A stretch of 34,973 bases of DNA from an uncultured Massilimicrobiota sp. (GTDB lineage: Bacteria > Bacillota_I > Bacilli_A > Erysipelotrichales > Coprobacillaceae). The stretch is taken from NCBI GenBank assembly GCA_944325245.1, contig CALUZM010000018.1, forward strand, positions 1 to 34,973, read 5' to 3'. Positions 1 through 34,973 of this stretch are shown piece by piece. Made by a program: the position numbers and the translations under genes. The number at the start of each line of letters is the position of its first letter. The stretch's first letter is position 1. The notes under the pieces were generated by a model, which saw only the letters and a list, made by a program, of their open reading frames with translations, made no database searches and was not told the DNA's origin.

Positions 1-70
1 TTACTGTTGGCTAGACTTTGTAAGGTTAGGAATTTCACCTAACTAGATAATTTGCACCGAACTGGCGCAC
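1..70 (-). mobile_element. Probable 5' end of a group II intron (partial)
   Basis: Read on the minus strand, position 70 begins GTGCGCC, the same heptamer that opens the Ll.LtrB group II intron (general 5' consensus GUGYG). It is followed by a stem-loop GTTAGG-TGAAATT-CCTAAC and then AAAGTCTAGCC, a layout I associate with domain I of bacterial group II introns. The element would run leftward off the window, so no reverse transcriptase or domain V is visible. It lies about 45 bp downstream of the anmK stop, in intergenic DNA. Identification rests on short motifs recalled from the family. No protein-coding frame explains this stretch. Confidence 0.45.
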
Positions 71-115
71 CACCTAATACTTATTATATCAATCGAACAA
101 GAAAATTACTAGAAA

Positions 116-1255
116 TTATCTTGGTTTAGGTGTGATATTTCCTAATATAACATACTCTTTTGCTCCTGTAGCACTTTTCACATTAGAAAAATGATGATGT
201 AAAGTTTCATTTCCCATAATGACAAAAGCAATGGCTTCCTTCGCATCACTTGAATAGCCCATTTCATCTTGAGTATAAACAGGAATAGGAGATAATTCTT
301 GACGAATCATATTCACTAATGTCAAGTTATGACTTCCACCTCCACCTATCACAACCCAATCTAAAGAATGATATGACAAGATATCACGTTGATAATGGTA
401 CGCTATAGATTTTGCTGTAAAACACGTCAATGTAGCAACTATATCTTCTGCCTTTTCATGCTTATAACAATACAAAAGATGTTGAACATAGTTTTCACCA
501 AAATCCTCACGACCTGTAGATTTAGGTGGCTTTTTTCGCATATAAGGATGATGCATTAACATATCAAGTAATTCATCAATAATATGTCCTTTTGCTGCAA
601 TTTTACCTTGATTATCATATTCTAAATGATAGAGCTGTCGACACGCTTCATTAATCATCATATTGCCAGGACCTGTGTCAAAGGCCTGAATCGCATCAAT
701 ATCTTGTCCTACTAACAATGTAACATTGCCAATACCACCAATATTCTGCAAAGCAATATTTTGATGAGGTTCACTATATAATAAATATTCACTATAAGGA
801 ACCAATGGTGCACCCTGTCCACCTGCTGCCATATCCATAACTCTAAAATCAGAAACAACCGTTGTATTCAATTCATATGCTAAAACTGCCGGTTCCCCTA
901 TCTGCATGGTTGAAGGTAACAAATGATTTTTAGAAAAAGGAATATGATATATTGTTTGTCCATGTGTCGCAATAAAAGAAATATCTTCTTTTGAAATATG
1001 ACATTTTTTAAGCAAAGTCTTCACTGCCTCAACAAACAAATATCCTAATTCAAAATTAAGACTGCAAATTTCGTCTACACAAGATTCTTTTTCATCACAC
1101 GCTTTTTTTATTTTCTCTTTCATATCTAAGGGCATTGGATACTCATTATATCCTATAACTTTTACTTTTGTTTCTATATGAAAACCATCAATATCTACCA
1201 AAACAGTATCAATACCATCCATCGATGTTCCAGACATAATTCCAATGGCATACAT
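116..1255 (-). CDS. anmK: Anhydro-N-acetylmuramic acid kinase AnmK
   Basis: Phosphorylates 1,6-anhydro-N-acetylmuramic acid with ring opening to give MurNAc-6-phosphate in cytoplasmic cell-wall recycling. The 379-residue product has the usual AnmK length and its hallmarks in order: MSGTSMDGID at 7-16, ATHGQT, NIGGIGNVT, the catalytic DTGPGN segment, GREDFGENY and a C-terminal VIGGGGSHN nucleotide-binding motif. I start at ATG 1255 because GAGGTGATG sits at the right distance; an upstream GTG and ATG overlap that ribosome binding site. It is last of four leftward genes (IIC, GGT-like, GH4, AnmK), but a terminator separates it from the GH4 gene, so it may have its own promoter in the AT-rich 1265-1345 gap. 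No MurQ etherase or NagZ is nearby. The family assignment is very secure. Confidence 0.96.
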   Translation of the reverse strand: MYAIGIMSGTSMDGIDTVLVDIDGFHIETKVKVIGYNEYPMPLDMKEKIKKACDEKESCVDEICSLNFELGYLFVEAVKTLLKKCHISKEDISFIATHGQTIYHIPFSKNHLLPSTMQIGEPAVLAYELNTTVVSDFRVMDMAAGGQGAPLVPYSEYLLYSEPHQNIALQNIGGIGNVTLLVGQDIDAIQAFDTGPGNMMINEACRQLYHLEYDNQGKIAAKGHIIDELLDMLMHHPYMRKKPPKSTGREDFGENYVQHLLYCYKHEKAEDIVATLTCFTAKSIAYHYQRDILSYHSLDWVVIGGGGSHNLTLVNMIRQELSPIPVYTQDEMGYSSDAKEAIAFVIMGNETLHHHFSNVKSATGAKEYVILGNITPKPR

Positions 1256-1346
1256 AATCATCACCTCAAGAAAATCATACGCTTATTAAAATATTATTTC
1301 AATATTATAATATAATTATTAAAATTTTATTTTTTGTATTATTCAT

Positions 1347-1381
1347 AAAAAACAGTAAGATTTGACTCTTACTGTTTTTTT
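1347..1381 (-). terminator. Intrinsic terminator after the GH4 gene
   Basis: The inverted repeat AAACAGTAAGA / TCTTACTGTTT has a 6-nt loop and is flanked by A-run and T-run on the two sides, so it can act in both directions. It lies just after the GH4 stop codon and before anmK. Confidence 0.85.
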
Positions 1382-1385
1382 ATAA

Positions 1386-2780
1386 TTATAATCCTTTTTC
1401 AGTTAATTCTCTTGCGACATCATCTTTAATTGTGACACCTTCTGCTTCAAGCTCAGCAATTTTTTCTGCAAATTGAGGTAAGTATTTCTTATGAGCTATT
1501 AATAATTCATCTAATACTCTCTTTGCAGTTTCACCTGATGGAATCTGTGGATTCAAAATAAATGCCTGCAATGCCATTCCATAATTTCCTGTGACTGCAG
1601 CTTCCTCTACACACCATTCCATGTTCTTCATGCATTGTAGCCATCCTCTTTCTGCTGGCTGTAATGGTCCAAAGGCAATCGCTCTTGCGCCTGTAGCTCC
1701 AATGAATGAAGAAACTTCTACTGCTGCTTCTGGTGGTAAATCTGGGACAGCTCCATTATTTCTTGTTGTCACAACAATATGTGTATTTTTATTCGCATAG
1801 ATTGATGCAATTGTTTCACAAGCAGCATCACTATAATGTGCTCCTCCACGTTTTGCTAACTGTTCTGGTTTATGATCCAATTCAGGGTTTTTATACAATT
1901 CAAACAATTCTTCTTCTGTTTGTTTTACTTGTTGTGCTCTTGTTCCAATTGTATTATATTCTTCAAGTCCATGTTTTAACATTTCTTCTTGACGATAGTA
2001 ATATCTATGATATCCACATGGAATCATTTGCATTTGATCCAACTGTTCTTTAAAGAAAGGAATATCATGAATATTAGCAGGAATTCCTGAATCTTTTCCT
2101 TCATACATCGCATCAATAATCTGTTGAGTCACTTCATTTCCATGTTCATCATAAACTTTATGCCAATGGAAGTGATTCAATCCAGCAAACTTATATGTTA
2201 ATTGATCTAATGTTTTTCCAATTGTTTCTGGTTCAGCCATCATCGCTCCCACTGGAACATTACATAATCCAATAACTTTATCCCATTTTCCATATTTCAT
2301 GACAGCTTCTGTGACCATTCCACTTGGATTTGTAAAGTTAATTAACCATGCATCCGGACATAATTCCTTCATATCTTCTACAATGCTTAAAATAACAGGA
2401 ATTGTTCTAAAAGCTTTAAAGATTCCTCCAGCCCCATTTGTTTCCTGACCTAACATACCATATGAGAAAGGAATTCTTTCATCTTTCACACGTGCATTCA
2501 ACAACCCAACTCTAAATTGTGTTGTCACAAAATCTGCACCTGGTAATGCTTCTCTACGATCCAAAGTCAAGTGAACTTTGACATCATAAGGAGATGCATC
2601 CCACATACGTTGAGCCATAGCACCAACAATTTCTAATTTTTCTTTTCCATCTTCAATATCAACTAACCAAATTTCTTTAATAGGAAGTTCTTCATATCTT
2701 TTAATAAATCCTTCCATTAATTCTGGAGTATAACTACTTCCTCCACCAATTGTAACAATCTTTACAGGTTTCTTTTCCAT
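1386..2780 (-). CDS. licH: GH4 6-phospho-beta-glucosidase (LicH/CelF type)
   Basis: NAD+- and divalent-metal-dependent glycosidase that cleaves 6-phospho-beta-glucosides delivered by a PTS, acting by oxidation and elimination rather than classical hydrolysis. The 464 residues show the N-terminal Rossmann motif (IGGGSSYTPEL, about 11-21), NFTNPSG around N151, the metal-binding Cys173 in LCNVPVG and His203 in GLNHFHW. Overall it resembles Bacillus LicH closely. An AGGAGG precedes ATG 2780. It follows the GGT-like gene by about 110 bp that hold a hairpin, and it is in the same orientation as the cellobiose-type IIC, an obvious source of phosphorylated substrate. GH4 enzymes differ in the glycone they accept, so glucoside, N-acetylglucosaminide or another beta-glycoside remain possible. 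Confidence 0.93.
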   Translation of the reverse strand: MEKKPVKIVTIGGGSSYTPELMEGFIKRYEELPIKEIWLVDIEDGKEKLEIVGAMAQRMWDASPYDVKVHLTLDRREALPGADFVTTQFRVGLLNARVKDERIPFSYGMLGQETNGAGGIFKAFRTIPVILSIVEDMKELCPDAWLINFTNPSGMVTEAVMKYGKWDKVIGLCNVPVGAMMAEPETIGKTLDQLTYKFAGLNHFHWHKVYDEHGNEVTQQIIDAMYEGKDSGIPANIHDIPFFKEQLDQMQMIPCGYHRYYYRQEEMLKHGLEEYNTIGTRAQQVKQTEEELFELYKNPELDHKPEQLAKRGGAHYSDAACETIASIYANKNTHIVVTTRNNGAVPDLPPEAAVEVSSFIGATGARAIAFGPLQPAERGWLQCMKNMEWCVEEAAVTGNYGMALQAFILNPQIPSGETAKRVLDELLIAHKKYLPQFAEKIAELEAEGVTIKDDVARELTEKGL

Positions 2781-2823
2781 AATCGGTCCTCCTTTATCTT
2801 TAATTATAAGTATAATATCAAAA

Positions 2824-2883
2824 AGCTCACTTTGCTTATTATTTTCATTTATTGAAAAGAAAAATAATCAACAAAGAAGAGCT
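2824..2883 (-). terminator. Imperfect hairpin between GGT-like and GH4 genes
   Basis: AGCTC ... GAGCT arms, extended inward by CTTTG/CAAAG and TATTATTTT/AAAATAAT, form a long imperfect hairpin. On the minus strand the closing GAGC is followed by TTTTT. It could be a partial terminator or a processing/stability element that lowers or separates GH4 expression from the upstream IIC-GGT genes. No ribonucleic-antiterminator (RAT) sequence was recognised in it. Confidence 0.5.
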
Positions 2884-2891
2884 ATAATTGT

Positions 2892-4505
2892 TTAAATTTC
2901 TGGCATTGCACATCCATCCGCTCGTGGATCACTTCCACCTAACCTCAAGCCATCTTTTCTTATTTCTATGATTTGAGACGCTCCAGAACAAGTATATGGT
3001 TCAATCACATTAAGGTCATGCCCCATAGCCTTTAATTGATTTAAAACTTCTTCACCTACCTGAGATTCAATTTTTAATTGATGAGTCACACTTCCATCTT
3101 CATGAATTGTGTGATTATCAGCCCATTTTGGTTCTTCCAATGCTGTTTGAACATCTAAACCAAAATCAATAATATTACATAATGTCTGCATATTCCATTG
3201 TGGCTGATTATCTCCACCTGGAGTATTTCCCACATAACATAATCTTCCTTGATTATCTGTGACCATATATGTATTTAATGTATGCATTGTCTTTTTACCT
3301 GGGGCTATCACATTTGGATGACCAGATGTTAAGTTAAATCCCGTTCCTGCTCTATTATTAAGCAAAATACCTGTTCCATCAACAATCTCTCCTGATCCCC
3401 AAGTTGCTGAAATGCTATGTATAAATGAAACAGCATTTCCATCCTTATCAACTGCAACCATACTTGTTGTATGAGAAAATTCATCAAACTCTAATTCTTC
3501 ATATTCATTGATGCAACGATCCATCTTAATTTTATTTGCCATCTTCTTTCCATATTCTGAAGTTAATATTTCAGAAACAGGGTTTGTGACATAATCAGGA
3601 TCTCCAAAATATTTCATTCTATCATGGAATGCAATTTTCTTTGCTTCTACCATCAAATGAATTGCTGATGCACGATCATTTTTATATTTTGACATATCAA
3701 ACTGATTCAAGATATTCATTTCTTCTAAATGGATTATTCCCTGAGAAACAGGTGGTAATTGAATAATCTGATAATCTCTATAAGGAACAGAAATCGGTTC
3801 AACATATTGACAATGATAATCTCTTAAATCTTCTAATTCAATTAATCCCCCATGTTTATGAGAATAGTTCACAATTTTTTGAGCAATTTCACCTTTATAA
3901 AAAGCATCCTTCCCTTCTTTACATAAACATTCTAAAGTTGTTGCATAATCTTTGTTGTAAAGCAGTTCTCCAATTTCATATGGATGACCATCTTTAAGAT
4001 ATATATTTGTCAAATTTTTGAATCTTTTCATTTTTTCATAATCTGTATGCATATGTCTAACTACTTTTTCAGATGCAGGTACACCATTTCGTGCCAATTC
4101 AATAGCGTCCTGACACACATTATTAAAAGTCATTGTTCCAAAATGATCTAAAGCTTCAAAATAAACATCACAAGCCCCTGGAATCGTCACCGATAGCATT
4201 CCATCTTTTGGAACATTTTTAAAACCATTTTCTTGAAAATATTGTAGGCTGGCTTTTTGTGGTGCACCTCCAGATCCATTTATTGCATATATCTTATTAG
4301 TTTTTGCTTCATAATATAATAAAAACGCATCTCCTCCTAAATTACACATATCGGGTAAAACAACATTACTTGTTAAGGCCATAGCAATAATGGCATCTAT
4401 AGCATTTCCACCATTATTCAAAACTTTTAAACCTGATGTTGATATAAGAGAATGGGCTGAAGCAACCATTCCCTTTCTTGACATAACAATTCCTCTATGT
4501 TTCAT
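2892..4505 (-). CDS. Gamma-glutamyltransferase-like Ntn hydrolase, cytoplasmic
   Basis: A GGT-family protein, normally matured by autocleavage at a Thr that becomes the N-terminal nucleophile of the small subunit. From ATG 4505 (GAGG seven bases upstream) it is 537 residues, a normal family length. Visible features are NGGNAIDA near the N-terminus, NLGGDAF, the cleavage site HTTSMVAVD (nucleophile Thr346), the GSGEIVDGTGILLNN loop and NTPGGDNQPQWNMQ. There is no signal peptide, unlike secreted GGT, so it resembles cytoplasmic YwrD-like members. The usual TTH is TTS here. It starts 13 bp after the IIC stop, so the two are surely co-transcribed. GGT-fold enzymes also include acylases and oxamate amidohydrolase; here it may hydrolyse an amide in the imported sugar conjugate. 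That role is inference. Confidence 0.88.
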   Translation of the reverse strand: MKHRGIVMSRKGMVASAHSLISTSGLKVLNNGGNAIDAIIAMALTSNVVLPDMCNLGGDAFLLYYEAKTNKIYAINGSGGAPQKASLQYFQENGFKNVPKDGMLSVTIPGACDVYFEALDHFGTMTFNNVCQDAIELARNGVPASEKVVRHMHTDYEKMKRFKNLTNIYLKDGHPYEIGELLYNKDYATTLECLCKEGKDAFYKGEIAQKIVNYSHKHGGLIELEDLRDYHCQYVEPISVPYRDYQIIQLPPVSQGIIHLEEMNILNQFDMSKYKNDRASAIHLMVEAKKIAFHDRMKYFGDPDYVTNPVSEILTSEYGKKMANKIKMDRCINEYEELEFDEFSHTTSMVAVDKDGNAVSFIHSISATWGSGEIVDGTGILLNNRAGTGFNLTSGHPNVIAPGKKTMHTLNTYMVTDNQGRLCYVGNTPGGDNQPQWNMQTLCNIIDFGLDVQTALEEPKWADNHTIHEDGSVTHQLKIESQVGEEVLNQLKAMGHDLNVIEPYTCSGASQIIEIRKDGLRLGGSDPRADGCAMPEI

Positions 4506-4518
4506 ATGTATACCTCTA

Positions 4519-5757
4519 CTATTCAGAAAGTGAGTTTTCACCATTCAAACGTTCACGTTCAATAATTTTGAAGAATGGATAATAAATCACACCTGCTAAA
4601 ATCAAACCACAAATAGACCATATCATGGCTGGAATATTACCACCAGTTGATAGATATGCACCAATAACAGGAGGCATAATCCATGGAACCTGAACAACTG
4701 GTCTACCAATAATATTAAAGAACATCAAGAAATATGTACCCGTTACTAAAACAGCATCAACCAATACAAATGGTATCATAATAATTGGATTCATTACGAT
4801 TGGTAAACCAAAAACAACCGGTTCGTTAATTTCAAAAAGACCTGCTGGTAAAGCCAAACGTCCTAAAGTTCTCAATGATTTTTCCTTTGATCTTGCCATA
4901 AGAACAACCAAAGGAAGTGTAGCTCCACATCCACCAAAGCTTACAAACCATGGAATGAAACCTAAAGCTGTAATATATGGAATAGGTTGTCCTGCAACAA
5001 AAGCCTCTGTATTAGCAACAATAAATGTTGTAAATATTGGCGTTCCTACAGCATTCAATACTGATTGACCATGAATACCAACACACCATAATAATTGAGA
5101 TACGACCATATAAACCAAAATACCAGGATAAGAATTTAAAGCAAATACAAGTGGTGAGAACAAAGAAATAATAAGTTCAGGAATATTAATTCCTAATACG
5201 CAGCGAAGAATAAATAAAATAGTTAATGATGCCATACTTGGAATTAATGCTGAGAATGATTGTGAAACAGCTGGTGGCACACCCTCAGGAAAGCGAATAA
5301 CCCAATTATGTTCAGTAAAAAGCTGTAAAACTTTTACACAGAATATAGCAACAACTAACCCTGTGAAAATTCCTTTTGATCCAAAATAATCTGTTGTCAA
5401 AGCAAATTCTGAATCAACTTGCAAAATCATAAATCCAATAAATGATATAATTCCACCCATTAATGCATCTTGATTAAATTGTTTCGCTAAATTGTATCCT
5501 ACAGAAAAAGATACAAACAAAGCAATAATTCCAATCGTCATTGCATTAGGCACATTTAACATAGCTGAATAAGGTTCAATAATTTCTAGCCATGTATCAT
5601 TTGGAAACTGCGATATGATGATAAAAATACTACCAAAAATAGTAAATGGTACCGTAGCAATCATTCCATCACGGATACCCTTTAAATAGCGGTTCGTCGC
5701 TAATTTTGCAAATACTGGAGCAATTTTGTTTTCCATCAACTCCATAATCTTATTCAT
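4519..5757 (-). CDS. PTS EIIC, cellobiose/lichenan (Lac) family
   Basis: Membrane channel subunit of a sugar phosphotransferase system, importing a beta-disaccharide while it is phosphorylated. The 412-residue protein begins like LicC/CelB (MNKIMELMENKIAP, then RDGMIATVPFTIFGS), has about ten hydrophobic segments, a GIHGQSVLNAV loop and the conserved EINEPVVFGLPIVMNP motif with its substrate-binding Glu. ATG 5757 has AAAGGAGG at good spacing; an in-frame upstream TTG-type start overlaps that site. No IIA or IIB gene lies anywhere in the window, so this IIC must borrow them. It is the first gene of the leftward operon and its promoter carries the element shared with three other units. Chitobiose- or cellobiose-like disaccharides are the likely class of substrate. 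Confidence 0.92.
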   Translation of the reverse strand: MNKIMELMENKIAPVFAKLATNRYLKGIRDGMIATVPFTIFGSIFIIISQFPNDTWLEIIEPYSAMLNVPNAMTIGIIALFVSFSVGYNLAKQFNQDALMGGIISFIGFMILQVDSEFALTTDYFGSKGIFTGLVVAIFCVKVLQLFTEHNWVIRFPEGVPPAVSQSFSALIPSMASLTILFILRCVLGINIPELIISLFSPLVFALNSYPGILVYMVVSQLLWCVGIHGQSVLNAVGTPIFTTFIVANTEAFVAGQPIPYITALGFIPWFVSFGGCGATLPLVVLMARSKEKSLRTLGRLALPAGLFEINEPVVFGLPIVMNPIIMIPFVLVDAVLVTGTYFLMFFNIIGRPVVQVPWIMPPVIGAYLSTGGNIPAMIWSICGLILAGVIYYPFFKIIERERLNGENSLSE

Positions 5758-5792
5758 ACACTTTCCTCCTTTAAATATATTTTCTTGCAACA

Positions 5793-5833
5793 ATTATAAC
5801 ATCATAATGTATTTGTGTAAAGATTATAATGTT
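5793..5833 (-). promoter_or_regulatory. PTS operon promoter with GntR-type operator
   Basis: Minus-strand promoter TTTACA (5816-5821), 17 bp, TATAAT (5793-5798). The spacer holds ACATTATGATGT (5799-5810), a near-palindrome continuing into the -10 as ATGTTATAAT. A second half-site ATTATAATGTT lies at 5823-5833 over the -35. The same element recurs at 5915-5940 and 11235-11276, so the GntR encoded at 11353 is the likely ligand-responsive repressor. Confidence 0.75.
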
Positions 5834-5909
5834 TTATTTTTTCACTTTTTTTCAGATTTTTTTAATAAAAATTGAATTTTTATTTCAATGTAATAAAATT
5901 TTGTTATTC

Positions 5910-5940
5910 TTTACTTTTAAACATTATAATGTTATAATGT
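5910..5940 (+). promoter_or_regulatory. Promoter/operator of the amidohydrolase operon
   Basis: TTTACT (5910-5915), 17 bp, TATAAT (5933-5938). The spacer carries the perfect 14-bp palindrome AACATTATAATGTT (5920-5933), and the whole reads CATTATAATGTTATAATG, as at the chr/gntR promoter. Bound repressor would cover the spacer and the -10. The predicted start near 5945 leaves a leader of about 27 nt. Confidence 0.75.
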
Positions 5941-5971
5941 TTTTAGTCGATAAAAGAAAGGAAAATCTTAT

Positions 5972-7093
5972 ATGTCAAAGTTATTAATAAAAAATGCTCA
6001 TTTTATAGATGGTAATATTTTTGATATTTACATTGAAAATAATATCATAAAAACAATAGGAACAAACTTAAATATTTCATCACAAAGAATTCCTACAATC
6101 TATTTACATGACGATGAATATATCAGTTCTGGCTGGATTGACTCTCATACTCATTGTTTTGAAAAATTTGAAATCTATGCTGACAACTGTGAAGAAATTG
6201 GCTACAGATCTGGCGTGACAACCGTCATAGATGCCGGAACTGCAGGTGCTGACAATATTGAAGAATTCTATAATCAAACAAAAAATTGTATAACACATGT
6301 CTATTCTCTTCTTAATATTTCAAAAACAGGGATATATGCTCAAAATGAATTATCTGATATGAACCATATCGATATAAAAGCTTTTCAAAATGCATATTTA
6401 CAGTATCCGAATTTTATTATAGGGGTCAAAGCAAGACTTAGTAAAAGTGTCATTGGCAGCAATGGTGATTTACCACTTTATAAAGCTATAGAAATAGCAA
6501 ATCTGACGGATCTCCCTCTCATGGTTCATATTGGAACAGCTCCTTTAGAGTTATCTAAGATATGCCAATACTTACGTCCAAAAGATATTATTACGCATAT
6601 TTATAATCCAAAAGAAAATGGTATTTGGGATGGGCAACACATTAAGCCGTGCGTATTGGAAGCTTATCAAAAAGGAATATATTTTGATTTGGGTCACGGA
6701 ACGGATAGTTTCTCATTCGACATCTTAAATTATGCTAATCAAAATCATCTGAAAGTCTATAGTATTAGCAGCGATATTTATCATCGTAATCGTAAGAATG
6801 GTCCTGTTTATGATCTAGCAACAACTATGACCAAACTTTATCATCATGGATACAGCCTAAAAGAAGTTATTGATTGCGTAACAATTCATCCTGCGAACAT
6901 GTTTCATTTACATCATATAGGAAAAATTGAAAAAGGATATCAGGCCGATTTCACAATATTTAAACTTACTAATAAAGCAAAAAAACTTATTGATTCAACC
7001 GGAAAATCAATAACCGTTTCATCTTATATTCAACCTACAGCAGTTATTATCAATAGCAAATATATTCAATTAAAGGAGAAGAACAATGGATAA
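5972..7093 (+). CDS. Amidohydrolase/deacetylase, EF_0837 family
   Basis: Metal-dependent amidohydrolase of the family found next to DgaE/DgaF homologues in Enterococcus and Aeromonas; the natural substrate is not established to my knowledge. Of 373 residues, the visible metal site is complete: HTH (His59, His61), a probable carbamylated Lys153 in GVKARLS, His186 in LMVHIG, His209 in ITHIYNP, and Asp268 in SISSDIY. A C-terminal composite beta-domain (GKIEKGYQADFTIF) is normal for the superfamily. AAAGGA precedes ATG 5972. It is the first gene of a four-gene operon and its end overlaps the next start by 8 bp. In this pathway the likely job is removal of an N-acyl group (for example acetyl) from an amino-sugar acid; lactam or lactone hydrolysis are alternatives. 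Confidence 0.9.
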   Translation: MSKLLIKNAHFIDGNIFDIYIENNIIKTIGTNLNISSQRIPTIYLHDDEYISSGWIDSHTHCFEKFEIYADNCEEIGYRSGVTTVIDAGTAGADNIEEFYNQTKNCITHVYSLLNISKTGIYAQNELSDMNHIDIKAFQNAYLQYPNFIIGVKARLSKSVIGSNGDLPLYKAIEIANLTDLPLMVHIGTAPLELSKICQYLRPKDIITHIYNPKENGIWDGQHIKPCVLEAYQKGIYFDLGHGTDSFSFDILNYANQNHLKVYSISSDIYHRNRKNGPVYDLATTMTKLYHHGYSLKEVIDCVTIHPANMFHLHHIGKIEKGYQADFTIFKLTNKAKKLIDSTGKSITVSSYIQPTAVIINSKYIQLKEKNNG

Positions 7094-8180
7094 CATTTAT
7101 GATAAATACCATATTAGTCACATAATAAACGCTTCTGGGAAAATGACAATTTTAGGCGGTTCGCGTCTTAGTGAAGAAGTCTGTGAATATATGAAATTTG
7201 GTGCAAACCATTTTTTTGAAATCAAAGATTTACTTAATAAAACAGGTGATTATCTAGCTCAATTAATCGGAGTTGAATCCGCATATATTGTAAACAGCGC
7301 CTCAGGCGCTATTGCCCAAAGTGTAGCAAGCTGTATATCCAAAGGAAATATACAAGATATACTTCATCCATATAATTTTGAAAATAAAAAAAGAGAAATT
7401 GTTATTTGTAAAGGTCATAATGTCGATTATGGAACACCTATAGAATTAACAATTAGTCTAGGTGGAGGAAAAATTATAGAAGCAGGTTATGCGAATCGTT
7501 GCACATTAGAACATGTACAATCTTGCATTAATGAAAATACCGCTGCACTCATTTATGTCAAATCCCATCATTGCGTGCAAAAAGAAATGCCTGACATTCA
7601 AAGTTTTATTCAGTTAGCCCATCAAAATCAGTTGCCAGTTATTATAGATGCAGCAGCAGAAGAAGATTTATTGAAATATTATAAAATGGATGGTGATATT
7701 ATCATTTATAGTGGAACAAAAGCTTTAGAAGGTCCTACCTCTGGATTAATCATTGGAAAAAAAGCTTTTGTAGAACAAATAAAAAAACAAAGTCTTGGAA
7801 TTGGAAGAGTTATGAAAATTGGCAAAGAAAATATTTTAGGACTTGTCCATGCAATCGAATGCTATTTACAACACCAACATTCAACTTTAGAGCAACAAAT
7901 TCAACGTTTAGAACCATTCAATAAAAAAATCAATCAAATCAACGGGCTCTCAGCACGATGTGTACAAGATGAAGCTGGTCGTTTGATTATCAGAAGTGAA
8001 ATTACTTTTTTAAATGGAAATGCTTTAGAAATTGTTCAAAAACTAAAAGAAGGAAAAACCAAAATATATACTCGTGATTACCATGCCAATGAAGGAAAAA
8101 TAGAAATTGATATTAGAGATGTTACTGATCATGAATTAGACATAATTTATGAAAAAATAGCAACAATAATGAAAGGATAA
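7086..8180 (+). CDS. dgaE: DgaE-type PLP enzyme (SelA-related ammonia-lyase)
   Basis: PLP-dependent enzyme of the SelA-like family whose characterised member, Salmonella DgaE, converts D-glucosaminate-6-phosphate to 2-keto-3-deoxygluconate-6-phosphate plus ammonia. The 364 residues include a VNSASGAI phosphate/substrate loop (70-77), Asp188 in IIDAAAEEDL for the PLP ring nitrogen, and the Schiff-base Lys212 in YSGTKALEGPTSG. AAGGAG lies just before ATG 7086, inside the end of the upstream gene, so translation is coupled. The next gene encodes the partner aldolase, as in Salmonella. A true selenocysteine synthase would be longer and sit with selB, so that reading is rejected. The exact amino-sugar acid and its phosphorylation state are inferred. 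Confidence 0.88.
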   Translation: MDNIYDKYHISHIINASGKMTILGGSRLSEEVCEYMKFGANHFFEIKDLLNKTGDYLAQLIGVESAYIVNSASGAIAQSVASCISKGNIQDILHPYNFENKKREIVICKGHNVDYGTPIELTISLGGGKIIEAGYANRCTLEHVQSCINENTAALIYVKSHHCVQKEMPDIQSFIQLAHQNQLPVIIDAAAEEDLLKYYKMDGDIIIYSGTKALEGPTSGLIIGKKAFVEQIKKQSLGIGRVMKIGKENILGLVHAIECYLQHQHSTLEQQIQRLEPFNKKINQINGLSARCVQDEAGRLIIRSEITFLNGNALEIVQKLKEGKTKIYTRDYHANEGKIEIDIRDVTDHELDIIYEKIATIMKG

Positions 8181-8185
8181 TGATT

Positions 8186-8920
8186 ATGAAAAAAACACCC
8201 AATTATTTAAATAATAAAATTTGTATCAATGTTTTGGCTAATTCTTTAGAAAATGCCAAAGAAATTTATAAAATGACAAATGGTCATGTTTTAATAGGAT
8301 TACTCTCTAAAAATTATCAAAATGTTGATGATGCAGTAACTGATATGAAAAAATATGCAGTCGAAACTAACAATTCCATTTCTGTTGGTTTAGGTGCAGG
8401 AGATCCTAATCAATGGGAAATGGTGGCAGAAATTGCCAAAAAAGTTCAGCCACAACATGTAAATCAAGTTTTTACAGGTATTGGTTATACTCGTGCCTTA
8501 TTAGGACAGAATGAAACGATTATTAACGGATTGATTTCACCAAGTGGAATAGTAGGCATGGTTAAAATTTCAACAGGACCTTTAAGTTCAAAAAATGTAC
8601 CAGCAATTATACCTGTTGAAACTGCCATTGATATGTTAAAAGATATGGGATGTGACTCCATCAAATTTTTCCCTATGAAAGGACTCTCTACAAAAGAAGA
8701 ATATACAGCAGTATGTCATGCATGTGCTAAAATGGACTTTATGATTGAGCCAACAGGTGGCATTGATTTGGAGAATTTTGAAGAAATCTGTAAGATAGCA
8801 TTAGAGGCGGGAGTCAAAAAAATCATCCCTCATGTTTATACATCTATTATCGATAAAGAAACAGGTTGTACAAAAATTGAAGACATTCAAAAATTATATG
8901 AAATGATGAAGAGGTTATAG
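8186..8920 (+). CDS. dgaF: DgaF-type 2-dehydro-3-deoxy-6-phosphogluconate aldolase
   Basis: Member of the KDGP aldolase family (DgaF), which splits 2-keto-3-deoxygluconate-6-phosphate into pyruvate and glyceraldehyde-3-phosphate. At 244 residues it has the family length and opens MKKTPNYLNNKICINVLAN. Visible motifs are SVGLGAGDPNQW, VKISTGPLS, a probable Schiff-base Lys160 in SIKFFPMKG, and MIEPTGGIDLENF. I chose ATG 8186 over ATG 8180 because AAAGGA is only three to four bases from the first ATG and nine from the second. It follows dgaE without a gap and precedes the kinase by 2 bp, so it is mid-operon. Confidence in the family is high; the sugar stereochemistry is unproven. Confidence 0.88.
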   Translation: MKKTPNYLNNKICINVLANSLENAKEIYKMTNGHVLIGLLSKNYQNVDDAVTDMKKYAVETNNSISVGLGAGDPNQWEMVAEIAKKVQPQHVNQVFTGIGYTRALLGQNETIINGLISPSGIVGMVKISTGPLSSKNVPAIIPVETAIDMLKDMGCDSIKFFPMKGLSTKEEYTAVCHACAKMDFMIEPTGGIDLENFEEICKIALEAGVKKIIPHVYTSIIDKETGCTKIEDIQKLYEMMKRL

Positions 8921-8922
8921 AA

Positions 8923-9927
8923 ATGAAAATACTTGCTTTTGGAGAAGTGATGATGCGAATGATGCCATCCAACTATAAAACATTATCTCAAACAAATACT
9001 CTCGAATTTCTTTTTACCGGTACTGGAATCAATGTATTGTCAGGCCTTTATCAGATGGGACATCAAGTTTATATTGTTACCAAACTTCCTGATAATAATG
9101 TTGGTAAAGCCGCCAGTGCAGAGATCAGAAAATTAGGTATTCATGATTGCTATATTTGTTATGGCGGCAACCATATAGGGATATACTTTTTAGAACAAGG
9201 TATAGGAAATCGTGCTAGTCAGGTTACATATTTAAACAGAAAAGATAGTTCATTTTGTTTGAGCCAAATATCAGATTATGATTTTAGTTGTTTAGATGGC
9301 ATGGACGCTTTACATATATGTGGAATTTCATTAGCAGTCAACGAAAACTTAAGACAAATTACATATAAATTTATTGAAGAAGCAAAAAAACGTCATGTTA
9401 AAATTATATTTGATTGTAATTATCGTCCTAGTCTATGGGCTCATCAGTCTTTTTGTGCCAAAGAGATATATGAAAATGTTCTTAAACAGGCTGATATTGT
9501 TTTTGCTGGACTCAAAGACGCCACTTTATTATTAAATAAAAAAATAGATTCATCCCTTTCTCATATAGAACAAATAAAAGAAGCATGTCGTCAAATGAGT
9601 CACGATTATCAGATAGAAACTATATTCGGAACCATTCGTAATACTCAGAATCATATATCTACATTAAATGGATATATGTATAATAGCAATCAATTCTTGA
9701 TGAGTCCTTCCTACGAATTGACCATATATGATCGCATTGGAGCAGGAGATGGTTTTGCTGCTGGAGCAATTCATGGCTATTTTTCAAACATGGATCCTCA
9801 TCTTCTTATTCAATATGCCACTGTTAGTGGTTTATTAGCACATACAACTTATGGTGATAGTCCTATCATCGGAGAGGATACTATATTAGATTTCATAAAA
9901 AATGGATGCGTACTTCTCAAACGTTAA
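8923..9927 (+). CDS. PfkB-family sugar kinase, probable KDG kinase
   Basis: Ribokinase-fold kinase that probably phosphorylates 2-keto-3-deoxygluconate, or the amino-sugar acid itself, in this pathway. The 334-residue protein starts MKILAFGEVMMRM, has an N-terminal FTGTGINVLSGL substrate region typical of KDG kinases, and the second PfkB signature DRIGAGDGFAAG (270-281) with catalytic Asp276. It begins 2 bp after dgaF and is last before a terminator. A kinase is not needed if the PTS phosphorylates the sugar acid directly, as in Salmonella. Its presence suggests the acid arrives unphosphorylated, for instance as the reducing-end unit of a disaccharide cut by the GH4 enzyme. That step is inference. 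Confidence 0.87.
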   Translation: MKILAFGEVMMRMMPSNYKTLSQTNTLEFLFTGTGINVLSGLYQMGHQVYIVTKLPDNNVGKAASAEIRKLGIHDCYICYGGNHIGIYFLEQGIGNRASQVTYLNRKDSSFCLSQISDYDFSCLDGMDALHICGISLAVNENLRQITYKFIEEAKKRHVKIIFDCNYRPSLWAHQSFCAKEIYENVLKQADIVFAGLKDATLLLNKKIDSSLSHIEQIKEACRQMSHDYQIETIFGTIRNTQNHISTLNGYMYNSNQFLMSPSYELTIYDRIGAGDGFAAGAIHGYFSNMDPHLLIQYATVSGLLAHTTYGDSPIIGEDTILDFIKNGCVLLKR

Positions 9928-9983
9928 TGAATAAGATAATATAAAAATAAAAAATGCCGTGACTTCTTAAAAACAATCCAAAT

Positions 9984-10031
9984 AAAAAAGCACTTAATAA
10001 TTATATTGAATATAATTGTAAGTGTTTTTTT
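9984..10031 (+). terminator. Terminator of the amidohydrolase-kinase operon
   Basis: CACTTA...TAAGTG arms enclose an inner AATTATAT / ATATAATT pairing and are followed by a run of T. The left flank is an A-run, so it can also stop the leftward chr genes that end at 10106. Confidence 0.85.
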
Positions 10032-10105
10032 ATGAATCTTGGAAACAATATTTCTTTTAATTCAAGTATGAAAAACTTCAATATGAACTGAGAAATCTTT
10101 ATGTA

Positions 10106-10678
10106 TTAAACACCAAATTGGAAAACAATACCCACAACTGCACTAATTGCAATTAAAAGTATTGGATGCCAATGCGTCTTTTTTTCTACAACATAAATAA
10201 TAATTGCTAGAATAATTCCCTTTATAACAAATAAATCCAGCAATTGTCCAGTTTGTTGAAATGCATCAATATTAATTAAAGCAATTTTGACAACACTCAT
10301 TCCAGCTGCTGCTATCATTGCAATTGAAGCTGGTCTCAATCCTAAAAATACAGCTTCAACATATTTATTTTCTTTAAACTTATTTAAAATTCTTGCTATG
10401 ATTAAAATGATAATAATAGAAGGAGCGACCAAACCAACAGTAGCAGAAATCCCACCTAATATTCCACTTACATTATATCCCGCATAACTTGCCATATTGA
10501 CACCAATAGCTCCAGGTGTTGATTCTGCGATAGCAATCATATTTGCAACATCACCATGAGTAAACCAGCCCATTGTATCAGATAAATCATACAAAAATGG
10601 CAAAGTTGCCAAACCTCCTCCAATTGAGAACAATCCAACATAAAAGAAACGTATAAAAAGTTGAAATAATAATGCCAT
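10106..10678 (-). CDS. CHR (chromate transporter) family half-size protein B
   Basis: One of a pair of single-domain CHR-family membrane proteins. The 190 residues contain the diagnostic FSIGGGLATLPFLY segment near the N-terminus, IAIAESTPGAIGVNMASYAGYNVSG and about six hydrophobic stretches. Its ATG overlaps the stop of the upstream partner (TAATG) and a GAGGAGG lies just upstream, so the two are translated as a pair. In full-length ChrA both halves are fused; paired short CHR proteins are known in Bacillota. Some CHR proteins export chromate, but the true anion for short pairs is often unknown. Sharing an operator with sugar-catabolism operons makes a role in moving an organic or sulfated anion of that pathway worth considering. 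Confidence 0.9.
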   Translation of the reverse strand: MALLFQLFIRFFYVGLFSIGGGLATLPFLYDLSDTMGWFTHGDVANMIAIAESTPGAIGVNMASYAGYNVSGILGGISATVGLVAPSIIIILIIARILNKFKENKYVEAVFLGLRPASIAMIAAAGMSVVKIALINIDAFQQTGQLLDLFVIKGIILAIIIYVVEKKTHWHPILLIAISAVVGIVFQFGV

Positions 10679-11220
10679 TACTGATTCCCTCCTCTAGCCA
10701 TGAAATAAACAATACCAACAATAGCTGCAAGTATAACTAAAATAGCTGGTGATATTGATGTAAATAAAGATAACAAGAAAACAACTGTAAAAATAAATAA
10801 TGCCATTTTATTAACAATAGATTTTTTCCATAGACGTTCGACAGCATTCAAAATAAGAACACATACTGCCACTCTTATACCCGCAAATGCATTTTTAACT
10901 ATTTCTAATTCAGCAAAATTATTTAAACAGGCTGCAATAATCATTAATAAAATACATGGAACAAAAACAAATCCTAAAGTTGCAACAATTCCTCCAATAA
11001 CACCTTTCCTTTTATTGCCAATAAAAGTGGAAACATTTACAGCGATGATCCCTGGCGTACATTGCCCAATTGCAAAATAATCCATCAATTCTTCATCTGT
11101 TGCCCAACCTCTTTTCTCAACAAATTCTCTTTGTAAAACAGGTAACATAGCATATCCACCACCAAAAGTAACACTCCCTATTTTTGCAAAAGTCACAAAA
11201 AGATTCACTAATTCCTTCAT
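10678..11220 (-). CDS. CHR (chromate transporter) family half-size protein A
   Basis: First gene of the CHR pair, 180 residues. It carries the family motif FGGGYAMLPVLQREFVEKRGW at about residues 19-39, then IGQCTPGIIAVNVSTFIG and a glycine-rich GVIGGIVATLGFVFVP membrane segment, with five to six predicted membrane spans. GGAGGG precedes ATG 11220. It is transcribed leftward from the symmetric promoter at 11235-11276 with a leader of only about 20 nt. Its partner starts at the overlapping stop/start. The two proteins probably assemble as an antiparallel heterodimer, as proposed for short CHR pairs. Substrate unknown. Confidence 0.9.
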   Translation of the reverse strand: MKELVNLFVTFAKIGSVTFGGGYAMLPVLQREFVEKRGWATDEELMDYFAIGQCTPGIIAVNVSTFIGNKRKGVIGGIVATLGFVFVPCILLMIIAACLNNFAELEIVKNAFAGIRVAVCVLILNAVERLWKKSIVNKMALFIFTVVFLLSLFTSISPAILVILAAIVGIVYFMARGGNQ

Positions 11221-11234
11221 TTTTCAGCCCTCCA

Positions 11235-11276
11235 TTTACATAAATTCATTATAACATTATAATGAATTTATGTAAA
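11235..11276. promoter_or_regulatory. Perfectly symmetric bidirectional promoter/operator of chr and gntR
   Basis: A perfect 42-bp palindrome: left arm TTTACATAAATTCATTATAA (11235-11254), CA (11255-11256), then the exact reverse complement of the arm (11257-11276). It contains TTTACA-17-TATAAT rightward (11235-11240, 11258-11263, toward gntR) and the identical promoter leftward (11271-11276, 11248-11253, toward chr). The two -10 boxes lie inside each other's spacers, so polymerase can use only one direction at a time. The core CATTATAATGTTATAATG is shared with the promoters at 5793-5833 and 5910-5940. Confidence 0.85.
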
Positions 11277-11312
11277 TAAAATCACAATTCTTTACAATAT
11301 TTCTTTTTTTAT

Positions 11313-11326
11313 ATGTTATAATGTAA
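11313..11326 (+). promoter_or_regulatory. Second -10/half-operator before gntR
   Basis: ATGTTATAATGTAA contains a TATAAT (11317-11322) and repeats the ATGTTATAATG half of the shared operator. A TTTACA lies 20 bp upstream (11291-11296), longer than optimal. It may be a weaker proximal promoter or an autoregulatory site 30 bp before the start codon. Confidence 0.5.
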
Positions 11327-11352
11327 CTATAAAAGTTAAAGGAGGATATTTA

Positions 11353-12054
11353 ATGCCAGAAAAAGTACCACTCTATTACTCTATAATGGAAGTTTTAAAA
11401 GATTCTATTATTAATGGAATCTATCCAGTAGGCACTTTCTTACCTACAGAAACAGAATTAGAAAAACAATTCAATGTTAGTAAAATCACAGTAAGAAAAG
11501 CTATTGAATTATTAGAAAATGATGGTTATGTTTCAAAAAAAAGTGGCAAAGGAACAACTGTAATCAGTAATAATATTTTTAATAAATTATCCAATGGTCA
11601 ATCATTTTCTTCCATCTTAAATCAACAGGGATATCAAGTTACAAAAGAGCACACACAATTTGAATATATGGATATAGATCCACAAAATGAGCTATTTCCA
11701 TATTTTTCAAGGAAATGCTTAAAAATCACAAGATGTTACTATTTAGATGGTCAACCTTATATTCATTTTACACACTATCTTCCTAGTTCTCTTCATATAC
11801 CTCAAATATCTACTCCTAATGATTTTTCATTATATACATATCTTTATCAAAGCAATATGTCTGTAAGCCAATTTGATGATGAATTTTATGTTGAATTTCC
11901 ACCACTTGATATTTTAAAATCATTAAATCTAGAAAATGGACCGGTATTAGGAAGAAAACGTATTACTTACGACACAAGTCATCATGTTATTGAAATTTCT
12001 TACGCAAGATATAATACACGTATTCATAACTATCAAATCAAATCCAAAGTTTAA
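11353..12054 (+). CDS. GntR/HutC-family regulator (UTRA domain)
   Basis: Transcription factor of 233 residues: winged helix at about 5-72 (LPTETELEKQFNVSKITVRK, then ENDGYVSKKSGKGT wing) and a C-terminal UTRA effector domain (about 90-230, with FEYMDID, CYYLDGQPYI and the closing EISYARYN strand). HutC-type members usually repress and are released by a sugar phosphate or pathway intermediate. AAAGGAGG precedes ATG 11353. It stands alone, read from the palindromic promoter it shares with the chr pair. Because the same operator lies at the PTS and amidohydrolase operons, it most likely controls all three plus itself; the effector may be a phosphorylated amino-sugar acid or 2-keto-3-deoxy acid phosphate (inference). 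Confidence 0.93.
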   Translation: MPEKVPLYYSIMEVLKDSIINGIYPVGTFLPTETELEKQFNVSKITVRKAIELLENDGYVSKKSGKGTTVISNNIFNKLSNGQSFSSILNQQGYQVTKEHTQFEYMDIDPQNELFPYFSRKCLKITRCYYLDGQPYIHFTHYLPSSLHIPQISTPNDFSLYTYLYQSNMSVSQFDDEFYVEFPPLDILKSLNLENGPVLGRKRITYDTSHHVIEISYARYNTRIHNYQIKSKV

Positions 12055-12080
12055 AGCGAAAAATAATTTTATTATTACAG

Positions 12081-12126
12081 AAAAACTGTCACGAAAAATT
12101 TACAAATTGGTTCGTACAGTTTTTTT
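12081..12126 (+). terminator. Terminator after gntR
   Basis: AAAAACTGT and ACAGTTTTTT arms, extended by CGAA/TTCG across a 15-nt loop, followed by T-residues; it begins about 27 bp after the gntR stop. Confidence 0.8.
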
Positions 12127-12467
12127 GATATTTAAGTATAAATCCTCTGCCTTGTTAGACAACTATATTGCTAGCTTTATTTAACTGATAAATAGTAACG
12201 TATCTCTTTATAAAATTTATCATTATATCCTGTGAAAATAACATTTCAAAAGGTATTCCAGCATTGCCAAATCTTAATATGCATATTTTTATGCAATTTG
12301 CATTTTTTTAATATATTTTTATATGTTTTATGCATTTTTTTATAATAAAAGTCTTCGTTTTATGTATTTTTATCACAAAATATTGTTAAAAATTCTCAAA
12401 ATGTATGCTATTATCCATTGTATACACTTGAATTTATTCTCAATAAAGAAAAACCTATTTTACCATG
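12127..12467. other. Gene-free AT-rich stretch
   Basis: No supported protein gene lies here. Between 12280 and 12370 the DNA is extremely AT-rich and repeats TATGCATTTTT-like units (near 12281, 12296, 12303, 12339, 12360), giving phased T-tracts that suggest curved DNA. Near its right end are an extended -10 and a copy of the TCA-operon operator core, described separately. Confidence 0.6.
12406..12427 (+). promoter_or_regulatory. Candidate promoter plus second copy of the TCA-operon operator
   Basis: TGCTATTAT (12406-12414) looks like an extended -10. It is followed at once by ATTGTATACA (12417-12426), the same ten bases found in the aconitase promoter (16137-16146). A rightward transcript would meet the hairpin at 12474-12498 after about 75 nt and encodes no clear peptide. 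It may be a small RNA or an auxiliary operator for the FadR-type regulator. Confidence 0.35.
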
Positions 12468-12505
12468 AAAAAAGAATGTCAATTGATGAATGACATTCCT
12501 TTTTA
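12468..12505 (-). terminator. Terminator of the acn-icd-gntR operon
   Basis: GAATGTCA (12474-12481) and TGACATTC (12491-12498) form an 8-bp stem with a 9-nt loop. A-run on the left and T-run on the right make it bidirectional; on the minus strand it ends in TTTTTT. Confidence 0.85.
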
Positions 12506-12515
12506 TTTATTATTT

Positions 12516-13193
12516 TTATTTTTTCTTGTTAGCATAATATGCACGAACAAGCGTCTGCGTTTTTCGAATATGTTTTTGGATTGTTTTCTTGGCTAATTCT
12601 TTATCTCCTGTCACAATTGAATCCAAAATAGCACGATGTTCCTGGATAGCAGTTTCCAAACGTTCTGGTTGTGTAATGGAATGACGACTTGTGACTGAAA
12701 CATAATAATGAACATCTTTTAATAATTGTTCAAAATATTGAGACTGCGTTGCCTGATAAATCGTTTCATGATACAAGATATTCAAATCATTAATCTTTTC
12801 CTGATCTTTTTTTGCAGTATAAAATTCCATCAGTTCAAAAACATCTTTAATTTTAGCTAAATGTTCTTCATCCATTCTATCTATAGCAAGTTGAATTGCC
12901 AAACCTTCTAAAGCACAACGGATTTCAAACATATCATCAATATCACGTGGTGAAAAACCTTTCACATAAACACCTTTATTAGGAATACTTTCAACAAGTC
13001 CTTCTAGTTCTAATTGCTTTAAAGCTTCACGAATAGGTGTACGACTGATTTTTAATTCATTGGCTAAAGCTAATTCATTTAGCTTTTGGCCATGTTCATA
13101 TTCTTCATTTAAAATACGATCTCTTAAAATATCAAAAATTTTATTTCCTAAAGAGCCGTGTGAAACATGTTCAAATAAACTATGTGACGGCAT
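12516..13193 (-). CDS. FadR/FCD-type GntR regulator of the TCA operon
   Basis: 225-residue regulator with an N-terminal winged helix (about 15-75; RDRILNEEYEHGQKLNE, LAISRTPIREAL-like recognition helix, ESIPNKGVYV wing) and a C-terminal all-helical FCD domain (about 85-215). FCD domains bind a metal and carboxylate ligands; candidate His ligands are visible in LYHETIYQAT, QEHRAIL and QKHIRK. AGGAGGG precedes ATG 13193. It is the third gene after aconitase and isocitrate dehydrogenase, 11 bp from the icd stop, so it probably senses citrate, isocitrate or a related acid and autoregulates through the TTGTATACAA element at the operon promoter. Ligand and sign of control are inferred. Confidence 0.92.
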   Translation of the reverse strand: MPSHSLFEHVSHGSLGNKIFDILRDRILNEEYEHGQKLNELALANELKISRTPIREALKQLELEGLVESIPNKGVYVKGFSPRDIDDMFEIRCALEGLAIQLAIDRMDEEHLAKIKDVFELMEFYTAKKDQEKINDLNILYHETIYQATQSQYFEQLLKDVHYYVSVTSRHSITQPERLETAIQEHRAILDSIVTGDKELAKKTIQKHIRKTQTLVRAYYANKKK

Positions 13194-13204
13194 ATTTTTC
13201 CCTC

Positions 13205-14197
13205 CTACAATTCATCAATAATCGCTTGAACAAATTCTGTTGTGGTTGCATGTCCACCAATATCAGGAGTGATAACTTCTTGTTTTGCAACAACCTTTGA
13301 TAAAGCTTCTCTTAAAGTTTGAGCAGATTGTTGTTTTCCCATATCTTCCAGCATCAGTGCAAAAGCGAGTAATAAAGCACTCGGATTAGCAATATTTTGA
13401 CCTGCGATATCTGGCGCACTACCATGAACAGCTTCATAAATACGATATTGATCTCCAATATTTCCACTTGGCGCAAATCCTAATCCTCCAACTAATCCAG
13501 CACATAAATCTGAAACAATATCACCATATAGATTAGGTGCCACCAAAACATCAAATGTTTCAGGTCTTAAGACAAGCTGCATACACATATTATCAACAAT
13601 AACTTCCTGTGCTTCAATCTCTGGATAACATTTAGCAACATCTCTAAAAGCTTCCAAGAAGAGACCATCTGTATATTTCATAATATTAGCTTTATGCACT
13701 GCTGTCACTTTATGACGATTATTGATTTTCGCATATTCAAAAGCATAACGACAGATTCTTTCACTGGCTTCTCGGGTAATCAATTTGACACCATTAGCGA
13801 TATCTTTATTGAGCATATATTCAATACCTTTATATAAATCTTCAGTATTTTCACGAATAATAACCAGATCAATATTTTCATACTTTGAATCAATTCCTTG
13901 AAAAGAACGAATAGGTCTGACATTGGCATAAGTTTCAAATTTCTGTCTTAATGCTACATTGACACTTCTAAAGCCAGTTCCAATCGGTGTTGCTGTAGGG
14001 CCTTTTAAAGCCCATTGATACTTTTCAATTGCTTCTACTAGACCTGGTTCAAAGACTTCACCTGTTTCTTTAGCATATTCAGCTCCAGCACGATATTTCT
14101 CCCATTCAATATCTAAATTCATTGCTTTTGTGATACTTTCAACACTTTGTGCAATTTCTGGTCCAATTCCATCACCAGGAATCAATACAGCTTTCAT
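13205..14197 (-). CDS. icd: Isocitrate dehydrogenase, NAD-dependent type
   Basis: Oxidatively decarboxylates isocitrate to 2-oxoglutarate. The 330-residue protein belongs to the short isocitrate/isopropylmalate dehydrogenase family: IPGDGIGPEI at the N-terminus, GFRSVNVALRQKFETYANVRP at 75-95 with Ser78, Arg84 and Arg94 as isocitrate ligands, Tyr122 in ENTEDLYKG, the HKANIMKYTDG Lys, and HGSAPDIAGQNIANP. Asp-Ile after HGSAP is the pattern of NAD+ enzymes, while NADP+ enzymes carry Lys-Tyr. GGAGGGG precedes ATG 14197, which overlaps the aconitase stop (TAATG). Isopropylmalate dehydrogenase or homoisocitrate dehydrogenase are less likely given the S-V-N-V motif and the aconitase neighbour. Together they supply 2-oxoglutarate for glutamate synthesis. 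Confidence 0.93.
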   Translation of the reverse strand: MKAVLIPGDGIGPEIAQSVESITKAMNLDIEWEKYRAGAEYAKETGEVFEPGLVEAIEKYQWALKGPTATPIGTGFRSVNVALRQKFETYANVRPIRSFQGIDSKYENIDLVIIRENTEDLYKGIEYMLNKDIANGVKLITREASERICRYAFEYAKINNRHKVTAVHKANIMKYTDGLFLEAFRDVAKCYPEIEAQEVIVDNMCMQLVLRPETFDVLVAPNLYGDIVSDLCAGLVGGLGFAPSGNIGDQYRIYEAVHGSAPDIAGQNIANPSALLLAFALMLEDMGKQQSAQTLREALSKVVAKQEVITPDIGGHATTTEFVQAIIDEL

Positions 14198-16116
14198 TAA
14201 AAATCCCCTCCTAAATCTTTAATAGCATTTAATAATCCACCATGCAAAATCATTACTTTTTCTCTTGGTGCAAGCTTTAATTCTGTTGATAAAGTGTCTT
14301 TTGTTCTTACATTTTGAACAATGATAGGTTCATCTTTTTCAACAGATTCTTTGACATTCAATAAAACATATTCATCTTCTTCATTAAAGAAATCATAACC
14401 TTTTTGATCAATCACAATTGGTAAAATACCATTATTAATCAAATTAGAACGATGAATTCTAGCAAATGATAAAGCAAAAATAGCTTTAATCTTTAAATAA
14501 TTTGGTACTAAAGCCGCATGTTCACGTGATGAGCCTTGACCATAGTTATCTCCACCAACAATGAAACCACCATGATTTTCTTTTGCTCTTGTGTAGAATT
14601 GATCATCAACTTTGGAAAAAGCAAATTTCGCAAGATGTGGAACATTAGAACGGAAAGGTAATAATTTTGAATCAGAAGGGACAATATGATCTGTAGAAAT
14701 ATTATCTCCCACTTTTAAAACAACTTTCCCCTGAATATTATCTGATAATTTTTCTCCTCGAGGCACTGGTTTAATATTCGGTCCCATATAAACCTGTGTA
14801 TTTGGATCATATTCATGAATAAAGAAATTTTCATTTTTAATAAATGGTGTAGAAGGTACTTCATCTAAATACATATCATCTTCAAATTGACAAGATAAAT
14901 ATCCTTGAATTGCTGACAAGGCCGCAATTTCTGGAGACACAAGATAAACACCTGCATCATTTGTTCCAGAACGTCCTTTAAAGTTACGATTGATTGTTCT
15001 TAAAGAAATACCTTTTGAAAGTGGTGCTTGCCCCATACCAATACATGGTCCACAGCCACATTCAAGAATTCTCGCTCCAGCATGAATCATATCAGCTAAA
15101 GCTCCATTTTGTGATAACATCGCTAAAATACTTGAAGATCCTGGCGCAATAACCAAAGACACATGATCGGCCACTTTTCTTCCTTTTAAGATTTTTGCAG
15201 CACGCATCATATCAGCAAATGATGAATTCGTACATGAACCAATCACAACCTGATTAATGTGCATACCTTCCAGCTCTTTAACAGCGACAACTGCATCTGG
15301 ACTATGAGGTTTGGCAACCAATGGTTCTAAAGTAGACAAATCAATATCCAATCTTTCATCATACTTTGCATCTGCATCAGCTTTCATTTCAATATAATCA
15401 GCTTCACGTCCCTGTTGTTTTAAATATTCCAAAGTTCTTTCATCTGTTGGGAAAATAGATGTTGTGGCACCTAATTCTGCCCCCATGTTACAAATTGTTG
15501 CACGATCTGTTAAAGACAAAGAAGCAATCCCATCACCAGTATATTCGACAATCTTATTGACTCCGCCTTTAACAGTTAAAGTCTGTAAAATCTTTAAAAT
15601 AATGTCTTTGGCACTCACCCAAGGTGCTTTTTTCCCTGTTAAATTCACTTGAATGACACTTGGACATTGTAAATAATATTTTCCAGTTGCCATAGCCACT
15701 GCAACATCCAATCCTCCAGCACCAATCGCAATCATTCCCATTGCGCCACAAGTTGGTGTATGTGAATCACTTCCTACCAATGTTTTCCCAGGTTTTGAAA
15801 AGTTTTCTAACTGTAATTGATGGCAAACACCATTCCCTGGTTTTGAAAAAGTAATACCATGTTTTTTAGCAACACTACGAATAAATTCATGATCATCCAT
15901 ATTTTCAAATCCTGTCTGTAACATGTTATGATCAATATAAGCAACAGCTTTTTCTACTGCGACTTTTCCTATATCCATGGCTTCTAACTGTAAATAAGCC
16001 ATTGTTCCTGTTGAATCCTGTGTTAATGTTTGGTCTATTCCAATGCAAATTGGTGTCCCAGGAATTAACTCTCCTTCTTTTAAATGCGCCTGTAAAACTT
16101 TATATGCTAAATTCAT
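14197..16116 (-). CDS. acnA: Aconitate hydratase, about 640-residue type
   Basis: Isomerises citrate to isocitrate through cis-aconitate using a [4Fe-4S] cluster. At 639 residues it is the compact aconitase type seen in many anaerobes. Cluster cysteines are Cys295 in VIGSCTNSSF and Cys355/Cys358 in CGCGPCIG; GSDSHTPTCGAMG lies at 115-127, and the C-terminal swivelling domain carries NISTDHIVPSD and NYGQGSSREHAALVP. AAGGAG lies nine bases before ATG 16116. It is first in the acn-icd-regulator operon. No citrate synthase is in the window, so that enzyme must be encoded elsewhere for the branch to work. Homoaconitase or 3-isopropylmalate dehydratase are normally split into two proteins, which argues against them. 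Confidence 0.94.
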   Translation of the reverse strand: MNLAYKVLQAHLKEGELIPGTPICIGIDQTLTQDSTGTMAYLQLEAMDIGKVAVEKAVAYIDHNMLQTGFENMDDHEFIRSVAKKHGITFSKPGNGVCHQLQLENFSKPGKTLVGSDSHTPTCGAMGMIAIGAGGLDVAVAMATGKYYLQCPSVIQVNLTGKKAPWVSAKDIILKILQTLTVKGGVNKIVEYTGDGIASLSLTDRATICNMGAELGATTSIFPTDERTLEYLKQQGREADYIEMKADADAKYDERLDIDLSTLEPLVAKPHSPDAVVAVKELEGMHINQVVIGSCTNSSFADMMRAAKILKGRKVADHVSLVIAPGSSSILAMLSQNGALADMIHAGARILECGCGPCIGMGQAPLSKGISLRTINRNFKGRSGTNDAGVYLVSPEIAALSAIQGYLSCQFEDDMYLDEVPSTPFIKNENFFIHEYDPNTQVYMGPNIKPVPRGEKLSDNIQGKVVLKVGDNISTDHIVPSDSKLLPFRSNVPHLAKFAFSKVDDQFYTRAKENHGGFIVGGDNYGQGSSREHAALVPNYLKIKAIFALSFARIHRSNLINNGILPIVIDQKGYDFFNEEDEYVLLNVKESVEKDEPIIVQNVRTKDTLSTELKLAPREKVMILHGGLLNAIKDLGGDF

Positions 16117-16136
16117 CTTGTATAACTCCTTTCACT

Positions 16137-16175
16137 ATTGTATACAATTATACAAGATTATGTTTAGACAATCAA
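16137..16175 (-). promoter_or_regulatory. acn operon promoter with FadR-type operator
   Basis: Minus strand: TTGATT (16170-16175), 17 bp, TATAAT (16147-16152). Overlapping and following the -10 is TTGTATAATTGTATACAA, which contains the palindrome TTGTATACAA, a typical FadR-subfamily GntR site. The regulator encoded at the end of the operon is the obvious binder. Confidence 0.7.
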
Positions 16176-16239
16176 CTATAACTTTGGAATAGAGTTTATC
16201 TTTTGATATTTGTATGTTACAATGGACAAGGTGATGAAA

Positions 16240-18120
16240 ATGATATTAGCTTGTTCCGCATTAAAAAAGTCATTTCAAGGAACTGACATATTAAAAGATA
16301 TTACATTTAAAATTGAAAATCATGATAAATTAGCTATTATTGGTGTCAATGGTGCTGGTAAGACAACATTACTGAGAATCATTTGTGGGGAAGAAAGCTA
16401 TGATAGTGGAGAAATCTTCATGCCTAAAACGACACGTATCGGTTATTTATCACAGCATAATACATTAAATCCAGAATTTTCTATCTATCAGGCGTTAGAA
16501 GATGTTTTTTCTCCATTGATAGAAAAAGAAAAAAGACTTCGTGAATTAGAACATTTGATGGCTGAAAACCAAAATTTAGATACCATCATGAATGAATACG
16601 AACAACTGACCTACGAATTCGAAAGAGAAGATGGTTACAGCTACCAAAGTCAGATCAAGGGTGTATTGAAAGGATTAGGATTTGAAGAATCTTCATGGGA
16701 TATGCCTATTTCTATTCTTTCAGGTGGTCAAAAAACACGTGTAGCTTTAGGAAGATTGCTTTTATTAAAACCTGATCTTTTATTATTAGATGAACCTACC
16801 AATCATCTTGATGTAGAATCTATTGAATGGCTGGAAAATTATCTAAAAAATTATCCTCATGCCATTATCATGGTATCCCATGACCGTTATTTCATTGATC
16901 AGATTTCCAATCAGATTGTAGAAATCGAACATGGAAAATCAACAACCTATAAATGTTCTTATCAAGAATATGCAATTATCAAAAAACATAATCGAGAAGT
17001 TGAACTCAAACATTATATGGATAATCAAAAAGAAATCAAACGAATGCAGGAAAGCATTGACTTATTAAAATCTTTCAATCGTGAAAAGCAAGTCAAGCGT
17101 GCTGAAAGCAAAGAAAAAGCTTTGGCCAAGATGGAAAAAGTCGAAAAACCAGATGCTCTGCCACAGGCCATCCGCATTCAATTTCAACCACTTGTCGAAT
17201 CTGGTTATGATGTCTTAAAGGTTAAAGATTTAGCAATGGCATTTGATAAACCCTTATTTGAACATATCAATTTTGAAGTCAAAAAACAAGAACGTGTCGC
17301 TTTAATTGGTCCTAATGGTATTGGAAAAACAACTTTATTCCATATTATTTTAAACGACTATCTGCCGACTGCAGGTAAAATCAAACTTGGCAGCAAAGTG
17401 ATGATTGGCTATTACGATCAGGAACACACGTCTTTATCTTTCAATAAAACGATTTTTCAAGAAATCAGTGATACATATCCACAAATGAATAATACAGAAA
17501 TTAGAAATACCTGTGCATCTTTTCAATTTAAAGGTGATGATGTCTTTAAAACAATCGATGTCTTATCAGGTGGTGAACGTGGACGTGTTGTCTTAATGAA
17601 GCTGCTTCTATCACGTTGTAACTTCCTGATTTTAGATGAACCAACGAACCATTTAGACATTGAATCCAAAGAAGTTTTGGAAGATGCATTGATGTCATTT
17701 GAAGGAACGATTCTGTTTATCAGCCATGACCGTTATTTTATTAATAAACTGGCAACAAAAGTTGTGGAAATGACACCACATGGCAGTCATACCTATACGG
17801 GTAACTATTCACAATATCTAGATAAAAAGACAACTGTTGTTAAAGAAACAAAAGAAAAAAATCTATCTTATTTAGAAAGCAAGAAAGTTCAATCTATGCA
17901 ACGTAAACATCAAAATCAAATCAAAAAGATTGAAAAAGATATTTCTCTTTTAGAAAATCAAATCAAAGAATTGAATGCTCAACTTCAGGATGAAGATATA
18001 TTAAATGACTATAAAAAATACAATGAAGTTGTCAAAAAGATAGATGAAAGCAATCAACAACTGGAAGAACTTTTAGAAAAATGGGAAAATATCCAAAATG
18101 AAGAGATGGACTTGAAGTAG
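16240..18120 (+). CDS. ABC-F family ATPase
   Basis: Soluble protein with two ABC ATPase domains, of the ABC-F class that acts on the ribosome (translation factors, some antibiotic-protection proteins). It has Walker A at 35-42 (GVNGAGKT) and 357-364 (GPNGIGKT), signatures LSGGQKTR and LSGGERGR, Walker B LLLLDEPTNHLD and FLILDEPTNHLD, a charged inter-domain linker and a C-terminal coiled coil; there are no membrane segments. I start at ATG 16240 (626 residues): AAGGTGA is well placed, and an extended -10 TGTTACAAT (16216-16223) puts the transcript start near 16230, downstream of the ATG at 16210. It resembles housekeeping YdiF/Uup-like members more than resistance types, but sequence alone cannot settle that. 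Confidence 0.93.
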   Translation: MILACSALKKSFQGTDILKDITFKIENHDKLAIIGVNGAGKTTLLRIICGEESYDSGEIFMPKTTRIGYLSQHNTLNPEFSIYQALEDVFSPLIEKEKRLRELEHLMAENQNLDTIMNEYEQLTYEFEREDGYSYQSQIKGVLKGLGFEESSWDMPISILSGGQKTRVALGRLLLLKPDLLLLDEPTNHLDVESIEWLENYLKNYPHAIIMVSHDRYFIDQISNQIVEIEHGKSTTYKCSYQEYAIIKKHNREVELKHYMDNQKEIKRMQESIDLLKSFNREKQVKRAESKEKALAKMEKVEKPDALPQAIRIQFQPLVESGYDVLKVKDLAMAFDKPLFEHINFEVKKQERVALIGPNGIGKTTLFHIILNDYLPTAGKIKLGSKVMIGYYDQEHTSLSFNKTIFQEISDTYPQMNNTEIRNTCASFQFKGDDVFKTIDVLSGGERGRVVLMKLLLSRCNFLILDEPTNHLDIESKEVLEDALMSFEGTILFISHDRYFINKLATKVVEMTPHGSHTYTGNYSQYLDKKTTVVKETKEKNLSYLESKKVQSMQRKHQNQIKKIEKDISLLENQIKELNAQLQDEDILNDYKKYNEVVKKIDESNQQLEELLEKWENIQNEEMDLK

Positions 18121-18150
18121 ATATCTGATCCTTCAAGTTCATCTCTTTTT
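18103..18150 (+). terminator. Terminator overlapping the ABC-F stop codon
   Basis: A 15-bp stem, GAGATGGACTTGAAG (18103-18117) with CTTCAAGTTCATCTC (18131-18145), one G-T wobble, and a T-run. The left arm is coding sequence and the stop codon lies at the start of the loop; the right flank reaches the convergent DUF2500-like gene's stop. Confidence 0.85.
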
Positions 18151-18514
18151 ATTTTCTCACAAATTCAATATAACGTGTCCCCTGAAAAGTCAATTCTCCT
18201 ATGTCACCTTCTGCCAACATTCCATATTCTCGTCCATTAACCGCAAATTCCAAACGATCATGACTCTTCACTTCAAAAGTGACATAATAATATGTTGATG
18301 TATGGGTATAGTTATGCATATGATCATTGACCATATCATGATGGACCCTCGTATCCATACGCTTAGAAACAACACGAGCTTCCACATTCAATCGTGGTGA
18401 TTGATTATTGCGATGCCATTGTCCAATACCTTTTACAAAAGTCACAACAAACACACCTATCACTAAAATAAAAACAATTGTAAACATAGTTTCAAATCCA
18501 CCAAAATCAAACAT
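18149..18514 (-). CDS. DUF2500-like membrane-anchored protein
   Basis: A 121-residue protein with one N-terminal membrane segment (about 9-28, TMFTIVFILVIGVFVVTFV) after a short MFDFGGFE start, then a soluble domain: ARVVSKRMDTRVHH, a His-rich NDHMHNYTHTSTYYYVTFEV stretch and ...AEGDIGELTFQGTRYIEFVRK. That pattern matches DUF2500, a family without known function. AGGAGG precedes ATG 18514; the frame stays open upstream but without a better start. It is divergent from the GH1 gene and convergent with the ABC-F gene, so it is probably monocistronic. The domain likely faces outward or lies under the membrane; topology is not determined. Confidence 0.85.
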   Translation of the reverse strand: MFDFGGFETMFTIVFILVIGVFVVTFVKGIGQWHRNNQSPRLNVEARVVSKRMDTRVHHDMVNDHMHNYTHTSTYYYVTFEVKSHDRLEFAVNGREYGMLAEGDIGELTFQGTRYIEFVRK

Positions 18515-18564
18515 ATCAAAACCTCCTCCTACTTCTATTATAACTTCATCAAGTGTATTATTGA

Positions 18565-20091
<1,527 letters not shown>

Positions 20092-20117
20092 AGCTTGTCA
20101 TATGACAAGTTCTTTTC
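20092..20117 (+). terminator. Terminator after the first GH1 gene
   Basis: CTTGTCATATGACAAG palindrome with flanking A-G/T-T pairing, starting directly after the TAG stop and followed by TTTTCTTTT. Confidence 0.8.
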
Positions 20118-20123
20118 TTTTAC

Positions 20124-20153
20124 AAAAAACAGTAACTTTCAAAGCTACTGTTT
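20124..20153 (-). terminator. Terminator of the manA-like gene
   Basis: AAACAGTA and TACTGTTT arms with inner CTTT/AAAG pairing; on the minus strand it ends in a T-run. It abuts the manA-like stop codon. Confidence 0.75.
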
Positions 20154-21870
20154 ATCCGTTTCTAATATAAGCCTTAATAAATTTAATTGTTTCTTCACCA
20201 TCATATGGTCTAATTGTATAGTCTCCAACAGCACTTGGAATAATAAATGTTTCCGCATAATGCACAATAAATGGTTCAAATGCATCTGTTGGACTTTCAA
20301 TCACAGCACTTGATCCTTCAACCAAGTTCAACATATGAACGCCATTTTTTGAAGAATGTCGTGTGAGGCATGACGTTGTAAAACGTCTTGTCTCAATGAA
20401 TTCCAGTTCATGTAATCCTGTCTTTTCTTCACAATACTCATCATCTTGATGCATCATTTCAACATGATTAACAAGATTATCCTCTACCCATTTTGTTGTA
20501 CGGTTCCATTGAATATTCTTTTCACCATCTTCAATATGAATGGGTCTAGGCAATCCATCTAAACCAAGACGATCCCAATCCCATAACTTGAATGTAAAAA
20601 TATATGGTGTTGCACTGATTTCTAGAACCATACACCCTGATGATGAACAGTGGATTGTCCCTGCAGGAATCAAAAAGTGATCATGTTTTTTAGCTGGAAA
20701 GAAATTGACATACTTATCTGCATCAAAGGACTGTTGACCACTCTGAGCTGCTTTTAAATCATCAATCATTTGTTTGACATCAATATTTTCTTTTAGTCCT
20801 AAATAAACGCCTCCATGTTCTTGAGCATCTAAGATGTAATAACTTTCATCTTGGGTGTATGTCATACCAAAATGTGATTTAATATATTCTGTTAAAGGAT
20901 GAACTTGTAAACTTAGATTTTGTCCATCAATCGTATCAAGGAAATCAAAACGAATTGGAAATTCTGCACCAAAACGACAATAGTTCTTCATACCAAGCAG
21001 TTCTATTGGTTGATATAAAACCAGATCCATAGCTGGAATCTCAATTCTTGTTTTTCCAAATCTTAAATATAAACTGTTCTCTTCAGGAACACCATCAAAG
21101 CTCCACGCATAATTCTTTTCTTGAGGATCTAAACCACAATGTTCTTTCATCCATTGTCCACCCCATACCCCTGGATCAAAGTAAGGAACAAGTCTAAATG
21201 GACGCTTTGCAATTTGTTTTAATCCATTCCTTAAAGCTTCTCCAGTGACCATTTTAAGATGCCCTTTGTGATTACTGTCAATAAAATAATCAACCTTTTC
21301 AAACATCTTCATTTTATGTTTATCTGCAACTCGCCACTCTATAAAGAAACCTCTTTTAATTTTCTTTAAAGAATCTTCATCACCATTATCAGCTTTGAAA
21401 TTAGGCATACCTTGACGATATCGGCATTGAATTTCCCATCTTGCTAAATCACAATAAATGTATAAATCTCCTTGACTAATAAGTCCTGCACCAACACCAT
21501 AAATCAAAATGCGTTTTTGTTCATGAAGAACCTTTTTCATTTCCTCTAACTTTTTATGATCAACAAAATCTTCTAAAACGCCATAGAACATAACACCACG
21601 TACTCTATCTTCCGTAAGATGAGGTTTCATCATTTCATTAAGTTTATCTTTGTCATAAAAGATATCTTCACTTCTTATCACAATCTCAGGTTCATAAACA
21701 TCTTGAATAAAATCCAAGACTTCATCATCTACACCAGGATAACAGTCCACAACTAGACATTTCACATCGTGTATTTTTTCTAGCAACTCTTGCTTCATAG
21801 ATGATAAATCATCGAATGCCTCTTGATCATAACCTTTAATTTTTGTTTCTGGAAACTTATCATAATTCAT
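20152..21870 (-). CDS. manA: Class I mannose-6-phosphate isomerase with extra N-terminal domain
   Basis: Zinc-dependent isomerase interconverting mannose-6-P and fructose-6-P. The C-terminal part (about 225-572) has RLVPYFDPGVWGGQWM and the metal site Gln322/His324 in SLQVHP, Glu342 in DESYYILDA and His407 in IPAGTIHC. At 572 residues it is much longer than the roughly 315-residue Bacillus ManA. Residues 1-220 form an additional domain with a parallel alpha/beta look (CLVVDCYPGVDDE, ILIYGVGAGLI, YCDLARWEIQCRYRQG, KVDYFIDSN). I see no Walker A motif there and do not recognise its function. I start at ATG 21870 because AGGTGA is eight bases upstream; GTG 21882 lies inside that site. It is monocistronic. 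The isomerase call is firm, the fused domain is not understood. Confidence 0.88.
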   Translation of the reverse strand: MNYDKFPETKIKGYDQEAFDDLSSMKQELLEKIHDVKCLVVDCYPGVDDEVLDFIQDVYEPEIVIRSEDIFYDKDKLNEMMKPHLTEDRVRGVMFYGVLEDFVDHKKLEEMKKVLHEQKRILIYGVGAGLISQGDLYIYCDLARWEIQCRYRQGMPNFKADNGDEDSLKKIKRGFFIEWRVADKHKMKMFEKVDYFIDSNHKGHLKMVTGEALRNGLKQIAKRPFRLVPYFDPGVWGGQWMKEHCGLDPQEKNYAWSFDGVPEENSLYLRFGKTRIEIPAMDLVLYQPIELLGMKNYCRFGAEFPIRFDFLDTIDGQNLSLQVHPLTEYIKSHFGMTYTQDESYYILDAQEHGGVYLGLKENIDVKQMIDDLKAAQSGQQSFDADKYVNFFPAKKHDHFLIPAGTIHCSSSGCMVLEISATPYIFTFKLWDWDRLGLDGLPRPIHIEDGEKNIQWNRTTKWVEDNLVNHVEMMHQDDEYCEEKTGLHELEFIETRRFTTSCLTRHSSKNGVHMLNLVEGSSAVIESPTDAFEPFIVHYAETFIIPSAVGDYTIRPYDGEETIKFIKAYIRNG

Positions 21871-21967
21871 AAAAATCATCACCTATTCATTTATCTCATT
21901 CTATTATATCATTATCTATTCTTAGATGATACGATAAATCTTTATTGAATGCATATTTAAGATCATC

Positions 21968-21996
21968 TTGTCGAATTGAAAAAGTTCCTTTATAAT
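21968..21996 (+). promoter_or_regulatory. Promoter of the VanZ-like gene
   Basis: TTGTCG (21968-21973), 17 bp, TATAAT (21991-21996), with the start codon 18 bp downstream of the -10 and GAGGTG between. The leader is therefore very short. Confidence 0.65.
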
Positions 21997-22013
21997 ACCC
22001 TAGAGGTGTTGAT

Positions 22014-22427
22014 ATGAAAAGATTAAAATATTTTATTCCATCTATTATCCTTATGATTATTATTTTCTCGTTTTCTCAACAAACAGGCGAAGAATCATCT
22101 GGACTCAGTTCTCAAATAACTCTTTGGATTCAAACCTATTTACATATTCCTATTACAGAATTTATAGTTAGAAAAGCTGCACATATGAGTGAATATGCTG
22201 TTTTAGCTTTTACATTTATTTATGGTTTTTCAGCAAACCAATGTTCATTAAAACAAATCATGATTTCTTCTTTATTATGTACATTTTTATATGCCTGCAC
22301 TGATGAAATGCATCAATTGTTTATTGGTGGTAGAGCAGGACAATGGATGGATGTAATGATTGATACATGTGGTGGTATTATCGCTAATATTCTTTTTTAT
22401 GCCTATACAAAAATAAGACATCAGTAA
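22014..22427 (+). CDS. VanZ-like membrane protein
   Basis: A small integral membrane protein of 137 residues with about four membrane spans and VanZ-family motifs: RKAAHMSEYAVLAF in the middle and DEMHQLFIGGRAGQWMDVMIDTCGG after it. VanZ itself raises teicoplanin resistance in enterococci by an unknown route; chromosomal VanZ-like proteins are common in Bacillota, and their normal role is unclear, probably at the cell envelope. GAGGTG precedes ATG 22014. The gene is monocistronic with its own promoter and a terminator that starts inside the coding sequence. No van genes are near, so glycopeptide resistance should not be inferred. Confidence 0.92.
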   Translation: MKRLKYFIPSIILMIIIFSFSQQTGEESSGLSSQITLWIQTYLHIPITEFIVRKAAHMSEYAVLAFTFIYGFSANQCSLKQIMISSLLCTFLYACTDEMHQLFIGGRAGQWMDVMIDTCGGIIANILFYAYTKIRHQ

Positions 22428-22442
22428 AATGATGTCTTTTTT
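22415..22442 (+). terminator. Terminator after the VanZ-like gene
   Basis: AAGACATCA (22415-22423) with TGATGTCTT (22430-22438), then T-residues. The stop codon is in the loop. Confidence 0.85.
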
Positions 22443-22445
22443 CTA

Positions 22446-22910
22446 TCATAATTTCTTTTCCATTAAATATCTTCTTAATCTAACTCCACGTCTTTCTACT
22501 GTCTGTTCTTCTAAAACATGATAACCATGTTTTTCAAAGAAAGGCTTTGACGTTATGGAAGCAGCTGTATTCATAAAAACAATGCCTTTTGCTCTAGCAT
22601 ATTTTTCAAGCTGTTGAACCAATAAAGACCCAACGCCCTGATGTAAATAATCAGGATGCACATAAAGTCGATCTAAATAGCCTGTTTCCCCAACATCCGC
22701 AAAACCAATAAGCTGTAACTTATCATTCTCTACAACCAATGTATGATTACGATTTAGCGATGCCTGCCAACGATAAACATCGGGATTTTTTGGTGCCCAT
22801 GCATCAAGCTGTTCCAGTGTATAGTCATTAACACAGACTGTATGAATATTATCATAAAACATCTGTAAAATTGTATCTAAATCACTTGGCTTATATAATC
22901 TTGTCTTCAT
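22446..22910 (-). CDS. GNAT-family N-acetyltransferase
   Basis: Acetyl-CoA-dependent acyltransferase of 154 residues. The acetyl-CoA motif A is visible as DRLYVHPDYLHQGVGSLLV (about 81-99), followed by an AASITSKPFFEKHGYHV segment typical of the fold's end. The target (small molecule or protein) cannot be told. I start at ATG 22910, nine codon-bases downstream of a GTG, because GGGGTGG is then at proper distance. It stops with TGA followed directly by TAG, which shows TGA being used as an ordinary stop in this genome. Monocistronic. Confidence 0.9.
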   Translation of the reverse strand: MKTRLYKPSDLDTILQMFYDNIHTVCVNDYTLEQLDAWAPKNPDVYRWQASLNRNHTLVVENDKLQLIGFADVGETGYLDRLYVHPDYLHQGVGSLLVQQLEKYARAKGIVFMNTAASITSKPFFEKHGYHVLEEQTVERRGVRLRRYLMEKKL

Positions 22911-22998
22911 CAATACCACCCCTTCGCAACTATATTTATTATAGCATAGTCATAAAAAATAAGAAAGAAAGTTATCTTCTTTATCAAAGAAAATCAAA

Positions 22999-23030
22999 AT
23001 GAGTGCTATCAATGATAACACTCATTTTTT
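22999..23030. terminator. Terminator between glnN and GNAT genes
   Basis: ATGAGTG and CACTCAT arms plus inner TATC/GATA with one mismatch. The strongest T-run is on the plus strand; the minus strand, where glnN ends, has a shorter TTTT. Confidence 0.65.
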
Positions 23031-23031
23031 C

Positions 23032-25110
23032 TTATATTCCAAACAATAAATCCATATATGTTGGCATTGGCCAATATTTTTCATCAACATGATTTTCAAT
23101 TTCATCAACAACACGACGTAATTCATTCATTGTTGTTAAAACATCATCACGCCATATTTTAGCAATTTCTAAAATATCTCCTGTTTTCTTTTGAGCTCTT
23201 TCAACATGACTTTCTAAAATAGTCATCTGATTTTTCATTTGTGATAACATATCAGATAATAATTGAATATCATCAATCAAATAATCATTATGAATAGCTA
23301 ATTCTTTTGTACGCAATGCTGTTTGAGATAACTGATTTAAATAAGATAATGCAGCTGGATATATTTCATTACGAGCCATTTTTAAAGCAGTTAAAGCTTC
23401 AACCTGAATTGTCTTATTATAGTTTTCAAGAAGAATTTCATAACGTGATTCAAGTTCAATCTCACTATAAACACCTAAACGCTTAAACATTTGAATGATT
23501 TTTTCATCTTTTAGACATTCCATAGCTTCCACAGTGTTTTTACGATTTGGAAGTCCACGTCTTTTTGCTTCTTCTTCCCACTTTGCAGAATAACCATCAC
23601 CATTAAAGATAATTCTTTGATGTTCTGATAAGAATTCTTTAATGACTTCCATTGGTTCTTTTCCTTTTTCAATTTCATCTGCCATTTCTTCCATTTCTGT
23701 AGCCAAAATAGAATTTAAGATCGTATTTGGTCCAGCAATAGATTGAGATGATCCAACAGCTCTAAATTCAAATTTATTTCCAGTAAAAGCAAAAGGTGAT
23801 GTACGATTACGATCTGTATTATCTTTAGAGAAATCAGGTACAACAGAAACACCGGTCTGGAATCTTCCATTTTCTACGTCTTCCAGCTCTTTACCTTCAA
23901 TAATAGCGTGAATAATTTTATCTAAATCTTCACCAAGGAATATTGAAATAATAGCTGGAGGTGCCTCATTCGCTCCTAAACGATGATCATTACCTGCTGT
24001 TGCTGTGGACATACGCAATAAATCTGCATATTCATCCACTGCCTTTACAGTACATGCAAGAGCAGCTAAGAATGGTAAATTTTCGCTAGGATTTTTCCCT
24101 GGATTAAATAAGTTTACACCTGTATTTGTTACAACTGACCAGTTATTATGTTTTCCTGAACCATTCACACCATCAAATGGTTTTTCATGTAATAAACATC
24201 TTAAACCATGTTTTTTCGCAATATCCTGCATCAATAACATTAATAGATGATTATTGTCTGTTGTAATATTGACATTACGGTAGACACAAGCCACTTCATG
24301 TTGAGCTGGTGCCACTTCATTATGCTTTGTTTTAGAAGGAATTCCATATTTCCATAATTCGTGATCAAGTTCTTTCATAAAAGCTGCCACTTTACGTTTT
24401 AAACTTCCAAAGTAATGATCTTCCAATTCCTGTCCTTTTGGAGCCATTGCACCAAAAAGTGTTCTTCCTGTTAATTTTAAATCCATACGCTTTTGATAAT
24501 ATTCATCAGCAACCAAAAAATATTCCTGTTCACTTCCTACAGAAGCATCAACATGTGTCACACCTTCCATACCAAGCATTGGTAATAAACGACAAGAAGC
24601 TTTTGTTAAGGCATCCACAGATTTTAATAATGGTGTCTTTTTATCTAAGGCTTCACCTGTATATGAACAAAACAGTGTTGGAATATACAAGCTACCATCT
24701 TTCACAAATGCTGGTGACGTACAATCCCACGCAGTATAACCACGTGCTTCAAATGTTGCACGTAATCCTCCTGAAGGGAAAGAAGAAGCATCAGGTTCTC
24801 CTTTTCTTAATGTTTTTCCACTAAACTCTAACACAGCTTTATTTCCATCAGGTTCTAAAAAGGCATCATGCTTTTCTGCAGTTAATCCAGTCATTGGTGT
24901 AAACCAATGTGTAAAATGTGTTGCTCCATTTTCAACAGCCCATATTTTCATTGCATTGGCAATAACAGTCGCCGTTTCTTTTGCTAATGGTTCTCCTTTA
25001 TCTAAAGCTTCATGAAAAGCTTTATAAGTTGATTTTGGAATACGTTCTCTCATGACTTCATCACTAAATGTTAAACATCCATAGTCTTCAAGCAACTTAT
25101 TCATATCCAT
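23032..25110 (-). CDS. glnN: Glutamine synthetase type III
   Basis: ATP-dependent ligation of ammonia to glutamate by the large GSIII class. The 692 residues fit the class (about 700) and are far longer than the roughly 450-residue GSI. Landmarks are FTHWFTPMTGLTAEKHDAF near 65-83, the FPSGGLRATFEARGYTAWD region, a glutamate-rich GSEQEYFLV metal site, KHNEVAPAQHE, GVNGSGKHNNWS and NRTSPFAFTGNKFEFRAVGSS. ATG 25110 has GGGGG ten bases upstream. It has its own promoter and sits divergent from an atypical response regulator that could control it. With acn and icd nearby, the window supplies both 2-oxoglutarate and ammonia assimilation steps, though they are not one operon. Confidence 0.97.
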   Translation of the reverse strand: MDMNKLLEDYGCLTFSDEVMRERIPKSTYKAFHEALDKGEPLAKETATVIANAMKIWAVENGATHFTHWFTPMTGLTAEKHDAFLEPDGNKAVLEFSGKTLRKGEPDASSFPSGGLRATFEARGYTAWDCTSPAFVKDGSLYIPTLFCSYTGEALDKKTPLLKSVDALTKASCRLLPMLGMEGVTHVDASVGSEQEYFLVADEYYQKRMDLKLTGRTLFGAMAPKGQELEDHYFGSLKRKVAAFMKELDHELWKYGIPSKTKHNEVAPAQHEVACVYRNVNITTDNNHLLMLLMQDIAKKHGLRCLLHEKPFDGVNGSGKHNNWSVVTNTGVNLFNPGKNPSENLPFLAALACTVKAVDEYADLLRMSTATAGNDHRLGANEAPPAIISIFLGEDLDKIIHAIIEGKELEDVENGRFQTGVSVVPDFSKDNTDRNRTSPFAFTGNKFEFRAVGSSQSIAGPNTILNSILATEMEEMADEIEKGKEPMEVIKEFLSEHQRIIFNGDGYSAKWEEEAKRRGLPNRKNTVEAMECLKDEKIIQMFKRLGVYSEIELESRYEILLENYNKTIQVEALTALKMARNEIYPAALSYLNQLSQTALRTKELAIHNDYLIDDIQLLSDMLSQMKNQMTILESHVERAQKKTGDILEIAKIWRDDVLTTMNELRRVVDEIENHVDEKYWPMPTYMDLLFGI

Positions 25111-25140
25111 TTCAATACATCCCCCATTTCTTTTTCCATC

Positions 25141-25169
25141 ATTGTATCAATTTATTTGCGCCATGTCTA
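25141..25169 (-). promoter_or_regulatory. glnN promoter
   Basis: Minus strand TAGACA (25164-25169), 17 bp, TACAAT (25141-25146); transcription would begin near 25134, just before the ribosome binding site at 25121-25125. Confidence 0.65.
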
Positions 25170-25244
25170 TATAAATTCATTCTTATAACAGGTAAATAGT
25201 ATACATTTTCATATAATGAAATAAAATATTTTGGATATATTCTA

Positions 25245-25273
25245 TTGTATTTTTTGAATTTCATATTTATACT
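25245..25273 (+). promoter_or_regulatory. Promoter of the atypical response regulator
   Basis: TTGTAT (25245-25250), 17 bp, TATACT (25268-25273). It lies about 75 bp from the divergent glnN promoter, so one bound regulator could affect both. Confidence 0.6.
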
Positions 25274-25292
25274 AATGAAGAGGTGAATTTTT

Positions 25293-25973
25293 ATGTTTGG
25301 ACAATTTAAAGCATTGATTATTCATAGTCAGAAAAAGTTTAATGATCAAATCAAAGATTATTTAGAATCAAAAGATTATATCTGTCAACAAGTGATAAGC
25401 TATAAAGATCTAGTAGATTATTTTGATAATCAGACTTATGATTGTGTCATTATAGAAGATAATTTTCCACGTATTCAAATTAGAGATTTTCTTGTACAAA
25501 TCAAATTAAGAGGACAACCTATTGTTATTGTTTTAAGTGATGCACTTGCTCCTGATTATTTAGAATCTTTATTAAATGCAGGAGCTGATGATTATTTAAC
25601 AGAACCCTTTTCATTAAAAGATTTAGATATTAAAATTCAATCTGTTTATAAAAATGGTATTTTAAAGCCAAGACGTATTTATCGTTTCAAGGACATTGTC
25701 ATGGATACAACAGCCAAAACATGTTCATGCAATGGCAAAGCTTTAACTTTAACAAAAAATGAATATAAGCTTTTATCCATTTTAATAGCTCATCCTTATC
25801 AACCTTTTAGTATTTCATATCTTTTTGAACAAGTTTGGGGTTCATCCATTTATGAAGATGGCACTTCTATTCCAGCACTAATCAGTAATGTGATTATGAA
25901 ATTAAGACTGGCTAATAATGAACAGGAATATATCAAACGCTTTGGTAAAGATAATTATAAAATGGCTTTTTAA
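25293..25973 (+). CDS. OmpR-type response regulator with degenerate receiver
   Basis: A 226-residue DNA-binding regulator: receiver-like domain (1-118) and a C-terminal OmpR/PhoB winged helix (about 128-226; ALTLTKNEYKLLSILIAHP, SYLFEQVWG, LISNVIMKLR). The receiver lacks the phosphorylation chemistry. The acidic pair after strand 1 is His11-Ser12, the phospho-acceptor position is Glu55 (VIIEDNFP, four before Pro59) and the conserved Lys of DYLTKPF is Glu104; Ser82 is kept. It should therefore act without phosphorylation, perhaps locked active by Glu55, or be controlled by ligand, partner or expression. No histidine kinase gene is near. GAGGTGA precedes ATG 25293. Being divergent from glnN, it may control glnN or itself (inference). 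Confidence 0.9.
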   Translation: MFGQFKALIIHSQKKFNDQIKDYLESKDYICQQVISYKDLVDYFDNQTYDCVIIEDNFPRIQIRDFLVQIKLRGQPIVIVLSDALAPDYLESLLNAGADDYLTEPFSLKDLDIKIQSVYKNGILKPRRIYRFKDIVMDTTAKTCSCNGKALTLTKNEYKLLSILIAHPYQPFSISYLFEQVWGSSIYEDGTSIPALISNVIMKLRLANNEQEYIKRFGKDNYKMAF

Positions 25974-25976
25974 ACT

Positions 25977-26011
25977 AAAGAGACTGAATCAATATGATTC
26001 GTCTCTTTTTT
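25977..26011 (+). terminator. Terminator after the response regulator
   Basis: AAAGAGAC and GTCTCTTT arms with inner GAATC/GATTC and a single-base bulge, followed by T-residues, just after the stop codon. Confidence 0.9.
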
Positions 26012-26066
26012 ACACTCATTTGAAATCAGAGATACTTTAAATAAAAATTCTACAACAAGATCCATC

Positions 26067-26115
26067 AAAGCATATAAAAAAGCAGTGAAATTTGACCTGC
26101 TTTTTTATATGCTTT
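26067..26115 (-). terminator. Long perfect hairpin terminator of the flavin reductase-like gene
   Basis: A perfect 19-bp inverted repeat: AAAGCATATAAAAAAGCAG (26067-26085) and its complement (26097-26115) with an 11-nt loop. The internal A-run becomes a U-run on the minus strand. It begins a few bases after the stop at 26122. Confidence 0.7.
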
Positions 26116-26121
26116 CATCAA

Positions 26122-26676
26122 CTAATCATTCTTTTTATCATGAAGTTTTAAACATTTTCCAACGACTTGACCTAATGATAAATATTCATAATTTGGAAAA
26201 TCAAATAAAATTGGATTGACTTTCTGGTAATCAATTTTGCCCTGATCATTCAACTTATCTTCATCGACATAGGTGTTTTCTATTTTAACAATAAAATTAT
26301 CAAAATTCTCATATTCATACACATCTACAACTGATCCTTCAATAACTAATGGAGAATCATTAATGATAGGAACTCCCTGATCACTCATACTATAGTCAAA
26401 TACCTGAGATTTATCTACCTTATGACCACTTACACTTCCAACATAATCAGCCTTTTCTAAAAAAGACTGATTGACAAGATTGATAGATAAACGTTTATTT
26501 TCTAAAATTCCTTGATTAATATAATGTGGTTTTGCTAGACTGACCAATACACTATCATGTGAAACAATACCCACATGAGCTACTAGAGTCCAATTCGGTT
26601 TATTTTGAACATGAGCTCCTATCACAGCTATAGGCATTGGATATAAAGCTAAGGCCGGTCCAAGATTTTTCTTCAT
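26122..26676 (-). CDS. Flavin reductase-like, FMN-binding protein
   Basis: A 184-residue protein of the flavin reductase-like split-barrel family: KNLGPALALYPMPIAVIGA at the start, NWTLVAHVGIVSHDSVLVSLAKPHYINQGI (segments that wrap FMN), RLSINLVNQSFLEKADYVGSVSG and a C-terminal YLSLGQVVGKCL strand. Members reduce flavins, bind FMN or act as small oxidoreductases; the substrate cannot be told. AAGGAGG lies eight bases before ATG 26676; the open frame upstream lacks a ribosome binding site. It follows the broken permease gene by 88 bp, with a possible TCGTCA-17-TAAAAT promoter in between, so it may be expressed alone. Confidence 0.9.
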   Translation of the reverse strand: MKKNLGPALALYPMPIAVIGAHVQNKPNWTLVAHVGIVSHDSVLVSLAKPHYINQGILENKRLSINLVNQSFLEKADYVGSVSGHKVDKSQVFDYSMSDQGVPIINDSPLVIEGSVVDVYEYENFDNFIVKIENTYVDEDKLNDQGKIDYQKVNPILFDFPNYEYLSLGQVVGKCLKLHDKKND

Positions 26677-26764
26677 TACGATAACCTCCTTATCCAAAAA
26701 TATTTTACTATATCATTGAGACTTTGACGAATACCTATCTGTTATATCATGTTATGCCTATTTG

Positions 26765-27679
26765 CTATGATATTGATATTGTGATACCGAAAATATCTAT
26801 GGCACTACCTATTATTAAAGCATAAGCTATGACATAAATCATATAATAAACAAAATGTTTTGCGCCTAAGATGATCTTTAAAGCACCAAGATTGGTTATT
26901 TTGGCTGCTGGACCAGTCACCATAAAAGCAGTTCCAGCACCTAAACTCATACCACGATGAAGCCAATCATTAAGTAACGGAATAGTTCCACCACCACAAA
27001 CATATACGGGAGCACCTAATGTTGCTGCCATCAGCAAACCGAAACCTCGATGGACAAAGAGATGAGCAAATAAATCTTGGGGAACATACATCTGAAATAA
27101 AACCGTTAAAACAATTCCTAGTAAAAAATACGGACCTGTCACCTTAATATTGCGTCCAACATTTTTTAAATACCTCCATATTATATTGGGATCAGTATCA
27201 CGATTTGTTGAAGATTCAAAACGATCAAAACAAAAAAAATTCTGCTCTTTAAATATCATTCTCACAAGTAAGCCTGCTAGAAAGCCTCCCATTATGGAAA
27301 CATTCAATCTTATAAGCATGGCGATATTTCCTAGAGCAGCACTATAAATCAACAATTGTGGATTAAGTAATATAGAACTCATTATAAAACTTGCCAATAT
27401 ATCCTGATGCATCCCCTTTTTAGCAAAACTTGCCGCAATAGGAATAGTTCCATACATACAAAGCGGTGATAATATACCTAACATAGCTGCCAGTAAAAGG
27501 CCAAGGATTCCATAATCCTTAGAAATCAATCATCCAGCCAGATGAAAAATTTTATCCTTAATAAAAACTGAAATGAATGAACCAATCAAAATTCCGATTA
27601 TCCAATAAATAAAAATCTGTCTGAACTGAATATCAAAATAATACCAAAAATAAATAAACTGCTGTCTAATTGTTTCCAT
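26765..27679 (-). pseudogene. DUF318/ArsP-type permease, interrupted by in-frame TGA
   Basis: A predicted multi-span permease of the DUF318 (ArsP_1) type. Translation from ATG 27679 gives 49 residues (METIRQQFIYFW..., one membrane span, ...KDKIFHLAG). An in-frame TGA at 27530-27532 follows, then 254 further residues that continue the family (GILGLLLAAMLGILSPLCMYGTIPIA, GGGTIPLLNDW, MVTGPAAKITNLGA). Nothing else is shifted, so one substitution explains the break; the whole would be 304 residues. A TTG at 27529 could in principle restart translation but has no ribosome binding site. Its start overlaps the end of the DUF362 gene by 14 bp. Likely a nonsense pseudogene; readthrough or a sequencing error are alternatives. 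Confidence 0.85.
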
Positions 27680-28694
27680 CATCAATATTCACCAAATGAT
27701 AATTTTGACTACCTAGTCCAATCTGTTGTGCATCTTCTAATGTATGCAATCCATTGCGTGATTCAATACGTTCTCTTAAAGACTGACCATCTTGTGCATT
27801 ATATACCAAATCTATGCAAGCTTTATCTAAAGCCACTGGATCAGTTGAAACCAAAATACCAATATCATGCATATCTGGTTCTGCTGGATTCCCATCACAA
27901 TCACAGTCAACTGACAAATGATTCATAACATTAATATAAACAATACGATTGCCATTATCCAAATAATCACTGACTGCCTTACTAGCTTCACCCATTGATT
28001 CTAAAAATGCATCCTGATCCCCTGAAATACCACTACGACTTTGTCCAGCTGTATGAATCCATGATTTTCCTTCACTGGATGCCAAACCAATGGAAATATT
28101 TTTGATAGCGCCACCATATCCTGCCATGGCATGTCCCTTAAAATGTGAAAGGACAAGATAAGAATCATAATCATCAAAAGCTGCTCCAACATAATTTTCA
28201 CTTAAATGTTCTCCCTGATGAACAGGTATGCTCATAGAACCATTTTCATCCATAATCTGAACATTTGCAATAGAAGTAAAACCATGGTCTTCTGCTACCT
28301 GACAGTGCATACTTGTATTGCTACGTGACCCTCCATAAGCTGTATTACATTCAACAATTGTTCCATCAACTTATTGGACTAAATCTTTAATCAGTTCGGG
28401 ATCCAAATAATGACTAGCTGGTGGTTCACCAGTTGATAATTTTACGGCAACTTCTCCTGTAGGTGTCCAATTAAGAGCTTCATAGATATCGACAAGCTTT
28501 TGGGGAGTGATTTCACTTGTCATGTAAACAGTTGATGCACTCTCTGTATGATTTTCATCATCCTGAAGAGTACTCTGATATTGTGAAACATTCTCTTCAT
28601 CATGAGAAAAACGGTCAAGAACAAAAACATTCACTCCTACAACAAGACATACCATAATAAATAGACTTATGATAACAGTTATGATTTTTTTCAT
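27666..28694 (-). pseudogene. DUF362 membrane-anchored protein, interrupted by in-frame TAA
   Basis: From ATG 28694 the frame encodes an N-terminal membrane anchor (MKKIITVIISLFIMVCLVV), a linker, and the start of a DUF362 domain (SEITPQKLVDIYEALNW, VAVKLSTGEPPASHYLDPEL, IKDLVQ). It then meets TAA at 28371-28373. The same frame resumes at once with VDGTIVECNTAYGGSRSNT, HGFTSI, LVLSHFKGHAMAGYGGAIKN and HLSVDCDCDGNPAEPDMHDIGILVSTDPVALD, all expected DUF362 sequence, ending at 27666. A Gln or Lys codon mutated to TAA fits. DUF362 proteins often accompany Fe-S or redox systems; function unknown. The downstream permease gene is broken too, so the operon seems to be decaying together. Confidence 0.88.
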
Positions 28695-28718
28695 TGATAT
28701 CACCATCCTCTACAATTC

Positions 28719-28746
28719 ATTGTACGAGAAATATCATTTTTGACAA
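28719..28746 (-). promoter_or_regulatory. Promoter of the DUF362-permease operon
   Basis: Minus strand TTGTCA (28741-28746), 16 bp, TACAAT (28719-28724), shortly upstream of the DUF362 start at 28694. Confidence 0.55.
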
Positions 28747-28805
28747 ATACTTATTGTGCATAAACACTTATGGTTAAAAAGTATGACAAATCTCATTATA
28801 TAATC

Positions 28806-28822
28806 AAAAAGCTGTCAACAGC
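28806..28822 (-). terminator. Weak terminator after the MFS gene
   Basis: A short GCTG/CAGC stem with TTGA loop and, on the minus strand, a TTTTT tail, directly after the MFS stop. The stem is only four to five base pairs. Confidence 0.4.
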
Positions 28823-28823
28823 A

Positions 28824-30020
28824 TTATTTTTTCACTTGCGTGATAACAAGTAAGAGAACACCAATGAAAACCATAATAAAAGCAATCACAAATCCATATA
28901 AATAAGAACCAAAGAAATCATAAATATATCCAACCATAGATAAAGAGATAGCCGCCCCTAAATTAGAAGCAAATGAAATACTTGGAAAGACTTTCGCATA
29001 ATGATCAACTTGAAAGAAGTATTTAGTAAGTAGTGGTAAACTGACTGCTCCTATTGCATAGCTGGAACCAAATAGAAATGCACCGATAATCAGAAGAATA
29101 AAGTTGTTTCCAAAAATAAGCAAGACAATTCCTACCATAATCACAAATAACATCATCATTGTCGCTTTCATAGCTCCAAGCCAATCACTTAAAGCTCCAA
29201 TAATCAGTTTTGAAACCACATTACCTATCATTCCTGCAGACAATAAGAGTGCACTTGTAGACACACTATATCCCAATGATTCTCCATAACCAGGAAAATG
29301 TTGTGTAAAACTTGTAATACAGCTACAGAACAAACTAAAAACAAAGAAACTAATAAAAGCAATTGTTAAGAAATGAAAATCAGGTATAGATTTTCTCTCA
29401 CTTTCTGTTTTTTCAACATATCCATAGGGTAAATAGCCATCTTCTCTTGGGTTGATATGAAACGGATATAAAATAGCAGGTAGGCATAGACATAATATGA
29501 TGCCTGCTTTGATCAAATAACCACTTTGCCATCCAAAATTCTCAATAAAGTAAGATAATACAGGAGAACATAATGATCCAGCAATTCCACTAAATCCAAA
29601 AACAATACTTGTAGCTAAACCATGATTTTTTTCAAACCATTGATTGATAATTAGTGTCAAAGGAACAATAGAAAAGAAACTTGTACTGAGTCCACGTAAG
29701 GCCCCTAAAAAATAGAACATAGGAATCGTTGTTGCAAGAGACATCGCTGCAGTAGATAAAACAGCAATTATCACACTCACACTTAAAATAAGCTTATAAG
29801 ATATTTTTTCCATAAGTTTTGGAATGAAAAATGCACTGATCGCTGTGACTAATGAAAATATGGTCATATGCATAGAAAAAGATCCACGCATAATATTTAA
29901 GCTTTCTGAGACAGCTGTATAGAACACACCCGAAGAATTAATTGATATACCTATTGACGAAGCAGCCAGACCACAACATACACCAACGACACCATAATGT
30001 TTTTGACTTCTATTTTCCAT
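28824..30020 (-). CDS. MFS transporter (OFA/monocarboxylate-like)
   Basis: A 398-residue major facilitator with about twelve membrane spans and a short charged central loop (HINPREDGYLPYGYVEKTESERKS at about 188-210). GALRGLSTSFFSIVPLTLIINQWFEKNHGLA at spans 4-5 resembles oxalate/formate-antiporter-type MFS proteins, in which a QWF motif precedes RG(L/K)A. AAGGAG precedes ATG 30020, 11 bp after the GH1 stop, so the pair is one transcript. Since GH1 needs a phosphorylated substrate brought by a PTS, this permease more likely exports or imports a related compound, for example an aglycone or organic acid. Substrate unknown. Confidence 0.88.
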   Translation of the reverse strand: MENRSQKHYGVVGVCCGLAASSIGISINSSGVFYTAVSESLNIMRGSFSMHMTIFSLVTAISAFFIPKLMEKISYKLILSVSVIIAVLSTAAMSLATTIPMFYFLGALRGLSTSFFSIVPLTLIINQWFEKNHGLATSIVFGFSGIAGSLCSPVLSYFIENFGWQSGYLIKAGIILCLCLPAILYPFHINPREDGYLPYGYVEKTESERKSIPDFHFLTIAFISFFVFSLFCSCITSFTQHFPGYGESLGYSVSTSALLLSAGMIGNVVSKLIIGALSDWLGAMKATMMMLFVIMVGIVLLIFGNNFILLIIGAFLFGSSYAIGAVSLPLLTKYFFQVDHYAKVFPSISFASNLGAAISLSMVGYIYDFFGSYLYGFVIAFIMVFIGVLLLVITQVKK

Positions 30021-30031
30021 AAAATCTCTCC

Positions 30032-31468
<1,437 letters not shown>

Positions 31469-31470
31469 TT

Positions 31471-31498
31471 AACATGAGTTATTTTTAATAACAATGTT
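31471..31498. promoter_or_regulatory. Inverted repeat upstream of the second GH1 gene
   Basis: AACAT..GTTATT (31471-31483) and AATAAC.ATGTT (31487-31498) form a nearly perfect dyad about 40 bp before the GH1 start. It has no T-tail, so an operator is more likely than a terminator. Confidence 0.45.
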
Positions 31499-31550
31499 TC
31501 CCCCATCTTTTTTTAAAGAAGAAATTTTATTTTACACATTCTCAATAATC

Positions 31551-31600
31551 TTTCATAAAAAGATGAAATAAAATGAAATTTTAAACTGATACATTTCATC
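31551..31600. promoter_or_regulatory. GATGAAA/TTTCATC repeat cluster, possible RpiR operator
   Basis: TTTCAT (31551), GATGAAAT (31562-31569), ATGAAAT (31573) and ATTTCATC (31593-31600) are clustered upstream of the second GH1 gene. The half-site equals the palindrome arms at 18580-18601 before the first GH1 gene. Confidence 0.4.
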
Positions 31601-31616
31601 ATACATCAAAATAAAA

Positions 31617-31638
31617 GAAGAATAAAAAATTACTCTTC
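31617..31638 (-). terminator. Terminator overlapping the RpiR stop codon
   Basis: On the minus strand GAAGAGTAA pairs with TTATTCTTC (one G-U) around a TTTT loop, then TTTTATTTT. The stop codon is inside the stem. Confidence 0.7.
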
Positions 31639-32517
31639 TTTCACTCGTCTTAATGTTGCCTGCCTTTGTTCTTCTAACACTTTTGAATTTTCAATTTTGT
31701 AAGTTAAATTTTTTGAATAGTCCTTTTGAAAATAGCAGGCAAAAATAACATTCAAAATAAATAATAATGATTGTTCAGAAGCAAAATTGGATATTTTCGA
31801 ATAAAGTCTTTCCTGAGCAGACAATTCAAACACACAATCAATATTCTGTTGTAAATAATTATGACCACCACTTGTTATTGCAATCATAGGCACACGATTT
31901 CTTTTGAAAATATCAACCAATGCCATTGGATTTCTATGCACATTATTTCCAGAATAGGAAATCAAAATCGCACAATCTTCATGAGTTAAAGTTCGCGATA
32001 ACATTCCAAATTCTCCTTCTTCAGCTACATGAATATGCAATCCAATACTTAAAAACTTCCATCTCACACTTTCCGCATTATAACAATGAGGACGCATTCC
32101 AAATATTATAATCTTCTTAGCTTTTGATAAACGAATCACTGCTCGTTCAAGCATTTCTTTTTGAAGCAAATGCATGGTATCCATAATAGTTTCAATCTGT
32201 AAATCAGCAACCTGACTGATGATTTTCTTATAATCATCTGTTGGCTGAAAAGGAAGATTAGCATCAACTGTTATCTGCTTATTCTCACTATATTTGATTT
32301 CTTCTATCAAGGCACGATTAAAATCTTTCCAACCTTTAAATCCCAATAACTTTGCAAAGCGAACTAAAGTTGATTTGGAAGTATATGTATAATGGGCAAT
32401 ATCATCCATTGTGTATTGAGGAAGATGCTCTTTTTCTTCTAATAAAAATTTCGCAATGACACTTTTGGCATCATGATATTCCATCATCATTTCTTCAATA
32501 CGTTGAAATAAATACAT
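31630..32517 (-). CDS. RpiR-family regulator (HTH plus SIS domain)
   Basis: A 295-residue regulator with an N-terminal RpiR helix-turn-helix (1-77: MDDIAHYTYTSKSTLVRFAKLLGFKGWKDF) and a C-terminal SIS sugar-phosphate-binding domain (about 120-255: KKIIIFGMRPHCYNAE, AILISYSGNN, VPMIAITSGG). Such regulators answer to phosphosugars. Start at ATG 32517 fits the family pattern (MYLFQRIEE...) though the nearest AAGGA is rather distant; the upstream gene ends 2 bp before, so translation is probably coupled. The downstream GH1-MFS pair, and perhaps the other GH1 gene, are the likely targets, through GATGAAA/TTTCATC sites. The sign of control is unknown. Confidence 0.92.
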   Translation of the reverse strand: MYLFQRIEEMMMEYHDAKSVIAKFLLEEKEHLPQYTMDDIAHYTYTSKSTLVRFAKLLGFKGWKDFNRALIEEIKYSENKQITVDANLPFQPTDDYKKIISQVADLQIETIMDTMHLLQKEMLERAVIRLSKAKKIIIFGMRPHCYNAESVRWKFLSIGLHIHVAEEGEFGMLSRTLTHEDCAILISYSGNNVHRNPMALVDIFKRNRVPMIAITSGGHNYLQQNIDCVFELSAQERLYSKISNFASEQSLLFILNVIFACYFQKDYSKNLTYKIENSKVLEEQRQATLRRVKEE

Positions 32518-32519
32518 GT

Positions 32520-33266
32520 CTACTGAGCTAATTCCTTAATCGCATTGAAAGCATTGAAAATACATGGAAAACCTAAATATGGCAGACATTGAACCAAAGC
32601 AGCATATAGAATTTCTAAAGAATTTCCAACTTTAACATTACCTAAAGCATGCGCATACAATTGACCACTAGCATTAAGCGCCGTTAAAATACAGAATATC
32701 AATAATTCTCTTGTTTGAATATCCATTGCTTGACGTGTATAACAATCACCAAAACACCACTCCGTTAAAAATCTTGGTAATACCTGTGCAAATTCATCTG
32801 GTAAATATTGATAACGTTCTTTAATTTCATCACCATAAAGTTCCTTTTGAATAGCTAACCCTCGTTCATATCTCTCACTATCATCAAAATCACATTGATC
32901 TTCTAATGGCAAATCAATATGTCTTTCCTGCAACACTTCATTGAATACGCCAATTGCATTGAGTGTTCTTGGATAACCAATAAAAGGAGCACATTGATAA
33001 AAAGCCTCTCTTAACTCTAATGGTGTCACTCCTACATTAAGTGCTGCCCCAACATGTGCTTTTAATTGGGGTAAAGTCTGCAATACTGCTAAAACAGTAC
33101 ATGTGATTAACTCTCTTTGTTGATCGGATAATTCCCCAATTTCAAAGACTTCTCCAAAAATAAGTCTTTGTAATTGTGCCATCAATTCTGGGTCATGCAA
33201 ATCCTTCTTTTGTTCTGTTTGAAATAATTGTTCATATTTGATGCGACTGCGTTCAATTCTATTCAT
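32520..33266 (-). CDS. Carboxymuconolactone decarboxylase family protein, two domains
   Basis: A 248-residue protein with two CMD-like halves: residues about 35-110 (ELSDQQRELITCTVLAVLQTLPQLKAHVGAALNVGVTPLELRE, APFIGYPRTLNAIGVF) and about 155-245 (DIQTRELLIFCILTAL, LYAHALGNVKVGNSLEI, LPYLGFPCIFNAFNAI). Both halves lack the AhpD CxxCxxH redox motif, so a peroxidase role is unlikely. Such tandem proteins are often called gamma-carboxymuconolactone decarboxylases without proof. I start at ATG 33266, with GAGAGG nine bases before. It is translationally coupled to the RpiR gene. Role in beta-glucoside use, for instance with an aromatic aglycone, is only a guess. Confidence 0.88.
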   Translation of the reverse strand: MNRIERSRIKYEQLFQTEQKKDLHDPELMAQLQRLIFGEVFEIGELSDQQRELITCTVLAVLQTLPQLKAHVGAALNVGVTPLELREAFYQCAPFIGYPRTLNAIGVFNEVLQERHIDLPLEDQCDFDDSERYERGLAIQKELYGDEIKERYQYLPDEFAQVLPRFLTEWCFGDCYTRQAMDIQTRELLIFCILTALNASGQLYAHALGNVKVGNSLEILYAALVQCLPYLGFPCIFNAFNAIKELAQ

Positions 33267-33410
33267 ATGATTCATCCTCTCTTTCGTATTATGTTTGCAG
33301 CATTTTTTCATTTCCTAACTCTTACAATTCAAAAATTCATCTATTCTTATTATATACGATTTCATAAAAAAAGGGGATATATCATATAAAATTAATCACA
33401 CTATAAAAAG

Positions 33411-33460
33411 AAAAAACAGTCATCAATGATGGTATTTATACACACATCATCTATGACTGT
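33411..33460 (-). terminator. Terminator of the SDR gene
   Basis: ACAGTCAT..ATGATG and CATCAT..ATGACTGT arms (one 2-nt internal mismatch) with a 12-14 nt loop; on the minus strand it ends in TTTTTTC. It starts 7 bp after the SDR stop. Confidence 0.9.
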
Positions 33461-33467
33461 ATACATT

Positions 33468-34301
33468 TTATTTATCAAAATCACTTAATGCTGATACATC
33501 AGCCCATTTTTCTAATTCAGCCATTTTGGCTTCTAAAGTTGATTTAACTGCAGCAACTGCATCTGATCCTAAAGTTAAAATTTCTGGTTGCTTATCTCCA
33601 TGAACAACATTAACAATCACCTCACCAGCTTTATCTGGATCACCTGCCTGTTGATGTGTATTTGCAAAGTTTCCTGGTCTTGTTTTACCAACAGTACTTT
33701 CATAATCATCAATCATTGTTTTTGTTCCTTTGAGTGATTCATTATCATAGAATCTTGTTCTAAACGCTCCAGGTTGAACAACCATAGCCTTGATTCCTAA
33801 TGGCGCCAATTCTTTCATCAATCCATTTGTCAATAATTCTAATGCTGCTTTTGATGAAGCATAATACCCTGAACCAATCGCTGATCTGGCAGCCGCAATT
33901 GAAGTCACATTGATAATAAAACCAGATTTTTGTTCTCTCATTTTTGGTAAGACCGCTTTAATTAATTCAATAGGTCCAAATAAATTCGTATTGAATAAGG
34001 TTTGAACTTCTTCCACTTCTCCTTCCTCAATGGCAGAACGATATCCATAGCCAGCATTATTAACCAAAACATCAATAGTCCCAAATTTTTCATAAGCAGC
34101 TGCCACTGCCTTTTGAATACTCGTATGATCACAGACATCTAGAGAAACAGCTAATGCTGTTTCTGGATAATCCTTCACAATATCCATGACTTTATCTTTA
34201 TTTCTCGCTGTAACTACAGCCTGATCTCCACTCTTTAAAACTGCTTTTGCGATTCCTGCTCCAATTCCACTGGAGCATCCTGTAATTAACCATGTTTTCA
34301 T
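33468..34301 (-). CDS. Classical short-chain dehydrogenase/reductase
   Basis: NAD(P)-dependent oxidoreductase of 277 residues with cofactor motif TGCSSGIG (7-14), NNAG (81-84) and catalytic Ser134, Tyr147 and Lys151. Arg33 in VVTARNKDKV after the second strand suggests NADP(H) preference. AGGAGAG precedes ATG 34301. It is divergent from a MerR regulator, and its promoter has the over-long spacer typical of MerR-activated genes, so it is probably induced by the compound MerR senses. The substrate cannot be predicted; carbonyl compounds are typical for such MerR-SDR pairs. Confidence 0.93.
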   Translation of the reverse strand: MKTWLITGCSSGIGAGIAKAVLKSGDQAVVTARNKDKVMDIVKDYPETALAVSLDVCDHTSIQKAVAAAYEKFGTIDVLVNNAGYGYRSAIEEGEVEEVQTLFNTNLFGPIELIKAVLPKMREQKSGFIINVTSIAAARSAIGSGYYASSKAALELLTNGLMKELAPLGIKAMVVQPGAFRTRFYDNESLKGTKTMIDDYESTVGKTRPGNFANTHQQAGDPDKAGEVIVNVVHGDKQPEILTLGSDAVAAVKSTLEAKMAELEKWADVSALSDFDK

Positions 34302-34331
34302 TGATAAATCTCTCCTTTCATTTCCATATTT

Positions 34332-34362
34332 ATTTTAGTACTTAAAGTTAACTTTAAGTCAA
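34332..34362 (-). promoter_or_regulatory. MerR-type promoter of the SDR gene
   Basis: Minus strand TTGACT (34357-34362), 19 bp, TAAAAT (34332-34337). The spacer contains most of the perfect 20-bp palindrome ACTTAAAGTTAACTTTAAGT (34340-34359). A 19-bp spacer with a central dyad is the signature of promoters activated by MerR-type DNA distortion. Confidence 0.8.
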
Positions 34363-34376
34363 CCTCTTTTTTGAAA

Positions 34377-34405
34377 TTGATAATCATAACAGAACATTTT
34401 ATAAT
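34377..34405 (+). promoter_or_regulatory. Promoter of the merR gene
   Basis: TTGATA (34377-34382), 17 bp, TATAAT (34400-34405), followed by GGAGG and ATG 34428. It lies just outside the MerR palindrome. Confidence 0.65.
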
Positions 34406-34427
34406 AAAACACATGGAGGAATTTATC

Positions 34428-34829
34428 ATGGAAGAACAATTATCAATTGCACAAACAAGTCAAAAATTTAATATTGCTGCATCAACTTTACGCTATTATG
34501 AAAAAATTGGTTTGATGGATCCTGTTGAGAAAAATGCCAGTGGACATCGTATTTATAAAGAAAAAGATTTTCGTCGCATTAATTTCATCAAAACATTAAG
34601 AGAAGCTGGAGTAACAGTAGAACAAATTAAAACTTATGTTGATTTATTTCATGAAGGTGAACATACCATTCCTCAACGTAAGCAACTTTTAATTGAGCAA
34701 TTGCATTTATTACAAAAACAAGCTGATAATCTATTACATGTTATTGATGATTTAAAAGATATTATTCAAAATTATGAAGATACACTTGTTAAAAGAGAAA
34801 TGGATCAACGAAGAAAAAATCGTACCTAA
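34428..34829 (+). CDS. MerR-family regulator
   Basis: A 133-residue regulator: winged helix-turn-helix at the N-terminus (SIAQTSQKFNIAASTLRYYEKIGLMDP, then GHRIYKEKDFRRI, RNA-polymerase-distorting type) and a long dimerisation helix (about 80-125, QRKQLLIEQLHLLQKQADNLLHV). There are no clustered Cys residues, so metal sensing is unlikely and an organic or carbonyl inducer more likely. ATG 34428 has GGAGGA upstream; the longer open frame before it covers the promoter. It is divergent from the SDR gene and should bind the 20-bp palindrome at 34340-34359, activating the SDR gene. Confidence 0.94.
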   Translation: MEEQLSIAQTSQKFNIAASTLRYYEKIGLMDPVEKNASGHRIYKEKDFRRINFIKTLREAGVTVEQIKTYVDLFHEGEHTIPQRKQLLIEQLHLLQKQADNLLHVIDDLKDIIQNYEDTLVKREMDQRRKNRT

Positions 34830-34837
34830 GTACGATT
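34818..34837 (-). terminator. Terminator at the merR 3' end, serving the leftward gene
   Basis: AATCGTAC (34818-34825), CTAA loop, GTACGATT (34830-34837): a perfect 8-bp hairpin around the merR stop codon. The A-run to its left becomes a U-run on the minus strand, so it mainly stops transcription from the right edge. Confidence 0.75.
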
Positions 34838-34890
34838 GAACATAATCACATCATAAAATAATTATAAAGTAATGATGTACCCTTTAATAA

Positions 34891-34973
34891 TCAAGTATGA
34901 ATCAATTTATAGAAATCATTGTAGCTGATGTCTAAAAGGATATTATCATCAATCTTATTCAGTTGTTCTTCAT
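34891..34973 (-). CDS. C-terminal end of an unidentified gene (partial)
   Basis: The minus-strand frame entering at the window edge reads EEQLNKIDDNILLDISYNDF followed by YKLIHT and a TGA at 34891-34893. It is followed at a reasonable distance by a leftward terminator (34818-34837), which supports a real gene end. Only 27 residues are visible and I do not recognise the family. Confidence 0.5.
   Translation of the reverse strand, partial: EEQLNKIDDNILLDISYNDFYKLIHT

Follow-up and report, generated by a model that had tools for sequence, protein, structure and literature searches.

The PTS, amidohydrolase and chr transcription units of the window (the whole 34,973-nucleotide stretch of DNA analysed) carry a common palindromic element in their promoters. 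We predict, with a probability of about 85%, that the adjacent HutC-type GntR regulator (11353-12054) uses this element as its operator, because retention and loss of the word go hand in hand with retention and loss of the protein in related gut bacteria. What we observed is where the sites lie, how specific they are within the genome, and how they are conserved along with the regulator and the target genes. The predicted three-unit GntR regulon is new, and a sugar-use control circuit of this kind is fairly ordinary. The locus contains the following features.

1386-2780, minus: GH4 glycosidase (regulon membership not supported)
2892-4544, minus: gamma-glutamyltransferase (GGT)-family enzyme
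4519-5758, minus: PTS lactose/cellobiose-family IIC (ORF open to 5793; ATG at 5758 likelier)
5793-5821, minus: PTS-IIC promoter, TTTACA-17-TATAAT (-35 at 5816-5821, -10 at 5793-5798)
5793-5809, minus: exact CATTATRATGTTATAAT, PTS-IIC/GGT operon promoter
5798-5811, minus: predicted operator O2 of the PTS promoter, TACATTATGATGTT, between -35 and -10
5820-5833, minus: predicted operator O1 of the PTS promoter, AACATTATAATCTT, a second copy at the -35, 22 bp from O2
5910-5938, plus: amidohydrolase operon promoter, TTTACT-17-TATAAT (-35 at 5910-5915, -10 at 5933-5938)
5920-5933, plus: predicted operator of the amidohydrolase operon, exact AACATTATAATGTT
5922-5938, plus: exact CATTATRATGTTATAAT, amidohydrolase/DgaE/DgaF/PfkB operon promoter
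5972-7093, plus: EF_0837-family amidohydrolase
7086-8180, plus: DgaE-family PLP ammonia lyase
8180-8920, plus: DgaF-type KDGP aldolase
8923-9927, plus: PfkB-family kinase, resembling KDG kinases
10106-10678, minus: CHR-family transporter, second half of the pair
10678-11220, minus: CHR-family transporter, first half of the pair
11234-11277, no strand: 44-bp near-perfect palindrome (21-nt perfect arms, 2-nt centre) with two mirror-image promoters within
11235-11263, plus: mirror-image promoter facing gntR, TTTACA-17-TATAAT (TTTACA 11235-11240, TATAAT 11258-11263)
11248-11276, minus: chr promoter, TTTACA-17-TATAAT (-35 at 11271-11276, -10 at 11248-11253)
11248-11264, minus: exact CATTATRATGTTATAAT, chr pair promoter
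11253-11266, minus: predicted operator of chr, TTCATTATAATGTT, probably that of gntR too
11291-11322, plus: proximal gntR promoter candidate (TTTACA 11291-11296, TATAAT 11317-11322, 20-bp spacer, extended -10)
11353-12054, plus: HutC-type GntR regulator, GntR and UTRA domains
12516-13193: neighbouring FCD-type GntR

The shared element and its operator core

The original prediction gave four transcription units, gntR among them, one common promoter element. This stood for the PTS, amidohydrolase and chr units, where a TTTAC(A/T)-17-TATAAT promoter surrounds each of three exact copies of the 17-mer CATTATRATGTTATAAT. It did not stand for the proximal gntR promoter, with its 20-bp spacer and extended -10; this promoter lacks the operator core (7/14 mismatches in the operator register) and has only ATGTTATAAT, the extended -10, in common with the others. 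Genome-wide scans, run as pattern searches, retrieved three exact copies of CATTATRATGTTATAAT from the 2.47-Mb genome, every one inside the window. The element was therefore not found at many unrelated promoters, the outcome named beforehand as counting against the regulon. As a control, the pattern read backwards had 0 matches in the whole genome. At three mismatches or fewer, the window holds 8 occurrences against 1.74 expected, a number reached in 0 of 100 shuffles. Recent duplication of one promoter segment is unlikely, as the flanks beyond the -35, operator and -10 differ by eye.

Judging from sequence, a 14-bp palindrome, AACATTATAATGTT, forms the operator core. It replaced the 17-mer, in which the 3' part is the -10 box, as the operator unit, since relatives retain AACATTATAATGTT while the -10 part varies. 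O1, adjoining the PTS -35, had been overlooked, and its 22-bp spacing from O2 is the same in six relatives. The centre of AACATTATAATGTT is ATTATAAT. An 18-bp palindrome at one mismatch or fewer occurs at only two places in the genome, both in the window. The only other 1-mismatch cores in the genome (C8:14488 and C120:917) lie within ORFs, and the 2-mismatch palindromes elsewhere (C7:4070, C30:8411; loci L162, L163) had no core within one mismatch. The same operator thus stands before three units and is absent from the genome's other promoters; for gntR, this holds through the mirror-image promoter only.

In this AT-rich DNA, part of the core coincides with -10-like sequence; the similarity is inflated as a result, which counts against the operator-regulator assignment. 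The element might then be nothing more than a strong promoter with an extended -10 (TGnTATAAT) and an AT-rich spacer, read by no regulator. The genome is indeed AT-rich, TGTTATAAT is an extended -10, and this part is just what the proximal gntR promoter has in common with the rest. However, the three exact copies in 2.47 Mb fall at a single locus, and the conserved core is located 5' of the -10 and persists where the -10 differs (TATTCT, TACAAT, TATAGT, TATGAT). The core also co-occurs with GntR across genomes. On genome specificity, core persistence and co-occurrence, we rejected a promoter consensus alone as very improbable.

The chr site is the core of the 44-bp palindrome at 11234-11277. 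The mirror-image promoter facing gntR, whose spacer ends in CATTATAACAT, had been overlooked. Because the palindrome also holds this promoter, autoregulation of gntR through the chr/gntR operator is plausible.

Regulator family and co-conservation with the operator

The regulator has an N-terminal GntR winged helix-turn-helix (PF00392, 59.3 bits against a cut-off of 27, residues 8-70) and a C-terminal UTRA effector domain (PF07702, 56.9 bits against 23.8, residues 121-222). It falls below the equivalog cut-offs of TreR, HutC and PhnF (TIGR02404, 84.8 against 211.95; HutC, 57 against 220; PhnF, 58.1 against 156.8). The typical operator of the HutC subfamily is GTNTANAC, which is not part of the domain definition. 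This consensus was not matched in the 22 collected sites, all of which (22/22) have A, not G, at position -4 of the AACATTATAATGTT core, a discrepancy that speaks against the operator-regulator assignment.

Among 316 genomes of the order, 18 encode a GntR orthologue, as called by an E-value cut-off and not from a tree, and 298 do not. The scan of relatives came out in favour of the regulon: the exact core is present in 13/18 genomes with the orthologue and in 15/298 without it (Fisher, p = 6e-12), and the 18-bp palindrome at one mismatch or fewer in 12/18 and 11/298, respectively (p = 1e-11), p-values that overstate independence as the genomes are related. The exact cores whose context was read in orthologue genomes precede IIC, MupG, the amidohydrolase cassette or a ChbG-IIC-KdgT operon; some are not beside gntR and are sometimes far off (L150, L152-L155). 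In three further orthologue genomes (G007, G008, G182), the IIC promoter has variant cores that keep the 22-bp spacing, and G187 has a 1-mismatch core before the amidohydrolase cassette on another contig (L151). G192 is evidence to the contrary, as the orthologue is present and no core was found.

The operator-GntR link holds down to 39-44% GntR identity. The exact core is present in G571, of another family of the class, while Paenibacillus albidus has 18-bp palindromes at one and two mismatches and Roseburia sp. one at two mismatches. A further point against the assignment comes from three genomes of one genus (G199-G201), with three exact cores each and GntRs only 28-34% identical; either these GntRs have the same specificity or the word is recognised by another protein.

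A different regulator could read the operator, for example the adjacent FCD-type GntR, which is also a neighbour and is kept beside the locus in relatives. Nevertheless, the sites track the HutC-type protein instead, and the HutC-type gene is the last of the amidohydrolase operon in both P. albidus and Roseburia sp. A congener, G003, serves as a negative control. Its gntR is a 29-residue remnant and no operator sites were found in its genome, yet the FCD-type GntR is retained at 98% identity, which led us to reject this protein as the binder and leaves such a reading scarcely credible. The claim that a single HutC-type GntR controls the operons through the element has strong comparative support, apart from the proximal gntR promoter without a core, and this regulator is probably the reader of the operator.

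Predicted mechanism, pathway and significance

A GntR dimer would bind the 14-bp palindrome AACATTATAATGTT between -35 and -10 and so keep RNA polymerase from three promoters, those of PTS-IIC/GGT, amidohydrolase-DgaE-DgaF-PfkB and chr. O1 of the PTS promoter lies upstream of O2 by exactly 22 bp, or about two helical turns, and probably makes repression stronger. The chr/gntR operator, within the 44-bp palindrome of two interlocked divergent promoters, may also autoregulate gntR. A phosphorylated sugar-acid intermediate in the UTRA domain would release the repressor. GntR could instead bind as an activator or mixed regulator, as O1 touches the -35 of the PTS promoter. This is improbable, given that -35 and -10 flank the cores, so that a bound protein would exclude RNA polymerase, and that characterised relatives such as NagR repress (PMC4333415). 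Promoter-occluding repression, relieved by a sugar-acid metabolite, appears the most likely mode from the site arrangement.

In the pathway and substrate that we tentatively propose, an N-acylated glucosaminate-type unit would be deacylated and then undergo ammonia elimination, phosphorylation and aldol cleavage to pyruvate and glyceraldehyde-3-phosphate. The window DgaE passes the broader TIGR01437 model; at 358.2 against a cut-off of 600, it is below the NF047797 equivalog and is not assigned as a D-glucosaminate-6-phosphate ammonia lyase sensu stricto. A literature search on EF0837/cog3964 function gave nothing useful.

The gene set had been considered unusual. It is less odd than thought because it recurs in relatives as two modules, IIC-MupG-amidohydrolase-DgaE-DgaF-PfkB and IIC-GGT-chr-chr. 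Inclusion of GH4 in the regulon could not be demonstrated: its upstream gap has no operator, the best candidate having 5 mismatches. GH4 and AnmK are not supported as members, as their best cores (5 and 3 mismatches, respectively) are at chance level.

The predicted operator AACATTATAATGTT ties the EF_0837 amidohydrolase, GGT beside PTS IIC, paired short CHR transporters and MupG relatives, proteins with previously obscure roles, into one regulon that spans gut Erysipelotrichales relatives and beyond. With this, the search for the substrate can be confined to amino-sugar acids, and there are grounds for considering roles of CHR-family proteins besides chromate efflux. More speculatively, and on balance doubtfully, the operator may mark a regulon not described before, devoted to the PTS-fed breakdown of a disaccharide that terminates in an N-acylated glucosaminate unit; oxidised chitobiose or an analogue derived from the cell wall would be examples. 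Glycosidases of the MupG or GH4 type would cleave the disaccharide, the EF_0837 amidohydrolase would deacylate, and DgaE, PfkB and DgaF would finish the pathway; GGT and the CHR transporters could act on an acylated form of the substrate. In G193 (L154), the presence of ChbG and KdgT under this operator is a hint in this direction.

Comparison with known systems

The Salmonella Dga pathway for D-glucosaminate has DgaE- and DgaF-family enzymes in common with the window but differs in its mannose-family PTS. A further difference is that the window DgaE is under the strict ammonia lyase cut-off (358 vs 600).

NagR/YvoA of Bacillus subtilis, a GntR/HutC protein, has the same architecture as the window GntR (GntR wHTH and UTRA) and is its best PDB match (E = 8e-14). 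Like the window, the NagR system is a local regulon for amino sugars and uses short palindromic operators, named dre. NagR prevents transcription, and its activity responds to sugar phosphates (PMC4333415). However, its target genes differ, and its operator has a GTGG-type half-site, whereas that predicted here is AACATTATAATGTT. In the PDB alignment, the guanine-contacting Arg38 and Arg48 of NagR align with Thr34 and Lys44 of the window protein, and the wing Gly69 with Gly65.

'System III' of Bacillus cereus (GntP, GntR, KDG kinase, amidohydrolase, aldolase and PLP enzyme), in the part of its description consulted, matches the window's catabolic core plus a GntR regulator; a D-glucosaminate-type substrate is suggested there and no operator is described (PMC4896439). 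Transport is by GntP in that system and by a lactose-family PTS IIC in the window.

The proposed logic of the window is also like that of the repressor-controlled Ong pathway for oxidised chitin (GlcNAc1A) in Pseudoalteromonas prydzensis, in which the substrate is deacetylated, deaminated to KDG, phosphorylated to KDG-6-P and cleaved by an aldolase (PMC9537276). The components differ: OngB is an amidohydrolase of the D-aminoacylase type (PMC12017989) and OngC a PLP enzyme of fold-type III, whereas the window has EF_0837 and a DgaE/SelA-type enzyme. The repressor OngR belongs to the MurR/RpiR family and transport is by SSS, in contrast to the HutC-type GntR and PTS of the window. If the doubtful disaccharide reading were true, the window would hold a counterpart of this marine pathway built from unrelated enzymes.

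Three promoters with one predicted operator

Comparison of the DNA of this contig with that of its relatives makes a sound case for a GntR regulon restricted to this locus, with three operons and a newly delineated predicted operator. The element CATTATRATGTTATAAT is present in three exact copies in the window (5793-5809, minus; 5922-5938, plus; 11248-11264, minus), each surrounded by a TTTACA/T-17-TATAAT promoter. As originally predicted, these belong to the PTS IIC/GGT operon, the amidohydrolase-DgaE-DgaF-PfkB operon and the chr pair. No other exact copy was found in the genome (2,472,622 bases, 127 contigs, one of which, C18, is the window in full), where the reversed element, searched as a control, had 0 matches. 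In a genome scan for the full 18-bp palindrome CATTATAAYRTTATAATG with mismatches, the places in the window scored best, followed by two elsewhere at 2 mismatches and by background at 3. Two 1-mismatch copies of its 14-bp core lie outside the locus, both within ORFs.

The promoter nearest gntR (HutC-type regulator gene, 11353-12054, plus) had been counted as a fourth carrier. However, it lacks the element, with 7/14 mismatches in the operator register, and shares with it the extended -10 ATGTTATAAT alone. The interval contains a palindrome that had gone unremarked, by far the longest of the window (next longest, 24), which forms a hairpin when single-stranded (z = -9) and encloses the minus-strand chr promoter.

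Features of the chr/gntR interval
11234-11277: 44-bp palindrome with perfect 21-nt arms
11235-11263, plus: mirror-image promoter TTTACA-17-TATAAT within the palindrome, facing gntR
11291-11296 and 11317-11322: TTTACA and TATAAT of the promoter nearest gntR, 20 bp between boxes

With the mirror-image promoter, gntR has two candidate promoters, this one interlocked with that of chr around one operator, and gntR is probably also autoregulated.

The gene for AnmK (anhydro-N-acetylmuramic acid kinase, 116-1264) adjoins the cluster; a 3-mismatch core upstream of it is at chance level. At 23032-25110 is encoded a 692-aa protein whose match to glutamine synthetase models is only weak and spans about 150 residues.

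Operator and regulator in relatives

Alignment of target-gene promoters identified the conserved unit as the 14-bp palindrome AACATTATAATGTT between the -35 and a variable -10. Its positions are mostly invariant in the 22 collected sites, some of which are not independent. PTS IIC promoters have another copy, AACATTATAATCTT, which extends into the -35. Its distance from the core is exactly 22 bp in the window and in six stretches of relatives' DNA (L057, L059, L060, L061, L062 and L086).

GntR orthologues (E <= 1e-35) were detected in 18/316 genomes of the order. Exact cores were present in 13/18 of these versus 15/298 others (Fisher p = 6e-12), and the 18-bp palindrome with up to 1 mismatch in 12/18 versus 11/298 (p = 1e-11), values that are optimistic because the genomes are related. 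Five of the 18 have no exact core. In three of them (G007, G008 and G182) the IIC promoter carries a variant core, and G218 retains just a partial, broken gntR; in G192, no core was found in the survey.

Genes behind exact cores in orthologue genomes
IIC-GGT: G280, G236
IIC, then MupG and/or the amidohydrolase cassette: G033, G027, G195, G198; G032 by position
MupG-amidohydrolase-DgaE-DgaF-PfkB: G193
Amidohydrolase cassette alone: G194
MupG, distant from gntR: G187, G188
IIC, distant from gntR: G189
ChbG-IIC-KdgT (ChbG-type deacetylase, lactose-family IIC, KdgT-like transporter; L154:7027-10144) and IIC-MupG-like, distant from gntR: G193

In G187, the amidohydrolase cassette, on another contig, is preceded by a 1-mismatch core. 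G571 (another family of the same class) has an exact core upstream of IIC-MupG-amidohydrolase-DgaE-DgaF-PfkB, palindromes at 1 and 2 mismatches precede the amidohydrolase of Paenibacillus albidus, and a 2-mismatch palindrome lies ahead of an ABC-transporter gene set in Roseburia sp. 1XD42-34. In these genomes the predicted operator-GntR link holds at 39-44% GntR identity. The genus of G199 and G200 (L156, L157, L164, L165) has three exact cores per genome but GntRs only 28-34% identical; two genes behind these cores are phosphosugar-isomerase-like.

The best control is a natural deletion in G003, of the same genus. Its gntR is reduced to a 29-residue remnant (L063:9783-9869, 90% identity), and the searches found no 18-bp palindrome (to 1 mismatch) and no exact core. 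The remnant lies between GH4 and the FCD-GntR/isocitrate dehydrogenase/aconitase block, as a deletion scar of the cluster. The neighbouring FCD-type GntR might instead bind the operator, but G003 retains it, with isocitrate dehydrogenase and aconitase (90-98% identity), in the absence of sites, which speaks against it as the binder. GH4 is likewise kept (97% identity) without an operator, so its proposed regulon membership is not borne out. Genome specificity, co-occurrence, target context and the G003 loss uphold predicted control by the HutC-type GntR. In the window, the FCD-type gene adjoins isocitrate dehydrogenase and aconitase (12516-16116), with 85-98% identity in four relatives.

Predicted mechanism and substrate

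In the mechanism that we infer, including GntR binding, sign of regulation and ligand, GntR dimers between -35 and -10 would most likely exclude RNA polymerase, the 22-bp-spaced pair would strengthen repression at the PTS promoter, and binding of a metabolite to the UTRA domain would release GntR. The nearest structurally studied protein, NagR, blocks transcription and has GlcN-6-P or GlcNAc-6-P as ligand (PMC4333415). Its Arg38 and Arg48, which read guanine, correspond in the alignment to Thr34 and Lys44 of the window GntR, and wing Gly69 to Gly65. The replaced arginines would fit an AT-rich operator, which is only suggestive, since the residue matching Arg38 is arginine in some orthologues, as is that matching Arg48 in the distant proteins of G199/G200.

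The amidohydrolase and aldolase match the EF_0837 and DgaF models; the PLP enzyme matches the broad DgaE model, not the strict D-glucosaminate-6-phosphate lyase model, and the PfkB-family kinase is KDG-kinase-like with a score below cut-off. Relatives include MupG-family glycosidases in the operon. In G007 and G008 (L061, L062), IIC-GGT-chr-chr appears to be a single operon, so that GGT and chr membership is not accidental and CHR-family transporters are tied to sugar uptake. A single lactose-type PTS IIA was found genome-wide, on a different contig from the window.

These enzyme models, the MupG, ChbG and KdgT genes of relatives and two known systems point to an N-acylated amino-sugar acid as substrate, probably imported as a PTS-phosphorylated disaccharide. 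A B. cereus cassette has the same core, with transport by a GntP permease and a glucosaminate derivative as proposed substrate (PMC4896439). The Ong pathway for oxidised chitin follows the steps proposed here with unrelated enzymes (PMC9537276).

Follow-up and report, generated by a model that had tools for sequence, protein, structure and literature searches.

What does a long, error-free palindrome do between a pair of chromate transporter genes and the gene of a GntR-type regulator that faces away from them? The question is raised by the window, i.e. the whole stretch of 34,973 nucleotides analysed here (contig CALUZM010000018.1 of an uncultured Massilimicrobiota sp.). The initial annotation described a perfect 42-bp palindrome acting as a fully symmetric promoter of both genes, with a regulator site within the promoter DNA and with mutual exclusion of polymerase setting the ratio of regulator to transporter. 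The reading favoured here, with a probability of roughly 0.7, is that the palindrome is the leftward chr promoter with a GntR/HutC operator built in, and not the two-way switch of the gene pair. The features concerned are the following.

10106 to 10678, minus strand: chr subunit 2 (chromate transporter family)
10678 to 11220, minus strand: chr subunit 1 (chromate transporter family)
11234 to 11277, no strand: perfect palindrome, its left end abutting the chr Shine-Dalgarno sequence GGAGGG (CCCTCC at 11228-11233 of the plus strand)
11235 to 11263, plus strand: possible rightward promoter, TTTACA at 11235-11240, 17-bp spacer, TATAAT at 11258-11263, no TG
11248 to 11276, minus strand: predicted leftward chr promoter, TTTACA at 11276-11271, 17-bp spacer ending in TGT, TATAAT at 11253-11248
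11247 to 11264, no strand: core motif CATTATAACATTATAATG, the putative GntR operator
11314 to 11322, plus strand: predicted extended -10 promoter of gntR itself, TGTTATAAT, conserved in relatives
11314 to 11325: weaker box TGTTATAATGTA, overlapping the gntR extended -10 promoter
11353 to 12054, plus strand: gntR, a GntR/HutC regulator with a UTRA domain

The palindrome at 11235-11276 is present as described and is extended by the pair A11234/T11277 to an exact 44 bp, with 21-nt arms around a CA centre at 11255-11256. As a background, 835 kb of the 2.47-Mb genome (32% GC) were taken as stretches and found to contain three perfect inverted repeats whose arms measure at least 21 nt and whose gap is no longer than 8. 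Of the three, the chr palindrome was the tightest (gap of 2) and the poorest in GC (11%); the other two, with gaps of 5 and 7, look like ordinary hairpins. About 0.004 such repeats are expected per 2.47-Mb genome at the local base composition, and the longest arm in 1 Mb of a third-order Markov simulation of low-GC DNA was 15 nt as compared with the 21 nt observed. Because of this, the chr palindrome is non-random, far beyond chance.

Each strand of the palindrome carries TTTACA-17-TATAAT with 11 of 12 consensus matches, as had been noted. The symmetry of the promoter is, however, incomplete, because the central dinucleotide is TG on the minus strand but CA on the plus strand, so that the TGn of an extended -10 is given to the leftward (chr) strand alone. 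The leftward promoter of chr, which is supported, has a predicted start at 11241 with a leader of 21 nt, and its architecture recurs at other promoters of the regulon. The predicted chr transcript would begin with AUGUAA (11241-11236, minus strand), a start codon followed immediately by a stop. The rightward set has a predicted start at 11270, 83 nt upstream of gntR, and its 17-bp spacing was not found in the relatives compared.

The centre of the palindrome was linked to two further promoters of the same locus, as its core motif, CATTATAATGTTATAATG, is found again in the spacer and -10 of the promoters of a phosphotransferase system (PTS) and of a dga-type operon.

5793 to 5833, minus strand: third copy, the predicted PTS promoter, TTTACA-17-TATAAT, with a box at 5798-5811 and a second box at 5820-5833, 22 bp away
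5910 to 5938, plus strand: second operator-promoter copy (predicted), TTTACT-17-TATAAT, with the box AACATTATAATGTT at 5920-5933

The second copy precedes an operon (5972-9927) of amidohydrolase, DgaE-like, DgaF-like and KDG-kinase-like genes, i.e. an amino-sugar-acid operon. Its gene order and promoter differ from those of the relatives, where the operon follows the PTS gene. The 2.47-Mb genome contains just two exact occurrences of TTATAATGTTATAATG, one inside the palindrome and the other at 5924-5939, ahead of the dga-type operon, and the best single 14-bp box at chr is AACATTATAATGAA (11253-11266). The composite TTTAC-N7-CATTATNATGTTAT, running from the -35 through the -10, is exact at three promoters of the locus, and within this genome the promoters of chr and PTS are identical at 26 of 29 positions from -35 to -10 (counted by eye). 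PTS promoters in the window (5793-5833) and in five relatives (L036-L040) carry two boxes 22 bp apart, a distance of about two helical turns, and the upstream box of the pair, AACATTATAATC, abuts the -35.

The core motif CATTATAATGTTATAATG is also found at the PTS promoters of relatives. Six of the 43 family genomes carry gntR (E of 1e-40 or better), and the exact composite was present in five of these six versus none of the 37 genomes without gntR, with zero matches for reversed-pattern controls. In G005, G009, G022 and G025 the orthologous gntR locus has it at the PTS promoter, and the sixth gntR carrier, G016, has the degenerate composite TTTACATACAATGATTATTATGTTAC. As would be expected of an operator, the site is common to the promoters of the regulon and co-occurs with the regulator, and the regulator site proposed within the promoter DNA is therefore likely on comparative grounds. 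The motif overlaps a -10-like sequence, and the promoter itself may account for part of its conservation.

Gene order in the relatives also bears on the membership of chr. A single putative operator in G009 precedes a set of same-strand genes, namely those of the PTS, another enzyme, amidohydrolase, dgaE, dgaF and the kinase. G005 and G016 both have the gene order PTS, a gamma-glutamyltransferase-like (GGT) gene, chr1 and chr2, followed by gntR facing them. Since the chr pair lies there on the same strand downstream of the PTS and GGT genes, chr belongs to the predicted regulon independently of the palindrome, and by gene order would do so even without a promoter of its own.

The product of gntR matched both PF00392 (N-terminal GntR winged helix-turn-helix) and PF07702 (C-terminal UTRA) above cut-off, which places it in the HutC subfamily, and its nearest relative of solved structure is NagR/YvoA. 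NagR contacts G-5 and G-4 via Arg38 and Arg48 (PMC4333415). These two G-reading arginines align with Thr34 and Lys44 of the GntR, and both replacements are kept in the orthologs of G009, G005 and G016. The GT-N4-AC palindrome (NyGTMTAKACNy) was not found in the shared box, which is AACATTATAATGTT, and the Thr34/Lys44 replacement would fit such an A/T-rich operator. GntR relatives with 41-44% identity lie directly after a KDG-kinase-like gene in a Roseburia sp. and in Paenibacillus (L021, L022), a gene order which suggests that the link between regulator and pathway is old. No operator box was found in the flanks examined beside these two relatives; the operon promoters lie outside those flanks.

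The proposed mechanism starts from the central CATTATAATGTTATAATG as the operator, which would lie within the spacer and the extended -10 of the chr promoter. When bound to it, GntR would mask the -10 and keep polymerase out; repression is probable because HutC-family regulators usually work in this way. A metabolite of the PTS/dga pathway is the probable inducer that would free the operator, and the PTS and dga-type operons would be driven by the same operator-promoter. Most transcription of the regulator gene would start at its own extended -10 promoter, where the partial box could serve autoregulation.

A true two-way promoter, in which polymerase binds in either orientation, chr is read to the left and gntR to the right, and mutual exclusion sets the ratio, is unlikely. 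It is favoured by the near-consensus elements on both strands, by the genes lying in both directions and by the finding that symmetric promoters are common in bacteria (PMC12825309). Also in relatives, a TTTAC (GTAAA on the promoter strand) occurs on the downstream side of the PTS promoter in G009, G022 and G025 (L036 9760-9800, L037 7720-7766 and L038 6066-6110), so that a weak rightward -35 may have existed before the palindrome became perfect and may have been selected. This element lies, however, 15 bp and not 17 bp from TATAAT, and the extended -10 is limited to the minus strand. The predicted (unmapped) starts at 11241 and 11270 are 29 bp apart and belong to separate -10s (11248-11253 and 11258-11263), whereas the bidirectional promoters described by Warman and colleagues have starts 7-25 bp apart and a shared -10 (PMC10268837). 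Mutual exclusion would result from an active rightward set, and the setting of a ratio is possible, but bidirectional promoters tested in E. coli had a basal activity too low for polymerase competition (PMC12825309).

The regulator gene itself provides a further argument against the two-way promoter. About 30 nt upstream of its start codon and downstream of the predicted start at 11270 lies TGTTATAAT, and the orthologous loci have the same element in G009 and G022, TGTTAAAAT in G016 and TGCTATAAT in G025. The relatives keep this extended -10 but lack the palindrome, and the conserved element before gntR is thus TGTTATAAT and not the rightward set of the palindrome. Since gntR has a conserved promoter of its own, it need not depend on the palindrome; rightward transcription from there is possible but not needed for its expression. 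Of the claim that the palindrome is the promoter of both genes, the chr half is therefore supported and the gntR half is not.

A palindrome selected as a fully symmetric operator, with arms that add GntR contacts so that two dimers or a tetramer occupy the 44-bp site, is unlikely. The perfect extension far past chance would agree with it, and the paired boxes of the PTS promoters make binding of several dimers plausible. Counted outward from the centre, the mirror matches for 21 contiguous positions at chr, for 11 at dga before it is broken, and for 1-5 contiguous positions at PTS. The outer arms are missing from the dga and PTS promoters and from every relative compared, which argues against added contacts. 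The arm that is conserved is the -35/spacer arm, which is common to the other promoters and required by the promoter anyway; the downstream arm is not shared. Distinctly unlikely is also a mirrored promoter-operator in which the GntR site and the orientation of polymerase jointly set the chr:gntR ratio, with the CA/TG centre as the sole determinant of bias.

Under the preferred reading of a chr promoter with a built-in operator, the conserved operator would reach no further than about 11 nt from the centre and would not include the outer arms. These arms are probably the outcome of a templated (quasipalindrome) mutation or of local selection. The mirrored arm, in and around the initially transcribed region, would have been made by a short template switch that perfected a pre-existing quasipalindrome; in the simplest and most likely account, this switch was primed by the imperfect repeat of the operator core and copied the -35 arm to the opposite side. 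The rightward TTTACA-17-TATAAT would then be a by-product, with some transcription toward gntR. Quasipalindrome template-switch mutations have been documented in E. coli (PMC7202029). Selection is kept as an alternative because the downstream TTTAC in G009, G022 and G025 is not explained by template switching alone. The relatives compared are related at genus level or more distantly; their arms are imperfect, and none is near enough to show a single event.

Control of the promoter or of replication by an extruded cruciform or hairpin is highly improbable. The single-strand DNA fold of -15.2 kcal/mol (z -8.2) and the AT-rich, perfect palindrome with its small loop are in line with it, but any inverted repeat folds in this way, the structure is not conserved, and promoter, operator and mirrored arm already account for the sequence. 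The end of a mobile element or a dispersed palindromic repeat, which a long perfect inverted repeat might suggest, can be dismissed, as no second copy of the arm was found in the genome at up to 2 mismatches and the matches with 3 mismatches are single arms. An RNA hairpin or terminator was likewise rejected: no predicted transcript spans the palindrome, and its stem is A/T-rich.

The proposed origin of the arms resembles known quasipalindrome template-switch products, in that the operator core, itself a short and imperfect inverted repeat, now has perfect outer arms; in contrast to the documented mutations, the event is here a proposed one. The regulation resembles that of GntR/HutC repressors such as NagR/YvoA with its dre sites, DasR and TreR, where a winged helix-turn-helix and UTRA regulator adjoins its likely targets and a palindromic site lies in the target promoters, with several sites per regulon. 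Unlike in usual HutC systems, the putative operator is AACATTATAATGTT-like and lacks GT-N4-AC, and both G-reading arginines of NagR are replaced; the A/T-rich operator of the regulon would fit this loss. HutC exceptions with other motifs are listed in a motif survey (PMC4494728). Literature searches for a GntR regulator of a chromate transporter and for a GntR regulator of glucosaminate genes found nothing specific. The GntR/HutC regulon of a PTS, a dga-type amino-sugar-acid operon and a chr pair with an A/T-rich operator appears to be undescribed, although of an ordinary kind. As in the promoters of the Warman class, -10/-35 sets lie on both strands of one short segment and polymerases would exclude simultaneous binding. 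Unlike in that class, there are separate -10s, both -35s, a perfect 44-bp mirror and an extended -10 on one strand only. The perfect mirror could serve as a natural test construct, since its arms are identical and a swap of the 2-bp centre would isolate the effect of TGn on direction.
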